A DNA stretch of 64,000 bases from Turneriella parva DSM 21527 (GTDB taxonomy: Bacteria; Spirochaetota; Leptospiria; Turneriellales; Turneriellaceae), in contig NC_018020.1 in assembly GCF_000266885.1 (NCBI RefSeq), forward strand, positions 2,108,001-2,172,000, given 5' to 3'. Of this stretch, positions 1 through 64,000 are shown piece by piece (positions within the stretch are counted from its first letter, which is position 1; each line of letters opens with the position of its first letter). The notes beneath the pieces were generated by a model. It was not told the origin of the DNA. It saw only the letters and a list, made by a program, of their open reading frames with translations, and did no database searches. The translations under genes were made by a program, and so were the position numbers.

Positions 1-2512
1 GCTCGAGTACCCGCCGCAAATAGCCCTGTGCCTTGTTGGCGCGCCTCACCATGATATTGAGTTCAGCGGCGAGCAGCAGGTATTGCAGGTTATGGCCGTC
101 ACGCAGCACGGCGCGCTCAGCCCATTGTAAAGCAGCCTTGATCTTTTTTTCGCGGCGTAAATTCTGCGCAATCAAATAACAGATTTCGATATCTTGCGGC
201 CGCATTTCATAAATCTGCATCAAAAGTTCGGCTGCTTCATTGTATTGAGTTTTTTCAGCCAGCTCGTTTGCATGCTGGCGAAGCGCCTCTAGCTTCTCAT
301 CTTGCTCTTCGACAGCCGCAGGTATTTCTTTCGGGTTAAATTCAATGCGCAGCAGAGACAGGTCATCCATAATTTCGCCCATACTCGCGACGCGATGGTG
401 AATCTCTTGCAGGTTGCCTTTCGCCTCGCGCACGTGTTCAAGAAACAGCTGCTCGTTTTCATTGATGATGTTCGAGCCATCGGCGTTGTGCCCGAGAATG
501 ACGTCGTCGCGACCGTCTGACCCCATGACGAGAATATCGCCGGGTTCGAGCTGAAAGCAGTGAATCTCGAGGGTGCCCTTGATGCCGGGCGTGCCGAGCT
601 TGCGCAGAATTTCGGTATCGAGAAAGCGAGTCTCGCCGTTACGGTAAAGTACCATGCTCGGGTGTTCGGCGTTAATATAATACATGAGCCCTGATTTTTC
701 GTCGATGAGCCCAATGACCAGCGAGATGAGCATCGAGCCCTCAAAACTTTCAAAGATGCGGTGCAGTTCGAGAAAGGTCGTGTGCAGCCAGATCTCGGGA
801 AAAACATCAGAAAGTTCTTTCGTCCATCTGAGACGTTCGATCGTAGACTGAAAGACTGCCCCGAGCACGAGCGCGCCGCCTGCGCCCTGCATCGACTTGC
901 CCATCGCATCGGCGTTGACAAACACAACAAACGGCTTGTCTTTCAGCATAATCGACGCGGCCATGTTGATGTCGCCGCCGATTTCAGATTTCCATTTTCT
1001 GAATTCAAAAGTTTTCTTTTGGCGGATTAAATACTCAATATCAATATTGTCGCTGTGCGCGGTGTTTGCGGCCAGCGGTTTTAGAAGCTGAGCGGTGAGA
1101 AAATAATCGGCGTCTTGTTGTTTCTTGAGATCTTGAACGCGTACAAGGCTCTCTTTGAGTTCGCGAGTGCGCTCTTCGACTTTCTTCTCAAGATTCTCAT
1201 TTAATTCTTCTACCTGGTTGTGTACCGTGAGAAAGCGGTTAGCAAGCATTACTGCGATGCCAATGACAAAAAGTGCAAACCCGTATTTCGTGAAGGCAAT
1301 GCCTGTTGCGAAAATGACCGAATCGAGAATGTCAAACACCGCTGTGCCCATAATAGTCAAAATACCGATCAGCAGGTTGCCGGCCGGTGAGAACAGCATC
1401 GTGTTTTTGAAAGCCGACAGGCTTTTGGCGATAGTCGTCACCTTTTGCGAATCGGCGTAACGGGTGCGAATTTCGCGTATCACAAACCGAAAGAGTTGAA
1501 ATGCAAGAAAATAGAGAATGCCGAGCAGGGCGCTCACCTGCCAGACGCGCAATATGGTCGTGTTAAAATGTGATGTGGTAGGTATTACCGCGAGCGAAAG
1601 TGCAGCCCCGAAGGCGCCGTAAATTTTCGGGAAGAGCGTGATGCGTTTTTCAAAGAGCCTGTCGATAAAGATCAAAAAGGGTGTTAAGACGTTAAAGAGT
1701 ACGATGTATTCAACTTTCTGAATAAGCGTAGTATCTTCGAAAATTTCAAAGACGATTGCTGTACGCGTAAAAAGATACACGAACAGGCCGACACAGAAGA
1801 TGCCGAAATAGAAGTTATAGCTTTCTTGCCGACGGCGCGAATAGAGCAGCAGGTGGTATAGACCGATCGCGAGATAGAGGCAAATCAGAATCAACACAAC
1901 AGTCTCGCTGCGGCGGCTGAGCAGTGTGCGCAGGTGATCGACCTCATAGGGTTGCCCGAGATAAAAGCCTACCTCGGCGCTGCCGTGGTCGCCCGCCAGA
2001 CGAAACGCCAGAATATTTTCACCGCTGGCGAGAAGCGACGAAGGCAGCTCAATGACCGTATCGCGAATGGCGCGGTGAACCAGAATGCGTTCGCCCGCCG
2101 GGTCAATATGCCATGCAGAGCCAATTTCTGTGCCGTTCAGAAATACCTGCCAGTTGTCAGCGATGCTGCCAAGCCTCAACCCCCAGCTGACCGGGGCCTT
2201 TCGTTCATCAGGCTGCAAGAAGAATCGCGTCACTGCGGTGTACTCGTGAACTTTGTCTGAGGGCCAGCGGTAGATTCCTGGTTTAGGAAAAGGCTCGCCC
2301 AGCGTGGCGATCTTCACCGGGCGAGTGTCGGTGGTGCTCGATGGCTGGTGGTGCCACGCGGCGAGCGCTTTAGAACGCTCAGGCCATTCTTTGATCCATG
2401 TTTTGTCAAAGCCCGGGCGCAGGTACATGTCTTCGCGAACCAGATTCTTGGGTGTGGCGTAGAGACCCGAAATCGACGCGACAAACAGTAAAAAAATCAA
2501 TCCGCGCTGCAT
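1..2512 (-). CDS. 7TM receptor fused to SpoIIE/PP2C phosphatase with C-terminal TPR (partial)
   Basis: The frame is open from an ATG at 2512 to the left edge, so the 3' end lies outside the window. A GAGG about 8 nt upstream supports the start. The protein begins with a signal peptide (about residues 1-20), followed by an extracytoplasmic beta-sandwich-like region (to about 190), a run of about seven membrane helices (about 195-420) and a short coiled coil (NENLEKKVEERTREL). Next comes a SpoIIE-type phosphatase domain containing GGDINMAA, NADAMGKSMQGAGG and GSDGRDD, and finally TPR-like helices. This is the 7TMR-DISM plus PP2C layout common in leptospires. It probably dephosphorylates a STAS-domain antagonist in a partner-switching pathway; the divergent receiver-STAS gene is a plausible partner. 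Architecture is clear, ligand unknown. Confidence 0.85.
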   Translation of the reverse strand, partial: MQRGLIFLLFVASISGLYATPKNLVREDMYLRPGFDKTWIKEWPERSKALAAWHHQPSSTTDTRPVKIATLGEPFPKPGIYRWPSDKVHEYTAVTRFFLQPDERKAPVSWGLRLGSIADNWQVFLNGTEIGSAWHIDPAGERILVHRAIRDTVIELPSSLLASGENILAFRLAGDHGSAEVGFYLGQPYEVDHLRTLLSRRSETVVLILICLYLAIGLYHLLLYSRRRQESYNFYFGIFCVGLFVYLFTRTAIVFEIFEDTTLIQKVEYIVLFNVLTPFLIFIDRLFEKRITLFPKIYGAFGAALSLAVIPTTSHFNTTILRVWQVSALLGILYFLAFQLFRFVIREIRTRYADSQKVTTIAKSLSAFKNTMLFSPAGNLLIGILTIMGTAVFDILDSVIFATGIAFTKYGFALFVIGIAVMLANRFLTVHNQVEELNENLEKKVEERTRELKESLVRVQDLKKQQDADYFLTAQLLKPLAANTAHSDNIDIEYLIRQKKTFEFRKWKSEIGGDINMAASIMLKDKPFVVFVNADAMGKSMQGAGGALVLGAVFQSTIERLRWTKELSDVFPEIWLHTTFLELHRIFESFEGSMLISLVIGLIDEKSGLMYYINAEHPSMVLYRNGETRFLDTEILRKLGTPGIKGTLEIHCFQLEPGDILVMGSDGRDDVILGHNADGSNIINENEQLFLEHVREAKGNLQEIHHRVASMGEIMDDLSLLRIEFNPKEIPAAVEEQDEKLEALRQHANELAEKTQYNEAAELLMQIYEMRPQDIEICYLIAQNLRREKKIKAALQWAERAVLRDGHNLQYLLLAAELNIMVRRANKAQGYLRRVLE

Positions 2513-2621
2513 GCGCCAGCCTCAAAGGGCGCGCACAGTTGGGTAGAAGATTTTTCGACCTGCCGATTTCAGTTTACGAGGCCGCGGGCACACTGCTTGC
2601 TACCCACCGGCTGGCGGCACA

Positions 2622-3356
2622 ATGAAAATTCTCGTAATTGAAGACGACCAGATTCAGCACGAACTGCTCGCCGCCATCTTTAAACCACTGCAGATTGAGG
2701 GTACCTTTTGTCTCACGGGTGAAGCAGGGTTAGAGCGTTTGCGCACACACTATTTTGACGCGGTGCTGCTCGACATGGGGCTTCCCGGGCGTAGCGGAGT
2801 TCAGGTTTTGAGGTCGATCAGAGACAACCCGATGACACGCGAGATGCCGGTAATGGTTTTTACCGCCGATAAGACGAAAGAGATGCTGCTGCAGTGCATG
2901 CGTTATGGCATCAGCGACTATATCGGTAAACCTTTTCAGATCAACCAGTTCGGGCAGAAGATGACCAACCTGCGCCGCATGCTGCTGTTTAAGAAAGAGA
3001 CGGGGGAGCGCGGCACCGAGGCCAAAGTCGTGACCGAACGCATACCCGGGGTTCTGAAATTTGTTTTCGGCGGTGTTTTCACCGCAGACTCAATCGCCAA
3101 AACACGGCAGCTTTACTCGACGTCGCTGCAGGCGCTGACGCGCAGCGAGCAGATTCTGATTAATCTTTCAGCGCTGCCTGGCCTTGCTGAGGCTGAGCTC
3201 AAAACCTTTACGCAGCTTCTCGCGGTTTTTGCCCCGAAGCGGCCGCTGGTGGTTGCGGGCAGAAGCTACGGCCCGCTGATCAATGTGATGACCGATTTCG
3301 AATCGACGCTCTTCATCACCGAAGACGACGCTCTCGAGCACCGCCAGTACGGCTGA
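2622..3356 (+). CDS. Response regulator with receiver domain and STAS-like C-terminal domain
   Basis: 244 residues. The receiver domain (1-120) has the acidic pair D9/D10 (after MKILVIE), phospho-acceptor D51 (AVLLDMGLPG), T81 and K103 (IGKPF). The remainder (about 140-240, beginning GVLKFVFGG) predicts as alternating strands and helices resembling a STAS or anti-sigma-antagonist fold, though the usual phospho-serine motif is not clear. No DNA-binding domain is present. It is divergent from the SpoIIE phosphatase gene with a 109-bp gap, which suggests a shared partner-switching output. The receiver call is firm; STAS is an inference from pattern only. Confidence 0.8.
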   Translation: MKILVIEDDQIQHELLAAIFKPLQIEGTFCLTGEAGLERLRTHYFDAVLLDMGLPGRSGVQVLRSIRDNPMTREMPVMVFTADKTKEMLLQCMRYGISDYIGKPFQINQFGQKMTNLRRMLLFKKETGERGTEAKVVTERIPGVLKFVFGGVFTADSIAKTRQLYSTSLQALTRSEQILINLSALPGLAEAELKTFTQLLAVFAPKRPLVVAGRSYGPLINVMTDFESTLFITEDDALEHRQYG

Positions 3357-3358
3357 AG

Positions 3359-5032
3359 CTATTTTACCAGTTTCTTGTATTTGAACCGGGGGGGTTCGCC
3401 GCCCAGGCGTTTCTTGCGGTCTTCTTCATATTCAGAAAAACCGCCGGCAAAAAAGCGCACCTGCGCATCGCCTTCGAAAGCCAAAATGTGCGTCGCGACG
3501 CGGTCGAGAAACCAGCGGTCGTGCGAGATCACAACAGCGCAGCCCGCAAAGCTCTCGAGGCCTTCTTCAAGGGCCCGCACCGTGTTCACGTCGATGTCGT
3601 TCGTGGGTTCGTCGAGCAGCAGCACGTTACCGCCTTCTTTGAGCGCGAGTGCCATATGCAGGCGATTGCGTTCACCGCCCGAGAGCGTGCCGCACTTTTT
3701 TTCCTGATCGGCGCCACTGAAATTGAAGCGCGCCATGTAAGCTCGCGCGTTGACTGAAATTTTACCGACCTTAACTTCTTGCGCCCCGCCTGAAATGACA
3801 TCAAAGACCGACTTATTGGGATCGATTGCCGAATGCTGCTGGTCGACGTAAGAAATTTTCACGGTTTCGCCAACCGTAAATTTACCTGCATCGGGCTTCT
3901 CTAACCCCATAATCATTCTGAAGAGCGTCGTCTTACCCGCACCGTTCGGGCCGATGACACCGACAATGCCGTTCGGTGGTAGCTCGAAATTGAGATTTTC
4001 ATAAAGCAAGCGGTCACCATAACCCTTGCTCACACCTTCAGCAATAATGACCTTATCGCCCAGGCGCGGCCCATCGGGAATATAGATCTCGAGCTTGCTT
4101 TCTTTTTCTTTGGCGTCTTCGCTCAGTAACTTCTCATACGCGCCGAGACGTGCCTTCGATTTGGCCTGGCGGCCTTTTGCGCCCATGCGTACCCATTCAA
4201 GCTCGCGTTCGAGCGTTTTGCGGCGCTTCGATTCGGCCTTTTCTTCGTTGGCGAGGCGATTCGATTTCTGTTCGAGCCAAGAAGAGTAATTTCCCTTCCA
4301 GGGAATACCTTCGCCGCGATCGAGTTCGAGAATCCAGCCGGCGATATTGTCGAGAAAATAACGGTCGTGCGTGATTGCAATCACAGTGCCTTCGTATTCT
4401 TGCAGGTGCTGCTCTAACCATTGCACCGATTCTGCATCGAGATGGTTCGTGGGTTCGTCGAGCAGCAGCACCTTGGGCTTTTGCAGCAGCAGGCGGCAAA
4501 GGGCCACGCGACGCTTCTCGCCGCCAGAAAGATTCTTAATGACTGCTGTTTCTTCGGGGCAGTTGAGCGCATCCATCGCGCGCCTCAGCATATTGTCGAG
4601 CTCCCAGCCGTTGGCCTTTTCAATCAGTTCACCCAGCTCGCCCTGGCGTTCGATCGCCTTTTCCATTTCGTCATCGCTGAGGTCGGTACCGAGACTTTCG
4701 CTGACAGCTTCGTATTCTTTTAAGAGAGAAACAACTTCACCCGCACCTTCTTCGACAATCTGGCGTACAGTTTTCGATTCGTCGAGTTGCGGCTCTTGCT
4801 CCAGATATCCCACTGAATAGCCGGGAGAGAATACAACTTCGCCTTTGTCGCTCTTGAGAACACCGGCGATAATTTTGAGGAGCGATGATTTACCCGAACC
4901 ATTGAGGCCGATGATGCCGATTTTCGCCCCATAATAAAATGAAAGATAGATATCTTTCAGCACCTGCTTGTGCGGCGGGTAAACTTTGCTCACCCCCACC
5001 ATTGAGAATATTATTTTTTTGTCATCTGCCAT
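3359..5032 (-). CDS. ettA: Energy-dependent translational throttle protein EttA (ABC-F ATPase)
   Basis: 557 residues, the normal EttA length. Two ABC domains: Walker A GLNGSGKS at 42-49 and GPNGAGKT in the second half; signatures LSGGEKRR and LSGGERNR; Walker B VLLLDEPTNHLD and VLLLDEPTNDID. The linker between them carries the charged helix typical of the ABC-F P-site-tRNA interaction motif, and there are no membrane segments. In the family it binds the ribosomal E site and gates the first elongation step according to ATP/ADP ratio. It converges with the response regulator gene (2-bp gap) and lies 20 bp downstream of the M50-like gene, probably co-transcribed with it. Confidence 0.95.
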   Translation of the reverse strand: MADDKKIIFSMVGVSKVYPPHKQVLKDIYLSFYYGAKIGIIGLNGSGKSSLLKIIAGVLKSDKGEVVFSPGYSVGYLEQEPQLDESKTVRQIVEEGAGEVVSLLKEYEAVSESLGTDLSDDEMEKAIERQGELGELIEKANGWELDNMLRRAMDALNCPEETAVIKNLSGGEKRRVALCRLLLQKPKVLLLDEPTNHLDAESVQWLEQHLQEYEGTVIAITHDRYFLDNIAGWILELDRGEGIPWKGNYSSWLEQKSNRLANEEKAESKRRKTLERELEWVRMGAKGRQAKSKARLGAYEKLLSEDAKEKESKLEIYIPDGPRLGDKVIIAEGVSKGYGDRLLYENLNFELPPNGIVGVIGPNGAGKTTLFRMIMGLEKPDAGKFTVGETVKISYVDQQHSAIDPNKSVFDVISGGAQEVKVGKISVNARAYMARFNFSGADQEKKCGTLSGGERNRLHMALALKEGGNVLLLDEPTNDIDVNTVRALEEGLESFAGCAVVISHDRWFLDRVATHILAFEGDAQVRFFAGGFSEYEEDRKKRLGGEPPRFKYKKLVK

Positions 5033-5052
5033 GTTGTGTCTCTGTGAAAATT

Positions 5053-6078
5053 TTAGATTGAATTATCTTCGCCCGGCGCTTTATTCGGTTGGGGCCCGGG
5101 CGGCGCCTGAAAATTTTCAGGTGGCGCCAATTGTGCGGGGGGACGTTCGACAACATTCTCGCTCTTCGCGTCGAAAGGTCGGGTCGTGAAAGACAGTACA
5201 AAGATAACCGCGCAGATGGCTGCGAGCCATTGTCTGCGGCGATCGAGCGGCTGGCGTGTGGTCTGCTGCGTCATTTCGAAAAACAGCGGGTTGCGCACCT
5301 GCCGCAGCTCGGGGTGGTCGACGCCGAGATAAATGAAGCCGAGCACAAACCCGAACCACATGGGGTAATACAGCGCGAGTATGAAGAGTCCACCGAGAAA
5401 GACGTAGCCTATATCGCGCTGGCGCCGCCCGAACAGCGTGTAAGCAATTTGTCCGCCCGACAGGTTGCCGACGGGAAACAGGTTTATCGCGGTGAAGAAA
5501 AGCCCTGCCCAGCCCGCAGCGAGCAGTGGGTGAACCGCCAGGTCGTACCCAAGAGGTATGTCTTTGAGTAAGCGCGCTATCCCCACGAGCAAAAGGGGAT
5601 TTTCAAACTGCGCGTTGCCGGGAACAATTTCGCTGAAGTGCGTACCTGCGACGAGCATCGGCAACGACAGCGAAAAACTGACGACCGGTGGCCAGAATGC
5701 GACGTCGAAAAGCGCATGCGTGTGCACACCGATATGAGCTGTTTTAGTCAACACGCCGAACGTACCAAATGGCGAAAAAAGCGGCATGGGAATAAATAGC
5801 GGCAGCTCGGCGTAGAGCCCATAAGAACGCGCCTGCACGTAACGCGTCACCGAATAACCCATGAGCACGGCGATGAGCGCCAGTGCATAAATGGCAGCAT
5901 CGGCGTAGCGATCGGCCGCCGTGGTGCGCGATGAGAAATTGGTGCCGGCGACAAACACGGTAAATACAGTCAGCAGCAGAAGAATCAGGTGCCGGCGATA
6001 AGTCGCGCGGTCGCTCTGCACGATGCCAGTCTTCAGCACATGGTAATGTCTTTTTATGCGGTTGATCATATCAGTCAA
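5053..6078 (-). CDS. Membrane protein of the M50 site-2-protease fold lacking all metal ligands
   Basis: 341 residues with about seven hydrophobic segments. Residues 75-87 (YSVTRYVQARSYG) align with the helix that in M50/S2P proteases reads HELGHYLAARRYG; the zinc ligands H, E and H are Y75, S76 and R79. The second family motif, NLxPVGxLDGG, is NLFPVGNLSGG at 199-209, with the ligand Asp replaced by Ser207. The intervening GTFGV and HALFDVAFWPP segments are conserved in style. The fold is retained while catalysis looks lost, so a binding or scaffold role is more likely. The last residues are Pro/Ala rich. It overlaps the end of the 7TM-HD gene by 8 bp, so the two are probably translationally coupled. 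Confidence 0.75.
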   Translation of the reverse strand: MTDMINRIKRHYHVLKTGIVQSDRATYRRHLILLLLTVFTVFVAGTNFSSRTTAADRYADAAIYALALIAVLMGYSVTRYVQARSYGLYAELPLFIPMPLFSPFGTFGVLTKTAHIGVHTHALFDVAFWPPVVSFSLSLPMLVAGTHFSEIVPGNAQFENPLLLVGIARLLKDIPLGYDLAVHPLLAAGWAGLFFTAINLFPVGNLSGGQIAYTLFGRRQRDIGYVFLGGLFILALYYPMWFGFVLGFIYLGVDHPELRQVRNPLFFEMTQQTTRQPLDRRRQWLAAICAVIFVLSFTTRPFDAKSENVVERPPAQLAPPENFQAPPGPQPNKAPGEDNSI

Positions 6079-8488
6079 TCAGGCGCGGCAAAGCGGATTT
6101 AGACCGTCTTGGCTTTTGTGCCGCCTTTTTCGAGACTGACCTCTTTTCTGCGTCGGTCTGTACAGAAACTTCCCTTAAGCTAGAGCTCTTTTTTGCTGCC
6201 TGGTTTTCGAGTGCGCGAGTTTCTTGCATCGTGGGGTAGTGTGGCCTTTCATGGTAAGTGCTGACGAGCACGTCGAGAAATGCCTTGCGCACCAGAGCAA
6301 GCTCGCCGAGAGTGAGCGGTGCTTCGTGAAACTGTTCTTCGCTGATCTTGTTTTGAATAATGCGGTCGATTATTTCTGCAAATTCTTCTTTAGTCGCCGA
6401 GGCCGCGGTACGCGATGCCGCTTCGACGCTGTCGGCAATCATTACAACCGCAGTCTCGCGCGTCTGCGGCCTCGGCCCCGGATATTGAAAACTCTTGCGC
6501 GAGACAGGCGGTGTTCCCGGCTTTGCCTGCTCGAGTGCCTTGTGGTAAAAATACTGAATCGTCGTCGTGCCGTGGTGCTCTGGAATAAAACTAATGATTT
6601 TTTCAGGTAGGCGGTTTTCGCGCGCCATGGCGATGCCGTCGGTCACATGCCGGGTAATCATGTGTGCAGACTTGACGGGCCCCAGTTTTTTGAAGGCTTC
6701 AGATGTCGGGTAGAGGTGCCGGTTCTCCGCATAAAAATCAGGGTGAGCCATTTTACCAATATCATGAAACAGACAACCCACGCGCGTGAGCAGCGTGTCG
6801 CCCCCGAGGGCTCTCACGGCAGCTTCGCTTAAGTTGGCGAGCATGACGCTGTGCGAATGCGTCGACGGGGCAATCGCGGCCATACGCGTCAGCAGAGGGT
6901 GGTTGAAGTCGTTGAGTTCCATGAGGCGAAAGGGCGTCGGCAGATTGAATACCATCTCGATCAGGGGCAACAACCCCAGAGTCAATAAGATGCTCAGAAT
7001 ACTGTTCGTGACGATTGCCGCGAACTTCAGTTCATAGTTTCGCGCCGCCGGGGCCAGCAGCTCGAAGCCCGTGATAATAATCAGATTCGTGATGGCGATG
7101 ATGACCCCACCTTTGAACATCTGCGTGCGCTTCTGCATGCGTGTTGAGGCGTATAGGCCCGCGATCGCCGAGGTGAGAGCCAGCATCAGGCTCTGGTTGT
7201 CGAAGCCTGTAAGAATATAGAAGAAAATCGAGAGATAAATGCCCGCCGAGAGGGCGATGCGGGCCCCAAAGAACTGGCCGGTCAGAATGCCAAAAAAACC
7301 AAACGGAACAAACAGAATAAAGCTGATATCGTAGACTCTGAGCGGGTTCAGCTTCATGATTACCAGCCCTATGGCAAAGATGACCCAGAAGAGCCCGTGC
7401 AGAATGAAATGCGAGCCATAGTCACGCACCTGCTCGTACGCAAAACGAAATGTAAAATATGACAGCGAGACTGCGAGCACGCCCATGATCAGAAAGATAC
7501 CGATTATCTGTGAGCCGTTTCTGCGGCGATGGTTTTCGCGCACCTGTTCGAGCAGCCGCAGGTTTTCTTCGGTGATGAGGTCGCCCGCGCGCAGCAGCGT
7601 CGAGCCGCGCTTCACCGATTTGTAGACTGGCGTAATCTTTTCAGCCGCCTGATTACGCCTGAGCAAGGTGTATTGAGGATTGTAGACGAGCGACGGTATC
7701 TCGCGCTGTAGCTGTCGAATGCGTGTCAGAATAACGCGCATGGTGCCGGGCGAGAGTGCCGCGTCTTTGAGCTGGTTGTTACGCAGAATCAGCCGCACAG
7801 CAGTTTCTTTTGTCTGCAGTTGTTCGGCGCTCCACACAACATCGGGCGCGTCGCGCGGCGCATTGATCGTTCTGATCTGTGCGCCTTTTTCAATCACTTC
7901 AGCGAGAATTTTAGTTTCGAGTGTTTGCGTGAGAAAGCCATTTTCCTGAAAGGCTTTTTCTGCCAGCGTCAGCGCCCGGCTCTCGATCTGCTGAATCTGT
8001 TTTTCACGAAACAAACCATCGATATCTTCGCTGCGGTAAAGACTGTCGGCGAGAAACGGCATGCGGCCAAGAATCAGTTCGCGTCTTTCGGCAACCGACA
8101 TCTGCGCGGCTTCGGTAGCGGTGCGCGCAATCCACGTGAATTCGGTCTGCAGCTGCTTCAGCGATTTTTCGAAAGCTTCGAAGTCGCGGTCGAAAGCCGG
8201 GCGTTCGCGCTCGAAGGCCGCCTTCTTTAGCCGCTCGGTTTCATTGTCGTCGGCGATCCTCAGGTCCATTTGCGCCTTGAGGTCGCCCGTTGCGACATCG
8301 CCGAGTGCAAAGCGCGGTAGCTTTTGCATCAGCGGCAATGAAAGCATCAGCACTGAAACAAAGAGTGTCGCGCCGTAACCAATCAGAGTCGCGCGCTTGA
8401 CCTCGTTGAAATCGCGCGCGGTGGCGAGGCGCTTATTCAGGCGCACGCCCAGCGCCCTCAATCTCTGGTAGGGGCGCGGTTCGCTCAT
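6071..8488 (-). CDS. 7TM-HD family cyclic-dinucleotide phosphodiesterase (PgpH/YqfF-like)
   Basis: 805 residues. There is one N-terminal membrane helix (about 34-55), a large extracytoplasmic domain (about 56-325) with the sequence style of 7TMR-HDED, six to seven membrane helices (about 327-515) and a cytoplasmic HD domain (about 540-740) with FHDIGK at 574-579 and EHHGTT further on. The C-terminus is a basic, low-complexity tail. Relatives such as Listeria PgpH hydrolyse c-di-AMP. Whether this copy acts on c-di-AMP or another dinucleotide cannot be read from sequence. It starts at ATG 8488 and sits 6 bp after the coiled-coil gene, in an apparent operon running to ettA. Confidence 0.88.
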   Translation of the reverse strand: MSEPRPYQRLRALGVRLNKRLATARDFNEVKRATLIGYGATLFVSVLMLSLPLMQKLPRFALGDVATGDLKAQMDLRIADDNETERLKKAAFERERPAFDRDFEAFEKSLKQLQTEFTWIARTATEAAQMSVAERRELILGRMPFLADSLYRSEDIDGLFREKQIQQIESRALTLAEKAFQENGFLTQTLETKILAEVIEKGAQIRTINAPRDAPDVVWSAEQLQTKETAVRLILRNNQLKDAALSPGTMRVILTRIRQLQREIPSLVYNPQYTLLRRNQAAEKITPVYKSVKRGSTLLRAGDLITEENLRLLEQVRENHRRRNGSQIIGIFLIMGVLAVSLSYFTFRFAYEQVRDYGSHFILHGLFWVIFAIGLVIMKLNPLRVYDISFILFVPFGFFGILTGQFFGARIALSAGIYLSIFFYILTGFDNQSLMLALTSAIAGLYASTRMQKRTQMFKGGVIIAITNLIIITGFELLAPAARNYELKFAAIVTNSILSILLTLGLLPLIEMVFNLPTPFRLMELNDFNHPLLTRMAAIAPSTHSHSVMLANLSEAAVRALGGDTLLTRVGCLFHDIGKMAHPDFYAENRHLYPTSEAFKKLGPVKSAHMITRHVTDGIAMARENRLPEKIISFIPEHHGTTTIQYFYHKALEQAKPGTPPVSRKSFQYPGPRPQTRETAVVMIADSVEAASRTAASATKEEFAEIIDRIIQNKISEEQFHEAPLTLGELALVRKAFLDVLVSTYHERPHYPTMQETRALENQAAKKSSSLREVSVQTDAEKRSVSKKAAQKPRRSKSALPRLID

Positions 8489-8494
8489 CGCCTG

Positions 8495-8977
8495 TTATTT
8501 TTTTGCTTTGCGGCTGAGTTCAGCCAGCAGCTGTTCGTGTTCGCCGAGAATTTTTTCTACGTCTTGTTCGGTAAGTGATTTTTTATTGTGCAGTTGCACG
8601 AGCAGTTCACGCAGAAATTTTTGTTCGCCGGCAGCATAGTCGAGCAGATATTCCTGAGCGCGCAGGGTCTGGTGCAGATCTTTCATGCGCTGCGCCATCA
8701 GGTCGAGGGTGTTTTCGCGTACCTGTTTCTCTTTATGCCACTCTTTTTCGATTTCGTCACGATATTTCTGCACGTTCTCGAGCGCAGTGCTGATGTTGCG
8801 CTGCTGATAGAGCAGCTGTGCTTCGAATTCGGTCAGCTTTTCAAACGCCTGCGCCCGTACTTCAGAATTTGCCAACTCGTCGGTGGTGAAACGCAGAATG
8901 CTTTCAATGCGCGCCAGAACCTCGTTTTCAGAGAATTGCGTATCTGGCCCCTGAGCCGGTTTTTTGGCGTCTGCCAT
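8495..8977 (-). CDS. Cytoplasmic coiled-coil protein of unknown function
   Basis: 160 residues from ATG 8977; a TTG at 8992 would add five residues, but neither start has a convincing Shine-Dalgarno. No signal peptide or membrane segment. From about residue 40 it is almost entirely charged amphipathic helix (AQLLYQQRNISTALENVQKY, KEWHKEKQVRENTLDLMAQR), consistent with a long coiled coil and a basic tail. I do not recognise the family. It is the first gene of the run leading to the 7TM-HD phosphodiesterase, so it may be structural or assist that protein; this is context only. Confidence 0.7.
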   Translation of the reverse strand: MADAKKPAQGPDTQFSENEVLARIESILRFTTDELANSEVRAQAFEKLTEFEAQLLYQQRNISTALENVQKYRDEIEKEWHKEKQVRENTLDLMAQRMKDLHQTLRAQEYLLDYAAGEQKFLRELLVQLHNKKSLTEQDVEKILGEHEQLLAELSRKAKK

Positions 8978-9050
8978 ACAGCGTTTTTGCAAAGTATTGA
9001 CATGAGGTCAAAAAAAATAACACTGCGACCTGTTCTACGGGTGAAAATAC

Positions 9051-9779
9051 ATGAGAGAAACGCCCCCCATTGACCCCAAACTCAAGGCCGCGATCGATGC
9101 GGCGATCGCGAATGAGCACCTGGTGCGAATTCGCGCCTATGCGGTGATATCGGCCACCGAGGCGGGCTTAAGTTACATTGTCGAACAGGTGTTGAACAAA
9201 TATGGCCGCCATGACATGATCGGCCCGGTCTACACCTCGGTCAAAGAACTTTCACTCAACGGCGCCAAAGCAAACTTTAAGCGAATATTGTTTGAAGACG
9301 AGAAGATCGACGGCGAAAACGAAGCGGAATACGATCGCGGCATGGATCTTTTCAAAGAGCAACTCAACGAACAATGGGTGCTCGAATATGGCAAGAAGTC
9401 GAAAGAGCGCCGCCTCTACGTCGATATTTTCTTCGACTTTAACCGTGACCGGCTGATCATTGAAGTTCTGAACAACCGGCCGATCAGCCCCAAAGAAGAC
9501 AAGCGTATCCGCGAAAAATTCCACACTGCGATGCGATACGATGATATTGCGCAGTTCTACATGGAAGGTGGCGATAGTTCTGAAGGCGCCGGCATGGGCA
9601 TCGTACTCGTTACGATGATGCTCAAAGCGCAGGACATCGATCCGCATCTTTTCACTATCCGCTCTGACTACCGCGAAAAGACGCTCGCTCGGGTGGAGTT
9701 TCCGCTTTCATCTGACTACCAGCCTAACCGGCAGAGATTTATTACAGAATCAAATGCTGAGCTGGTGCTGAGTGTGTAA
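9051..9779 (+). CDS. GHKL-type (histidine-kinase-like) ATPase domain protein
   Basis: 242 residues, ATG 9051 with GGTGA upstream. It contains an N-box-like helix (SVKELSLNGAKANFKR, with the E-L-x-x-N core at about 66-70) and a glycine-rich lid motif (EGAGMGIVLVTMML), followed by the closing strand LARVEFPLS. The D-x-G-x-G box is poorly preserved (LNNRPIS), so nucleotide binding may be altered. No phospho-acceptor His domain, membrane segment or receiver is present. It could be an anti-sigma-type kinase or a stand-alone ATPase module. A perfect palindrome follows the stop codon. Confidence 0.6.
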   Translation: MRETPPIDPKLKAAIDAAIANEHLVRIRAYAVISATEAGLSYIVEQVLNKYGRHDMIGPVYTSVKELSLNGAKANFKRILFEDEKIDGENEAEYDRGMDLFKEQLNEQWVLEYGKKSKERRLYVDIFFDFNRDRLIIEVLNNRPISPKEDKRIREKFHTAMRYDDIAQFYMEGGDSSEGAGMGIVLVTMMLKAQDIDPHLFTIRSDYREKTLARVEFPLSSDYQPNRQRFITESNAELVLSV

Positions 9780-9784
9780 TTCTT

Positions 9785-9806
9785 GCTACGGGCTTAAGCC
9801 CGTAGC
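9785..9806. repeat. Perfect 22-bp palindrome after the GHKL gene
   Basis: Two complementary 11-nt arms (GCTACGGGCTT and its complement) with no spacer. It lies between the stop codon of the GHKL gene and the convergent zinc-ribbon/TM gene, so it could serve as a terminator for both, although no T-run follows. Its GGGCTTAAGCCC centre resembles the palindrome at 14077-14110, and I treat it as a member of the same dispersed set. Confidence 0.7.
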
Positions 9807-9821
9807 TGAATGATCACAGAA

Positions 9822-10733
9822 TCACTTAGCCTTTCGCTCCAGGGTATTCTTGTACGGAATGAAAAGAAATTCCACCTTCTGCTCCGGTTGTATCTTCGCA
9901 AATTCTGCTTCTTCCAGAAGCTGCACAGTCGAAGCGGGGGCATCGCCCTTGTCGCTGCGCTCAAACATTACCTCAAATGCCGTGCGCGGCGCTGATAGTC
10001 TGTAGTTAGCCGCCCGTTCAGCCGGCTTGAGTACAGGTTGCGGTGGTTTCACAGGCAGATCGGTGCCTTCGGTTTCCCATCGGCGCACTTCTGACCAGCG
10101 CCACGCGCGGTAGGTGACCTCGGTATCGTACACTGGTTGTTTTTCAAACACGGGTATTGCGCGTTTTTTTGTAACTTTTCGCTTCTCCGTCGTCGGTTCC
10201 GCGGTGCTGGTGGTCACTGTCCTGTCAGAGTAGACCGGCACTTTCTTGCAGCGCGTGACCTTCCGTGCCGCGCCGGAGCCTATCGATTCATAATTAGTGG
10301 CGCACTCTTCGCGTTCGCCGGTCTTCACGCGTTCAACCGAAGTTTTCTCCTGAGTGCGCGTGGTTTCGGCTGTCTCTTCTTCTTCGTAGCTTTCGGTGCG
10401 TGTGCCGGTCTGAATGTCGCGGTAACTGCGGATTTTCTTTTCACGGCGCAGGACTTTCGCATCAGACGGCAATTCGTTTGCCCAGGCAGTCAGCGTTTCG
10501 AGGTTCTTGCTCTCCAGTACAATGGTGCTTTTCCATTTGCGCTCCGTGACCTTGTAGACAACCGTGTGCGTCCCATAGTGATTCGAAACGCAAGAGACTG
10601 TCCGGTAGCCGCACCACAGGACTCCGGTCGCCAGCAGTATCAGCAATCCCCGTATTGCATAGACCGCAAAGTCGATGCGCTTCTCTGTGGGCGGTGTTTG
10701 TTTAAGGCGGGCCGGCCTTTCCAGTGGCGGCAA
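9822..10733 (-). CDS. Membrane-anchored protein, downstream part of a gene split by an in-frame TGA
   Basis: 303 residues if it starts at TTG 10733. The same frame is open back to the TGA at 10806-10808 and encodes a third zinc ribbon (CLRCGAQ...YCEGCG) just before the TTG, with no ATG in between. After the TTG there is one membrane helix (about 27-44, LLILLATGVLWCGY), then a Thr/Glu/Lys/Arg-rich stretch with repeated 'xPVYxxx' and 'TRTxSYEEEE' patterns and a C-terminal folded region. Together with the upstream gene it would make one protein with three zinc ribbons, a TM helix and a large domain. Function unknown; see the finding on the internal stop. Confidence 0.6.
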   Translation of the reverse strand: MPPLERPARLKQTPPTEKRIDFAVYAIRGLLILLATGVLWCGYRTVSCVSNHYGTHTVVYKVTERKWKSTIVLESKNLETLTAWANELPSDAKVLRREKKIRSYRDIQTGTRTESYEEEETAETTRTQEKTSVERVKTGEREECATNYESIGSGAARKVTRCKKVPVYSDRTVTTSTAEPTTEKRKVTKKRAIPVFEKQPVYDTEVTYRAWRWSEVRRWETEGTDLPVKPPQPVLKPAERAANYRLSAPRTAFEVMFERSDKGDAPASTVQLLEEAEFAKIQPEQKVEFLFIPYKNTLERKAK

Positions 10734-10805
10734 ACCATAATCAGCGCCGCAGCCTTCGCAGTATTCGTCGGTCTGTTTGTTCTGAGCGCCACAGCGCAGG
10801 CAGGT

Positions 10806-11156
10806 TCAGTCGGCTGCAGGCAGCGGCTTGATTCGTACCGGATGCTCGCCCACCCGATCAGGTTGAGATTTTTTCGTATCGGAACCTGACCCGCACGATC
10901 CGCAGAACTGGTCATGGAAGTTGTTGGTCGTCGAGCAGAAGGCACAGATCCAGTCTGGCCCGGCCGAAAGGCGATCCTGTTCTGCCTTTTCGGTGATGGT
11001 TTCTTCTTTATCACCCTGGCGGTAGAAGCGGACGTTCTTGTCGCGGGCCTTGCCGCATGACGGGCAGTAGCGGGCATCGCCCCGGACGCCCCGGCGTCCG
11101 CAGGCGGCGCAGTCCCAGTATTCGTAGACGTATTCGACGGTTACGCGTTCGTCCAT
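10806..11156 (-). CDS. Double zinc-ribbon protein (upstream part of a split gene)
   Basis: 116 residues from ATG 11156. Two zinc ribbons are visible: CAACGRRG...YCPSCG (about residues 16-35) and CAFCSTTNNFHDQFCGSCG (about 71-89). The frame ends at TGA 10806-10808 but continues open past it into the membrane-anchored protein, starting with another ribbon of the same spacing. It lies 8 bp downstream of icmF on the same strand, so it is probably at the tail of the pgsA-icmF transcript. No enzymatic function can be assigned. Confidence 0.65.
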   Translation of the reverse strand: MDERVTVEYVYEYWDCAACGRRGVRGDARYCPSCGKARDKNVRFYRQGDKEETITEKAEQDRLSAGPDWICAFCSTTNNFHDQFCGSCGSGSDTKKSQPDRVGEHPVRIKPLPAAD

Positions 11157-11164
11157 GGGACAAA

Positions 11165-14100
11165 CTACATATTCCGCCTGTAGCTGCCACCAACTTCGTA
11201 CAGGGCGCCGGTAATCTGGCCGAGTGAGCAGCTCTTGACTGTCTCTACCAGTTCTTCAAACACATTGCCCGAACGCAGCGCGACCTTGCGCAGCTTGTCG
11301 AGCGCTGCCTTACTCTCCGAAGCATGAAAGGCATGGAACTGCGCGAGCGATTCGATCTGCCGCTGCTTCTCGTCGTCGGTTGAGCGCATCAGCTCGCCGT
11401 GGTAATATTCGGTTTCTTCGCTCAAAAAGGTATTCACGCCAATGATGGGAAGCTCGCCCGAGGTTTTGAGCTTTTCGTAGTAGAGACTTTCTTCCTGTAT
11501 TTTGTTGCGCTGGTACATCGTTTCCATCGCGCCCAAAACGCCGCCACGGTCAGAGATGCGGTCGAATTCCTGGAGTATTGCCTCTTCGACGAGATCAGTC
11601 AGCCGCGTTAAGAAATAACTCCCCTGCAGCGGATTTTCATTTTTCGTCAGACCTAGCTCGCGGTTGATTATCAGCTGAATCGCGATCGCGCGACGCACCG
11701 ATTCGGGTGTCGGCGTTGTCACCGCTTCGTCATAAGCATTGGTGTGCAGGCTATTACAGTTGTCCATGATTGCATAGAGCGCCTGCAGCGTGGTGCGAAT
11801 GTCGTTGAACGAAATTTCCTGCGCGTGCAGGCTGCGTCCCGAAGTCTGTATGTGGTACTTGAGTTTTTGCGAACGTGCATCGGCCTTGTAAAGATTGCGC
11901 ATCGAAACCGCCCAGATGCGCCTCGCAACGCGACCGATTACCGCGTACTCGGGATCCATGCCGTTCGAAAAGAAGAAGCTGAAGTTGCGCGCAAAATCGT
12001 CGATCTTCATGCCGCGGCTGAGATAATATTCGGCCAGTGTGAAACCGTTCGCGAGCGTGAAAGCGACCTGCGTAATCGGGTTGGCGCCGGCTTCGGCAAT
12101 GTGATAACCCGAGACGCTCACCGAATAGAAATTCGTCACCTGGTTGTCGATGAAGAACTGCTGTATGTCGCCCATGACTTTGAGCGAAAACTCCGTAGAA
12201 AAGATGCAGGTGTTCTGCGCCTGGTCTTCTTTGAGAATATCTGCCTGCACCGTGCCGCGCACCTGCGATAGCGTCGCTTTGCGAATGTTTGCGTAAACTT
12301 CGGGCTCAACAACCTTTTCGCCCGTTACGCCCAGCAGAGCCAGGCCCAGGCCATTATGCCCGTCGGGTTTGCCGTCACGGTAGTCGGGCGCTTTGAGATT
12401 CTTTTCGGTGTAGAGTTGGCGGATTTTTTCCTGTGCTGTGGCGAGCTTACCCTCGCGTGCCAGGTATGCCTCTACCTGCTGGTCGATTGCCGCGTTCATG
12501 AAAAATGCCAGGATCGTCGGCGACGGGCCATTGATCGTCATCGAAACACTTGTCGTCGGCGCCGAGAGGTCAAAACCCGAGTAGAGCTTCTTCATGTCGT
12601 CGACTGTGCAGATCGAAACACCTGCATTGCCAATCTTGCCGAAAATATCGGGGCGCTCCGCCGGGTTTTCACCGTAGAGGGTGATCGAATCGAAAGCCGT
12701 GGACAAACGGGCTGCCGGTTGCCCCTTCGCAATCAGGTGAAAGCGGCGGTTCGTGCGCTCGGGCGAACCTTCGCCCGCAAACATGCGTGTGGGGTCTTCG
12801 CCCTCGCGCTTGAATGGAAACACACCCGCGGTATAGGGAAACTCGCCCGGAATATTTTCACTGAGCAAAAATTTCGTGAGCTCGCCCCAGTCTTCATATG
12901 GTGCAGGCACCACCTTGGCGATCAGCGTGTCGCTCAGCGATTTTGTCCCCGCGCGCACTTTGACTTCTTTGTCGCGCACCTTGTAGCTGTAGGTTTCCTG
13001 CGCATAGTTCGCGCGGGTTTTGCCGATCGAACGCAGGTCAGCCAGTAGTTGTGGATCGATCTCCTTCAAGAGCGCATTGTACTGTGTCACGAGCGGCTCT
13101 GCGGGTTGTGACGCCGGAATTTCCAGGGCTTCGCCCAGTGATTTTTCCGGCTCGTAACCGATGGTCACCAGTGCAGTGTAGAGTGATTGCAGCTTACGGG
13201 CCAGGTTGGCCTGACCGGCTGCGGCGCTGTGGTATGAGCGCACCGAATCGGCGATTTCAGAAAGATAGCGTGTCCGCCGCGCAGGTATAAAATCATCTTT
13301 AATCGAGGCAGATTCGAGCTTTACTGCCGGTGCGAGTGACGCGGGCAACATCTGTTTTGCCTGCAGGTGTTTCACCAGCGTTGCAAAGGCATCGTCCACG
13401 AGTATGTCACCGAAACGGTTGGCGATCGTCGGGTGAATCGGCAGTTCTTCGTCTCTTTGGGTGAGCAGTGCGTGGTTGCGACGGTATTGCTTACGTACCT
13501 GTATCAGCGCATCTTCGGCGCGTACCCGGTCAGACTTGTTGATGATCACCATGTTTGCATAGTCGAGCATCGCGATTTTCTCGAGCTGCGTCGCCGCACC
13601 GTATTCAGGCGTCATCACATAGACCGAAAAATCGCACAGGTCGGTGATTGAGGTGTCAGACTGTCCGATGCCCGCCGATTCAATAATGATCAGGTCAAAC
13701 TTCTCCGCACGCAGGAAGCTGAGAATTTCTTTGAGTGTCGGTGAAATCGCCGCGTTGTCTGTGCGCGTCGCAAGCGAACGCATGAAGATTTTCCCGTCGT
13801 TGACCGAGTTCAGCCGCAGGCGGTCGCCCAACAGCGCGCCGCCGGTTTTGCGCTGCGTTGGGTCAACCGAGAGCAGCGCAAGCTTCAGATCGGGATAAAG
13901 TAATTTGAACCGGCGCAAAAATTCATCGATGAGCGAAGACTTGCCCGCGCCGCCCGAACCGGTGAAACCGAGCACGGGTACCTTCATTTGCCCCGGAATT
14001 AATTCCGGGGCAAATGATAATGATTCAATCTGTGAAATGCGCCGGGACAGCAAATATCCATAATTCGCGTAGAGATCCTGTAGCCCCGGGTTTAAACCCG

Positions 14101-14530
14101 GGGTTACAGGCGGGCGCGTCGTTTTTGATGCGCGCTCGATCATATCGCGCGCCATGCCGTCGAGACCGAGAGTGCGGCCGTCGTCGGGCGAGTAGATACG
14201 CTCGACGCCGTATGCCATCAGGTCTTTGATTTCGCTGTCGACGATCACTCCGCCGCCGCCGCCGAAAACTTTGATGTGCGAGGCGCCGGCTTTTTTGAGT
14301 AGGTCGATCGTGTATTTGAAGTATTCGTTGTGACCGCCCTGGTACGAGCTGATCGCGATACCGTCGGCGTCTTCTTGCAAGGCGGCAATCACAACTTCGT
14401 GTACCGGGCGGTTATGGCCCAGGTGTATGACCTCTGCACCCTCGCGCTGCAAGAAGCGGCGAATAATATTGATCGAGGCGTCGTGGCCGTCGAACAAGGC
14501 CGTGGCCGTGATAAAGCGAATGGGTTTCAT
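11165..14530 (-). CDS. icmF: Fused isobutyryl-CoA mutase IcmF (B12 domain, G-protein chaperone, mutase)
   Basis: 1121 residues. The N-terminal B12-binding domain (1-135) has LFDGHDAS at 12-19 supplying the cobalt-ligand His. A MeaB-like GTPase follows, with P-loop [13 protein letters not shown] at 188-200 and NKSDR as the base-recognition motif. The mutase barrel occupies about 550-1100 ([39 protein letters not shown]). The FPYTAGVFP segment is of the IcmF rather than the methylmalonyl-CoA mutase type. It catalyses adenosylcobalamin-dependent isobutyryl/butyryl-CoA interconversion. The linker between the B12 and G domains carries two palindromic insertions, at residues about 141-152 and 172-182. 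The start overlaps the pgsA stop as ATGA. Confidence 0.93.
13984..14017. repeat. Perfect 34-bp palindrome inside icmF
   Basis: Two complementary 17-nt arms (TCATTTGCCCCGGAATT and its reverse complement) with no spacer. It lies in frame in the linker between the B12-binding and GTPase domains and encodes about residues 172-182. Its 28-nt core is identical to that of the palindrome at 16800-16835 except for one compensatory base-pair change. Confidence 0.85.
14077..14110. repeat. Near-perfect 34-bp palindrome inside icmF
   Basis: Arms of 17 nt (CCTGTAGCCCCGGGTTT and its complement) with one mismatched pair. It lies in frame in the same inter-domain linker of icmF, about residues 141-152, where it encodes a Pro/Gly-rich segment (TPGLNPGL). 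The GGGTTTAAACCC centre resembles the palindrome at 9785. Confidence 0.8.
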
Positions 14531-15273
14531 GCGGTGCGAACAGGTTTGGGCCGCTTTCTCAAAACGGCTGTGTAAGGGGGCAGCAGCACCCGCCAGTTGG
14601 CGTAGAGGTACCGCAGCCCTGAGATGATGGTGAGTAACGTCGTGATCAGCAACAAGAAGTACGGCACCGATTCGGCAAAGTATTTGTTGCGTTCATCTTT
14701 GGGTATCTCGCTCGATTCGAAAGACTGAAATGCCTTGATCATCATCGTTGAAGCAATTTCAATATTCTTTTTGCCTTGAGTGCGGCCTTCGGCGTAGGTT
14801 GCCGGTATGTCGAAGTGAAACGAACGAATGACGAGAATAATGAGGATAGCCCCGATCGAAAACATTTGAAACGTAGTTTTGGCTTTGCCGAGACGCGTCG
14901 TTCGAATCTCAGCCCCCTTACGAATTGCGAGATAGCGCATCAGTGTCACGAGCATATCGCGCAGAATAATAACGATGACCATCCACAATGAAACTGCCTG
15001 GTCGAGCAGAATAAAAATAACCAGAGTCGCGATGACGAGAGCCTTGTCGGCCAAGGGATCAAGAAAACGACCGAGCGGTGATTCTTGCTGCCATTTGCGG
15101 GCAAGGTACCCATCGAAAAAGTCGGTCACCGACGCCACAAAGAAGATCGCGAGGGCGATAAAACGGTCAAGTGGGTGTTTCGATAGTAAATAATACAAGA
15201 AAAACGGAATCATCACAATGCGCATGATTGTGAGAAAATTGGGCAGGTTAAGCCATGCCGACATCAGGTTCAA
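14527..15273 (-). CDS. pgsA: CDP-diacylglycerol-glycerol-3-phosphate 3-phosphatidyltransferase
   Basis: 248 residues, longer than the usual ~180 because of an insert between the later helices (about 150-200). The CDP-alcohol phosphotransferase motif D-x2-DG-x2-AR-x8-G-x3-D-x3-D is present in [15 protein letters not shown] followed by [10 protein letters not shown] (about residues 46-75). About five membrane helices. It makes phosphatidylglycerol-phosphate, the committed step to anionic phospholipids, at the inner membrane. The ORF starts at ATG 15273 and its stop overlaps the icmF start, so the two are translationally coupled although metabolically unrelated. A phosphatidylserine synthase or other CDP-alcohol transferase is less likely given the N-terminal [11 protein letters not shown]. 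Confidence 0.85.
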
Positions 15274-15350
15274 GTTTGTATCGTAGACGTTTGCTCAAGA
15301 AGAATTCGCTACTCTGGCAGGCTCAATTTTTCACAGGGCATCATGCGCGG

Positions 15351-16865
15351 TTACTCGGCGCTGCTGGTTATTATCTGTAATTTCTGAAATTTCATGAGCT
15401 CAGGTACCGCCGCAACGGTGCCGGCCTTGCCGGCCACGATTCGCGGTAAAATCTGAAGGTCATCGGGAGAATAGAGTTCAAGCTCGTTGTTCGCCACCGG
15501 AAATTCTTTCGGTTTTGTAGCATCGTATCGTGAGGTAATGGTCACCCAACCGGTTGGTTGCAGATAAACCTGAACAAATTCAGAGGTTTTGCGGCTATCA
15601 AGATCGACAAATTTCATACGTCGGGAAGGTATACCCAGAGAGCGAAAAATGGCGCAGCGCGTGTCAGTCTTCATTTGGGGGTCTTTCATGACTGCGGCAA
15701 TCACATAAATCGGATGCTTGCCGTCATTTTTTGCCAGCCAGTCTTTGCGAAAGCCTTCGACCGAAGCCTGGTCAGCGGCGGCGAGCGGCAGGGCATCGAG
15801 GTAAACGCGTATACTGTCTGGCAGTTCAGGGTTCTTAAAGTAGAGTTTTATCAATTGGGCATTAAAAATGTGCGTTAGATTGTAGAGGGTGACCTGAAAC
15901 TGCAGCTGGTGCGTGCGGCTGCGCTCTGCGCTCGCCTGCGGTAACGAAATTTCTGACGTGTGCGAACCGTCTTCCCAGCGGCCGAAGCGCGTAAAAGGGT
16001 CGGCACGAAGCCCCGCGATGCGCTGGTGTGCAGTGATCGGTAAAAGAGCGTATTTCAGCTGCAGCCTGCTCTCTCGCTTGCGCACCTCTTCGCTCCAGGG
16101 TAGAGTGAGCTCGAGTTCACCAGCGATGGTGAAACTGCGCTTCGCAGCCGCGACGTAGTTTTCTGTTTCAATAAAGTCTACCGAGCGAACCTGACCGGGC
16201 CGCGCGACGTACAAGCCACCATCGACAAACGTGATTCCATAACTTGATTCGGGCAGGGGTAAGAAGCTGATCTGCGAACCGTCTGAAGGCGATATCTTAT
16301 AGGCTTTGCCGTCCTTTGCAATCGCCCACAAGAAACCTTTGTAAAAGGTCAGGCTGCGCACGTCGGCGGTAATTTCAGGAGTGAATGACCCGAATTGCAA
16401 ACGGTCGACCATGTGCACACGGTGAATCTTCTTATCGGCTCGATTGTAGATATAGGCCTGGTGCATATCGAGCGCGATCGCCACCGGGTCGGCGATGCCC
16501 TTCAACGGAATTTTATCGACGAGGTCGCCGTTGATCGGGTTGATGACGAATATGTAGTTCGGCGCGACGGTAACGATATTCGGTGCCCAGTATGCGAGAT
16601 CGCGCATGTCATACGCGAGTGTGCGCGTTGCGAGTTTCTTTTTCTGCGCGACATCGTAGCCTGTGAGCTCGCGAGTCTGGGCATCGCCTATCCAGAGAAT
16701 CTGGCCGTCGTGGGCGAGCCCAAGCGGCACCTTGGTGTCGAGTTGCAGGTCATCGGCAAAGAGAGAGAATACAGTTGAAAGAACTATGCCAGTCAATATT
16801 CTTTTTGCCCCCGAATTAATTCGGGGGCAAAAAGAGTTGTTTCTCTTTTTTTTGCCTGCGATCAT
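15351..16865 (-). CDS. Exported propeller-like protein with a degenerate transglutaminase-like C-terminal domain
   Basis: 504 residues. The start at ATG 16865 overlaps the upstream stop as ATGA, which favours it. The signal sequence (ILTGIVLSTVFSLFA) sits unusually far in, at about residues 23-37, because a 36-bp palindrome inserted in frame encodes about residues 11-22. Residues 40-230 look like a beta-propeller (repeated loops such as GQILWIGDAQTRELTGYDV). The C-terminal part (about 400-465) resembles a transglutaminase core: RCAIFRSLGIPSRRM keeps the Cys, but the segment SEFVQVYLQPTGWVTITSRY lacks the catalytic His and Asp. Substrate unknown; probably periplasmic, in an operon with the M16 homologue. 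Confidence 0.6.
   Translation of the reverse strand: MIAGKKKRNNSFCPRINSGAKRILTGIVLSTVFSLFADDLQLDTKVPLGLAHDGQILWIGDAQTRELTGYDVAQKKKLATRTLAYDMRDLAYWAPNIVTVAPNYIFVINPINGDLVDKIPLKGIADPVAIALDMHQAYIYNRADKKIHRVHMVDRLQFGSFTPEITADVRSLTFYKGFLWAIAKDGKAYKISPSDGSQISFLPLPESSYGITFVDGGLYVARPGQVRSVDFIETENYVAAAKRSFTIAGELELTLPWSEEVRKRESRLQLKYALLPITAHQRIAGLRADPFTRFGRWEDGSHTSEISLPQASAERSRTHQLQFQVTLYNLTHIFNAQLIKLYFKNPELPDSIRVYLDALPLAAADQASVEGFRKDWLAKNDGKHPIYVIAAVMKDPQMKTDTRCAIFRSLGIPSRRMKFVDLDSRKTSEFVQVYLQPTGWVTITSRYDATKPKEFPVANNELELYSPDDLQILPRIVAGKAGTVAAVPELMKFQKLQIITSSAE
16800..16835. repeat. Perfect 36-bp palindrome in the 5' end of the propeller gene
   Basis: Arms of 18 nt (TCTTTTTGCCCCCGAATT and its complement), no spacer. 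It falls in frame between the ATG and the hydrophobic core of the signal peptide. Over the 28 central bases it matches the icmF palindrome at 13984 except that a G:C pair is swapped to C:G on both arms. Confidence 0.85.
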
Positions 16866-18301
16866 TTTTCCAGTTCGAGCAATTGTGCGGCCTCGGGCCG
16901 AAGTGTTGATTTCTTCTTGTAGAGGCCTGCCGGGCCGCAGAGCAGAATGCTGAAATTTTCCGGTTTGTAATACTGTTTTGCAAGACGCAATACATCCGCC
17001 TCGGTCACTTTGTCGAGATTCACAGCATAATCATTCAGATAATTTTCTGGCAGACCGTCCCACTTTAGCTGCAAATAGAGCTTCATGTATTGAACCGGGT
17101 TTTCAAACAAGAAAACAAACTTGTTCTTGAGAGAACGTTTGGCTTCGGCGATCTTGTCTTTGCTGATAAAGGCTTCTGGCTTTGCAAGAATTTCGTCGAT
17201 TGCAGCGATAACGTCGGGCAGATTCATATTCGCTGTTTGTGTGAAGAGCATGATGCTGCCGGTGAAATCGTCGGTTTCAAAGCTCGAATATGCTGAGTAG
17301 GCCCAGCCTTTCTCAGTGCGAATTTTCTGTGTCAGGTATGAGTTAAACGAGTCGCCGCCGAGCAAGAAATCGAAGAGGCGCAGCGTGTAATAGTTCGCGT
17401 CGGTGTGCTTCAGGCCCGGCGCCTTGTATATGACAGTTGTCTGCGGAATATCTTTTGGTAAGATGTTCAGCGCATTGGGTTTCGCCGTCGGGTAGACGTG
17501 CAGCGCGTCAGGGTTCGGTTTCGATTTTACATCAACCGCCATGCTGCCGTAAGTGTTGTCGAGCGCCTGCTTCAGTTCTGCGGCGTCGATTGAACCTGTG
17601 ACTGCGATCGATAGCCGTTCGCCACGCCACATGCGCTGGTGCCAGAGCGCGATATCGTCGCGGTTCACTGAGCTTACCGTGCGAATCGTTGCGTAGCGCC
17701 CGCGCAGCGTGCCACCCCAATACATTTTAGTGGAGCCGAGTGCCGCCCATTTTGCCGGGTTTTCATCGCGCCGGGCGAATTCTTGCAGCACGCGCTTTTT
17801 CAACAGACCAAAATCGTCGGCAGCAAACGCAGGTTTTTGCAACACCGCAAAAGTTGTCTGCAGATCGCGCACAAAATAATGCGACATCGAATTGAGCGTA
17901 AAGGCCGAACGTTCTGCCCCGGCGCCGAATGAAAACGTCGAGGCGCGGCTCTCCATGTATTGCGAGAGCTTTTCGCGGTTAAGCTCTTCTGAACCTGAAA
18001 ATACGAGGGTTTCGCCCCAGAGGCTGTGAACACCCAGCTTGTCGTCGGGCACTTCGAACGCCCCGCCTTCAACGTAGACCTGCATGTGCACCAGAGGCAC
18101 GTGGTCGGCCTTCAAGAAATAGACCTGGACGCCGTTCTTCAGGTTGAACTTCTCAACCTGCGGTATCTTCGCCGGGGGCATTTCGGCCCGCACATAGTGC
18201 TGCCACGGTCGTTCGGCGGTTGCACGAGCGCCGGCTGCATAGAGCGCACTCAACGCAAATGCAAGAAAAATCAACGAAAAGTATGTGTATTTATTTTTCA
18301 T
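16862..18301 (-). CDS. Exported M16-family peptidase homologue without the zinc motif
   Basis: 479 residues with an N-terminal signal peptide (YFSLIFLAFALSALYAAGARA). The M16 fold is apparent: LKNGVQVYFLKADHVPLVHM, then GVHSLWGETLVFSGS aligning with the family's GLAHLLEHMLFKGT, and in the second half GWAYSAYSSFETDDFTGS, the R/Y region of M16 C-terminal domains. The inverted zinc motif H-x-x-E-H is replaced by S, G and E at the corresponding places, so this is a non-catalytic member. Such subunits normally pair with an active M16 partner, and none is encoded nearby. The stop overlaps the start of the propeller gene; the FecR gene is 2 bp upstream. Confidence 0.78.
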   Translation of the reverse strand: MKNKYTYFSLIFLAFALSALYAAGARATAERPWQHYVRAEMPPAKIPQVEKFNLKNGVQVYFLKADHVPLVHMQVYVEGGAFEVPDDKLGVHSLWGETLVFSGSEELNREKLSQYMESRASTFSFGAGAERSAFTLNSMSHYFVRDLQTTFAVLQKPAFAADDFGLLKKRVLQEFARRDENPAKWAALGSTKMYWGGTLRGRYATIRTVSSVNRDDIALWHQRMWRGERLSIAVTGSIDAAELKQALDNTYGSMAVDVKSKPNPDALHVYPTAKPNALNILPKDIPQTTVIYKAPGLKHTDANYYTLRLFDFLLGGDSFNSYLTQKIRTEKGWAYSAYSSFETDDFTGSIMLFTQTANMNLPDVIAAIDEILAKPEAFISKDKIAEAKRSLKNKFVFLFENPVQYMKLYLQLKWDGLPENYLNDYAVNLDKVTEADVLRLAKQYYKPENFSILLCGPAGLYKKKSTLRPEAAQLLELEK

Positions 18302-18303
18302 TC

Positions 18304-19074
18304 TCAGTTATTAAAAAGCTTTTTGTTTTTTTCGCGCAGCTCTTCCATTTTTGAAGAGTTGCGAACTTTTTCGAGCAGCTCGATTTGCCGGTTCTTTTCA
18401 CGCTCCATAATTTTGTATTGCGCCTCTTTCATACAATTCAATTGCTTGAAGAGTTTCATTTTCTTTTTGAGAAAGTCTTCCATCACACCTTTGACCAGCG
18501 CGTTGTCGACACCGGTAATCTGCTCCCCGGGTGCCAGTTCGATAACCTCGTCTTCACGGCTCGCCGGTGAAACTGCCACCTTGCCCGTGTTCACAAACAC
18601 CCCGGCGGGAATGTCAGAGTCTTCATGCGGCTCAGCCGATTCATCGCCGGCACTCAACACAAACTCTGTGCCGCGAACCGCCGCAACCATCGTTGGGCTC
18701 TTAATCGCGTATTTAGAACCAGGTGCCATCGGTTTTGAAAATTTTGTGTAGCCCCGCCCGGCATCGAGTTCAACCGCGATATGCGTTTTTTTATCGGCCT
18801 CGGTCAGGTCGGCGAGTTTCACCGAAGTGTAAGGCGCCAGGTGCAGCACTGCACTCGGCCCGATCTGTATGTCGATCTTGCCCTTCTTGGTGAAAACGCG
18901 GTCGCTCTTGAAGAATAATGTCTTCACTTTCGCAGGCGAGGTCTTGCCGTCACGTTCAAAGAACGCCTCACCGCTTACGCTCAGCGCAGCAGCCAGAAGC
19001 TCTTTCGGCTTTTCTTGTGCATAAATAAGGGGGATTAACCCCGAAACTAAAACCAGTAACACTATTTTGGGCAT
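18304..19074 (-). CDS. FecR-domain periplasmic protein
   Basis: 256 residues. Signal peptide MPKIVLLVLVSGLIPLIYA, then a FecR-type domain (about 30-160) with the typical GPSAVLHLAPYTSVKLADL and KSPTMVAAVRGTEFVLSA segments. The C-terminal third is a charged coiled coil (MEREKNRQIELLEKVRNSSK) ending in poly-Lys/Asn. It is not next to a sigma factor or TonB receptor, so it is probably one of the secreted FecR-like scaffold proteins frequent in leptospires rather than an anti-sigma sensor. It leads the FecR-M16-propeller operon. Confidence 0.8.
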   Translation of the reverse strand: MPKIVLLVLVSGLIPLIYAQEKPKELLAAALSVSGEAFFERDGKTSPAKVKTLFFKSDRVFTKKGKIDIQIGPSAVLHLAPYTSVKLADLTEADKKTHIAVELDAGRGYTKFSKPMAPGSKYAIKSPTMVAAVRGTEFVLSAGDESAEPHEDSDIPAGVFVNTGKVAVSPASREDEVIELAPGEQITGVDNALVKGVMEDFLKKKMKLFKQLNCMKEAQYKIMEREKNRQIELLEKVRNSSKMEELREKNKKLFNN

Positions 19075-19083
19075 GGGTTCTCC

Positions 19084-19126
19084 GTAGACGGCATATGGAT
19101 GCCATAGGCATCCATATGCCGTCTAC
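19084..19126. repeat. Inverted repeat with 20-bp arms and a 3-nt loop
   Basis: Arm GTAGACGGCATATGGATGCC, loop ATA, then the perfect complement. It lies 9 bp upstream of the FecR start codon and downstream of the lipoprotein gene. It may terminate transcription of the upstream gene or belong to the genome's palindrome set; its sequence is unlike the other palindromes here. Confidence 0.7.
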
Positions 19127-19162
19127 AAGATTAGACGTTTATCAGGGTGAAAAGGGAAAAAA

Positions 19163-20008
19163 TTAAGGTATGACCGTAAAAGCTGCAGAGTTGAGCGTGG
19201 TCACGCCGGTATGCGTGACCGTGAAGGTGCCCGTAGCCTGGCTGTCACCACTCTGAAAATGGTTTGTGTCGGCACCGCCCGAGCAGAAGTATTTGTAAGT
19301 GCCGACCGGCAGCAAGTGTGTCACGCCGCCGGCACCGGTTGTGGTGCCGCTCGCCACTCCCGTATATACGGAGAGCGGCTGCATCGTGGCCGCGTAAGCC
19401 GTCGAATCCAGATCGGCGACATAGCACGCAAATTGCGCAGGAGTCGCAGGAAAGCTAAATGTATGTTGGCGAAATTGCGCAAGATTGGTGTTGGTGATGT
19501 TGAATGTCGTATTGCTATTGATAGAAATGCCAGTCGATTTGACACCGTAGAGGTTGCCCCCTGCAGTACTTGATTGTATCCACCCGCTGGCACCGCAGGC
19601 GCCGTTGGGGTTGGTAATGGTCACTGTCTCAGCGCCATATTGAACGGCAAAGTACAAGTCGTATGAGCCTGTCTCCAGTGCTGCGGGTGTGGCAGTTGGG
19701 CACCCGTTTGTGTCGACGCCGTTCATCACTAACGTCGCAGCGCCAGCACCGCTCGTCATGTCAGTGCCGGAGGTTGCACCGTTATTGTACTGCGCCGCGA
19801 CGAGCGTTCCGTCGCGAAACAAAAGGGCACTGAATGGTTTGTTCTGGTGATTTGCGCCGAGGGTTGTGATATTGATGTTGAGTGTGAAGGTGTAGGTTGC
19901 CGGTGTTGTCGTCGCGGTCACCGCACGGTTATTCGTGGGTTCGAAGACCTGACCCGACTGCGTGCAGGCTGCGAGCAATGCGAGCGCTGCAAAAAGGGCA
20001 TGTCTCAT
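19163..20008 (-). CDS. Lipoprotein of unknown function
   Basis: 281 residues from ATG 20008, which gives a lipoprotein signal peptide MRHALFAALALLAAC. The frame is open further upstream to 20104, but that extension only translates an inverted repeat and a dispersed repeat (PERSRR-type peptide), so I reject it. The mature part is Thr/Asn/Ala rich with strands such as TYTFTLNINITTLG and a C-terminal GTFTVTHTGVTTLNSAAFTV, suggesting a beta-rich extracellular protein. Cysteines occur at CGASG and CPTATP. I do not recognise a family. It lies downstream of the large Lcl-type lipoprotein gene. Confidence 0.65.
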   Translation of the reverse strand: MRHALFAALALLAACTQSGQVFEPTNNRAVTATTTPATYTFTLNINITTLGANHQNKPFSALLFRDGTLVAAQYNNGATSGTDMTSGAGAATLVMNGVDTNGCPTATPAALETGSYDLYFAVQYGAETVTITNPNGACGASGWIQSSTAGGNLYGVKSTGISINSNTTFNITNTNLAQFRQHTFSFPATPAQFACYVADLDSTAYAATMQPLSVYTGVASGTTTGAGGVTHLLPVGTYKYFCSGGADTNHFQSGDSQATGTFTVTHTGVTTLNSAAFTVIP

Positions 20009-20022
20009 GGCCGGCGCGAAGA

Positions 20023-20051
20023 CCAAGGCGATTGCTCTGCAATCGCCTTGG
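20023..20051. repeat. Inverted repeat with 13-bp arms and a 3-nt loop
   Basis: Arm CCAAGGCGATTGC, loop TCT, then its perfect complement, immediately upstream of the lipoprotein start codon at 20008. It probably ends the transcript of the large upstream lipoprotein gene or affects initiation of the next one. Confidence 0.6.
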
Positions 20052-20070
20052 GTGCGTTGCCCGACGCCTC

Positions 20071-20090
20071 CCCTTCGACTACGCTCAGGG
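20071..20090. repeat. Short dispersed repeat of the TTCGAC..GCTCAG type
   Basis: The sequence CCCTTCGACTACGCTCAGGG lies between two lipoprotein genes. Read on the minus strand it would give the peptide PERSRR. Related sequences occur inside metH at 59941 and 60596. Repeats of this type are widespread in bacterial genomes. Confidence 0.6.
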
Positions 20091-20100
20091 CAAGCGTGCG

Positions 20101-22953
20101 TCATGGCAGCGACCTCACGCAGCGGATGTGTTTCTTGGGCGGTTTCAACAGCGCGCCGAGTTCTGAATAATCTTTCTGTGACAGGCTCGGAAAGCCTGCA
20201 ATGTAGTTAAAGCCCCATGCCGTATTGTAGTTCGGTGTGTTTGCGCCGGTGTTGGGCCCGGTAAGAGAATAGTTGGTCGATGCGGCAAAATCTTCGGCGA
20301 GCACATTCGGTGTCGGGAAAATAGTCGTGTCGATGGAAACTCCTACTGTGCCAAAAAGCGAGCGGTTGGCGATGCTCTTGAGTTCGTTAATCGTCGGCGC
20401 CCGCCAGCGGTAGCGGTCGTAAATTCCCGTGATCTGGTAGCCGTCGTATGCCTGCGCGTTGAGGCTGTCGCAATAGTTCAGCTGGTTGTTCCAGTAGTCA
20501 TTCTCGTTGGTGAGAATGCCGTCGTCTGCGCAGGTAGGCGTGTCGAGCGTGCCACGCCGGCAGCGCTGCCAGCGCAGTTTGTTGACTGAATCGTTCACGA
20601 CATGTGTGCCGAGCATCGTGACTGCGCTATTGACGATCACCACATACGCAGTGCCCGCCGTCAGAGAGGTTGTCAAAGTCGCGGTATAGCCAGAATGCGT
20701 CACCGCGGTAACTGCTGCGAGCGGTGAACTGCAGTCGAACGGATCAGCCGTAGGGCTGATAATGCAGTAATTGCCGAGTGACGTCGCCTGCGTTGAGTCG
20801 GGCACGCGGTTGAATGTTACCTGCACCGTTGTCAGGTTCGGCGAGGTTGCGCTCACGACATTAAAGGCAGGTGCGGCGGTCGGTGCGGCAGTGCGCAGCG
20901 GGCCGCTGAACAGCGCGCGCGACAGATTGAGAGGCACGGGCGCCGCAGTGATCACCGGTTGCACTTCGATCAGGCGCAGGTTATTGATGTCGTCTTGCGC
21001 TGAAGCCGTTGAAGTGTAATCGACGAGCACCTTGACAATCTTGCCGATTGCCGGCGCATACAGCACCTGGTTGGCTGTGTAGTTTTGTCCGCCGGCAAAG
21101 GTCGGCTTCAGTTCAATGTCGCCGTCACCGATGTCAGTTGCGATGCTGCTCGAGGTGTGGTTCACCAGTACTTCGTACACGTTACCCAAATCATAGAAGT
21201 ACATACCATCTGTATACGGTGTCGCTGTCTGCCATTGGTCGCTGGCGGTGTTGACGTTGTTCACGAAGAGTTTATACGCTGTGTTCGCACCCATCGCGCT
21301 TCCCAGTGTCAGGCGGTAGGCGTTGGTACCCGCTGGCAAGGCGGTCGTAATCGTTGGTGATGAGACAGCGCAGGTCGTGGCAGTCGCTGCAGCGATACAG
21401 TAGTTGGCTGAATTACCAGCGGCTGTCGCGTTGGGTGTTCGTGAATATTGTACCGTGATCGAATAGCCATCGGTTTGCAGATCGTATGCAGGTGTCGCGC
21501 TCGTGATATTGAAGCCAGCGGTCGCTTCGTAGCCGGTGAAGGCTGCAGCCGTCGCGGTGAGTGTCGCGCCTGCTGCGACAACAGCAGGTGTAAGGCTTTG
21601 CGCCGCGGGCAACACGTCGGGGCCGGCAACGCAGCGCACTTTCTTGCGGTTGGTGGATATACGTTTCGATTCGAGCAATGCTCCGGTGCTGCCGCCTGCT
21701 CCCATTGAACCCTTCTTGAATTCGACGACGTAAGCATCAGAATAGTAGGTCTGGCCGCTCACGAGCGCTGAGATGCCTGTTGCTGTCCAGTAGCCTTTGC
21801 TGACAGCCGTATTGGGAAAAGGGCCTTCCCACAGAAATGGTGCAGAAGTCTGCGCATAGCCGTGAATCGCGGGTGCTTCGGGCGCCGATGCATGCGGTTC
21901 GGAAAATGTAAGCCCCGTAAACGTATTGCGTGCGCCATAGTCGACCAGCGATTCGAGTTCTTGCACGGTCGGCAGGCGCCAGTCGCGGCGGCCGCCATAA
22001 CCCTGGCCAGCGTTCATGAGGTTGAGGGTCGAGCACGCATTAACCGCGCTGTTCCACGTGAAGTCGGTGGGCGCGTTGTAACACTTGTCGCCGACGTTCC
22101 AGAACGTCTGGCCTTCGCTGCAGGTTTTCCAAACCAGGCTCGTGACACTGTCGATCGAGTAGGGTTCGCAGGCCGCGGTGCCACCGACGACAGCACAATT
22201 CGTCGAGATGAGATTTTGTGGATGCGCACCCGTAACGAACCGGCGGCCGTTGACCATGCCGCCAGAAGCCGCGCCATAAATCGTGGGCCCGTGAAAGCTG
22301 CTCATCGGGTCGACAAAGCCGTTTTGCCCTGCGGGGTAATCTTGCGTGCCGACTTTCGGTTCACCGCCGTCTTCGACACAGGCCTCGCGCTCAATCCACT
22401 TATCCTGCCCCGGTGAGTAGTAGTAACATGCGTATTGCCCAGTGTGAACGACTTTGTAACGGCCTGAATCCCACTGAGCATAAAAAGAGAAGCGCGTCTC
22501 ATTCGCCAATGGCATGTCGTCTAAGTTCTGCAGAGTGTCGTTGTTGAAGTCAAAGCCTATGAAGTTGTTCTCAGGCCACCGCACCCAGCCGAGCTGAATC
22601 GTGAGCGTGTCGTTCAAAAACGTCGTCGACGACCAGGTAAAGGTCGACCCCGAATTGGGTACTGTGAGCCAGATGATCTGGTTGCTCTGCAGGTCGCGCA
22701 CATAAGTGTTGATGACGGGAGTAAGGCTCGTCGCCATTGTCATGTCGAACACGACACGAATCTGCGTGCCGTTGGCGCCGGTGACGGGCGAGACGGATGC
22801 GCCGTTGGCCGGCGTCGTGCTGAGAATTCGCGGGTTCACCTTTGCGCCGCGGCCCGAGATACTGTTCGCCGGCGGAGCGAATCGCTCGAAGCCACCCTGG
22901 CAGGCGCTGAACATGAATGCAGCGAGCGAAATTAGAGAAAGTTGTTTGAACAT
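20101..22953 (-). CDS. Large lipoprotein with two DUF1566/Lcl-type domains
   Basis: 950 residues from ATG 22953 (AGGAG upstream, spacing about 13); a longer frame to 22998 lacks a better site. Lipobox FSAC at about residue 18. An N-terminal Ig-like region (about 35-150) is followed by a first DUF1566 domain (about 255-440; VWKTCSEGQTFW ... RRDWRLPTVQELESLVDYG), two Ig/fibronectin-like stretches (about 480-790) and a second DUF1566 domain at the end (LRWQRCRRG ... RYRWRAPTINELKSIANRS, finishing IRCVRSLP). Such proteins are surface lipoproteins in leptospires. Paired cysteines in each DUF1566 unit suggest disulphides. Role unknown; adhesion or sensing is speculative. Confidence 0.75.
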   Translation of the reverse strand: MFKQLSLISLAAFMFSACQGGFERFAPPANSISGRGAKVNPRILSTTPANGASVSPVTGANGTQIRVVFDMTMATSLTPVINTYVRDLQSNQIIWLTVPNSGSTFTWSSTTFLNDTLTIQLGWVRWPENNFIGFDFNNDTLQNLDDMPLANETRFSFYAQWDSGRYKVVHTGQYACYYYSPGQDKWIEREACVEDGGEPKVGTQDYPAGQNGFVDPMSSFHGPTIYGAASGGMVNGRRFVTGAHPQNLISTNCAVVGGTAACEPYSIDSVTSLVWKTCSEGQTFWNVGDKCYNAPTDFTWNSAVNACSTLNLMNAGQGYGGRRDWRLPTVQELESLVDYGARNTFTGLTFSEPHASAPEAPAIHGYAQTSAPFLWEGPFPNTAVSKGYWTATGISALVSGQTYYSDAYVVEFKKGSMGAGGSTGALLESKRISTNRKKVRCVAGPDVLPAAQSLTPAVVAAGATLTATAAAFTGYEATAGFNITSATPAYDLQTDGYSITVQYSRTPNATAAGNSANYCIAAATATTCAVSSPTITTALPAGTNAYRLTLGSAMGANTAYKLFVNNVNTASDQWQTATPYTDGMYFYDLGNVYEVLVNHTSSSIATDIGDGDIELKPTFAGGQNYTANQVLYAPAIGKIVKVLVDYTSTASAQDDINNLRLIEVQPVITAAPVPLNLSRALFSGPLRTAAPTAAPAFNVVSATSPNLTTVQVTFNRVPDSTQATSLGNYCIISPTADPFDCSSPLAAVTAVTHSGYTATLTTSLTAGTAYVVIVNSAVTMLGTHVVNDSVNKLRWQRCRRGTLDTPTCADDGILTNENDYWNNQLNYCDSLNAQAYDGYQITGIYDRYRWRAPTINELKSIANRSLFGTVGVSIDTTIFPTPNVLAEDFAASTNYSLTGPNTGANTPNYNTAWGFNYIAGFPSLSQKDYSELGALLKPPKKHIRCVRSLP

Positions 22954-23099
22954 TATGGGACTATGGCTCCTATTAACTATAGCGGGCAGGCGGGCCAATG
23001 TGCCAAAATGATGGTGAACGACTGTTTCTTTTTGCGGAGCATCTCATTTCTGTTATGGATTCAAACCCGCAGCCAGGGGGAGGCCTGCTCACTTGAATT

Positions 23100-23366
23100 A
23101 TGGTTGAAATTATGGGAACCTTTCTGTATCATTTGTCCATGGGTGTCCAAAATATGTCGGCCGAAAGTACCACGCTTGTCGCAATGCTCGAGGGATTACC
23201 AGAAGTCGGTCGCAAGCTTGCATACGAGAAAGCCCGTGAGGCTATCGAACTGGTAGCCGAAGACCAGATTTGGCAAGAGAAATTCAATAATAATCCGGCT
23301 CCATTGAGCTTTATCGCCGAGCGGATTAAGAAAGCCAAAGAAATCGGCGAAATTCAGCCATTTTAG
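23100..23366 (+). CDS. Putative antitoxin of a type II toxin-antitoxin pair
   Basis: Up to 88 residues. In-frame ATGs at 23100, 23112, 23142 and 23154 leave the start uncertain; the compact core begins at the last one (MSAESTTLVAMLEGLPEVGR). It is acidic and helical with no membrane segment (EKAREAIELVAEDQIWQEKF). It ends in TAG one base before the toxin's TTG start, the coupled order typical of antitoxin-toxin pairs. I identify it by its neighbour; the antitoxin family itself is not one I recognise. Confidence 0.6.
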   Translation: MVEIMGTFLYHLSMGVQNMSAESTTLVAMLEGLPEVGRKLAYEKAREAIELVAEDQIWQEKFNNNPAPLSFIAERIKKAKEIGEIQPF

Positions 23367-23367
23367 T

Positions 23368-23634
23368 TTGGAATCATTCGCCACAGGCAATTTCTGGCGT
23401 TCTTTTAACGCTTTGCCCGAAGAGATTCAGGCTCTGGCCCGTCAGAAATTTGATCTCTGGAAACAAGACCCGTTTCATGGTAAATTGAATTTCAAGTGCG
23501 TTGATAAGGATAATGAAATCTGGTCAGTCCGTGTGAATTTGCAGTATCGTGCGCTGGGGCAGCGTGACGGCGATTCAATAATTTGGGATTGGATCGGCAC
23601 GCATGCAGAATATGATCGCATTATAAGCAAATAG
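23368..23634 (+). CDS. RelE/ParE-superfamily toxin
   Basis: 88 residues, starting at TTG 23368; there is no in-frame ATG and the domain begins almost at once (FWRSFNALPEEIQALARQKF). The fold pattern is helix-helix followed by four strands (LNFKCVDKDNEIWSVRVN, LQYRALGQRDGDSIIWDWIG, THAEYDRII), matching RelE/HigB-like mRNA interferases; the basic and aromatic residues R, Y, R, W and the terminal H-x-E-Y-D are in the expected positions. One base separates it from the antitoxin stop, so it is likely translationally coupled and expressed poorly from TTG. Confidence 0.75.
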   Translation: MESFATGNFWRSFNALPEEIQALARQKFDLWKQDPFHGKLNFKCVDKDNEIWSVRVNLQYRALGQRDGDSIIWDWIGTHAEYDRIISK

Positions 23635-23700
23635 GCTCTGCGGTGGGCGGGCGAAAAAGTCCGAGCTGATCGTTCGCCAAACTCAAGCCCATAACGAACG

Positions 23701-24102
23701 CTATTTATCTGCCTTATCGATGGTGTGAATCAGATATTGCTCAGCGCTGCTCAGATTGTCGATGGCGCTGCGCAAGAGGTTCAGGAAAAACTGCGGATGC
23801 AGGCCGCCGGCGAGCTTGACCGCTTTCTTATCCATGATGGCGAGTGTGGCCGACAGCGACTTCACCTTAAAGGTCTGCAGGCGAACTTCAGATTCTGCCA
23901 TGAGTTCGACGTCGCCAAAGAATTGGCCAGCGCCAAGTTCTGAACCTACGATAAATGCCTCATGGTGATCGAGACGCACAACTTCGCCCTCAAGCACGAT
24001 GTACATATTGCCGTCGAATGCTTTACCCGCACGGTAGACATAGTCGCCGGCGCGCAGGTGGCGCTGAGGCATCGCCTTGCCGTGTTGAATGAGATCAAAC
24101 AT
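23701..24102 (-). CDS. Single-domain cyclic-nucleotide-binding protein (second of two)
   Basis: 133 residues, one cNMP-binding beta-barrel and no DNA-binding domain. GDYVYRAGKAFDGNMYIVLE (about 18-37) and GAGQFFGDVELMAESEVRLQ (about 57-77) correspond to the barrel and phosphate-binding cassette; the cassette keeps the G-D/E core, but the Arg that contacts cyclic phosphate in CRP is not obvious. It overlaps the preceding cNMP gene by 8 bp and ends the cyclase operon. It probably reads out the nucleotide made by the cyclase encoded upstream. Confidence 0.8.
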   Translation of the reverse strand: MFDLIQHGKAMPQRHLRAGDYVYRAGKAFDGNMYIVLEGEVVRLDHHEAFIVGSELGAGQFFGDVELMAESEVRLQTFKVKSLSATLAIMDKKAVKLAGGLHPQFFLNLLRSAIDNLSSAEQYLIHTIDKADK

Positions 24103-24460
24103 GGTCGTGTACCTTTTTCATCGCGCGTGCTGCGCGTTTCGCCACGACGCCGATCAGGTTGGCGAGAAAGCCCGGGTTGGTTTTGGCGAGCCACGCAAAA
24201 GTTTTGATGTCGATGCGCCCGAGCTTGGCTTCAGATGACAATACGCGCGCGCTCGCCGAGCGGGGGTTGGCGCGAATGAGGGCCATTTCGCCGAAGAAGT
24301 GGCCCTGAGAAAGTGTGCGCAGGGTACCGAGGCCAGATTTCGAAATTTCAATATCGCCAGAAAAAATGAAATACATAAAGCCGTCTGATGGGTCGCCTTC
24401 TCGAAACACGTACTTACCGTGTATAAGTCGCACCGGTTGTATTTTCTGTGCTTCACTCAT
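24095..24460 (-). CDS. Single-domain cyclic-nucleotide-binding protein (first of two)
   Basis: 121 residues with a CRP-type barrel: GKYVFREGDPSDGFMYFIFS (about 14-33) and phosphate-binding cassette GHFFGEMALIRANPRSAS (about 52-69), which has the E-x-A-L and R-S-A signature of functional cAMP/cGMP sites. No HTH follows. The start overlaps the cyclase stop by 4 bp (ATGA). With the following gene it forms a pair of likely effectors for the receiver-cyclase. Confidence 0.83.
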   Translation of the reverse strand: MSEAQKIQPVRLIHGKYVFREGDPSDGFMYFIFSGDIEISKSGLGTLRTLSQGHFFGEMALIRANPRSASARVLSSEAKLGRIDIKTFAWLAKTNPGFLANLIGVVAKRAARAMKKVHDHV

Positions 24461-25512
24461 TGTCTGAGTCCGTAGAGTCTGACAGCTTCGTTCTTGCCAC
24501 GAAGCTGCGTCGTGGTCAGTTCATGTTTTTCGCAGGTAGGATATCCCGCCGTCACGGTGTTTTCGTCGACGATAATGTTGAACGCCGAATCTTTTGTCAG
24601 GTCTTGAATGCGCGCTGCGGTATTCACCGAATCACCCATGACGGCAAATTTGATCATGCGTTCTGAGCCGATGTTGCCGGCGAATATTTTACCTCGGGCA
24701 ATACCGATGCCGAAACCATAAGGTACCTTGCCCGCTTCTTCGCGCTTGCGGTTGAGCTGTGTCATGTGGCTTTCGATGGCGAGAGCTGCGCGCACCGAGT
24801 TAGCCGCATCGGCCTCTTTCGGGAAAGGGCAGCCAAACGTGGCGAGAATACCGTCACCGAGTAGTTCGTTAATCGACCCGCCGTTGTCAAAGATGATGTC
24901 CATGAGGTCGGCGAACAGGCGCGAGATGCGTTCGGCGTATGCCTGCGGGCCGATCTTTTCAGCCATTGTCGTCGAACCGCGAATATCGAAAAACATGATC
25001 GACGCTTCTATGATCGCTCCACCGAGTTCGGTAGAAACCTCTTCGTTCAGAATTTTTTCGACAAGGTCGTCAGAAAAATAGCGCTGCAGACTTTTTTTCT
25101 CGCGCTCAAGCTTCAGGTTGAGTTCACGAATCTGCCGGCGGTAATCGACGCGCTCGAAGCCCTGCTGTATTTTCATCGAGAGCTCGGCGAAATTCAGCGG
25201 CTTCGGCAAGAAGTCGTCGGCGCCGGTCGACATGCAGACGATGCGAATCTCGGGCGAATCTTCTGCCGAAGTCATGAAAACCGGCATCGGTATCGGCCCG
25301 TCGGTATCTCTGATGTGTTTCAGAACTTCCATGCCGGGGTTGTCTGGCAGGTGCAGGTCGATAATCACCATGTCGGGTTCATTTCGCGTGAGGTAGGCGA
25401 TGGCGCCGGTTGCGGTATCTACCGTGTCGACCTGGTATCCCCAGGCTTTAACATATGCTTCGAGTGCAGTTCGCTGCACGACCTCGTCTTCAACGATGAG
25501 AATCTTCTGCAC
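24457..25512 (-). CDS. Response regulator with class III nucleotide cyclase domain
   Basis: 351 residues. The receiver (1-120) has D9/E10, phospho-acceptor D52 and K104; a coiled coil (about 125-150) connects to the cyclase domain (about 165-330). Metal-binding aspartates D176 (MFFDIRGST) and D220 (LLGDGILATFG) and the transition-state N277/R281 (GDSVNTAARI) are present, so it should be active. The residue that reads the base, normally Lys in adenylate cyclases, is E216, as in guanylate cyclases; the second specificity position is A270. It is co-transcribed with two cNMP-binding proteins and an HDOD protein. Confidence 0.87.
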   Translation of the reverse strand: MQKILIVEDEVVQRTALEAYVKAWGYQVDTVDTATGAIAYLTRNEPDMVIIDLHLPDNPGMEVLKHIRDTDGPIPMPVFMTSAEDSPEIRIVCMSTGADDFLPKPLNFAELSMKIQQGFERVDYRRQIRELNLKLEREKKSLQRYFSDDLVEKILNEEVSTELGGAIIEASIMFFDIRGSTTMAEKIGPQAYAERISRLFADLMDIIFDNGGSINELLGDGILATFGCPFPKEADAANSVRAALAIESHMTQLNRKREEAGKVPYGFGIGIARGKIFAGNIGSERMIKFAVMGDSVNTAARIQDLTKDSAFNIIVDENTVTAGYPTCEKHELTTTQLRGKNEAVRLYGLRQ

Positions 25513-25538
25513 GGCTGCCTATCGCTGCATCACCCGCG

Positions 25539-26366
25539 TTACGCCATCGCCAGCTGCGCGAACGGGTGCGTTTTCAGTTTAGCCATTGCTTCGGCTGACG
25601 CATGTCTGGCAATGACGTCGCCGGCGCCCCCGAGCCCTTGATAGAACTGCCGTGCCGCGGCGACGGCGGTGTCTTTCACAGCCATTGCCAAGAGCTGCGA
25701 CGCCGAGACGGCAGCGATAAAGGTCAGCTTAGCCAGGTCGTCGGTGATGGTCGCGGGGGCACTGTCGTGTGAAATTTCCATCAGCGACTGGTAGATGTCT
25801 GGCAATTTCCAGTGCAGCGCTGCTTTTTTGCCGACTTCGGTATGTGTTATGCCATAAGACTGCTTCTCTAGCTGAATGAGGCTCCAGTTGTTTTTTTCAC
25901 ACGCGGCAATCATGTCGCTGTAATGCCCCTGCCTCTCCATGGCGATGATGTTCATGCCGATGCTGTGCAATAGCGCCGCGAGAAAGCATTCGTCGGCCTG
26001 CGACTTCAGACGGGTTTCAAATGCAACGTTCTGCGCAACGAGCGCGGCGAAAATCGGGTATTGCGTCAGGTAGCGCCTGAAAGTATCGCTCTTGTAGTTG
26101 GCGGCCATCGTCTTGGTGCTGAGGTAGATAACCAGATTCTTCGTCGCCTTTATGCCGAGCACCGCGAGCGCGTCGCGCAAAACCTTGACCTTGCCAGAGC
26201 GCCCGTAAAACGCGGAGTTCGAAATGCGCAAGAGTTCGGCGCTGATCGCTCTGTCGGGCACGACGATTTTCTCGAGATCAGCCGCGCCGTTTTTCGGATT
26301 ATTCGCGTCGAACTGTATCACCTGAGCAACGATGGCAGGCAGAGGTGGTATCGCGATCTCTTGCAT
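25539..26366 (-). CDS. HDOD-domain signalling protein
   Basis: 275 residues, ATG 26366. The HDOD domain spans most of the protein: IPPLPAIVAQVIQFDANNP near the start, VVPDRAISAELLRISNSAFYG (about 33-53) and LLHSIGMNIIAMERQGHY (about 130-148). The HD metal residues are reduced to the LLHSIG form usual in HDOD, so hydrolase activity is not expected. These domains generally act as signalling adaptors. It is the first gene of the cyclase operon, 26 bp upstream of the receiver-cyclase. Confidence 0.85.
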   Translation of the reverse strand: MQEIAIPPLPAIVAQVIQFDANNPKNGAADLEKIVVPDRAISAELLRISNSAFYGRSGKVKVLRDALAVLGIKATKNLVIYLSTKTMAANYKSDTFRRYLTQYPIFAALVAQNVAFETRLKSQADECFLAALLHSIGMNIIAMERQGHYSDMIAACEKNNWSLIQLEKQSYGITHTEVGKKAALHWKLPDIYQSLMEISHDSAPATITDDLAKLTFIAAVSASQLLAMAVKDTAVAAARQFYQGLGGAGDVIARHASAEAMAKLKTHPFAQLAMA

Positions 26367-26446
26367 TCTGTTCAGCGTTTTCCCGGTAATTGGCGCGAAA
26401 AGCTATTTTCCCGTTGGCTTTGCCTAAACAGCCTGCGGGGTGCTGC

Positions 26447-27973
26447 TCAATGCGGCATTGCGCTATCGGGTAGGTTTATGCCATCGAGCTTGACGGCGAT
26501 GCCTCTGTGCTGTGCTTCTATAGTAAAGTCGAGAATTGCATCTTTTATATCTTCTGCCATATAGCGGCATAGCGTACCGTCAATTTCGACTTGGGCACCG
26601 TCTGGAATATTTGCAAAAGTTTTCACGAGTCCGCCACGGTTGAGAAAACTCATCTCTTCTGAGAGCCTAATAGTGAAGCGCTTCTTACCCCGGTATTCGC
26701 TCTCGCTCATTGTATGGGCAACCTTGAAGGTCCGAAACAGAATGATGACCAAGGTCACTGCAAGGCCGATGCCGACCCCGGTCAGCAGATCGGTGGCGAC
26801 TACCGCCGCGAGCGTGGCCAGAAAAGGCACATACTCCTCAGGGCCACGCGCCATTATCGACCGGTAGAGCTTCAGGTCGTTGAGCTTGATGCCCACAAAA
26901 ATCAAGACAACCGCCAGGGCCGATAGCGGAATCATATTCAGTGCCACGGGAATCATCGCCACAGCAATCAAAAGTAGCAAGCCATGAAAGACGGCGCTGC
27001 GTTTTGATTGGGCTCCTGCGTTCATATTGGCGGTGCTTCTGACTATAACCTGCGTGCAGGGTAAGCCGCCCGCGAGGCCGCAGACCACGTTACCGACTCC
27101 CTGGGCAAAAAGTTCACGGTTTGGGGGGGATATCCGCCTTTTAGGGTCGAGTTTATCTGTGGCTTCGAGACTCAGCAATGTCTCGAGGCTTGCAACGGCC
27201 GCGATGGTCAGGGCAATGACCCAGACTTTGGCATTGCCGATTTGTGAAAAGTCGGGCAGCGTGAGGTGCACCAGCAGTTCTTTGGGGTTGTCGGTCACGG
27301 GCACTTTGACGTACTGCGACGCTTGGTCGAGCGTGAGCGCAGAGATTTCCCGAAAGAAGGCTGCGAGTGCGATGCCGGCAAGTACAACGATCAGTGATGG
27401 CTGTAAAAGGGCGCCGAACCGTGTTTTGCTTGCGCGCAGTTTTGGTATAAGAATATACAAGGCCGCGCCGCTGAGGGCAATCAGCAGCGTGCCAGGGTGT
27501 ATGCGTTTGAGCGCTTCGGCGAATCCGCCTTGAAACAGGTTTTGCACACCGGCAATACCCAATGCATGCGGCAGCTGCTTGATGATGATGATCACGCCAA
27601 TCGCCGAGAGCATACCCTTGATAACCGACGAGGGAAAAAAATACGAGAGGGTGCCGAGGCGCAAGATGCCAGCCAGTATCTGTATACACCCGGCGATCAG
27701 CGTGGCGAGCAAGAATGGTTGCCAACCGAGGGCCGCTATGCCGCCGAATACGATAACCGTCAGCCCCGCAGCAGGGCCACTGACCCCGAGGGCCGACCCG
27801 CTGAGCGCACCGATGATAACTCCACCGACGACTCCGGAAACAATGCCCGCGAAAAGTGGTGCACCAGAGGCGAGCGCAATGCCCAGGCAGAGCGGCAGCG
27901 CCACCAGAAAGACCACGAACGATGCTGTCAGGTCGGGCAGCAGGCTACGTGTCATGGCTTGGTTTTGTGGCAT
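26447..27973 (-). CDS. SulP-family anion transporter
   Basis: 508 residues from ATG 27973; TTG 27982 and ATG 27955 are alternatives. About 10-12 membrane helices with the SulP hallmarks DLTASFVVFLVALPLCLGIALASGAP at the N-terminus and GGLPCTQVIVRSTANMNAGAQS in the middle (about 295-320). A short, divergent STAS-like tail (about 430-500) carries GAQVEIDGTLCRYMAEDIKD. Substrate could be sulfate or bicarbonate; the family does not settle it. The gene stands alone, divergent from the CDF gene. Confidence 0.85.
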   Translation of the reverse strand: MPQNQAMTRSLLPDLTASFVVFLVALPLCLGIALASGAPLFAGIVSGVVGGVIIGALSGSALGVSGPAAGLTVIVFGGIAALGWQPFLLATLIAGCIQILAGILRLGTLSYFFPSSVIKGMLSAIGVIIIIKQLPHALGIAGVQNLFQGGFAEALKRIHPGTLLIALSGAALYILIPKLRASKTRFGALLQPSLIVVLAGIALAAFFREISALTLDQASQYVKVPVTDNPKELLVHLTLPDFSQIGNAKVWVIALTIAAVASLETLLSLEATDKLDPKRRISPPNRELFAQGVGNVVCGLAGGLPCTQVIVRSTANMNAGAQSKRSAVFHGLLLLIAVAMIPVALNMIPLSALAVVLIFVGIKLNDLKLYRSIMARGPEEYVPFLATLAAVVATDLLTGVGIGLAVTLVIILFRTFKVAHTMSESEYRGKKRFTIRLSEEMSFLNRGGLVKTFANIPDGAQVEIDGTLCRYMAEDIKDAILDFTIEAQHRGIAVKLDGINLPDSAMPH

Positions 27974-28120
27974 ATACCCCAATGGCGTGCAGAAACGGAT
28001 TCACCGCGTAAATCAATTGCAGGTGGCCGAAACCTCGGCAGAATTACAATTGCCGCAGCGTAGAAGCTTTCACCTCTAGTTGACAGGCAGGCCTTCAATA
28101 CTGCGGCCGAGTTCAGCGAA

Positions 28121-29134
28121 ATGCAGACAGCACGAATCAAATTTGGGGCCCTGGTGTCGCTTTCTGTCAGCACTCTGTTGCTCATTGTCAAATTCATCGC
28201 GTATTACCTTACCCATTCGCAGGCAATTTTCTCTGATGCGCTCGAAAGCATCGTCAACGTGGTTGCGGCGAGCCTCGCCCTTTTTGTCATCTACATCAGC
28301 TCAAAACCTGCCGATCGAAATCACCCCTACGGGCACGGCAAGGCAGAATATTTCAGCTCAACGGTCGAAGGTGCGCTCATTTCATTTGCCGCCGTCATGA
28401 TCGGCATCGAAAGCGTGAATGCCCTAGTTTCGGGGCAGAGCATCTCTCGCCTTGACACCGGGCTCGCCCTCATCGTTGCTGCGGGCGTCGCCAACGCGCT
28501 GCTCGGCCTCTACCTTGTGAATATCGGCAAGAAGAGCCAATCGGCGGCCCTCGTCGCGAGCGGCAAACATGTGCTTTCTGATTCTTACACGAGCGCGGCG
28601 GTGATTGTGGGGCTCGGTGCCGTGAAGTTCACGGGCATCAGGGAATTCGATGCGGTCGCGGCCCTGGCTGTCGCCGCAGTTCTGGCATTCACGGGTTTCA
28701 GGCTCGTGCGCGATTCAGTGCATGCCCTTATGGATGCCGAAGATACGGCCCTCGTCGATCGTATCGCGAAGGCATTCACCGAGAACCGCCAGCCTGGCAT
28801 CATTCGAATTCACCACACCCGCGTCATTCGCGCAGGTAAATACCACCATATCGATGCGCACGTCGTGGTACCAGAATTCTGGAGCGTTTCGACGGCGCAT
28901 GAACAGACGGCGCAGTTCGAAGCCGACGTGATGCAAAACCATGACCACCAGGGCGAAATTCATTTTCACATCGATCCGTGCCGGCGCGTCTATTGCCATG
29001 CCTGCGATCTTGAGGATTGCAAAATCAGGCGCGAGCCTTTTGCCGCTCTGATTCCTTTTAGCTTTGCCGAACTGACTTCACCCACCGAGCCCGAAGAACT
29101 GCAGCACCCGCCGCCGCCTGCTAATCTGGTTTAA
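28121..29134 (+). CDS. Cation diffusion facilitator (CDF) metal exporter
   Basis: 337 residues. Six membrane helices within about 1-205; helix 2 carries FSDALESIVN and helix 5 carries HVLSDSYTSA, the expected metal-site D and H-x3-D. PYGHGKAEYFS follows helix 2 as in other CDFs. The cytoplasmic domain (about 205-305) ends with an unusual metal-rich stretch: HFHIDPCRRVYCHACDLEDC at about 286-305. It probably exports Zn, Fe or Mn; the Cys/His-rich tail may sense or bind metal. It converges with the YaeQ gene, overlapping by 14 bp. Confidence 0.87.
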   Translation: MQTARIKFGALVSLSVSTLLLIVKFIAYYLTHSQAIFSDALESIVNVVAASLALFVIYISSKPADRNHPYGHGKAEYFSSTVEGALISFAAVMIGIESVNALVSGQSISRLDTGLALIVAAGVANALLGLYLVNIGKKSQSAALVASGKHVLSDSYTSAAVIVGLGAVKFTGIREFDAVAALAVAAVLAFTGFRLVRDSVHALMDAEDTALVDRIAKAFTENRQPGIIRIHHTRVIRAGKYHHIDAHVVVPEFWSVSTAHEQTAQFEADVMQNHDHQGEIHFHIDPCRRVYCHACDLEDCKIRREPFAALIPFSFAELTSPTEPEELQHPPPPANLV

Positions 29135-29666
29135 GCCAGATTTCGGGCGTGACCGTGAGCTCGGTTTGCCCGTCTGCAAAGGTAATTTCGCTGTCTTGTA
29201 TTGTGCAATAGAGCTGCATGGTGCGCTCTGCCAGTTGTGCCAGATTCTTGATTTGCCCGTCGGGCAGAAACAGCACGCTCAGGTTGTCAAACCGCCCGAG
29301 GTCGTTCTGTATCGACTGCCACCAGGGCTTCGAACGACCGAGCCCGTATGAGTAGATGAAGACGTTTCGTGCCCGTGCGCAGGCTTTGCGAATTCGCTTC
29401 TCATCGGGGTGGCCAATGTCTATCCAATCGAGAATTTCGCCCGATAAATTCTTGCGCCAGAGCGCCGGGGTGTCTTCGGTGCTCACGCCCCCTGCAAGCT
29501 CCAGCGCGGGGTCGGCGTGCATACCAAAGACCAGCAGCCGCACCATCATGCGCTCGTCGGTCTCTGACGGGTGCCGCGCGAGCGTCAGCTTATGCTGCTC
29601 ATAATAGTCGCGGTCTGTATCGGTTACCTGCAGGTCGGCTTTGAAGATTGTCGATTTGATCGCCAC
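29121..29666 (-). CDS. YaeQ family protein
   Basis: 181 residues using GTG 29666, which gives the family-typical opening M-A-I-K-S-T-I-F-K-A; the longer frame to 29723 adds a tail unlike YaeQ. Conserved YaeQ segments are HPSETDERMMVRLLVFGMHA, WIDIGHPDEKRIRKACARA and SIQNDLGRFDNLSVLFLPDG. The fold is PD-(D/E)xK nuclease-like (E, D and D at the expected positions), but the biochemical role is unknown. Tail-to-tail with the CDF gene. Confidence 0.85.
   Translation of the reverse strand: MAIKSTIFKADLQVTDTDRDYYEQHKLTLARHPSETDERMMVRLLVFGMHADPALELAGGVSTEDTPALWRKNLSGEILDWIDIGHPDEKRIRKACARARNVFIYSYGLGRSKPWWQSIQNDLGRFDNLSVLFLPDGQIKNLAQLAERTMQLYCTIQDSEITFADGQTELTVTPEIWLKPD
29123..29142. terminator. Near-palindrome spanning the convergent stop codons
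   Basis: A 20-bp hairpin (AATCTGGTTT with AAGCCAGATT, one mismatched pair) contains or touches the stop codons of both the CDF and YaeQ genes. Its symmetry would suit a bidirectional terminator; no long T-run is present. Confidence 0.5.
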
Positions 29667-29724
29667 GCGATAAACCGATCGTGTGATGAAAACTTTGCGT
29701 AAAGCGCATTCGCCGGTCGTCAAT

Positions 29725-30387
29725 TCAATTGGCTTTCGTCGTGTTGACCTTAACCAGAAGGTAGCGGCCGTCCGATTCTCTGAGCCGACCTTCTTTCAGC
29801 ATACACGCGAGCGCCCGGCTGATCGATTCAGCCGAGGTGTTCAAAGCCCGGGCGATCTGGTGCTTTCGCATCGGTAACGCGACCCAATCAGCTCTGGCAC
29901 CGATCTGGTGCAGATAGTTTTCAAGCCGCGATTTAACCGGCAGCGAAGAATTTGTCGCCTTTGAAATTGCCACCTCTTTTAGCGTACGCATGACATAACC
30001 TGAGAAGATGAACATCCATTCGGGGTCTTTCTGCAACACGCGCAAAAAGCGCTGCGCAGGCCAGAACAGAGCCCGCCCCGGTTGCAGCGCAGTCAGCGTG
30101 GCGATGTAGCGCACGTCATTTGACGTATCGAAGAGGGGAGGCACACCCGCAAGTTCGCCGGGACCGTATATTTTGATCACGCCTTCGGTTCCGTCTTCAC
30201 CTGTCATGTGCCACTGATAACAGCCAGATTCAAGAAGAAAGACACCACGGTAGGGCTCTTGTTCGCGAAATACGGCCTCGCCTTTGGTAAACTGCACCTT
30301 GCCGCAGGCCATGCGAAGTTCTGCCGCGACTGCCGTTGGCAGTGCCGCCCAAAAATCATTGCGGGCTTCAGTAGCTCTTAAACCCAT
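29725..30387 (-). CDS. Crp/Fnr-family transcriptional regulator
   Basis: 220 residues: cNMP-type sensor barrel (about 15-125), dimer helix, and winged HTH (about 150-215). The recognition helix contains AESISRALACM, giving the E-x-x-S-R pattern that in FNR/DNR reads TTGAT half-sites. No N-terminal cysteine cluster for an Fe-S centre, so it is more DNR-like (NO or haem-based sensing) than FNR. It lies just downstream of the nnrS-hemerythrin-copD genes and is a candidate regulator of the denitrification boxes. Start ATG 30387. Confidence 0.85.
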   Translation of the reverse strand: MGLRATEARNDFWAALPTAVAAELRMACGKVQFTKGEAVFREQEPYRGVFLLESGCYQWHMTGEDGTEGVIKIYGPGELAGVPPLFDTSNDVRYIATLTALQPGRALFWPAQRFLRVLQKDPEWMFIFSGYVMRTLKEVAISKATNSSLPVKSRLENYLHQIGARADWVALPMRKHQIARALNTSAESISRALACMLKEGRLRESDGRYLLVKVNTTKAN

Positions 30388-30447
30388 TATCTAGCATGAA
30401 GGCTGTGATGCTTCGCTTTGAAAAGTAGAAAATGCGTGCCCGGAAAA

Positions 30448-30897
30448 TCAGCGCCAAATGCCGCCAAAACGGTGCAACAGGCCCGTTAGGGCAAATAGTA
30501 TCGAAATTACAGTAACGAGGGTGATATGAATCGCCAGATTGCCGAGTGAGGCTGCGGTCAGCCCAGGGATAATGCGCAGTCGGGCGTGCAGTGCGAGACC
30601 CAAAGTCAGAGCGAGAAGAACCAACTTGGTCGCTATCGTGCGAGAGCCTGCCGAATTCAGGGAAAACCAGAGAGAAATATCGGGAACCTGTTGGTACGCG
30701 AGCCAAATACCGGTGAGTATAAGTAGCAGCAAAGCTGGTACTCCCACTCGTTCAAAATACTTTTCGAAATCGGTAATGCGCGTATGGTCACGCGATTTCA
30801 GCGCCGGCAGAAGCACGGCGCTGAACAGCACGATGTGGCCGCCTGTCCAGATTGTCGCGCAGAGCAGATGCACGGCAAGCACGAATGGATAGTTCAC
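30448..30897 (-). CDS. CopD-like four-helix membrane protein
   Basis: 149 residues with four membrane helices and the family's N-terminal HLLCATIWTGGHIVLFSAVL pattern (His at about 10 and 21). Such CopD/DUF2214-like proteins bind copper or haem and often sit in denitrification clusters. The start overlaps the hemerythrin stop (ATGA), so it is the last gene of the nnrS transcript. Copper handling is inferred from family and context (NirK needs Cu), not from clear metal motifs. Confidence 0.65.
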   Translation of the reverse strand: MNYPFVLAVHLLCATIWTGGHIVLFSAVLLPALKSRDHTRITDFEKYFERVGVPALLLLILTGIWLAYQQVPDISLWFSLNSAGSRTIATKLVLLALTLGLALHARLRIIPGLTAASLGNLAIHITLVTVISILFALTGLLHRFGGIWR

Positions 30898-31310
30898 GGT
30901 TTGCCCTTCCCGGTTTCTTGTTTTGCGACCGCGGCGATGTAGCGCATGTCTTCCATGATAATGTGTTCGGTCAGCCAGGTTTCCATGAACTCGGCGAGTT
31001 CGTTTTCTGTTAAGAGGCCCTTATCGAGTTGGGCGCTCAACAGGTTGATGCGGGTTCGCATGAACTCATGCATCTTCTGATGGTACATCAGGTGTTCGTA
31101 GTTGATCTTTTCCATGATGACTTCTTCGAACGCGAAATGTTCGTTGGCATAACAAACCAACTCGTCGAGCACGGCTTTAAGGTTGGCCTGGCCTGAACTA
31201 CTGCGTACAGATTCTGCAAGTGTTGCCGCGAGAGCGAAGAGATGTTGGTGCTGCGCGTCAATTTCAGGAACCCCGACCGAGTATTCAGAGCGCCATTCAG
31301 GCATTTCCAT
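30894..31310 (-). CDS. Bacteriohemerythrin (second copy)
   Basis: 138 residues from ATG 31310, with GGGGGAAA just upstream. All di-iron ligands are visible: H in DAQHQHLF, H-x3-E in HFAFEE, H-x3-H in HLMYHQKMH and H-x4-D in TEHIIMED. It binds O2 or NO reversibly at a non-haem di-iron site in the cytoplasm. It overlaps the first hemerythrin gene by 14 bp and the CopD gene by 4. Being next to nnrS and nirK, an NO-binding role is plausible. Confidence 0.9.
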   Translation of the reverse strand: MEMPEWRSEYSVGVPEIDAQHQHLFALAATLAESVRSSSGQANLKAVLDELVCYANEHFAFEEVIMEKINYEHLMYHQKMHEFMRTRINLLSAQLDKGLLTENELAEFMETWLTEHIIMEDMRYIAAVAKQETGKGKP

Positions 31311-31713
31311 GGTTTCCCCCTTTGGAGGTAAGCGCCGGAATGTAGCGCATGTCATCTCTGAGTATATGCAATTTCAGCCAATTGCGTAAGAACTCTGCCA
31401 AGTCACGCGGGTCTAACCGACCCGCCTCAACTTCACTGCTATACTGCAAAATTCGGTCGCTCAACCTATCGTGTGATTGGCGGTGTTCTTCTAAGTGAGC
31501 GTAGCCTGCCCGCTGCATCAAAAGCTCTTCGTACGAAAAGTGCCTGCGGGCGTAAGCTGAGAGCTCGCTCAGAAGCTGCGGTAACGGGATCATTTCGCTC
31601 TGGCCGAGAATGCCGCGAATGAAGCGGTTGGTCAATTCAAAAAGGTAACTGTGCTGTGCGTCAATTTCTGGAATTCCCGTTGCATAGTCTGCGTTCCATT
31701 CGAGTGTTTCCAT
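31297..31713 (-). CDS. Bacteriohemerythrin (first copy)
   Basis: 138 residues from ATG 31713; a longer open frame to 32133 is out-of-frame overlap with nnrS and is rejected. Ligand set: H in DAQHSYLF, H-x3-E in HFSYEE, H-x3-H in HLEEHRQSH, H-x4-D in KLHILRDD. It is about one third identical by eye to the next gene, so the pair is an old duplication. It lies 8 bp downstream of nnrS on the FNR-type nnrS transcript. Confidence 0.9.
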   Translation of the reverse strand: METLEWNADYATGIPEIDAQHSYLFELTNRFIRGILGQSEMIPLPQLLSELSAYARRHFSYEELLMQRAGYAHLEEHRQSHDRLSDRILQYSSEVEAGRLDPRDLAEFLRNWLKLHILRDDMRYIPALTSKGGNHGNA

Positions 31714-31721
31714 TTTGACTC

Positions 31722-32885
31722 TTAGCCGGGTTTGCCGTCGACGCGGGGTTGCCACAGCACATTTGCATACATTAATGAAAAGATGAAAAAGGCGGCCAAC
31801 CAAAAGAGGCCAGACCAGGTATAGGCGGTAAGCGGCATGCCCGCAAATACTAAACCCACCCGAATGAAGAGTGCGCCATGAATCAGAACGTAGGCAATAT
31901 TGACCGGTATGCCGGCATGAATCTTTCGACCCGTATGGCCCAGCGCGACCCGGGTCATCATGCCAAATATGAAAATGGCTGCTGCACCTATACCCAGTAC
32001 ATGCCAGGCAGGCGAAAGCGCAGCGCCACCCGCGAGCGCTGCCGCCAGCATCACAAGACCCAGCAAAAGCCACAGATAGCCCGAGAACAAAATGGCGAGA
32101 ATCGGCCGTCGCACTGACGCGACCGGGTTCCACCCAACCCAGCGTACTGAATTCAGACCGGCAAGAAGTAGCAGCCCGGCCGCGGCAATGTACCGCAGCA
32201 CGTCGTGCAGTGGCAGCAGAGCGTAGACCGCCACCGTGGCGAGCGTGGCAGAAAAAATGGCATTTTCGAGACGCTGCGAAATTTTGGGCTTCGCCTCGGG
32301 GATTGCGATCGAAGTAAAAAAAGGAAGAATTCGCCCGGCGATAACTACAATGAAGGCCATAATGAGCAGTAGCGAAACGTGTATCAGGTGTTGCGCCGGT
32401 AGATTACCTTGAGACCAGATCAACGCTACAGCCGTCGCTGCCTGCGCAGCGACAAACAAAGCATACAGATAAACAACCTTGTGATTGTGCTTCTGCGCTG
32501 GCTGCAGCAGCGGGCGCATTCGCGTTAACGCGTAAGCCGATGCCAGAACGTCCATGGCCACGGCGGCGATGAGCAGAGGCGCAGGCAAGAACCAGGCGAG
32601 CCTACCAGCCAGCCAGCCGGCAAAGACCAGGGCGAGCGGGCCTTTTGTGAGCATTTGCTGCCCACACCAGTTTTGCCCCGCTGTGAATAAAAAGCCCAGA
32701 ATAGCTGCTCGGCTGAAGCCGAAGACCATTTCGTAGCTATGCCAATGCGTTGCGGCGATTGCCGTTGGCAGAATGTCAGAGCCTGAGAGTTTTGTCAGCC
32801 AGACAGAAATAACGAAAAGCGCATGTAGCCCGGTCGCGAGAAAGAACACGCGAAACGCGGTAGCGAATACCGGTAGATCGAACAT
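31722..32885 (-). CDS. nnrS: NnrS family haem/copper membrane protein
   Basis: 387 residues from ATG 32885. About 12 membrane helices; the family motif is present as ATHWHSYEMVFGFSRAAILGF (about residues 40-60), and GRILPFFTSIAIP follows later. NnrS proteins are associated with NO stress and denitrification. I chose ATG 32885 because an FNR box (32920-32933) plus -10 (32892-32897) places the predicted transcription start exactly at this A; the longer frame begins inside the FNR box. It is followed by both hemerythrins and the CopD gene. Confidence 0.85.
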   Translation of the reverse strand: MFDLPVFATAFRVFFLATGLHALFVISVWLTKLSGSDILPTAIAATHWHSYEMVFGFSRAAILGFLFTAGQNWCGQQMLTKGPLALVFAGWLAGRLAWFLPAPLLIAAVAMDVLASAYALTRMRPLLQPAQKHNHKVVYLYALFVAAQAATAVALIWSQGNLPAQHLIHVSLLLIMAFIVVIAGRILPFFTSIAIPEAKPKISQRLENAIFSATLATVAVYALLPLHDVLRYIAAAGLLLLAGLNSVRWVGWNPVASVRRPILAILFSGYLWLLLGLVMLAAALAGGAALSPAWHVLGIGAAAIFIFGMMTRVALGHTGRKIHAGIPVNIAYVLIHGALFIRVGLVFAGMPLTAYTWSGLFWLAAFFIFSLMYANVLWQPRVDGKPG

Positions 32886-32891
32886 ACTGGC

Positions 32892-32933
32892 AGTGTACGC
32901 AGATTTACCGGGGTCGCCCTTGATCGCGATCAA
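32892..32933 (-). promoter_or_regulatory. FNR/DNR-type promoter of nnrS, apparently leaderless
   Basis: Perfect box TTGATCGCGATCAA at 32920-32933, 22-nt spacer, then TACACT at 32892-32897. This is class II spacing (box centred at -41.5). Counting from the -10, +1 falls on the A of the nnrS ATG. The box overlaps the end of the upstream SCO gene. Confidence 0.75.
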
Positions 32934-33544
32934 TAATCGCGGATTTTTTCCCGAAAATTTTCTACGCTAACGCTGAGCCCCGCGTGCTGCAGAACGATCT
33001 CGCCCTGCGGTGACAACAGCGAAAATACCGAAGAATGTGCGTATTCATAGTTGCTGGTGCCTGGCTCCGCCGCAGGCTGTTTCTTGTAGTTTACCCCGAG
33101 CGCGGCCGCGACTTCACGAATGGGTTCTGGCTTGCCGGTCAGCAAAACAAAGGAATCGGTGAGCCGCATCTTTTCGATGAATTTTCGAAGGTTAGCCGGA
33201 TTATCCCTTTCATGATCGAATGAAATCATCAGAAATCGGGTATTGGCCCGCTGCCTGGCAGAAAGGCTCTTTTCGAGTCTCAGCATTTCTGCCGCAATGC
33301 GGGGGCAGATTGCGGTGCAGGTTGCGTAGAACATTGCCACGACGACGTATTTTCCCTGCAACTGGTGCAGCATCATCTGCTTGCCGTTCTGGTCAGTGAA
33401 CATATCATGAAACTGGTACAGCGAAGCTCCGGAGAGTTTGCCTGCCTCCATCTTGTGGTGGGCATGCGGATCTTCTTCTTTTTTGCAGCCAATCGCAGCA
33501 GTTGCGCAAGCGACTGCTGCGATGAGCGAAATAATCGTTTTCAT
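32930..33544 (-). CDS. SCO1/SenC-family copper chaperone (nirK cluster)
   Basis: 204 residues; signal peptide with a possible lipobox (ATAAIGC at about 14-20). Thioredoxin-like fold with the copper-binding C-x3-C as CTAIC (YATCTAICPRIA), and a conserved His in the ISFDHERDNP region's downstream counterpart (SNYEYAHSS). An N-terminal His cluster (HAHHKM) may add metal binding. SCO proteins deliver Cu to CuA or type-1/2 centres; here it sits between nirV and nnrS, so a role in NirK or CuA maturation is likely. Confidence 0.85.
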   Translation of the reverse strand: MKTIISLIAAVACATAAIGCKKEEDPHAHHKMEAGKLSGASLYQFHDMFTDQNGKQMMLHQLQGKYVVVAMFYATCTAICPRIAAEMLRLEKSLSARQRANTRFLMISFDHERDNPANLRKFIEKMRLTDSFVLLTGKPEPIREVAAALGVNYKKQPAAEPGTSNYEYAHSSVFSLLSPQGEIVLQHAGLSVSVENFREKIRDY

Positions 33545-34287
33545 TATTTATCCTTGGCACACCGGAAGCCGAGGTTATTGCCGGTGTAATTTCCTTTTAG
33601 AGAGCTGCGCATTCCATAGCGCATGTAGGTTGCATAATTGCGCAAGTCATTGCCCGACAGGGCTGTGGCTCCGCAAAATAGATTGGATTCGGTATCGGTA
33701 TCGGAGCGCGAATCACCCGTCACGGTGGAAGAGTTGAAATCGTCGACCCATTCCCAGATGAGACCGTGCAGATCGTTTACACCCTGGGGGCTGACGAGCC
33801 CCGAACCTATGAGCCCCCCGTTCAACTGGTCGTTGGGTTTGCCAAACCATGCGAGAATTTTTGCGTTCACTTCGCTCTGCTGGTCCCATTTGTTGTAGGT
33901 CGCGGCGAATTCCCATTCGTAGAGCGTCGGCAGGCGTTTGCCCTGCGCGGCGCAATAGGCCCTGGCGGCATACCACGACACCTGGGTCATGACGGTATGC
34001 GCCGAGGGTACAGCGAGATTGACGGTCTTGAGATAACCCTGATCAGCTTTGATCGGTGCCGTATTCGCCTTTGACCACGCCGGGTTGGCAGCGACAAAAG
34101 CGGCAAAATCGGCGACACTCACAGGAAAACGATCGAGCTGAAACGATTTGACCCTGACGGCCTTTTCTTCTTTGCGAAGGTCAAAGGGCCGAAAGGTGCC
34201 TGTCGGGATACGCACCATTGGCGTATCCCGGGCAAAAAGAGCGGCGCAGCAAACAGCCAGGCCTAGAATTGTGAGTCTGCGTCTCAG
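33544..34287 (-). CDS. nirV: NirV-like formylglycine-generating-enzyme-fold protein
   Basis: About 247 residues. There is no ATG near the expected start: CTG at 34287 overlaps the nirK stop (CTGA), has GGAG 6 nt upstream and directly yields a signal peptide ([19 protein letters not shown]). An ATG at 34347 would overlap nirK by 64 bp. The SUMF1/FGE fold is clear: [20 protein letters not shown] at the start, [40 protein letters not shown], and NLGFRCAKD at the end. nirV is found beside nirK in many denitrifiers; its function is unsettled. Confidence 0.8.
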
Positions 34288-35699
34288 TGCACGCTCCGCT
34301 GAGCAGCGACTTCTTGCGGCGTGACTACTCCGCCCGAGTTGCCCCATGCATTCAGCACAAAGGTCAGAACATTGGCGACGTCTTCGTCACTGAGGCCCAA
34401 TGCAGGCATCACGCTGTCATACTTCTCTTTGTTGACAACGATCGGGCCGCTCTTGCCTTCGAGTAAGACTCTGATCGCACGGACTTTGTCTGCGTTCAGG
34501 TAATCAGACTTAGCCAACGGGGGAAAAGCCTTGGGCACGCCCTGGCCTTCGTTCATGTGGCAAGCCTGACAGGTTGTGCCATAGATGCGCTTGCCTTCGG
34601 CGATTCGCTCCTCTTTCGATTTCGCAACCGCCTGGGTTGCCTTTTCAGCTGGCATTGTCTGCGTCGCGCCGCCTTCGCCGAGGTAAACAGTGTCGGCCTG
34701 CTTGCCCGAGTAGATCGCCGCGTTTTCAGGGCCTTCTGCCTTCAAAATGCCCAGCGCTCCCTTGTTGAATGTGCGAAAGATCGAGTGATCGACGATGACA
34801 TAGTTGCCGGGTACATCCATCTTGAAGTCGACGATCGCAGAGCCGCCAGCAGGTACGAGTGTGGTCTGAACGTTCTTCTGGTTCTTTTCTGTGCCACCTT
34901 CGGTATAGACCTGATCGAATATTTCACCGATCACGTGAAACGACGATACCAGATTCGGTCCGCCATTGCCGACGTAGAGGCGCACAGTTTCACCGACTTT
35001 GGTTTTCAGTGCCTTGTCGCCGGTCATAGAGCCGACCGATCCGTTAAATACAACATATTCAGGTCTCTCATCGAGAGCCTTATTCATGTCGAAAGGCTGC
35101 AGGCCTGTCTGGCCGTTCTTACCCTTGGTGTAGAATTCTGACTGCATCACATAGAATTCTTTGTCGACTTTGGGCAATCCACCTTTGGGTTCGACGAGAA
35201 TGAGGCCGTACATTCCATTGGCGATGTGCATACCGACCGGGGCTGTCGCGCAGTGGTAGACATAGAGCCCCGGATTGATAGCCTTGAACGAGAACTTTGA
35301 GCTATGGCCAGGTGATGTCAGCGACGCCGCGGCGCCGCCACCCGGGCCTGTGACAGCGTGCAGGTCGATATTGTGTGGCATTTTGCTCGTGGGGTGGTTA
35401 GACAGCGTGAATTCAACATCGTCGCCTTCGCGCACCCGAATCATCGGGCCGGGAACCGTGCCGCCGAATGTCCAGAAGGTGTATTCGACACCATCGGCGA
35501 GCCTGCCCTTCAGCTCTTTGGTCTCGAGTTCGACAATGACCTTGGCATTACCGCTGCGGTCGATGCGCGGTGGCACTTCGGGTGCATGCGTCAATACAGC
35601 CTTTTCGGTCTTTGTGCCGCAGGCAAGAAACATGGGAGCCAGTAGAGCCAGAGCTATTAATGCGGCTCCCCGGTGTAATGTGTGTTTTGTGGTTTTCAT
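34284..35699 (-). CDS. nirK: Copper nitrite reductase NirK with C-terminal cytochrome c domain
   Basis: 471 residues from ATG 35699 (AGGAGG 5 nt upstream). Lipoprotein-type signal peptide ending FLAC. Type-1 and type-2 copper motifs: [15 protein letters not shown] (catalytic Asp and His), [20 protein letters not shown] (Cys, His, Met ligands), and [11 protein letters not shown] (catalytic His). From about 365 a class I cytochrome c domain follows with CQACH and a later Met (SVMPALG), so this is a haem-tethered NirK. It reduces nitrite to NO in the periplasm. It leads nirK-nirV-SCO, under a class II FNR-type promoter. Confidence 0.95.
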
Positions 35700-35722
35700 A
35701 AATCCTCCTGAACTTCGCATTA

Positions 35723-35764
35723 ATTATAGACCAATTTATCCTTAATGTCTTTGACTTGAATCAA
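35723..35764 (-). promoter_or_regulatory. FNR/DNR-type class II promoter of nirK
   Basis: On the minus strand the box TTGATTCAAGTCAA (35751-35764) is followed by 22 nt and a perfect TATAAT (35723-35728). The predicted +1 is about 35716, leaving a 17-nt leader with AGGAGG. The same box lies upstream of the divergent regulator gene and may also control it. Confidence 0.85.
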
Positions 35765-35824
35765 GACTATGCTCAAATATTTGTGTTCGGCGGGCTGGTT
35801 AACGCAATCATGGTGGTGTTCACT

Positions 35825-36442
35825 ATGAATTCGATCGATTTCACAGGCCTGTCTGGGCCCAGCGCAGAAAAGCTGCGCGAACTGGCCCACTACCGCCGTT
35901 TCAGCCGCAATGAGGCGGTCTTTCGCGAGGGCGACCGCTATACTGGCCCTTACCTCGTCGCCGAAGGACAATTCAAAATATTCATGCTCGGTGACGAAGG
36001 CAAAGAGTCGATTATGCATATTTTTCGCGTCGGCGAGTTGATCGCAGGGGGCCCGATGCTTCTTGGGGGTGCCGGATATCCGGCGTATTGCTCAGCGCTG
36101 TCTGACGGGTGCCTGATCGCCTTTGAATATGATCGTCTGAAGAAACTCATCGTGACCGACGAAGTCATCAATACTTTTTTCGTGAGCAAGAGCGTGATGC
36201 TGATTCCGCGCTTGAAAGAGAAGATCGAAAATTTGACCCTTAAGAACGCCGAGGGCCGTATCTATGCATACCTCAAGTCGCTGGGTGCCGATAAGGGGCC
36301 GATTGAACTCGACGTGCCGAAGAACCAAATTGCGGCGCTGCTCGACCTGACGCCCGAATCGGTGAGCAGGGTGTGCAACCAACTCGTCGCCAAAGGGTTA
36401 CTCGAAACGAACGGCAAGACATACCGCCTGCGCGAACAATAA
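35825..36442 (+). CDS. Crp/Fnr-family regulator (DNR-like), divergent from nirK
   Basis: 205 residues from ATG 35825 (ATG 35810 also possible; the open frame to 35756 begins inside the FNR box). Sensor barrel (about 10-115) and winged HTH (about 140-205) with recognition helix TPESVSRVCNQLV, again E-x-x-S-R, predicted to read TTGAY half-sites. It lacks an N-terminal cysteine cluster. Its placement opposite nirK across an FNR-type box makes it the best candidate for the NO-responsive activator of this island, possibly autoregulated. Confidence 0.88.
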   Translation: MNSIDFTGLSGPSAEKLRELAHYRRFSRNEAVFREGDRYTGPYLVAEGQFKIFMLGDEGKESIMHIFRVGELIAGGPMLLGGAGYPAYCSALSDGCLIAFEYDRLKKLIVTDEVINTFFVSKSVMLIPRLKEKIENLTLKNAEGRIYAYLKSLGADKGPIELDVPKNQIAALLDLTPESVSRVCNQLVAKGLLETNGKTYRLREQ

Positions 36443-36454
36443 TGGGGGGATTCA

Positions 36455-36470
36455 TGCCGAAACGATTCGG
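36455..36470. terminator. Hairpin between convergent genes
   Basis: GCCGAA, a four-base loop ACGA, and TTCGGC between the stop of the regulator gene and the stop of the DGC-domain gene. Short 6-bp stem; a plausible shared terminator. Confidence 0.4.
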
Positions 36471-36842
36471 CTAAACTGCAGCAGGTTTTTCGTCAATTTC
36501 TGACAAGAGTCTCGTGTAAACCCCTTCTATCTCTTCTGCCGAGAACAAATGCTGCTTCTTTTTTTCGACCCCAAAGCCTGAGAGTACAAAGTGGCGCTCG
36601 GCGACAACGCCATGGCGGGCGAGGCAGTGTGCAACGCACTTGAGGGCGCAACCATCGAGCGCGATAATCGGCCTGCCACTTTTCGCGGTGCGTACGAGTG
36701 GCTGCACACCCCCCCCGACACCGGCGATGCACGACATCTCGGCGCGGCCTTCGCGGTCGAGGCGGAGCGCAATGGAGTTCGCCATCTGTGCGGCCGACGA
36801 GCAGCCTGAACACGAGTAGACTAGCGGTAGCTCAGGCTGCAT
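36471..36842 (-). CDS. DGC-domain putative zinc/Fe-S-binding protein
   Basis: 123 residues from ATG 36842. Cysteine motifs YSCSGCSSAAQMAN near the start, EMSCIAGVGGG, and LDGCALKCVAHCL give the DGC-type pattern seen in small proteins of respiratory and denitrification clusters (annotated as putative zinc-binding). Six or more conserved cysteines could ligate zinc or an iron-sulfur cluster. It is the last gene of the oxidoreductase operon, overlapping ctaA by 11 bp. Confidence 0.7.
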   Translation of the reverse strand: MQPELPLVYSCSGCSSAAQMANSIALRLDREGRAEMSCIAGVGGGVQPLVRTAKSGRPIIALDGCALKCVAHCLARHGVVAERHFVLSGFGVEKKKQHLFSAEEIEGVYTRLLSEIDEKPAAV

Positions 36843-37842
36843 GCGGTCTCCGCGCGAGCAGAAAGAGTGTTGCCGTAAAAAGAATGAGTGCATTCGCCTG
36901 GTGCAGGGCGCCCAGCGAAACGGGGACTGCCTTCAGCAGGGTGAAAACCCCGAGCAGAAACTGCAGCAAATATGCCATGACGATCCACGCCAGCGGGTGA
37001 TTTAGCGACACATTCTTGCGTTCGCGCCAAAGCTGCCAGAAAAAGAAAACTCCCAGTCCGTAAGCGAAGTTACGGTGTAAGAACTGCACCATGATTGGGT
37101 TGTCAGAAAAATTCGACAGCACCGGGGAAAATCCCAGCGCACCCTGCGGAAAATACTGCCCGTTCATGAGTGGAAACGTGTTATACATCTTTCCCGCCTT
37201 CAGCCCGGCCACGAGTGCCCCGCTTGCCATCATGACGAAGACCAGAATCACATTGGCCCAGGCGAATGCCCGTGAGCCCTGAACGCGGGGGCGCGTTTCG
37301 AGGCTCCAGGCAGTCATCAGCATCAGCGCATAGATCAGCACTGCGGTCATGAGGTGGCTTGTGAGGCGCAGGTGGCTGACGTGCGGGTCGTTCACGAGCC
37401 CACTTTTTACCATGTACCAACCGAGAACCCCCTGAAAACCACCGAGAGCGAAGATGACACCTAGCCTGAGCGCCAGTGGACGATCGATGCGTTTGCGCAC
37501 GAGAAACCAGAGAAACGGCAGAAGAAAAATAACACCGACCAGCCGGGCGAAGATGCGATGGATGAACTCCCACCAGAAAATATTCTTGAACTCGGGCAGC
37601 GTCATGGTGTGGTTCACGAGCCGGTACTCGGGTGTTGCCTTGTATTTTTCAAATTCAGCCTGCCACTCGGTTTCACCGATGGGCGGCACAACTCCGCTTA
37701 CCGGCTTCCATTCGACGATTGAGAGACCAGATCGCGTCAGCCGGGTGATGCCACCGATGACCACAATCGCAAAAACGACTGCAGCGCAGATATAGAGCCA
37801 GGCGGTTACAGGGCGAAGCGCAGCGCTACCTGTCACGCGCAT
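36832..37842 (-). CDS. ctaA: Haem A synthase CtaA/COX15
   Basis: 336 residues, eight membrane helices, with the CtaA/COX15 hallmarks GGITRLTRSGLSIVEWKPV, EFIHRIFARLVG, GGFQGVLGWYMVKSGL, HLTSHL-type RLTSHLMTAVL and VQFLHRNFAYGLG, which supply the four histidines. It oxidises the haem O methyl group to give haem A. Its presence in this operon implies that the adjacent haem-copper enzyme uses haem A; no haem O synthase (CtaB) is in the window. It overlaps the DUF3365 gene by 17 bp. Confidence 0.92.
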   Translation of the reverse strand: MRVTGSAALRPVTAWLYICAAVVFAIVVIGGITRLTRSGLSIVEWKPVSGVVPPIGETEWQAEFEKYKATPEYRLVNHTMTLPEFKNIFWWEFIHRIFARLVGVIFLLPFLWFLVRKRIDRPLALRLGVIFALGGFQGVLGWYMVKSGLVNDPHVSHLRLTSHLMTAVLIYALMLMTAWSLETRPRVQGSRAFAWANVILVFVMMASGALVAGLKAGKMYNTFPLMNGQYFPQGALGFSPVLSNFSDNPIMVQFLHRNFAYGLGVFFFWQLWRERKNVSLNHPLAWIVMAYLLQFLLGVFTLLKAVPVSLGALHQANALILFTATLFLLARRPHAA

Positions 37843-38593
37843 CGTCGATGATCCTTCTTATGGAGCGCCATTCTTCAGGCATTTTTTCGCTTTCGGGCAA
37901 GAGCACGGTCTTGTCGCTGTCATCTGCCATATCGCGCCGGTGGATAATCCCTTCGCTTTCAGCGGAAAAACGGCTCAATGGCCGCAGCACCCACCACCAA
38001 ACGGGTACGAGCAGGCCCAGCATGCAGACCACAAGCAGGCCAAAATTTTCCCAAAAAAGATCGAGGGTAAAGTAGCTGATGCGTGACTCACTCAGCGCGC
38101 TCAGGGGCAGACGCCTGATTGCCAGGCCGACAGGTTGACCGAGCGCAATCGCCTTGTTGTCGGCGCCCACGTGGCATGTCTGGCAGATTGGCTGTGCTTT
38201 CAGCGGGTAAGCGTATTCAATGAACTGGTCGGTTTGCCGAAAGGCTGCCTGCGCGCTCTGTAAGACCCTTCTCTCAAAATCATTCTGTGGCACACGGTCT
38301 TTGCGCACGCCAAACTGGCTGTTCAAAAAATCGCTGCGCCTGAGTTCAATCGGAATCGTTTTGTCGGCGCTGATAGCGTAAAGCGCCCGGCGCACATAAT
38401 CTTGATCGCCGTTGGCGGCAGTTACCACAACCCCGATAATCTTTTCGAAAGCGACCATGTCACGGTGAATCTGTTCTTCTACGCTGAGGCGCGTGAATCG
38501 CTCGGCGGCTGGCAGAAAGTAGAACTTGATGAAGAGCGAGGCCAGGGTGAGCACAGCCGTGACGGCGATCCATAAGCGTGTCGAGATTTTCAT
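37826..38593 (-). CDS. Membrane-anchored c-type haem protein with DUF3365-like sensor domain
   Basis: 255 residues: N-terminal membrane helix (about 6-27), periplasmic domain with one haem site CQTCH (about residues 137-141), a second membrane helix (about 186-206, FGLLVVCMLGLLVPVWWWVL) and a charged cytoplasmic tail. The periplasmic part resembles the Tll0287/DUF3365 haem-sensor fold. No kinase or receiver follows, so it is either a redox sensor stub or an electron-transfer protein. It is embedded between the 118-residue membrane gene (4-bp overlap) and ctaA. Confidence 0.7.
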   Translation of the reverse strand: MKISTRLWIAVTAVLTLASLFIKFYFLPAAERFTRLSVEEQIHRDMVAFEKIIGVVVTAANGDQDYVRRALYAISADKTIPIELRRSDFLNSQFGVRKDRVPQNDFERRVLQSAQAAFRQTDQFIEYAYPLKAQPICQTCHVGADNKAIALGQPVGLAIRRLPLSALSESRISYFTLDLFWENFGLLVVCMLGLLVPVWWWVLRPLSRFSAESEGIIHRRDMADDSDKTVLLPESEKMPEEWRSIRRIIDDARDR

Positions 38594-38946
38594 GCTGTTT
38601 TGTTGCTCCCTGTGTCATCTTCTTCGTCTTTGAACCCGCCCCCAATCCAGAAAGCGCCAAAGATCAGTGTGACCACCGAGCCAAAAAATAGTACGGAGAG
38701 AAAACTCATCGCCATCAGCGCCGAAAACATGTTGCGCGCACGGCGCATGCCGTATTCAAACTCCGTTTCTCCCGGCTTTTTTTCGCCTGTCCAGCCGCAG
38801 AATTCCTGCAGAGAAGAATAGCTGATGATTTCACCTCGGGTCTTGGCGCGCATCTCAAAGAAGAAATCCTTTATGCCGTTGGCGGCACTCAGCGCCCAGA
38901 GACCGATCAAAATGGCCATAAACGTGCCCTTGTTTCGTCTGATCAT
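38590..38946 (-). CDS. Small membrane protein of unknown function in the oxidoreductase operon
   Basis: 118 residues with two membrane helices (about 9-26 and 76-100) separated by a soluble segment EFCGWTGEKKPGETEFEYGM, and an acidic tail. I do not recognise the family. It overlaps its neighbours on both sides by 4 bp (ATGA-type), so it is firmly part of the operon. A structural or assembly subunit is possible. Confidence 0.7.
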   Translation of the reverse strand: MIRRNKGTFMAILIGLWALSAANGIKDFFFEMRAKTRGEIISYSSLQEFCGWTGEKKPGETEFEYGMRRARNMFSALMAMSFLSVLFFGSVVTLIFGAFWIGGGFKDEEDDTGSNKTA

Positions 38947-39572
38947 AGGCTCTTTTTTACCTCGTCGAAGAAGCGCGCCTTGTTGTTGTCGAGACCCCGA
39001 AATTCGCGCGTGACGCGTCCTTTGCGGTCGGTCACGATAAAGACATTGCTATGCGCATACACCAGCTTGCCGTCTATCGTCTTGTTGTACTGCAAGGCAT
39101 AGGTGTCGGCAAGGCGCCGAATGGTTTCGGCATCGCTCGTCAGCACCCGCCATTGATTGCCCGTAACGTGGTATCTGGTAAGAAAGTCTTTCAGCTGCTC
39201 GGGGTTGGCGCGGTGGTCTTCAAAGGTGAAAATAAGAAACAGGCCATCTTTGGCAAACTCAGGAGTGTCATTGTGAAATAGCCGCAGGTCATTCATAATC
39301 AGCGGGCATGACATGCCGCAATCTTTGAATACGAAGGTGGAAATGGTGTTGCGGTTTGCGAAATCACTCAGGCGAACCTGTTTGCCTTCTTGATCGATAA
39401 AGGTGCCTTCGAACTGCAGCAGGTTTGCGCGCTGGGGTTTCAGTTTGTCCTGCCAGAAGTCGCGGGGGCGATCGGCAGACATCGAATACCAGGCGATGTA
39501 GGCCGAGGCCACCATCAGCGAAGCAGCGATGCCGCGCAATATCCAGAGGCGTGTTGCCTTAGCGTCTTGCAT
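38943..39572 (-). CDS. SCO1/SenC-family protein (oxidase operon)
   Basis: 209 residues, one N-terminal membrane anchor (about 10-28) and a thioredoxin-like domain with C-x3-C as CGMSC (FKDCGMSCPLIM) and the downstream His in KLVYAHSNVF. Likely copper delivery to the CuA site of the subunit II encoded in the same operon. It differs clearly from the SCO gene in the nirK transcript, so each half of the island has its own chaperone. Confidence 0.87.
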   Translation of the reverse strand: MQDAKATRLWILRGIAASLMVASAYIAWYSMSADRPRDFWQDKLKPQRANLLQFEGTFIDQEGKQVRLSDFANRNTISTFVFKDCGMSCPLIMNDLRLFHNDTPEFAKDGLFLIFTFEDHRANPEQLKDFLTRYHVTGNQWRVLTSDAETIRRLADTYALQYNKTIDGKLVYAHSNVFIVTDRKGRVTREFRGLDNNKARFFDEVKKSL

Positions 39573-40230
39573 TGCGGCCCCTCATGAAGGTGACGATTTC
39601 TGCCTGATGCTGCAGCGCATCGGCTGCAATATCGGCATAGTTTGGTTTAAGGCTCTTTAGCTCTGGCAGATGAGCCTTCGCTGCTTCTGCCTGCTCGGCT
39701 GTGATGCGGTAGAGCACCAGATTGAAGAGCGCTGGCGGATATTCCCTGTTCAGCGAAACGGCGCGCTCAAAATCGGCTGCCGCTGCTGGGTTGTTTCCGG
39801 TGCGGCTATGCAGCAAAGCCCTTCGGAGAAACAACTGAGGCTGCATTGAAGCTGCGTTTTCGGCCATCTCGTAAAACTTCAGAGCGCGCGCGGTGTCGCC
39901 GGCTTCTTCAAAGCAAACACCCATCTGGAAAAGGTGCTTGTGGCGAATGCGCGGGTATTGGTTGATCGTGAGATCCGTCTTCTTCGACTCGAGGCAGTCT
40001 TGGGTGCGCAATTTGCGCTCGGTGATACGACGGCTGAAATTTTCGGCTTCGGTATGTGCTGCTGGGTCTTGCCGCGCGCGTTCAAGATAGTAGCGTGCGA
40101 GCTCGGTATTACCCGTGCTGTCAAGCTCTCGGGCCGCACGTAGGGAAAAGTTTTGTTCGTAGGCTTTCTCTGAGGCTGGTTTGCAGGCGGAAAGAAGCAA
40201 CAGCATAGGTAATAGTGCCGTGTAACGCAT
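39559..40230 (-). CDS. TPR lipoprotein
   Basis: 223 residues from ATG 40230 (AGGGAAAG upstream); the longer frame to 40413 is rejected because it overlaps the cytochrome b gene. Signal peptide with lipobox MLLLLSAC. It consists of about four to five TPR-like helix pairs (NTELARYYLERARQ, GVCFEEAGDTARALKFYEMA, AAADFERAVSLNREYPPALF). It may assist assembly of the respiratory complex in the periplasm; the inference rests on position only. Confidence 0.75.
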   Translation of the reverse strand: MRYTALLPMLLLLSACKPASEKAYEQNFSLRAARELDSTGNTELARYYLERARQDPAAHTEAENFSRRITERKLRTQDCLESKKTDLTINQYPRIRHKHLFQMGVCFEEAGDTARALKFYEMAENAASMQPQLFLRRALLHSRTGNNPAAAADFERAVSLNREYPPALFNLVLYRITAEQAEAAKAHLPELKSLKPNYADIAADALQHQAEIVTFMRGRNARR

Positions 40231-40231
40231 A

Positions 40232-42394
40232 TTAATCTTTCCCTGTCTCATTCTTTTGAGGCATCTGCAGAGTTCGCCTGAAAAGTTTCGCTTGGTTCGG
40301 TTCGTAATCGAGCAGCTTGACTTCTGCGGGCGAGAACTCCATTCTTTCAGCAAAGCTGATTTCTTTGCCGGTAGAACCAGTATCGCGTTCGTGAACCACA
40401 ACCTGGACCTCATGCGGTCCAGGTACGGTGTGTACTTTCATCATGACGTACGTAATGCCGTCGCGCTGAAACCCAGCAGGCCTGAAAGTGCGCCGTGACT
40501 GTTCTTGCCCGTCGATGCGCACGATGATGTCGAGATCGCGGCGTGCACGGCTGCAGTATTTTGAAGCGACGCTGTCGGCGGCCTGTTGCAGAATTCGCTC
40601 ACGCGCCTCGGGCGTCAGGTTCTCGAGTTTGACGAGTCCTGCCATGCGCTTGATCGCCTGCTCTCGTGCATCGGCAGGTATCTGTTCGGGCGAGCAGGTT
40701 TCTTTCTCGCTCTGGTAAAAGAAGTCGAGTCTGAGCAACGCGGTCGATTTCGATGCTTCAATGGCGCCGAACCTTCCCGATGAACCGAGATAAAACACCC
40801 AGACCGCCAGCGCAAAGACGAACGTGCCGACCGAAAACGAGCGTGCCCAATTTGATGGTTTGAGTAATGAAAACAGACGGTTCGGCAACGTATTCTGTGA
40901 CCTCACGATTTGTTGGAGCTCAGAAACAAACGAATGTTTCTGCTGTCCGTTAAAGCGGAAACCCAAAATCGGAAACTCCGCCGCAACCCGGCGGAAATTC
41001 GGCTTGCGCTTCAGCTCGATACGGTCCATCAGCCAGCGGTTGCCTTCGCGGTACCAGCAATCACCCTCGGGGCAGGCGCCGACGATAAGTCCTTTTGCAC
41101 CACCCGCACGGATTTTTTCTGTTTCGCTGACACCGAGTTTTCCGGTGCAGGGGGTGATCGCCAAAACGGTGCCAGCTTCGTAAGCTCTTAAAGCTCCGCC
41201 CTCTGCACTGAGGCCCAGCGAGTGTGCCCGGCCCTGGCAGACCAGGGTGACCCATTTGTCTTTTGCCTCAGACCAGTCGGGTTCGGCTTGGGTGGCGCCA
41301 GGTTTTACATGCGTGATTGCATCGTAGGTGCATGAACCCGCGCAGATGCCGCACCCAGAACAGAGGTCGGTGTCGATGGATACAAGGTATTTATGGTGCG
41401 TTTGATTGGCGTTGCCAATCAAACTCGCGCGTTCAACCATATGCATCGCCTGGTAAGGGCAGTCGATTGCGCACAGGCCGCAGCCGGTACACTTTTCGGC
41501 AATGACGCCGGCTGTCACAATTTCGCGCTTTTTTACCAGCCATGGCATGGCCATGAGCAGCAGAAAACCCGCGGCCATGGTGCTCCAGGCTATCCAGGCA
41601 TAACGGGTTTCGAAGATTGCTGCGAAAAACAGATAGAACCAGTCGGGCTGCAAGAGCTCGGGCATTTTTTCTGCCTCGGCTTTGCCCACCATATTGATCG
41701 GAAACACGAGCGTGTAGAGTATGAGCACGCCGAGAAACGCGAGCGTGAGCTTGCGCGGTGGAAACAGTTTCGCACGCGAGACGCGCAAAAGATGCACGAA
41801 GAGCAGCAGAATAAAGAGCAGGGGAATGAACAGGTGCACGATGAGTACAACCCACATGATCCATTTGCCGAGCAGTGCAGGCGATGAAAACGAACGCGGC
41901 AGGGTATCGCCGAATACCTTGAGGCCTGCGAGCAGCTCAGAAGTCTTTTCCATTACAAAACGCGCATTGGCGTCGAGCGGTAGTATATAACCGGTCAGAC
42001 CCTGCACGAGCATAAAACCGAGAATGATAAGGCCGCTCACCCAGGCGAGGGTACGATGGTTCTGGAATTTTTCTTCGAAGAGCATGCGTGCCATGTGCAA
42101 CAGCACGAAAAACATCATCGCGTCGGCGGCGTAGCGGTGCAGGTTGCGGATAAACCGCCCCAACAGCGCGCTTTCGGTCATGTATTTGACCGATTCATAA
42201 CTCTGGTGCACCGACATGTTGTAGTAGATGAACATGAAGAGGCCGGTGATCAGTAGTACAAAGAGTAAGATTACAGGCAAAGCCCCGAGGTAATAGAGAA
42301 AGTTGCCCTTCTCGGTAAAGACGTGGTTAAACGCACTGTCGGCGCGGTGGAATAAAGAAAGAAAAGACTGGAAGATTGGGCGGCGAAATTTCAT
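40232..42394 (-). CDS. Cytochrome b / two [4Fe-4S] / FlpD-like fusion protein (putative quinol dehydrogenase)
   Basis: 720 residues. The N-terminal cytochrome b6-like part (1-290) has four haem ligands at H86, H100, H187 and H201 (14-residue spacing in both helices) and a PDWFY motif at 250-254 resembling the Qo-site PEWY. Two ferredoxin motifs follow: C302/C305/C308/C312 and C345/C348/C351/C355. Residues about 383-470 resemble the MvhD/FlpD iron-sulfur domain (LVCQGRA, TPCTGK, GACPEGDC; C386, C416, C441, C446). A further membrane helix (about 522-541) leads to a periplasmic domain (about 550-720). No Rieske protein or cytochrome c1 is encoded nearby. I infer electron transfer from quinol towards the haem-copper enzyme or the reverse. 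Confidence 0.8.
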   Translation of the reverse strand: MKFRRPIFQSFLSLFHRADSAFNHVFTEKGNFLYYLGALPVILLFVLLITGLFMFIYYNMSVHQSYESVKYMTESALLGRFIRNLHRYAADAMMFFVLLHMARMLFEEKFQNHRTLAWVSGLIILGFMLVQGLTGYILPLDANARFVMEKTSELLAGLKVFGDTLPRSFSSPALLGKWIMWVVLIVHLFIPLLFILLLFVHLLRVSRAKLFPPRKLTLAFLGVLILYTLVFPINMVGKAEAEKMPELLQPDWFYLFFAAIFETRYAWIAWSTMAAGFLLLMAMPWLVKKREIVTAGVIAEKCTGCGLCAIDCPYQAMHMVERASLIGNANQTHHKYLVSIDTDLCSGCGICAGSCTYDAITHVKPGATQAEPDWSEAKDKWVTLVCQGRAHSLGLSAEGGALRAYEAGTVLAITPCTGKLGVSETEKIRAGGAKGLIVGACPEGDCWYREGNRWLMDRIELKRKPNFRRVAAEFPILGFRFNGQQKHSFVSELQQIVRSQNTLPNRLFSLLKPSNWARSFSVGTFVFALAVWVFYLGSSGRFGAIEASKSTALLRLDFFYQSEKETCSPEQIPADAREQAIKRMAGLVKLENLTPEARERILQQAADSVASKYCSRARRDLDIIVRIDGQEQSRRTFRPAGFQRDGITYVMMKVHTVPGPHEVQVVVHERDTGSTGKEISFAERMEFSPAEVKLLDYEPNQAKLFRRTLQMPQKNETGKD
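41400..41424. repeat. In-frame inverted repeat between the two ferredoxin motifs
   Basis: Arms of 11 nt (GTTTGATTGGC and its complement) around GTT. It lies within the cytochrome b/FeS fusion gene and encodes about residues 324-331 in the linker between the two four-cysteine motifs. Confidence 0.6.
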
Positions 42395-42406
42395 ATTCTG
42401 GGGTTG

Positions 42407-42439
42407 TTCTGCAAGGCTGCCGCTGGCAGCCTTGCAGAA
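42407..42439. terminator. Hairpin between the 52-residue subunit and the cytochrome b fusion
   Basis: Arms of 14 nt (TTCTGCAAGGCTGC and its complement) with a 5-nt loop, in the 51-bp gap between the two genes. There is no T-run, so it may be a processing site or partial terminator that sets the ratio of oxidase subunits to downstream genes. Confidence 0.55.
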
Positions 42440-42445
42440 GCAATC

Positions 42446-42604
42446 TTAGTAAACAGTCCAGTTCTTGCTCAGGGCCAGCCACTGTGTGAAGTAGACGACC
42501 ATGAACCAGGCGAGAAAGATGAGCGCGAGCACGAAGCTGCCCGGCGCATGCATCTTTTCTTTTTGGTTCTGCCCAGCAGAACCAGTATTATTGTTATCAG
42601 ACAT
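42446..42604 (-). CDS. 52-residue single-helix oxidase subunit
   Basis: Short gene from ATG 42604 to TAA 42446, with AGGAGG 4-5 nt upstream. The product begins MSDNNNTGSAGQNQKEK and has one membrane helix (about 22-40, SFVLALIFLAWFMVVYF) ending in TQWLALSKNWTVY. The size, position after subunit I and single helix match the small subunit (IIa/IV type) of B-family haem-copper oxidases. The strong ribosome-binding site supports it being real. Confidence 0.8.
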   Translation of the reverse strand: MSDNNNTGSAGQNQKEKMHAPGSFVLALIFLAWFMVVYFTQWLALSKNWTVY

Positions 42605-42654
42605 ATTTCCTCCTTAAATCCCCGTTTGTCGTGACGGCATGTGTGCAGCTACCA

Positions 42655-44217
42655 TCAGCCATTTGCGTGCTGCGGTGAATAAGGTTCAATCTGCGACGGT
42701 ATTTTTTTACCGAAGAAGACCGACAGCACCGCTACGTAGATGAACATCAAGAGGCCCGTGAACGCCAGAATTGCACCGATACCGACCAGTGCGAGCATTG
42801 TGTACATCGCCGGGTCAAAGGGTACCTGGATCACCGCGTTCTGGAACGTCACGTCCCAGTGGCGGCGGGGGGCACCCATGACACCCGCAAAGTGCATACC
42901 GGTTGCAAACATCATCACGCCGAAACCGAAGACGTATGGTTGGTATTTCGCCAGCTTTTCGCCGATCAGCTTACGCTGCAGTACGAGCGGAATGACATAA
43001 TAGGTGAGAGCCATAAACGCGAGAGTGGTACCACCCACAACTGTCATGTGAAAGTGGCCGGGAACACGCATGTTGTTGTGTGAAAGCATGTTCAGCTGTT
43101 CAACAGAGAGAATGATACCAGTCACGCCGCCGAAGAAGCCGAAGATCACCATCGAGAGCGCCATGCCTGAGAAACCGGGCTGGCCCCACGGAGCATTCGT
43201 CAGCCACTGGAAGAGGCCGCGGGTATACCCTTTCGCGCGCTGTGCCGTTTCAACCGCCGCCGGAATCGAGAACGCGTGGATCATCGAACCAATGGTCGCA
43301 GCGTAGAACAGGTAGCTCGTGTTGAAGATACGGTAGGTTGCCGAAAGCCCCGGGTCAACAAGGTTGTGGTGAATCGAACCGAGGTTGATGCCGAGCAGAT
43401 AGAGCACGAATGCCCAACGGCACATTTTCTGGTTCACGGGTTTGGCGCCAGTGGTCAGATTTGCGAGCAGGTACCAGATTGAAACCATCGCTGCGAGGTT
43501 GAGCTGCTGCGCCGAGTGGCCAAAGCCCCAAAACGAAATGCGAAAGTACTCGGGGTCGACACGATCGATAATGCCGATCGACCAGAGAAACGCCGGGATA
43601 AAAGCGGCTGCACCTGAGACGAGGGTAAAGATCGCGATAATGACCGCGACGAGAATACCGAACGTAAAGAGCGGCAGGCTGCCTTTATGCCATCCTTCTC
43701 TTTTGGCAATGACGAGTGCATAAAGAAACTGAAAGCAGTTAATCAGCGCCCCGACGGCAAAGAGAATGATACCGAGATAGAACGCCGGGTGTGCTTTCAG
43801 GGGCGGATACGCCGTGAACATCACGTCGGCCTTACCCATGAAAACAACCACCTCGACCATGATCGCACCGGTAATCATCAGAATGTAGTTGAACCATCCG
43901 AGTTTGACGCCGGGATAGCGCGCACCAAGAATAGTCTGCGCTGCAAAGATGACGCCTGCCATTTCAAAGAACACGATCCAGAACACGAGCATGGTAATGC
44001 CGTGTGCCGTCACGAAACGGTAAAAGAGATCTTGCGGCAAAAGGTGTACTGCAGGCCAACGGGTGAGCGCGATCAGCAGAGCGAGAACTCCCCCGACGAG
44101 CAGAAACACCACGGCCGAGACGGCGTTGATCCAGATGAGGCGCTGCGCCGGCATATGGACCTTGAGTCCGGTCGTCGGGCAGGTTCTGAATTGGTTGGTA
44201 ATATCAGCTATACTCAT
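42655..44217 (-). CDS. Haem-copper oxidoreductase subunit I lacking the active-site tyrosine (NO-reductase candidate)
   Basis: 520 residues, about 13 membrane helices. Metal ligands: low-spin haem H72 (TAHG) and H390; CuB H234, H283, H284 (GSIHHN); high-spin haem H388 (PGHFHMT). In oxygen-reducing A- and B-type enzymes the CuB His is followed at +4 by a cross-linked Tyr (GHPxxY); here it is GHSAQQ, with Q238 at that position. The absence of Tyr is the hallmark of the NO-reducing members of the superfamily. Together with nirK, nnrS and hemerythrins this suggests a CuA-containing NO reductase rather than an oxidase. It starts at ATG 44217, 1 bp after subunit II. Confidence 0.85.
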   Translation of the reverse strand: MSIADITNQFRTCPTTGLKVHMPAQRLIWINAVSAVVFLLVGGVLALLIALTRWPAVHLLPQDLFYRFVTAHGITMLVFWIVFFEMAGVIFAAQTILGARYPGVKLGWFNYILMITGAIMVEVVVFMGKADVMFTAYPPLKAHPAFYLGIILFAVGALINCFQFLYALVIAKREGWHKGSLPLFTFGILVAVIIAIFTLVSGAAAFIPAFLWSIGIIDRVDPEYFRISFWGFGHSAQQLNLAAMVSIWYLLANLTTGAKPVNQKMCRWAFVLYLLGINLGSIHHNLVDPGLSATYRIFNTSYLFYAATIGSMIHAFSIPAAVETAQRAKGYTRGLFQWLTNAPWGQPGFSGMALSMVIFGFFGGVTGIILSVEQLNMLSHNNMRVPGHFHMTVVGGTTLAFMALTYYVIPLVLQRKLIGEKLAKYQPYVFGFGVMMFATGMHFAGVMGAPRRHWDVTFQNAVIQVPFDPAMYTMLALVGIGAILAFTGLLMFIYVAVLSVFFGKKIPSQIEPYSPQHANG

Positions 44218-44218
44218 G

Positions 44219-44797
44219 TTAATCCTCCACTATCACCTGGCCAACCATGGTGTCATGGCCGAACTTCTCGCCTGCAAACATGCAGTACTCGTTACAGATG
44301 AGAAAAAATTTGCCCGTTTCGTTCGGACTCATCGTGATCACAAAGCTGTAATCGGGCAGAATCTGAATGTTAAGATTCTGTGGTTGCAGCGAAAAACCGT
44401 GCTGGTAGTCGAGCGATGACATGTGAATGCGGTAGGTCTTGTTCTTCTTCAGCACGAGCGCCGGGCGAAACTGCCATGCCTGCGCCACGAGAAAGGTGTC
44501 GCCGTTCTCTTTTGTGGGGGCATCGACGAGCGGAATGCCGCCAGGTTTGCCATTATGGGTGATTATTTCACCTTTGGCGTCTTTGCGCTGGTACTTGGCG
44601 ATGAACTTATCGACGACTTCGCGGTATTCTTCAGGATTCGTCTTATAGGTTTCTGAAGAAATGTTCTGGTTCCAGAAGTGGCCGAGCGGCATCATGACGA
44701 ACATCACAATACCCCACGCAATCGAGATGTATAGCCAGATGCGCTCTTCGCGGTTAAATGGCTCCCACCAGTTTTTCTTGGGCGTTTCTAAAGGCAT
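44219..44797 (-). CDS. Haem-copper oxidoreductase subunit II with CuA site
   Basis: 192 residues, one N-terminal membrane helix (about 20-40) and a periplasmic cupredoxin domain. CuA ligands: H133 (DYQHGFSLQ), C168 and C172 (ICNEYC), H181 and M184 (GHDTM). The spacing C172 to H181 is 8 residues instead of the usual 3, caused by an insert (MFAGEKF), so the CuA loop is altered. It accepts electrons from a periplasmic donor such as a cytochrome c or the cytochrome b fusion. It lies between the 66-residue membrane gene and subunit I. Confidence 0.88.
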   Translation of the reverse strand: MPLETPKKNWWEPFNREERIWLYISIAWGIVMFVMMPLGHFWNQNISSETYKTNPEEYREVVDKFIAKYQRKDAKGEIITHNGKPGGIPLVDAPTKENGDTFLVAQAWQFRPALVLKKNKTYRIHMSSLDYQHGFSLQPQNLNIQILPDYSFVITMSPNETGKFFLICNEYCMFAGEKFGHDTMVGQVIVED

Positions 44798-44805
44798 GTT
44801 GGCTC

Positions 44806-45006
44806 CTATTTGCCCGGCAAAAGATATTGCTGGTTACTCTGCGCCAGATAATCTTTCAACTGGGTGTTATTGAATACGAAAATCTCGAGCAAGCCCCAAC
44901 CGAGGTAGAATATCCCCGGAAAAGCCATGCCGATGATCAGCAGAAACCAGATGTTGTCAAATGCCCTCTGGCCGAGCGTGCGTTTTTGCTTGTCTTCGTG
45001 ATCCAT
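44806..45006 (-). CDS. 66-residue single-helix membrane protein, first gene of the oxidoreductase operon
   Basis: From ATG 45006, preceded by GGAGG; an ATG at 45018 would add four residues. Product MDHEDKQKRTLGQRAFDNIW followed by one membrane helix (about 21-43, FLLIIGMAFPGIFYLGWGLLEIF). No metal motif. Probably an accessory subunit of the haem-copper complex. The longer open frame to 45078 runs into the regulatory region and is rejected. Confidence 0.7.
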   Translation of the reverse strand: MDHEDKQKRTLGQRAFDNIWFLLIIGMAFPGIFYLGWGLLEIFVFNNTQLKDYLAQSNQQYLLPGK

Positions 45007-45096
45007 TTTGCCTCCCATGGCAGAAACTACAGGGATCCCGCGGGCCGACCTCCCTGATACTGTCCAATCGCCTATCACACGATCAGAAAAAAATCA

Positions 45097-45110
45097 TTGA
45101 TATAAGTCAA
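45097..45110 (-). promoter_or_regulatory. FNR/DNR-type box upstream of the haem-copper operon
   Basis: TTGACTTATATCAA on the minus strand, 91 bp upstream of ATG 45006. At the class II distance the -10 is weak (TAGGCG, or GATAGG two bases closer), so activation should depend strongly on the regulator. Confidence 0.65.
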
Positions 45111-45245
45111 GAAGTAGACCTTTTTTTCTATCAATAGCTTCGCCTGCATTTCTTTCAGGCAGGCCGTAGCCGGATTTCAATCGAACCGGCGCATCGGCCG
45201 CAAGCGATACCTGCTCGCCTGGCTGCGAATAAATCGCCGATTATC

Positions 45246-45287
45246 TTGACCTTTATCAATGCCATAGTTCCTGATATGGTCTATATC
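45246..45287 (+). promoter_or_regulatory. FNR/DNR-type class II promoter of the tandem carbonic anhydrase gene
   Basis: Box TTGACCTTTATCAA (45246-45259), 22-nt spacer, -10 TATATC (45282-45287). Predicted +1 at about 45294 gives a 17-nt leader with AGGAGGG, the same geometry as nirK. Confidence 0.8.
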
Positions 45288-45310
45288 CCACATGGTTCAG
45301 GAGGGTCAAG

Positions 45311-46846
45311 ATGCAATTGCAGCAAAGCCAAACCATGACAGATGCTGAGCGCCGGCTGTTTTTTCCTCAAAATGCTGCTCCTGACCCATTGCTCGTGCAT
45401 CTCGCGCAACTGAACCAAGACTGGCAGTTGAGAGGCGAATCGAACTCTGAATCGCAGACACCCATTGCGGCGATTCTGGGTTGCAGCCATTCGAGTATGC
45501 CGATGCCCCGCATTCTGGACTGCGGGCTAAACGAAATTTTCATGCAGGTTGAGCGCGGTGCGCGGCTAAGCGCCGAAAAGATCGGTACGCTCATGTATGG
45601 CCTGACGCACCTGGCCGATCACCAGATTCCATTGGTGCAGATTATTGTGCACCAATGCCAGGCAGGGCAGAGCTGCCGCAAGGTGATGCCCGACAAGCCT
45701 ACAATCACCCGCCCCGCAGCGCTCATTGAAGCTGCCAATCGGCTGTCGATCGGCAACCACCTGGGAATTTCTCATGTTAATTTGCCAGCATGGAAGTCAC
45801 TTTCGCAATACAACTCGCACGACTTGATTCACGGACGTACCCGCTCGCTGCTGTTGCTTGAGAACGACAAGGCGTTTGCCACTCTGGTGAAAGAAGGTAA
45901 GGTTATCGTTGGCGAAGCCTTCTTTGATGAAAAAATCGGCAAGGTGTCATGGTTTGGCCTGCTCGCTGCTGATAGTATTATTGATCAGCTGCGGCAGATG
46001 TCGCCCCGCATTGAAGACATTGTCGAAGGCCTGGCGAGCGACCCGCAGCAGGTAGCGCACCTGCATGAGGGTATTGTTTCGCTTGCCCGCATCGCCGCGG
46101 GTAACCGCCGCTACCGTGCGGTGCATTCTCCGCCAGTGCCGTGCAGGGTCGTTATTTTGGGCTGTGCCGACAGTCGTTCTCACCCTACGGTGACTTTTGG
46201 CGATTTTGAGTTAGGTGCGATCGAAAGTTTTCACAGCGCGGGCAATGAGATTGGCGACCATACGTTGCGTGGACTGCGCATTGCACTCGAAGAAATTGAA
46301 GAACACGCACGCCAGGCAACGAGTGCCGCTTTGCTTACGAACCCCGAACTGCCTGCATCGTACCGCGAATTTTCTTACCTGATTGTTAAGTCGCATTCGC
46401 GCTGCGGAGCGTTGAATGCCGTTATAACATCGGCCGAGAACGGCGCTAAGACTGCGTTGAAGAATATGACGGGTTCGCCGCACGTTGGGCATCTCGTCAA
46501 CAGCATCAGGCACAGGCTTTCTCCCTATTTTTCGTGGCTGCATAAAAACGGCCTTACGGCACATGAGCACGATGCGCTCGGCATCTTCGCGGCGCGTTTT
46601 AATGCCGTTGAAGGCTGTCTTGATTTCTACAGGCGCGCACGCGAAGGCAACCTCGACGCCACGCAAATTATTGAGATTATTCGCAGAGGTTTTGTGAGGC
46701 TTGTGCCTGCGGTATATCTGTTAAAATCAGGGCGCATCGAATTCTTGTCGCCGATGCCCGAAAGTCTTGAAGAAACAGAAATCGAAGAGTATCCCGTTGT
46801 GGCTCACGCGACCAACGGTTTTGAGCTGCCGTTTGCTGTGGGCTGA
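45311..46846 (+). CDS. Tandem beta-carbonic-anhydrase-fold protein, N-terminal domain degenerate
   Basis: 511 residues from ATG 45311 (AGGAGGG upstream). The C-terminal half (about 275-480) has the beta-carbonic anhydrase zinc motif: C285, D287, R289 (GCADSRSHP), GN at 311-312, and H362/C365 (VKSHSRCGAL). The N-terminal half (about 50-270) repeats the pattern with changed residues: GCSHSSMP (C58, then H60 instead of Asp and S62 instead of Arg) and IIVHQCQAGQSC. So one active-looking and one altered domain are fused; typical bacterial enzymes have one domain of ~220. It is controlled by a class II FNR-type promoter and divergent from the haem-copper operon. Confidence 0.8.
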   Translation: MQLQQSQTMTDAERRLFFPQNAAPDPLLVHLAQLNQDWQLRGESNSESQTPIAAILGCSHSSMPMPRILDCGLNEIFMQVERGARLSAEKIGTLMYGLTHLADHQIPLVQIIVHQCQAGQSCRKVMPDKPTITRPAALIEAANRLSIGNHLGISHVNLPAWKSLSQYNSHDLIHGRTRSLLLLENDKAFATLVKEGKVIVGEAFFDEKIGKVSWFGLLAADSIIDQLRQMSPRIEDIVEGLASDPQQVAHLHEGIVSLARIAAGNRRYRAVHSPPVPCRVVILGCADSRSHPTVTFGDFELGAIESFHSAGNEIGDHTLRGLRIALEEIEEHARQATSAALLTNPELPASYREFSYLIVKSHSRCGALNAVITSAENGAKTALKNMTGSPHVGHLVNSIRHRLSPYFSWLHKNGLTAHEHDALGIFAARFNAVEGCLDFYRRAREGNLDATQIIEIIRRGFVRLVPAVYLLKSGRIEFLSPMPESLEETEIEEYPVVAHATNGFELPFAVG

Positions 46847-46991
46847 GGCTCAAAACTCTTTCGTGGGTGCAGCAGGTGGGTGGGGTTTACCAGTCTGCCG
46901 TGCCGGGGCTGACTTTGGTGCACGCCATGCGGCACAGAACAGCGACGGCATTGGTATCATTAACCCGCATACCCGAATGCAACACATTTGA

Positions 46992-48463
<1,472 letters not shown>

Positions 48464-48467
48464 CTAA

Positions 48468-49019
48468 ATGATGCAGAATTTGCGCGACATATTTAACCGC
48501 GTGACCGGTCATAGGGCATTTCTGCCCGCAGCGGTCGGCGTGGTCGCGCTGGCGATCGGTATGCTGCTCGCGTTTGAACTTACGCGCAACATTATCAAAG
48601 TGCGCGGGCCCTATTTGATGGTGCTCGTCGCGATCATGATAACGCCGATTTTTGCATTTCGGTTTTTCGACCCGCACGAAGATTCGCGGCCGATCAGCAT
48701 CTATTTCGTCGTGGTGGCGTTCTATTACATTCTGCTCGGTTCGCCCGACCTGGTCGTGTTTCTGCGAATGCTGATCATTGAAAGGCTTGCACCAGGCGCG
48801 ATCAAGAATCTGGTTTTGGGTTTCATGGCGTTTTCGGGCCTCGCGGGCATGCTGCACTATGCCCTGAAACTCTGGCTGCCTAGCGATGAGCCGCAGGGCA
48901 AGTTCTTATCTGTACCGCCGCTGAAATTTGCCGTGTATGCGTTGCTGCAGATATTCTATCTGAACCTTGCGGTTACAATTGCGCGCGAAAGATTTGGTAT
49001 CACCACCATTTTTAGTTAA
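48468..49019 (+). CDS. Membrane protein of unknown function
   Basis: 183 residues, about five hydrophobic helices (about 18-36, 45-60, 70-92, 104-124, 150-172). No charged catalytic motif and no family I recognise. It begins 33 bp after eno, with the eno hairpin in the gap, and ends inside a long bidirectional hairpin shared with trmD. Could be co-transcribed with eno by readthrough. Confidence 0.65.
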   Translation: MMQNLRDIFNRVTGHRAFLPAAVGVVALAIGMLLAFELTRNIIKVRGPYLMVLVAIMITPIFAFRFFDPHEDSRPISIYFVVVAFYYILLGSPDLVVFLRMLIIERLAPGAIKNLVLGFMAFSGLAGMLHYALKLWLPSDEPQGKFLSVPPLKFAVYALLQIFYLNLAVTIARERFGITTIFS

Positions 49020-49059
49020 GAGCTAACAGGTTCCTTCAAAGGAACCTGTTAGCTCTTAA
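49016..49059. terminator. Long bidirectional hairpin between convergent genes
   Basis: Perfect 21-bp arms (TTAAGAGCTAACAGGTTCCTT) with a 2-nt loop. It spans the stop codon of the upstream membrane gene on one side and the trmD stop on the other, so it can terminate both. Confidence 0.75.
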
Positions 49060-49745
49060 TGAAATCTTGTTTTGGCCGCGTTTTCTTTTCGCCAGGCCGA
49101 AATTTTCGCATGGTTGCCCGACAGCAAGATTTCAGGTACTTTATGGCCACGCCAGTCTTCGGGGCGGGTGTATTGCGCGTGCTCAAAGTGCGGCCGACCC
49201 GTGTCGGCGCTATTTTCTGAAGCCGCTTCATCGAACGATTCATGCTGCAGTGACTCGCTGTTGCCCATAAAACCGGGCAGGCGCCTTGCGACGGCGTCGA
49301 TAATCGTGAGCGCCGCGGGTTCACCACCTGATAGAACAAAGTTACCCAGCCTCACGCTCTCGTTCGCGACATGCTCAGCCACGCGCTCGTCGACGCCCTC
49401 ATAATGGCCGCAGATCAGCGTGATGCTCTTGTACCGAGCCACATAGTCACGCACCAACTGTTGGTCGAAAAGTTTGCCCCGGGCAGCGAGCAAGGCCACA
49501 TGCGTGTCAGGTTCAGTGGCGCGAATCAATTCGACCGCGAGCGCGATCGGTTCGACCATCATGACCATGCCGGCGCCACCCCCATAGGGCGTGTCGTCGA
49601 CTTTGCGGTGTTTGCCTTCGGCGAAGTCACGGGGATTTATCAGGTTCACGGTTACGGTGCCCGACGCGACAGCTTTACCGAGCAGTGAAGATTTTAGCGG
49701 ACTTTCGAAAAACTCAGGAAACAGCGTGACGATATGAAACTTCAT
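49056..49745 (-). CDS. trmD: tRNA (guanine-37-N1)-methyltransferase TrmD
   Basis: 229 residues from ATG 49745 (MKFHIVTLFPEFF), overlapping the rimM stop as ATGA. SPOUT-knot motifs: DDTPYGGGAGMVM, LICGHYEGVDERV, and NFVLSGGEPAALTIIDAVARRLPG. It methylates G37 of tRNAs to prevent frameshifting. Last gene of the rpsP-khpA-rimM-trmD operon; rplS, often next in other bacteria, is absent here. Confidence 0.96.
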   Translation of the reverse strand: MKFHIVTLFPEFFESPLKSSLLGKAVASGTVTVNLINPRDFAEGKHRKVDDTPYGGGAGMVMMVEPIALAVELIRATEPDTHVALLAARGKLFDQQLVRDYVARYKSITLICGHYEGVDERVAEHVANESVRLGNFVLSGGEPAALTIIDAVARRLPGFMGNSESLQHESFDEAASENSADTGRPHFEHAQYTRPEDWRGHKVPEILLSGNHAKISAWRKENAAKTRFH

Positions 49746-50371
49746 GCTTCGGCAAAGGCTTTCCATTCTGAGAGCGTGACTTCGTTTCGTGAGACATCCA
49801 CATTCTGCCAATGCGGATATTCAAGCGGCAGTTCTAAGCGGCGCGTAAGCAGGGTTTGGCCGGGCAGAGGCTCAAGCGTGACGAGTGTGTTCTGGCCGAG
49901 CTCTTCGACCGCGGTGATACGCGCAAATGGTGTTGTGCTTTCGGCATCGCGAACCGCAAGGCCGATCATCTCGAAAAACCAAAGGTCAGAAAGGTGTTCT
50001 GGTTCACCCTTTCGGGCGGCGGCGGCGAGCTCTGAGAGTTCACTGCGCGGCACTGCGATGAGCAGGTTGGTGAGCGTGGCGGCCTGATCGCGGTCGGCGA
50101 GGCCTTCAAACGTGACACGTGCAACCTCACCTTTTGCGGGGTCGCAGCGTTTCAGTCTTATGGATTTGGATGCTGATTCTGCTGCAATAATCATTGCATT
50201 GCCGGCAGCGGGGCAGAGGTGCACGGTCTTACCGGTGAATGCGCGTAAATTCTCGCCTGTACGATCGACGTGCAATTGGCCCTGAACGCCATGCGGCCGC
50301 CCTACGCGGCCCAGAACTACCAGTGGGTTGCCGTTCAGGTCGGGGAGAATGAGGCTATGCCTCGTCGACAA
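49742..50371 (-). CDS. rimM: Ribosome maturation factor RimM
   Basis: Up to 209 residues; the longest start is TTG 50371, overlapping khpA by 17 bp. The core begins VVLGRVGRPHGVQGQLHV, the RimM N-terminal barrel; the C-terminal PRC-barrel contains WFFEMIGLAV and ends LPLEYPHWQNVDVSRNEVTL. It assists 30S assembly with ribosomal protein S19. The start is uncertain because there is no ATG before the conserved core. Confidence 0.88.
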   Translation of the reverse strand: MSTRHSLILPDLNGNPLVVLGRVGRPHGVQGQLHVDRTGENLRAFTGKTVHLCPAAGNAMIIAAESASKSIRLKRCDPAKGEVARVTFEGLADRDQAATLTNLLIAVPRSELSELAAAARKGEPEHLSDLWFFEMIGLAVRDAESTTPFARITAVEELGQNTLVTLEPLPGQTLLTRRLELPLEYPHWQNVDVSRNEVTLSEWKAFAEA

Positions 50372-50645
50372 TCTCGAGCAGAACTTTTTGGTAACGCTCT
50401 TCGCGCCCGTCGTCGAGAATGATTTTTTTTACAGAGATCGCGTTCAGCAGCACGCGAACGGCTTTGGCGATGCGGCCGCCTTTACCGATGATCATGCCGA
50501 TGTCGTCTTTGTTGACGCGCAACTCAAGAATCAGCGATGCGGGGCTTTTGACAGGCAGCACCTGAACGTCGTCGGGGTTACGCACAAGGCTGCGCGCAAT
50601 GTATTCAACGAGCGATGCCGGGTCTGAGTTACGCGCTTCTGTCAT
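50355..50645 (-). CDS. khpA: KH-domain RNA-binding protein KhpA
   Basis: 96 residues, single KH domain with the GKGG loop in IGMIIGKGGRIAKAVRVLL (about 50-68). The N-terminal SLVEYIARSLVRNPDDVQV is typical of KhpA (YlqC). It binds RNA, commonly with KhpB/Jag, in cell-envelope regulation. Placed between rpsP and rimM, the common arrangement in Gram-positives and spirochaetes. Confidence 0.9.
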   Translation of the reverse strand: MTEARNSDPASLVEYIARSLVRNPDDVQVLPVKSPASLILELRVNKDDIGMIIGKGGRIAKAVRVLLNAISVKKIILDDGREERYQKVLLEIVDEA

Positions 50646-50657
50646 GGTCGGTTCTGC

Positions 50658-50990
50658 TTATTTCGCCGCGCGCTTTGCTTTCGCTTTTTCGTTCAAGCGT
50701 TTTTGCTTTGCACCGTCTTTGATTGCCTTGGCTTCTGCGAATGGCTTCCAGATGCCGGCTTTTGAGAGCAGGGTTTTTACCGTATCTGACGGCTGAGCAC
50801 CTTTGCTGAGCCATGTCTGAATTTTTTCTTTCTCGAGGCGAACCTGGCCGCCTTCTTTGACGAGCGGGTGGTAAAGACCCACGATTTCAAGAAACTTACC
50901 GTCGCGCTTCACAGACGACGAGGTCGCAACTATGCGATAAAAAGGCCGCTTTTTGGTACCATAGCGTTGCAGCCGGAGTTTGACAGTCAT
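50658..50990 (-). CDS. rpsP: 30S ribosomal protein S16
   Basis: 110 residues, N-terminus [20 protein letters not shown], with the family signature and GLYHPL. The C-terminal tail (about 83-110) is Lys/Ala rich and longer than in E. coli. First gene of the operon with khpA, rimM and trmD. Confidence 0.96.
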
Positions 50991-51039
50991 GGGTTAAAAC
51001 CGGTCATTTAGACATAGCGTCAAATGAAACTTGGCCTCT

Positions 51040-51200
51040 GGGGCTGCGCGGCAGGTCGCAAAACGACGAATTTCAGGAAAAGTTCCGCGATTTTCGAAGC
51101 GCAAATCGCTCTATGAACGGGCTGAGGCCCGCTTTTCCCGAATTTCGTCGTTTTGCAATAGCTCCAAAATTTCGAATATGGCGACCTGCCGCGCAGCCCC
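51040..51200. repeat. 161-bp nested inverted-repeat element
   Basis: Outer arms 51040-51059 and 51181-51200 are perfect 20-bp complements (GGGGCTGCGCGGCAGGTCGC). A second pair, 51058-51082 and 51132-51156, matches in 23 of 25 positions. Small hairpins lie inside (GCGATTT..AAATCGC; GGGC-TGAG-GCCC). No gene; it fills the gap between rpsP and the lipoprotein gene. It resembles a MITE or a structured RNA and is similar in layout to 61446-61585. Confidence 0.7.
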
Positions 51201-51202
51201 TT

Positions 51203-51682
51203 CTAGTTCGCCTTCTCGACGCTTTCAACCCTGACATAGCAGCCATCGAGCCATTTTCCCGGCACGCCACCCGGTGAAACTGCGCCTTCAATGACAACCT
51301 TCGAGCCATTGCCCAGGTCTGCCCCTGAATTGCTCCCGATCTTCAAATCGCTCTCTTTATATCCGTTTTTGAGCTTCTCAACCCGGTTCTTGCCAGAGCC
51401 CACACGAAACGAGGCCCGCACCAGCGCCCCGGCACGATTCGGCTTTTCATGCACGTCGACGAACATGGTGTCGCTGATCATCGCACTTTTGGGTGTCGCC
51501 AAAAAACCTGTAAACGAAACGCGGTGGTATTTTACGTACTTGCGCTCGTCGTAAAACGGGCCGAACGCCTCAGTACAGACTTTGTCAATCGTTGTCGCCT
51601 CGAGAGGCGGTTGCGGCTCTTTTGAACACGCAGACGCGAGCAGCGCACCCGCGGCGCAGAGCATCAGAGTGATTTTTTTCAT
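51203..51682 (-). CDS. Lipoprotein of unknown function
   Basis: 159 residues from ATG 51682, with lipoprotein signal MKKITLMLCAAGALLASAC. The mature part has strands typical of an OB-like or beta-sandwich domain (VSFTGFLATPKSAMISDTMF, GSKVVIEGAVSPGG, CYVRVESVEK). Two cysteines (CTEAFGP and DGCYV) may pair. No family recognised. Its stop codon lies 3 bp from the nested inverted repeat. Confidence 0.7.
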   Translation of the reverse strand: MKKITLMLCAAGALLASACSKEPQPPLEATTIDKVCTEAFGPFYDERKYVKYHRVSFTGFLATPKSAMISDTMFVDVHEKPNRAGALVRASFRVGSGKNRVEKLKNGYKESDLKIGSNSGADLGNGSKVVIEGAVSPGGVPGKWLDGCYVRVESVEKAN

Positions 51683-51814
51683 GGCGCTGAACCGCTGCAA
51701 CGCCTTCAGAATGTCAATGAGGATTCAGGCCCGACATGGTCATGGGTAGTTTTACAACCGGCGCGCAAAACCTTTACGCGGTCTTTCGCCGATTCGCGTC
51801 TACCGGGCACGCAT

Positions 51815-52447
51815 ATGCAAACTCTGCAACAACCCGAACTTCTGCTCTTTGACCTCGGCGGCGTTATCATCGAGGTCGACACGACCGGCCTCAGGGCACT
51901 CGGCGAAAAAGGTAAATCAGACATCGACCTTTGGGAAACCTGGCTCACCTGCGAAGCCGTGCAGCTCTATGAATCGGGAAAAATCTCAGAGGCCGATTTT
52001 GCAGAGGGCGTGCTCAAAGCGTTTTCGTCACCGATGCCGGCCGATGAGTTTCTGAGATCCTTCTCTGCCTGGCCAACCGGGCTTTACGACGGCGCCGCAG
52101 ATCTCTTGCGATTACTCAGAAAACACTACAAGTTAGCGTACCTTTCGAACTCCAACTCATTGCATTACCCACGATTTCAGAATGAATGGCATATCGACAC
52201 ATTCTTTGACTACCATTTTGCTTCTTTCAAAATGGGGTACGTAAAACCTCACGCCGACATTTTTCAGGCGGTGCTCGAAGTGTTGCCATTTGAAGCGAGC
52301 CAGATTTTCTTTGTCGATGACAACAGGCTGAACGTTGATATGGCGAGGTCGCTCGGCATGCGCGCCGAGATTGTACGCGGCGTCGCAGAATTGCATGAAG
52401 TCTTGCAACGCCATAAGATTCTGCAAAATGCAGGTACCCATGGGTAA
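51815..52447 (+). CDS. HAD-superfamily phosphatase (YihX-like)
   Basis: 210 residues. Motif I is LLFDLGGVIIEVD (nucleophile Asp at about 12; the second position is Gly as in the YihX subgroup), motif II LAYLSNSN, motif III Lys in GYVKPHADIF, motif IV FFVDDNRLNVDMARSLG. A small cap lies between motifs I and II. It is a soluble sugar- or nucleotide-phosphatase candidate. The stop overlaps the next gene's start by 8 bp. Confidence 0.87.
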   Translation: MQTLQQPELLLFDLGGVIIEVDTTGLRALGEKGKSDIDLWETWLTCEAVQLYESGKISEADFAEGVLKAFSSPMPADEFLRSFSAWPTGLYDGAADLLRLLRKHYKLAYLSNSNSLHYPRFQNEWHIDTFFDYHFASFKMGYVKPHADIFQAVLEVLPFEASQIFFVDDNRLNVDMARSLGMRAEIVRGVAELHEVLQRHKILQNAGTHG

Positions 52448-53291
52448 AACTGGATACATATTGCTGGCGCTGCTCGCCATAAGCGCAGGCGTCGTCTATT
52501 TCTTGATCGAAAGCCGGGGGTTGAGAACGCAATATGAATCTGGTATTCGGCGCATGCAGAAGTCGACGCCCGCCGCTGCGGGCACAGTAACAGAAAGGGA
52601 TATTCAAGATCTGCCGACACTCGTGCAGAAATATCTCAGGGTAGCCGGTGCTGTTGGTCGCGAAAAAATCCGCAATTTTCGCGTTGTCTGGGATGGCGCA
52701 CTACGCAGCGATAAATCAGGCCCTTGGATGTCCGCTGTAATACTTCAAGAGAACTTTTTCAACGACTATTCTCGCGATTTCTACCTCACGGCCTTCATGA
52801 AAGGATTGCCGGTTTCGGTCTGGCATTCGTACCAAAATCAGCAGGCAACCATGCAGGTGAAAATCGCCTCACTCATATCTATTGTCGATCTGAAAGGCGA
52901 AGAGCTGACTATTGCGGAGACCGTCACCTTATTCAACGACATGTGCCTGCTCGCGCCCGCGGCACTGATCGATAAACGTATTCGCTGGCGTACGGTCGAT
53001 GCGCAGCACGTTGAAGCCACTTTCACCAATGGAAAATACAGCATCAAAGCCCGGCTGAAGTTCAGAGAGAATGGCGAACTGATTGATTTCATCTCTGATG
53101 ATCGTTACTATCTGACGGCCGAGAACAAGTTACGCCGCGAGCGTTGGTCAACACCTGTTAGTGAATACCGTGAATTTGCGGGTAGGCGTGTCGTTTCACG
53201 CGGTGAGGCGATTTGGCATCTGAACGAAGGCGCGTTTACCTATGGCAGGTTTCTGCTAAAGAGTATTGAGTATAACGTGATGCCGAACTGA
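52440..53291 (+). CDS. DUF6544-like membrane-anchored protein
   Basis: 283 residues from ATG 52440. One N-terminal membrane helix (about 6-22), then a soluble domain. Characteristic pieces are DLPTLVQKYLRVAGAVGREKIRNFRVVWDGALRSD near the start, TVTLFNDMCLLAPAALIDKRIRWRTVD in the middle, and a C-terminal ... EYREFAGRRVVSRGEAIWHL. This pattern is found in uncharacterised proteins of the DUF6544/DUF6920 type. Function unknown. Overlaps the HAD gene. Confidence 0.65.
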   Translation: MGKTGYILLALLAISAGVVYFLIESRGLRTQYESGIRRMQKSTPAAAGTVTERDIQDLPTLVQKYLRVAGAVGREKIRNFRVVWDGALRSDKSGPWMSAVILQENFFNDYSRDFYLTAFMKGLPVSVWHSYQNQQATMQVKIASLISIVDLKGEELTIAETVTLFNDMCLLAPAALIDKRIRWRTVDAQHVEATFTNGKYSIKARLKFRENGELIDFISDDRYYLTAENKLRRERWSTPVSEYREFAGRRVVSRGEAIWHLNEGAFTYGRFLLKSIEYNVMPN

Positions 53292-53304
53292 TATGAGGTA
53301 CGTA

Positions 53305-53841
53305 TCACCAATAGCTGTCAATTTCAAACCGGAAGCAATGTAGGCTGCGCAGAAAGGGCCAGCCGCCGCCATTTTCGGCGTAGATTTGTATTTCTTCTGT
53401 AAAGCGAATGCCTTCCCACGTGAGCTTCTGGTTTGAAACGAAGCCATTGCTATGTTTTTCCATAGCCAAGGAATCCAGATAGAGCTCTAACGCAAGCCGC
53501 ACAAATGCCGTCAGGGTCAATCCCAACTCCATGGCCGCAAGACGAATAATCTTCTCATCATCGCCATAAAGACACATCATGTGCCGGTGCGTATTCTGCG
53601 CAATCTCAAGCCCCCGCCTGACGCCGGCAGTCGCCGTCTCCAATCTTGCAGTCCACCGCAACGAGCATTTACGCGCAAGCCGCAGAACGCAGTACCGGGA
53701 AATTGTTGAATAGGTACGGCGCCGCTGCCACGCCGTTATTTTGATGCGGTTCCAATGTTTGGGCGCGAGGCGAATCTCCAGAACATTGTTGATTTGAACG
53801 TTGCTCTGTTCTAAAAAACGCGGTTGTCTGCTGAATCTCAT
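53305..53841 (-). CDS. Conserved-looking hypothetical protein, possibly RHH-like
   Basis: 178 residues from ATG 53841 (TTG 53856 also possible). Basic N-terminal half (RLAPKHWNRIKITAWQRRRT); a helix-rich centre (YGDDEKIIRLAAMELGLTLTAFVRLALELYLDSL) that resembles the helix pair of ribbon-helix-helix or CopG-like proteins; C-terminal strands with WPFLRSLHCFRFEI. No catalytic motif. A DNA-binding role is a guess. It stands alone between a DUF6544-type gene and a divergent hydrolase gene. Confidence 0.5.
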   Translation of the reverse strand: MRFSRQPRFLEQSNVQINNVLEIRLAPKHWNRIKITAWQRRRTYSTISRYCVLRLARKCSLRWTARLETATAGVRRGLEIAQNTHRHMMCLYGDDEKIIRLAAMELGLTLTAFVRLALELYLDSLAMEKHSNGFVSNQKLTWEGIRFTEEIQIYAENGGGWPFLRSLHCFRFEIDSYW

Positions 53842-53975
53842 AGGTTCTCTAACCAATAAATACCAGAAAACGCTCCGTTTTTCTCATTCTGAGCGCGAAA
53901 AAACGCCGCCCGAGATCATTTCTTTCGCAATCCCAAACTTCTTTTCGCCGTGTCTCTGCTGTGGCCTCGGGGTAT

Positions 53976-54854
53976 ATGTATCCTGCAATTGCCGGGGTTG
54001 AAATAGAAGAGCGAAAAATCCGCACGACAGACGGCTATACGCTCAGCGTCAAATGCGCGGGGCCGGCCGATGGCCAGCCCATTGTTTTTTTGCATGGATT
54101 TCCCGAGTTCTGGTATGGGTGGCGTAAACAAATCGGCTATTTCGTCGCCAAGGGCTATCGGGTTGTCGTGCCTGACCAGCGTGGTTACAATGATAGCGAC
54201 AAGCCCGAACGCATCGCCGAATATTCGATCGTGCAGCTCTCTGAAGATGTTGCGGCGATCGTGCGCCAGCTGAAACTCGCAGAGACGGTTCTCGTCGGGC
54301 ACGATTGGGGCGCGGCTGCGGCATGGCAGGCGGCGATTCGCCACCCGGCGCTTTTTTCGCGTCTGGTGATTCTCAATGTGCCGCACCCACGCGCCATGGT
54401 CAAAACGCTTTTCACGAATTTTAACCAGCTGATGAAAAGCTGGTATATGTTTTTCTTTCAGCTACCCGTTGTACCTGGTTGGTTAGCGGCGTTAGATGGT
54501 TACGAGCGCTTTGCCGAAGGTATGCGCAGCACAGCTAACGAAGGGTCTTTCACTGATGAAGACCTGTTGGCGTATCGAGAGGCGTGGCAGAAACCGCAGG
54601 CATTCGACTCAATGGTAAACTGGTACCGGGCTGCCTTCAGACATCCCGATCTTTCGGCGCAGCAGTCCGTCGAGGTGCCGACACTGATTCTCTGGGGCAA
54701 GGGCGATCGCTTTCTCGAAGCGGCGATGGCGACCGAAAGCCTGCAATACTGCCGCAGCGCACGCGTGAAATATTTTGAGAAGGCCACGCACTGGCTGCAG
54801 CACGACGAACCAGACGCCGTTAACGCCGAGATCGAAAAATTCATTCAAGGTTAA
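53976..54854 (+). CDS. Alpha/beta hydrolase, epoxide-hydrolase type
   Basis: 292 residues from ATG 53976 (GTG 53961 possible). Oxyanion motif HGFPEFWYGWR (about 40-50), nucleophile elbow VGHDWGAA with Asp as nucleophile, catalytic acid after ILWGKGDRF, and His in ATHWLQHDEP. Asp rather than Ser at the elbow, with HGFP, points to a soluble epoxide hydrolase or haloalkane dehalogenase relative; the lid region (FNQLMKSWYMFFFQLPVVPG) favours the former. It is followed 2 bp later by a second hydrolase gene. Confidence 0.87.
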   Translation: MYPAIAGVEIEERKIRTTDGYTLSVKCAGPADGQPIVFLHGFPEFWYGWRKQIGYFVAKGYRVVVPDQRGYNDSDKPERIAEYSIVQLSEDVAAIVRQLKLAETVLVGHDWGAAAAWQAAIRHPALFSRLVILNVPHPRAMVKTLFTNFNQLMKSWYMFFFQLPVVPGWLAALDGYERFAEGMRSTANEGSFTDEDLLAYREAWQKPQAFDSMVNWYRAAFRHPDLSAQQSVEVPTLILWGKGDRFLEAAMATESLQYCRSARVKYFEKATHWLQHDEPDAVNAEIEKFIQG

Positions 54855-54856
54855 CC

Positions 54857-55993
54857 ATGCACAATTCTGTTCTCAGTCGCGTCAAGCCACACCCCGAAGG
54901 CGGTTTTGCACACGATTTCAAAGACAAGATTATGACGGGCATCGGCGCTACGGCCGATCATTTTTTGCGCACCTTTCTTTCGACGCGCGTGCTCATCAGT
55001 AATGTACCGGTGATTCCGCAGGTGATGCGGCCAGAATACCGTAAGCAGTGGGATTTCTACGCCAGCCCGAAATTTATCGCTGAGCCGCAGTCTTTTTTTC
55101 TGAAGCCTGAACCCGGCGAACCCGTGGTGCGGCCTGCAGACCCGATGCCGTTACCTATTCACGATGCCATCTTTGAAGACATTTTGTTTCCGAGCGAGTT
55201 TCAGCCGTTAAACCCGCAGTACCACGCTGGAGATATTTTTCCGATGCCGCAGGCTGCTTCATGCGCGCGCTATATCCGCCATAAGACAGGCGATAGACCC
55301 ACGATCATTGTGGTGCACGGTTACGTGCTCGATGGCTATAATTTTAATGCAAGGCTCTTTGAAGTTGCCAAATTCTTCAGGCTGGGTTTTAACGTACTCA
55401 TGTACACGATGCCCTACCATGGTCCGCGCAAGGCAAAGAATGCGCGTTTCAGCGGCGACGGTTTCATGTTTTTTGACGTTGCCCGCATCGCTGAAAACGT
55501 GCGCTGGTCGGTTCACGACCTGACTCGCTACGTCGATTTTCTTGAATCGCGCTCGAAAATGCCGATCGGCATGATGGGCTTTTCACTCGGCGGGTTTCAT
55601 ACCGCGCTCATGGCTTCGCTCGACAAGCGCCTTGCGTTTGCGATACCGGTGGTACCGGTGATTACCCTCTTTAATGTCATTCTGCAGTGGCAACCAAGCG
55701 CAGCGGTGATAAAAGGATTTCTGAAAGTGCTTTCGCTGAATGTTGATGAAATCAACCAGCTGCTTTTACCGGTTTCGCCGCTTGCGCGCCCCCCGGCAAT
55801 CGACCACGAACGCCTCTTGATCATCGCCGGTACGGCTGACCGCATGGCGCATCCCGATCATGCGCACAGCCTTTGGCACCACTGGAAGCACCCGAAGATC
55901 TACTGGTTTCCCGGCAACCACCTCGTGCATTTCGAAAAGACTCATTACATGCGCCAGGTCGTGAGTTTCTTGAGGGGATTAAGGCTCTATTAG
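54857..55993 (+). CDS. Alpha/beta hydrolase of unknown substrate
   Basis: 378 residues. A long N-terminal part (1-140) precedes the hydrolase domain: VVHGYVLDGYNFNARLFEVAKFFRLGFN (oxyanion strand), MPYHGPRK, nucleophile Ser in MMGFSLGGFHTAL, acid Asp in IAGTADRMAHPDHA and terminal His in FPGNHLVHFEKTHY. Cytoplasmic by appearance. It may act with the adjacent epoxide-hydrolase-type gene (2-bp gap), but no pathway can be named. Confidence 0.82.
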   Translation: MHNSVLSRVKPHPEGGFAHDFKDKIMTGIGATADHFLRTFLSTRVLISNVPVIPQVMRPEYRKQWDFYASPKFIAEPQSFFLKPEPGEPVVRPADPMPLPIHDAIFEDILFPSEFQPLNPQYHAGDIFPMPQAASCARYIRHKTGDRPTIIVVHGYVLDGYNFNARLFEVAKFFRLGFNVLMYTMPYHGPRKAKNARFSGDGFMFFDVARIAENVRWSVHDLTRYVDFLESRSKMPIGMMGFSLGGFHTALMASLDKRLAFAIPVVPVITLFNVILQWQPSAAVIKGFLKVLSLNVDEINQLLLPVSPLARPPAIDHERLLIIAGTADRMAHPDHAHSLWHHWKHPKIYWFPGNHLVHFEKTHYMRQVVSFLRGLRLY

Positions 55994-56082
55994 CGCGGGG
56001 CGAATGGCAGACTGCACGGCCTCGCCCGGTTGAAAAAATAGCGGCCGCTTTCGGGACTTTCAGGCTCTCAGTTACGAGGGAA

Positions 56083-57255
56083 ATGATGCGCCGAATTCTG
56101 ATCATTCTGGTTGTGGCGGCAGGCTTCTCTTGCGCAGGCCAAAATGGGGATATCGATACGATACAGCAGCTGCCACCGATTGGCAGGTTGACCCCCAATC
56201 TTACGAACCCGGGCAATTACGCAAACCAGACAGTGCCTGCATATATCACGAAGGTCGACAATTCTAACCCTGTCACAGACGCCGGGGCTTTTCTCGGGCG
56301 AATTCTCTTTTATGACAGATTATTGTCAGCCAACAATTCGACATCGTGCAGTAGCTGCCATCATCAGAATCTGGCCTTCAGCGATGCGCCCAGAGCAAGC
56401 CGCGGCGCCAACGGCCCGACGAGCAGACACTCCATGAGGCTGGTCAATGTGCGATTTGCCAATGATACGCGCTTCTTTTGGGATAAGCGCGCCGCGTCGC
56501 TTGAAGAACAGACCACCATGCCTATTCGTGACCATGCAGAGATGGGTTTTAGCGGCGCGAACGGTGATCCCGATATTTCTGTGCTGCTCGATCGCATGCG
56601 GGCGACTCCATATTATGCAAATCTATTTCGCGATGCTTTTGGTACGAGCGAGATCACCGAGCAGCGGCTGCAATTGGCTCTGGGCCAGTTTATTCGCAGC
56701 ATACAATCGTTTGATTCGCGCTTCGACCAGGGGCGCGCTCAGGTCACCGATGACTTTTCAGACTTTCCGAATTTTTCCACCCAGGAAAATCTCGGCAAAT
56801 CTCTTTTCATGCAGCAACCGTTCGGGTTAGGGCCCTCTGGCAGAACTGGCGGTGGTTTAGGCTGCAATCAATGCCACGTCGCTCCCGAATTCGATATTTC
56901 GTCTGTGGGTAACAATGGCGCTATCGGCGCGATAGGCGGCGGCAATGATTTCAACGCAACGCGGTCACCGACCCTGCGCGATCTGGTCAATGCCAACGGA
57001 AATGCGAATGGGCCGATGATGCATGACGGCTCGCACGCCACGCTCGATGCAATGGTCGACCATTACAATGCGATTCCGGCTGCATTTAACCCGCAGCTTG
57101 ACTTTCGCCTGCAGCTCTCGGGATTTCCGCAGCGCCTCAACATGACTGCAGATGAGAAGGCAGCGCTCATCGCCTTTTTGAAAACCCTGACGGGCAATGC
57201 CATATATACCGACACTCGCTGGTCGAATCCGTTCGGGCCGCCACCGGGGCGCTAG
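56083..57255 (+). CDS. Di-haem cytochrome c peroxidase / MauG-family lipoprotein
   Basis: 390 residues from ATG 56083 (ATG 56086 fits the GAGGG better). Lipobox FSCAGQ at about 15-20. Two haem sites: CSSCH (about residue 87) and CNQCH (about 263). Typical segments are [37 protein letters not shown], and [14 protein letters not shown]. It reduces H2O2 or oxidises a protein substrate in the periplasm. Its stop codon and the metH stop share the same CTAG on opposite strands. Confidence 0.88.
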
Positions 57256-60200
57256 TCGAGGTAAGGCCTCAGCCAGCGTTCCATTTCACCGACTGGCTTG
57301 CCCTTGCGCGCTGCGTAGTCTTCGAGTTGGTCGCGGTCGATCTTGCCGACAGCGAAATACTTTGATTCGGGGTGCGCGAAATAGAGCCCGCTCACTGAAG
57401 AAGGCGGGGTCATCGCGAAGCTCTCTGTCAGGTTGATACCTGTGTTCTTTTCAACGGCGAGCCAGTCGAACAGCGTGCGCTTCTCGGTATGGTCAGGTGA
57501 TGCCGGGTAGCCGGGGGCCGGGCGAATACCAATGTACTCCTCTTTGATGAGCCCTTCGATATCGAGTTTTTCATCGGGTACGTTGCCCCAGGTGTGCTTG
57601 CGCACCAGTTCGTGCGCATATTCGGCAAAGGCTTCGGCAAACCTGTCGGCGAGCGCCTTCACCATAATCGCAGAATAGTCGTCGTTCTTCTTTTCGAACT
57701 GCGCCGCATATTCGCCGGCGCCGTCACCGGCGGTTACTGCAAAGCCACCGATGTAGTCCCGCTCTTGAATGTAGTCGGCGAGGCAGAAATAGACCTGCTC
57801 GTTATCCTTCTTTTTTTGCTGGCGCAGAAAGTGTAATTTGTGCAGAACTTTTTCCCGATTCTCATCTGCATAGACTATCACGTCGTCACCGTCCCTGCGG
57901 CAGGGGAATATGCCCACGACTCCGCGCGGCGTGAATGGCTTATCGCGCAGAATTTGCGCGAGCACTTTCTGAGCATCGTTGAAGAGTTTCGTTGCCTCGG
58001 CCCCGACAACTTCGTCTTTGAGTATGCGCGGGTATCTGCCTCTGAGCTCCCACGCCATAAAGAAGGGTGACCAGTCGATGTAGGGCACAAGATCGCCGAG
58101 GCGAACATTGTCGAGCAGAGTGATGCCGAGTTTGTTGGGCACCTTGACCGGCGCGGGCTGCAGTTGTGGGGCGAGCGCGCGTGCGTCTGGCAATGACAGA
58201 AACTGGCGGTCTTTTTTACCGCTCAGATAGTCTTCACGAATCTGCGTCTGCTCGGCAGAAATTTCACTCACATACTTGTCGCGCATGTCTTCGCTGAGCA
58301 GCCGGCCGAGTACACCTGTGACCAGCGACGCATCGGGAACATGCACGACCGGGTGGTCATACGCGGGCACGATTTTAACCGCGGTATGCGCAGCCGAGGT
58401 CGTGGCGCCGCCAATGAGAAGTGGTTGCGTGAAGCCGCCTTTTTTCATTTCGCTCGCCACATAGACCATTTCGTCGAGCGAAGGAGTGATAAGACCTGAG
58501 AGGCCGATCACGTCGGCGTTTATTTCACGCGCTTTTTCGAGAATCTTGTCGCAAGGCACCATGACGCCCATATCATGCACATCGTAGTTATTGCACGCAA
58601 GCACTACGCCGACGATATTCTTGCCGATATCGTGCACGTCACCTTTGACGGTCGCCATCAGTACTTTCGTTTGCGCACTGCTCGCACCCGAAGCGGCTTT
58701 TTCTGCTTCCATGAAGGGCAAAAGATAAGCAACCGCCTTTTTCATGACGCGCGCTGATTTAACGACCTGCGGCAGAAACATTTTGCCCGCGCCGAAGAGT
58801 TCGCCGACGACACGCATGCCACCCATGAGTGGGCCTTCGATCACGCGCAGGGTGGGTTGGTACTTGAGGCGCAGCTCTTCGACATCCTGATCGACGAACT
58901 GGTCGATGCCCTTGACGAGCGCATGTTTGATGCGCTCTTCAGGGGTGTTCTCACGCCATGTCAGGTCTTCTTTGACCTGCTCTTTGCCGCCGCTCTTGTA
59001 TTTGTCGGCGACGGCGAGCAATCTTTCGGTCGCGTCAGACCTGCGGTTGAGAATGACATCCTCAACGAGATCTTTCAGCTCTGGCGGAATATCTTCGTAA
59101 ACCGCGAGCATGCCCGCGTTGACGATACCCATGTCCAGACCTGCCTGAATCGCATGGTAAAGAAAAACAGAGTGGATTGCTTCGCGTACTGCATTGTTGC
59201 CGCGAAAAGAGAACGACACGTTACTGACGCCGCCCGAAACATAACAGCCCGGGCACTCTTTCTTAATGCGCCGGGTCGCGTTAATGAAATCGACAGCATA
59301 GTTATTGTGCTCTTCTATGCCGGTGGCGACGGTCAGAATATTCGGGTCGAAAATAATATCGCTCGGCGACACGCCCGCTTTTTCTGTGAGCAATTTGTAA
59401 GCGCGCGTGCAGATGCGAACTTTGTCATCTTCGGTAGCGGCCTGGCCCTGTTCGTCGAAGGCCATGACGACCATTGCGAAGCCATATTCTTTCACGATCT
59501 TGGCTTGTTCGAGAAATTTATCCTCACCTTCTTTGAGGCTGATCGAATTGACGATGCCCTTGCCCTGCACACACTTAAGGCCGGCCTGAATCACCGACCA
59601 TTTCGAAGAGTCGATCATGATCGGCACGCGCGCGATGTCGGGTTCAGAGGCGATGAGGTTCAAGAAGCGAGTCATCGACGCTTCGCCGTCGAGCAGCGCT
59701 TCGTCAAAGTTCACGTCGATGATGTTCGCGCCGGCGAACACCTGCTGGCGCGCAACGTCGAGCGCTTCGTCAAATTTATCTTCGAGAATGAGTTTTTTGA
59801 ACTTCGGCGAGCCGGTGACGTTCGTGCGCTCGCCGATCATGAGAAAGCCGGTGCTGCCATCTACGTTCAAGGGTTCGAGACCGGCCAGGTGCAGTCCGGT
59901 CGGTTCGAGCGCCTCACCGCCCGGTGCCTTGGCACTCGCTCCCTGAGGTGCTCGAAGGGAGCGCGCTGAGCGTGGCTTCTCTATCGCAACCCTCTTCACC
60001 ATTTCGCGAATGTGGTCAGGCGAGGTGCCGCAGCAACCGCCGGCGATGTTTAGCAGACCGTCTTTGGCGAAGACCGCGAGGTCTGAGGCAAACATCGCGG
60101 GTGTTTCGTCATAACCGCCGAATGCATTCGGTAGGCCCGCGTTGGGGTAACACGAGATCATCACGTCAGAAACACGCGCCAGCGATTGCAGGTGCGGCTT

Positions 60201-61001
60201 CATGTCTTTTGCACCGAGAGCGCAGTTAATACCGATCGAAAGCGGGTTCGCGTGGCGCACAGAATTGAAGAAAGCCTCAGCCGTCTGCCCCGAAAGTGTG
60301 CGGCCCGAGGCGTCGGTGATCGTGACAGAAATGGAAACCGGTACACGGTAGCCGACTTCTGCAAATGCTTCTTCAAACGCGACGATCGCAGCTTTCACGT
60401 TTAGCGTATCGAGATTGGTTTCGGGTAGCAGCAGGTCGACACCGGCTTCGAGCAGCGCGAGCGTCTGTTCTTTGAAGCAGGCCTTCAGCTCATCGAATGT
60501 CGTCGCGCGATATGCGGGGTTGTTCACATCGGGCGAAATCGATGCGGTTTTCGTTGTCGGCCCGAGCGCACCCGCAATAAAAATCTTTCTCGGCGCCTGT
60601 GCTGAGCTTGTCGAAGCATAAAATGCCTCGCGCGCGTCGGCGACGCATTTCACCGCAGCGAGATTGAGTTCGCGCACGAGGTGCTCGAGTTTATAATCCC
60701 CCTGAGAGATGCTGTTGCTGCTGAAAGAATTTGTTTCAATGATGTCGGCGCCCGCATCGATGTATTCGCGGTGAATAGCAGTGATGACGTCGGGCCGCGT
60801 GAGGCAGAGCAGGTCAGAGTTGCCCTTGAGCGGTATTTCGTGCTTCGTCAGATCTGGTATGCCGGGGGCGGATTTCTCATTGTTACGATAATCGGCCTCA
60901 GTTAAATTCTGCCGCTGTATCATCGTGCCCATGGCACCGTCGAGAATCAGAATGCGTTCGCTGAGCGCGGCGCGAATTTCGGCTTCAGTGTATTTGGGCA
61001 T
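57252..61001 (-). CDS. metH: Cobalamin-dependent methionine synthase MetH
   Basis: 1249 residues, all four modules. Homocysteine domain (1-330) with zinc cysteines in [10 protein letters not shown] and GGCCGTSP; folate domain (about 370-650) with [13 protein letters not shown]12 domain (about 665-900) with [14 protein letters not shown]; and the SAM-dependent reactivation domain (about 925-1249). Two repeat-derived insertions break conserved sequence: STSSAQAP at about 130-137 in the homocysteine domain, and a ~25-residue Ala/Pro/Gly stretch at about 344-370 in the linker. A 9-bp inverted repeat sits directly before the ATG. Confidence 0.97.
59941..59972. repeat. Dispersed repeat inside metH (linker)
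   Basis: CCCTGAGGTGCTCGAAGGGA followed by GCGCGCTGAGCG, in frame between the homocysteine and folate domains. Related to the repeats at 20071 and 60596. Confidence 0.55.
60596..60616. repeat. Dispersed repeat inside metH (homocysteine domain)
   Basis: A 21-bp stretch containing GCTGAGCTTGTCGAAG, in frame, producing STSSAQ in the protein where other MetH enzymes would have a short surface loop. Confidence 0.6.
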
Positions 61002-61029
61002 GCATCGATATATTGTAATGTATCGATGC
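61002..61029. promoter_or_regulatory. Inverted repeat covering the metH ribosome-binding region
   Basis: Arms GCATCGATA and TATCGATGC with a 10-nt AT-rich loop, ending at the base before the metH ATG. No separate Shine-Dalgarno is visible. It could be a repressor operator, or an RNA hairpin that controls initiation. Confidence 0.55.
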
Positions 61030-61085
61030 GTTGTAAAGCAGGATAGAAAACGCTGCGGGGGCGTTAGGCCCCCGCAGCGCTGCCG

Positions 61086-61412
61086 TCAGGCGTCGGGTTT
61101 TTTGTCAGCTGGCTTTTTTGTGTCGCAGTGACCTTTTTTGCACTTGCCTGATTTGCAGGCCTTCTTGCATTTTTCGTCTTCGCACTTCTTGCAGCACTCA
61201 TCGGCTTTCGCCTTGTCTTTGCCGTCGCAGCACGAATGCTTGCCATCTTTGTGGTCACAGTCCGTACAACAGTCCTTCTGATCGCAGCAATCGCCACGGT
61301 CATGACCCGCATGTTGGCCTTTTTTACCGTGGCCATCGTGATGGTCAGCAAAGGCCATGTTCAGGGGCAGCGCGAATGCAGCCACCGCCAGTAATTGAAT
61401 CAGTAGTTTCAT
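61086..61412 (-). CDS. Small exported Cys/His-rich protein
   Basis: 108 residues from ATG 61412 with GGAGG 5 nt upstream; the longer frame to 61487 enters the inverted-repeat element and is rejected. Signal peptide MKLLIQLLAVAAFALPLNMAFA, then a mature part rich in Cys, His, Asp and Lys (HHDGHGKKGQHAGHDRGDCC, CCKKCEDEKCKKACKSGKCK). Such composition suggests metal binding or sequestration outside the cytoplasm. No named family recognised. Confidence 0.75.
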   Translation of the reverse strand: MKLLIQLLAVAAFALPLNMAFADHHDGHGKKGQHAGHDRGDCCDQKDCCTDCDHKDGKHSCCDGKDKAKADECCKKCEDEKCKKACKSGKCKKGHCDTKKPADKKPDA

Positions 61413-61445
61413 AAATCCTCCAAAAGAAAAAAGTATTTTTTGTAA

Positions 61446-61585
61446 GGGGAGGACTAAAAAGTCACCGCTCAGGCGAAAACGCTGCATTTGCCTGCGGCAA
61501 ATACACGCGAAACGACCTATTCAGGCCAGTTTCCGCCTGCGCGCCGCGCCCGTTGAGCGCGGTTCGCGACTTTTTAGACCTCCCC
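61446..61585. repeat. 140-bp nested inverted-repeat element
   Basis: Outer arms 61446-61463 and 61568-61585 match in 17 of 18 positions (GGGGAGGACTAAAAAGTC). Inside there is a perfect hairpin ATTTGCC-TGC-GGCAAAT (61486-61502) and a weaker pair CAGGCGAAAAC with GTTTCCGCCTG. The right arm contains the stop codon of the next Cys-rich gene. Layout resembles 51040-51200. Confidence 0.65.
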
Positions 61586-61924
61586 CACTTGCGGCGGAAG
61601 GTTCGGCGGGGCAATGGTTAATGAAATTAAGATAGCGTCTACGTTTTCAATGGGCAGCGTCACCCGGGCGGGGCGTGAAAAGGCGAATAGCGCCTGCGAC
61701 TGTGCCGGGTTATAGCAATGCAGTGTGCAGCAGGGTTTGGCTTTCTCTTTACCTGAGCCGGCTTGGTCGCCTTCAGCAGGTTGGTTGCCCTTTTCGGAAT
61801 GGCAGCTTTTTTTTGCAGTTGAAACCGTTTCGCTGCCGGTCGCGCATGGGTACAGACTGACCGCCCCGAACAGAAAGATAGCTGCGGAGATAAGCCAAGT
61901 GCAGGCCTTTATCTTGCTTCTCAC
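61574..61924 (-). CDS. Small exported Cys-rich protein
   Basis: 116 residues from GTG 61924; no in-frame ATG at the start. Signal-peptide-like N-terminus (CTWLISAAIFLFGAVSLYPC). Cysteine motifs KKSCHSEK and KPCCTLHCYNP in the mature part could bind copper or another soft metal. The C-terminal peptide NLPPQVGEV is encoded by the arm of the nested inverted repeat. It probably forms a metal-related pair with the preceding Cys/His-rich gene. Confidence 0.6.
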   Translation of the reverse strand: MRSKIKACTWLISAAIFLFGAVSLYPCATGSETVSTAKKSCHSEKGNQPAEGDQAGSGKEKAKPCCTLHCYNPAQSQALFAFSRPARVTLPIENVDAILISLTIAPPNLPPQVGEV

Positions 61925-62043
61925 CTTGGGTCAACTTATCAGAATTCAGTGCTGGCGGCAATTAAGTTTACGCTTCAGGCGTCGAATTATGCCTCTTCGC
62001 ATGGGCCAGCTGAAAACGGATTCTGCCCAATGAAGGTGTAGCC

Positions 62044-62520
62044 ATGCAAAGCCGCCGCAAAAAAGAAAAAACTCCCCCGCCGCTCTATGACCGGGCAGTT
62101 GCGCTCGCAGCACGCCGCCTGCGCAGTGCGTCCGAATTAAAGAAGAAGCTTGTGGGCGAAGGTTATGACGAAGACGAAGTCGATGTAGCATTGCAGCGGC
62201 TAGGCGAAGTACACCTCATCGACGACAACCTCGTCGCGCACTCGATCTCGCGCCGTTATGCGGACCGCGGCAACCGCTTCATTGTGCAGAAAATGAAAGA
62301 GAAGGGCGTCGCCGCTGAACAAGAGTCGGCAATCGAGAACCTCGCTGATGAATACGAGCGTGCGCTCGCGGCGGGCCAGAAGAAACTGCGCAGCCTCGGC
62401 AAATTTGAGCCAAGAGTGCAGGGGCAGAAGCTCTACCAGCACCTGGCAATGCGCGGCTTTGCGGGGTCGGTTGTTCAAAAGGTTGTGCGCGAACTGACTC
62501 GCCTCGACGATATTGAATGA
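62044..62520 (+). CDS. recX: Regulatory protein RecX
   Basis: 158 residues, the family's usual length. Three-helix repeats: ALAARRLRSASELKKKLVGE, VDVALQRLGEVHLIDDNLVA, and IVQKMKEKGVAAEQ. It caps RecA filaments and modulates recombination. No recA in the window. It starts at ATG 62044 and stands alone. Confidence 0.88.
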   Translation: MQSRRKKEKTPPPLYDRAVALAARRLRSASELKKKLVGEGYDEDEVDVALQRLGEVHLIDDNLVAHSISRRYADRGNRFIVQKMKEKGVAAEQESAIENLADEYERALAAGQKKLRSLGKFEPRVQGQKLYQHLAMRGFAGSVVQKVVRELTRLDDIE

Positions 62521-62538
62521 CCCCTTTGGGCCTTTCTC

Positions 62539-62913
62539 TCATTGCGTGCTGAAGCGATAGGTGATTTCGAGTTGGCCTTCAACTTTTCTGCCCGGTTCGT
62601 ATTGCAGAATGATCTCGCGGCCACTGTAGTCGATTTCAGCCGCCGCCGGTGCAATGCCGCGCGGCATACCCGCCACCACGACCGGAATCAGATATAACGT
62701 CTTCAGTGGCTGCTCATTGCCCGGGGCGAGCAGATGTAGCCGCGCCTCGCCCGAAAGCAGGCCATGGACCCTGACTTCAAACGATTCAACGCCTGCGGGC
62801 AGCTGCACTTTCAGCGTGCGCGGCTTTTCCGCATCGTCGATCACGAGCGATTTTTCGCGGCACGCAGTAACCAAGAGCACCGCCGAAAGCAGAACTAGAT
62901 GAAAACGCAGCAT
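62539..62913 (-). CDS. Lipoprotein of unknown function
   Basis: 124 residues from ATG 62913, lipoprotein signal MLRFHLVLLSAVLLVTAC. The mature part is a predicted beta-sandwich (LKVQLPAGVESFEVRVHGLL, IDYSGREIILQYEPG, EGQLEITYRFS). No family recognised. The open frame continues upstream to 62991 but without a better start. Confidence 0.65.
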   Translation of the reverse strand: MLRFHLVLLSAVLLVTACREKSLVIDDAEKPRTLKVQLPAGVESFEVRVHGLLSGEARLHLLAPGNEQPLKTLYLIPVVVAGMPRGIAPAAAEIDYSGREIILQYEPGRKVEGQLEITYRFSTQ

Positions 62914-63009
62914 GGGGTATGCTGCCACATGGCGATGCGCGGACAAATGTTTTGCCTCGTTCATGAGGCATGCCTTTCGGCCGCCGCACAACGTTTTGAG
63001 AATGAACCG

Positions 63010-64000
63010 TCAGGGTGCCGCGGTATTCAGTCGCCCTATGAGGTCAGCCTCAGACAACTTGCGTATCGAGCCGAATGCATATGACGGTGCCTGGCCCAAG
63101 GGTGTGCCCGAACCCAGGCCAACATAGACGTCACCCTGTGTTCCCATGACCATAAAATTGAGAATGTTCCAAAAATTATTCGCATAGACTTTTTCGGCCA
63201 TGCGCACCTTGCCGTCGGGCGAGAATAGGGCCGATGTGAGCGGGCTGTCCATAGATGAACCTGATATCAAAATGCGTTGGCTCGGCAGAATCTCGACGCG
63301 CGCCGTGTAGGTGCCTTGCCCCACGTCTATGATGGCCGAACGTGTGCCGTTAGGTTCAATGCAAATCAGAAAGGCTGCAGGCAGGCGCAAGGTCTTCTTG
63401 CCAAAGCGCACTCCCTGGTCGGCCGACCAGCCAAGCACCCACGTTTTACCCGCTGCGTTGATAGCAAGATCATAAGCATGATCGAGGGTCGGGCTGATAA
63501 CCCTGTGCTTAAAGATAATTTTCTTCTTTGGTGAAAGTTTTATCACAAAGACATCGCGATCGCCGAATTCGCTCTGCAGGTTGACGTCAACGTAGCCGGT
63601 TGCCACCACATTACCGTCTGCATCGAATCGTATTGCGCGGGCGACGCCGCTGTTTTCGGCATAGTTGTATGTCCAGAGCCTTTCACCTTTGGCATTCAGC
63701 TTAACCACCGAAAAGCCATTCAGGTTCGCCGCGACGTATGAGTTGCCTACTCTGTCGGTGACTACTGAGTAGCCCCAGTTCTGCATGCTCGGGCCTTCGG
63801 GGGCGAAATCGTTTTTCCAGATCAAATTTGCTTTTTCGTCAACGAGTGCAACAACCATACGGTGTATCACCGTCGCTTGTGGGGCAACTGGTGCTTCTGA
63901 GCGCATACCAGAAAGAATAAAGCCACCGTGCGGAAACTTAGCAATTCCCGTGTAATAATCCATCAGTCCCCTTGGCAAATAATGGCGACCTTTGAGCTCG
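63010..64000 (-). CDS. Beta-propeller-like protein (5' end beyond the window)
   Basis: At least 330 residues; the frame is open to the right edge, so the true start lies outside. Repeats of the style GNVVATGYVDVN, GKTWVLGWSADQG, QRILISGSSMDS, and GDVYVGLGSGTP, spaced about 45 residues apart, indicate blades of a propeller of the SBBP or YD-like kind. Probably exported or surface-exposed. No catalytic motif. Confidence 0.65.
   Translation of the reverse strand, partial: ELKGRHYLPRGLMDYYTGIAKFPHGGFILSGMRSEAPVAPQATVIHRMVVALVDEKANLIWKNDFAPEGPSMQNWGYSVVTDRVGNSYVAANLNGFSVVKLNAKGERLWTYNYAENSGVARAIRFDADGNVVATGYVDVNLQSEFGDRDVFVIKLSPKKKIIFKHRVISPTLDHAYDLAINAAGKTWVLGWSADQGVRFGKKTLRLPAAFLICIEPNGTRSAIIDVGQGTYTARVEILPSQRILISGSSMDSPLTSALFSPDGKVRMAEKVYANNFWNILNFMVMGTQGDVYVGLGSGTPLGQAPSYAFGSIRKLSEADLIGRLNTAAP

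Follow-up and report, generated by a model that had tools for sequence, protein, structure and literature searches.

A cytochrome b-ferredoxin-MvhD fusion protein as the probable Rieske-free electron supply of one clade of eNOR-type nitric-oxide reductases

In the stretch of 64,000 nucleotides from Turneriella parva that we analysed (the window), one gene encodes a membrane-bound cytochrome b continued by two [4Fe-4S] motifs and an MvhD/FlpD domain, and it lies next to the genes of a haem-copper enzyme. We conclude that this fusion protein is probably a dedicated Rieske-free quinol-oxidising module which forms the private electron supply of one clade of eNOR-type nitric-oxide reductases. Whatever its cytoplasmic branch does, it is likely that the protein acts as the electron-transfer partner feeding eNOR from quinol, and we are more certain of this donor role than of the way electrons flow in the cytoplasmic branch.

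The gene for the fusion protein (positions 40232-42394, minus strand) is an intact, uninterrupted reading frame of 720 codons in a host genome of 4,409,302 bases in two contigs. Pfam matches lie in a single frame and comprise Cytochrome_B at residues 31-205 (E 3.8e-24), a Fer4 pair at 299-361 and FlpD at 399-461, the latter exceeding the gathering score. Based on these profiles, conservation and a structure model, we divided the protein, all on the minus strand, into cytochrome b helices A-F (residues 1-291, positions 41522-42394; PF00033, Foldseek, conservation and helix limits), two [4Fe-4S] ferredoxin motifs with C302/305/308/312 and C345/348/351/355 (residues 295-365, 41300-41512; Pfam and conservation), an MvhD/FlpD domain with the candidate [2Fe-2S] ligands C386, C416, C441 and C446 (residues 376-480, 40955-41269; PF02662, MvhD profile and conservation), a seventh transmembrane helix, TM7 (residues 516-539, 40778-40849; model helix, helix order and loop charge) and a periplasmic beta-sandwich (residues 540-720, 40235-40777). 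The haem-ligand pairs are H86/H187 for bL and H100/H201 for bH, and a Qo-like motif, PDWFY, is found at residues 250-254 in the ef loop of the cytochrome b part. Residues 290-461 match positions 567-729 of HdrA2 (NCBIfam NF040770), the FAD core of which is missing; furthermore, the Fe-S profile of the fusion matches the C-terminal ferredoxin domain of HdrA in solved structures, and the MvhD part matches solved MvhD chains of Hdr/Mvh complexes with a best E of 3.7e-15 in profile comparison. We dismissed a frameshift or an assembly artefact because the reading frame is intact and the same domain order recurs in single reading frames of about 640-760 amino acids in dozens of unrelated genomes.

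To assess conservation, 78 relatives with 23-66% identity to the window protein were aligned. The four haem histidines and the eight ferredoxin cysteines are invariant in 78/78, with the columns of H86 and C308/C312 slightly biased, since the two patterns used to fetch the sequences cover them. The MvhD-type cysteines C386 and C416 are likewise kept in all 78 relatives and C441 in 77, while C446 is kept in 68 and replaced in 10; within PDWFY, D251 is found in 77, W252 in 70 and Y254 in 71 of the 78. The AlphaFold2 model calculated from the 78 sequences (pLDDT 90.8, pTM 0.89) consists of cytochrome b-like transmembrane helices A-F, the Fe-S/MvhD block at residues 287-515, TM7 at 516-539 and the beta-domain at 540-720. 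Because Foldseek aligned about 290 residues, helices E-F included, to the cytochrome b of bc1 complexes, the membrane part is regarded as a cytochrome b with helices A-F. Helix directions and the standard topology of cytochrome b would place bL and the DWFY motif on the periplasmic (P) side and bH on the N side, beside the cytoplasmic Fe-S/MvhD block, and TM7 is predicted to bring the chain back to the periplasm. Cytochrome c domains mature only outside the cytoplasm, and since five copies from Chloroflexota end in such a domain, we place the C-terminus in the periplasm. An earlier note on this DNA, made from the sequence alone, had described one polypeptide joining cytochrome b, two [4Fe-4S] clusters and an FlpD/MvhD-like domain, with the same haem pairs, a quinone-reactive PDWFY module, eight ferredoxin cysteines and an additional transmembrane helix with a periplasmic domain. 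This description agrees with the single 720-codon frame and the Pfam order, its ligands and motif are borne out by the alignment, its additional helix and domain reappear in the model as TM7 and the beta-domain, and the FeS domains, whose orientation the note had wished to see checked, are predicted to face the cytoplasm.

The beta-domain differs from the remainder of the protein. No Cys, His or Met that could serve as a cofactor ligand is conserved in it among the relatives, and Foldseek gave no significant match in the PDB; on these grounds we rejected a copper or haem site in this domain. In many Proteobacteria, Gemmatimonadota and others the transmembrane helix and beta-domain are encoded separately. 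Because the domain lacks conserved ligands and a PDB match and often has its own gene, we take cytochrome b, ferredoxin and MvhD together as the putative functional core, while the beta-domain would most plausibly serve in docking.

The genes around the fusion lie on the minus strand and begin with a 66-aa membrane protein without Pfam match, the operon's first gene (44806-45006), followed by haem-copper subunit II (44219-44797) and subunit I (42655-44217). Subunit I (PF00115, alignment and tree) carries GHSAQQ, HH and GHFH motifs, with a Gln at the place of the cross-linked active-site Tyr, and GHxxQQ is also found in relatives. Subunit II has the CuA ligands H133, C168, E170, C172, H181 and M184, a set kept without exception in the 10 subunits II that were aligned. 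The CuA loop of the Turneriella group is longer by five residues between the second Cys and the His (CNEYCMFAGEKFGHDTM versus CNEFCGIGHHTM), and the lengthened loop also occurs at loci L023 and L013. The replacement of the Tyr by Gln in subunit I is the published criterion for eNOR (PMC8756737), by which the neighbour is classified as a nitric-oxide reductase of the eNOR family; the earlier note had already recognised a haem-copper subunit lacking the Tyr. The cupredoxin subunit II agrees with this assignment. For an eNOR of another clade, NO reductase activity has been reported (as cited in PMC11388526). Between subunit I and the fusion lies a 52-aa protein with a single transmembrane helix, accessory-subunit-like by its translation and without Pfam match (42446-42604).

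Directly after the fusion stop, the ATG at 40230 starts a TPR lipoprotein (39559-40230; Pfam), followed by an SCO1/SenC copper chaperone (38943-39572; Pfam), a 118-aa membrane protein kept in related operons (38590-38946), a Tll0287-like membrane protein with one CxxCH (37826-38593; sequence and Pfam) and the CtaA haem A synthase (36832-37842; Pfam), all on the minus strand. The TPR lipoprotein, the 118-aa protein and the Tll0287-like c-haem protein recur in the loci of relatives. Further along the same strand is a NirK copper nitrite reductase fused to cytochrome c (34284-35720; TIGR02376 E 2.4e-114, PF00034), and a Crp/Fnr-type regulator (35756-36442, plus strand; PF00027 and PF13545) is divergent from it. 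The segment 33544-40230 also holds genes for a DGC-domain protein and an FGE-sulfatase-like protein beside nirK. An exact search for TTGAY-N4-ATCAA gave four sites in the window (32920-32933, 35751-35764, 45097-45110 and 45246-45259), three of which flank the nirK/eNOR cluster; the FNR/Dnr-type box TTGACTTATATCAA (45097-45110, minus strand) lies upstream of the eNOR operon, and such a box also precedes subunit II at loci L023, L024, L012 and L064. The nirK neighbour and the FNR-type boxes would fit NO reduction by the window eNOR. Because eNOR stands together with SCO, CtaA, NirK-cytochrome c, a Crp/Fnr regulator and FNR-type boxes, we read the locus as a NirK denitrification cluster.

The fusion is widespread. 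Hundreds of bacterial genomes and some archaeal ones encode relatives of it, mostly next to one eNOR type, and a pattern-based scan of GTDB genomes yielded at least 578 confirmed loci, 80 of which were fetched. The latter derive from Aquificota, Nitrospirota, Nitrospinota, Myxococcota, Verrucomicrobiota, Gemmatimonadota, Calditrichota, Balneolota, Pseudomonadota, Chloroflexota and one archaeon. A recognisable eNOR subunit I is present in 57 of the 80 fetched stretches; of the others, many end at contig ends, and L063 has the variant motif AHSTQQ. Some fusion loci with good flanks, L030, L043 and L090 among them, have no eNOR within 9 kb, the L043 fusion adjoining two cd1-type nitrite reductases instead. 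Two tandem copies of the cytochrome b-Fe-S-MvhD gene per cluster, whose products share about 26-32% identity with the window protein, were seen at L059, L061, L063, L064, L076, L084, L092, L097 and other loci. The fusion/eNOR clusters may also contain a haem-copper homologue of 460-500 amino acids (L014:12160-13584, L026:2943-4355 and about 40 others), which keeps the haem histidines (HYH and the N-terminal His) and the active-site GH (GGGHxLQ) and is without the CuB HH pair (41 loci by motif count); no such homologue was seen in the T. parva genome.

Within Spirochaetota, a search baited with eNOR found 16 of 296 genomes, and the full-length fusion was present in the same 16 and in one fragmented assembly (Fisher 1.5e-25, phylogeny uncorrected). 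In the Rhodothermus class, to which the Balneolaceae locus L065 belongs, 23 of 196 genomes encode eNOR, and in 14 of these 23 loci the fusion lies within a few kb of it. In the other nine eNOR genomes no fusion was found, either at the locus or elsewhere in the genome, and their eNORs form one clade in the subunit I tree (SH-aLRT 100). One of the nine is presumably Rhodothermus marinus DSM 4252, the source of the characterised eNOR. Judging from this distribution, the fusion is the dedicated partner of one eNOR clade, and the Rhodothermus-type clade is without it.

The respiratory background of T. parva bears on the donor role as well. We found no bc1-type Rieske protein in the window operon or in the whole genome, the sole PF00355 match being a small two-domain protein without membrane anchor, so that the absence of a Rieske gene remarked on in the earlier note extends from the neighbourhood to the entire host. 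Searches of the genome likewise gave no second PF00033 cytochrome b and no HdrA. T. parva does encode an alternative complex III-type NrfD protein and two haem-copper oxidases besides eNOR, and because of these, aerobic respiration does not seem to need the fusion, which would belong with NO reduction. The same NrfD protein counts against the donor reading, since cytochrome c might in principle supply eNOR with electrons. A search with the HdrA2 model in 12 other fusion genomes found the fusion's own tail as the only match in 7, and HdrA as an obligatory partner of the MvhD domain is thereby ruled out. With no HdrA in the host or in these seven genomes, the cytoplasmic partner that accepts or donates the electrons would be a general carrier, for instance ferredoxin.

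In Chloroflexota the fusion stands beside two different enzymes. We found 16 fusion loci in 12 of 400 genomes. Five of the copies carry a C-terminal cytochrome c and adjoin a subunit I with GHPLVY, i.e. with the Tyr, and a CuA subunit II; by these features the partner is an O2-reductase. Beside the 11 copies without cytochrome c, eNOR was seen in 10 cases and the contig ends early in one, and four genomes hold one copy of each version. Since the cytochrome c copies go with the O2-reductase and the plain ones with eNOR, each haem-copper enzyme has its own version of the fusion. In the O2-reductase version the c-haem stands in place of the c1 of bc1, and it marks the C-terminal end of the fusion as the putative electron outlet. 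In one Obscuribacterales locus (L054, 2212-10782) MvhD has a gene of its own beside that for the cytochrome b-ferredoxin protein. Their neighbours encode a cbb3-type oxidase, cytochromes c, a Rieske protein and a cytochrome b of the ordinary kind, and the cluster may specify a bc complex containing two distinct cytochromes b. Across the eNOR, O2-reductase and L054 settings, the gene neighbourhoods indicate that the module always accompanies a strongly oxidising terminal reductase. Thus the earlier suggestion that the fusion could replace bc1 as electron donor to the adjacent oxidoreductase is supported as to the donor role, by domain-wide conservation, one-to-one pairing and the cytochrome c version beside an O2-reductase, and is made specific as to the partner, which the note had left open and which we assign to eNOR.

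We propose that quinol would be oxidised at the periplasmic Qo site of the cytochrome b part and that electrons would pass to CuA of subunit II, in a complex docked with the help of the beta-domain, and from CuA on to NO in subunit I. The second electron would move from bL to bH, cross the two [4Fe-4S] clusters and reach the cluster of MvhD on the cytoplasmic side, where the branch would hand low-potential electrons to a soluble carrier, pulled by the strongly exergonic reduction of NO. A coupling of quinol oxidation to a cytoplasmic low-potential carrier had also been suggested in the earlier note. Because its 12 cysteines are almost invariant, the cytoplasmic branch most likely works, and low-potential electron delivery would be its likeliest use. 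The anatomy of the fusion is compatible with splitting the electrons of quinol between high- and low-potential acceptors; a true quinone-based bifurcation, with one electron going to CuA (in Chloroflexota via the fused cytochrome c) and one to a cytoplasmic carrier, is put forward tentatively, as a possibility with the odds against it. Several observations count against the overall scheme, namely that no cofactor between the Qo site and CuA is visible in the eNOR version, which has neither Rieske nor c1, that C446 is replaced in some relatives, that HdrA is missing from the host, that the eNOR operon encodes no cytoplasmic flavoprotein and that fusion loci without eNOR exist.

A plain quinol:CuA oxidoreductase with a structural or regulatory Fe-S/MvhD tail is a sub-case included in our estimate for the donor role. 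The operon has no gene for a dedicated cytoplasmic partner and HdrA was seen neither in the host nor in 7 of the 12 other fusion genomes, yet 12 cysteines near-invariant over 78 sequences of 23-66% identity go beyond structural need, and we consider this version unlikely. Somewhat less probable still is a reverse flow, in which reduced ferredoxin or NAD(P)H in the cytoplasm would donate electrons to the MvhD/ferredoxin tail, which would pass them via bH and bL to quinone or directly to eNOR; the protein would then be a reductase of the ferredoxin:NO or ferredoxin:quinone type and might serve, for instance, in NO detoxification. In known complexes, electrons do travel between low-potential partners through MvhD and 8Fe-ferredoxin domains (PMC5861303), NO reduction would pull the electrons, and the second gene downstream of the L012 copy encodes a hemerythrin. 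A pure wire from the cytoplasm to CuA would, however, have no need of the conserved periplasmic Qo-like motif, and the O2-reductase version carries its cytochrome c on the periplasmic side, as in bc1 complexes. The weakest alternative, a membrane reductase supplying electrons for copper or haem insertion into eNOR and not for turnover, is suggested by the SCO, CtaA or CyoE genes around the fusion and by CcoG/FixG, since CcoG-type proteins also unite transmembrane helices, two [4Fe-4S] motifs and a periplasmic beta-domain, but we judge it improbable, as copper reduction requires no diheme cytochrome b with a Qo-like motif, the Rhodothermus eNOR clade manages without the fusion and the cytochrome c on the O2-reductase version fits catalysis better.

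Many bacteria produce N2O with eNOR-type nitric-oxide reductases, which have received little study. Should the majority of these enzymes require the fusion, the characterised Rhodothermus enzyme is the exception, and one has to reconsider how N2O production is supplied with electrons, how much energy it yields and how sensitive it is to inhibitors. A functioning cytoplasmic branch would be the quinone-based equivalent of flavin bifurcation and would allow the proposal for anammox bacteria, discussed below, to be tested directly; if bifurcation is true, respiration of NO or O2 would provide reduced ferredoxin or NAD(P)H with no need for reverse complex I. Moreover, the fusion is a good marker gene for its eNOR clade, which annotation pipelines often label cytochrome c oxidase.

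We found no functional account of the fusion in the open full-text literature, and a 2024 PNAS paper on eNOR may mention it. The enzyme itself has been described as consisting of two subunits, and the Rhodothermus-type clade has no fusion gene. The domains given for a Chloroflexi protein, RME88945.1, are cytochrome b6, DMSOR-beta-like Fe-S and FlpD (Table A3 in PMC8756737). It appears there as a cytochrome-domain homologue whose partner and function are undiscussed; it is probably the cytochrome c-bearing O2-reductase version. With this entry and the loci of our scan, the domain order for which the earlier note knew of no described enzyme is not unique. Like bc1 and b6f complexes, the fusion has a diheme cytochrome b that includes helices E-F and carries DWFY, a motif resembling PEWY, as seen in Foldseek and HMM matches. 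Unlike them, it lacks Rieske and helices G-H and has two [4Fe-4S] motifs and MvhD attached on the cytoplasmic side; the eNOR version also has no c1 or f, cytochrome c being found among fusions only in the O2-reductase version of Chloroflexota. With HdrA2/MvhD it shares a contiguous ferredoxin and MvhD tail of the same order with conserved cysteines, whereas the FAD-binding bifurcating core of HdrA2 is replaced by a quinone-reactive cytochrome b. For the Rieske/cytochrome b complexes of the anammox bacterium Kuenenia, quinol bifurcation towards NAD(P)H has been proposed (PMC12954380), which is the closest published idea to the second branch outlined here. Those complexes also join a cytochrome b to a cytoplasmic redox module, and they use Rieske, multihaem c subunits and a separate NAD(P) enzyme where the fusion is one Rieske-free chain tied to NO reductase. 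We regard the fusion as a variant of the cytochrome b quinol oxidoreductases with a real chance of a new mechanism.
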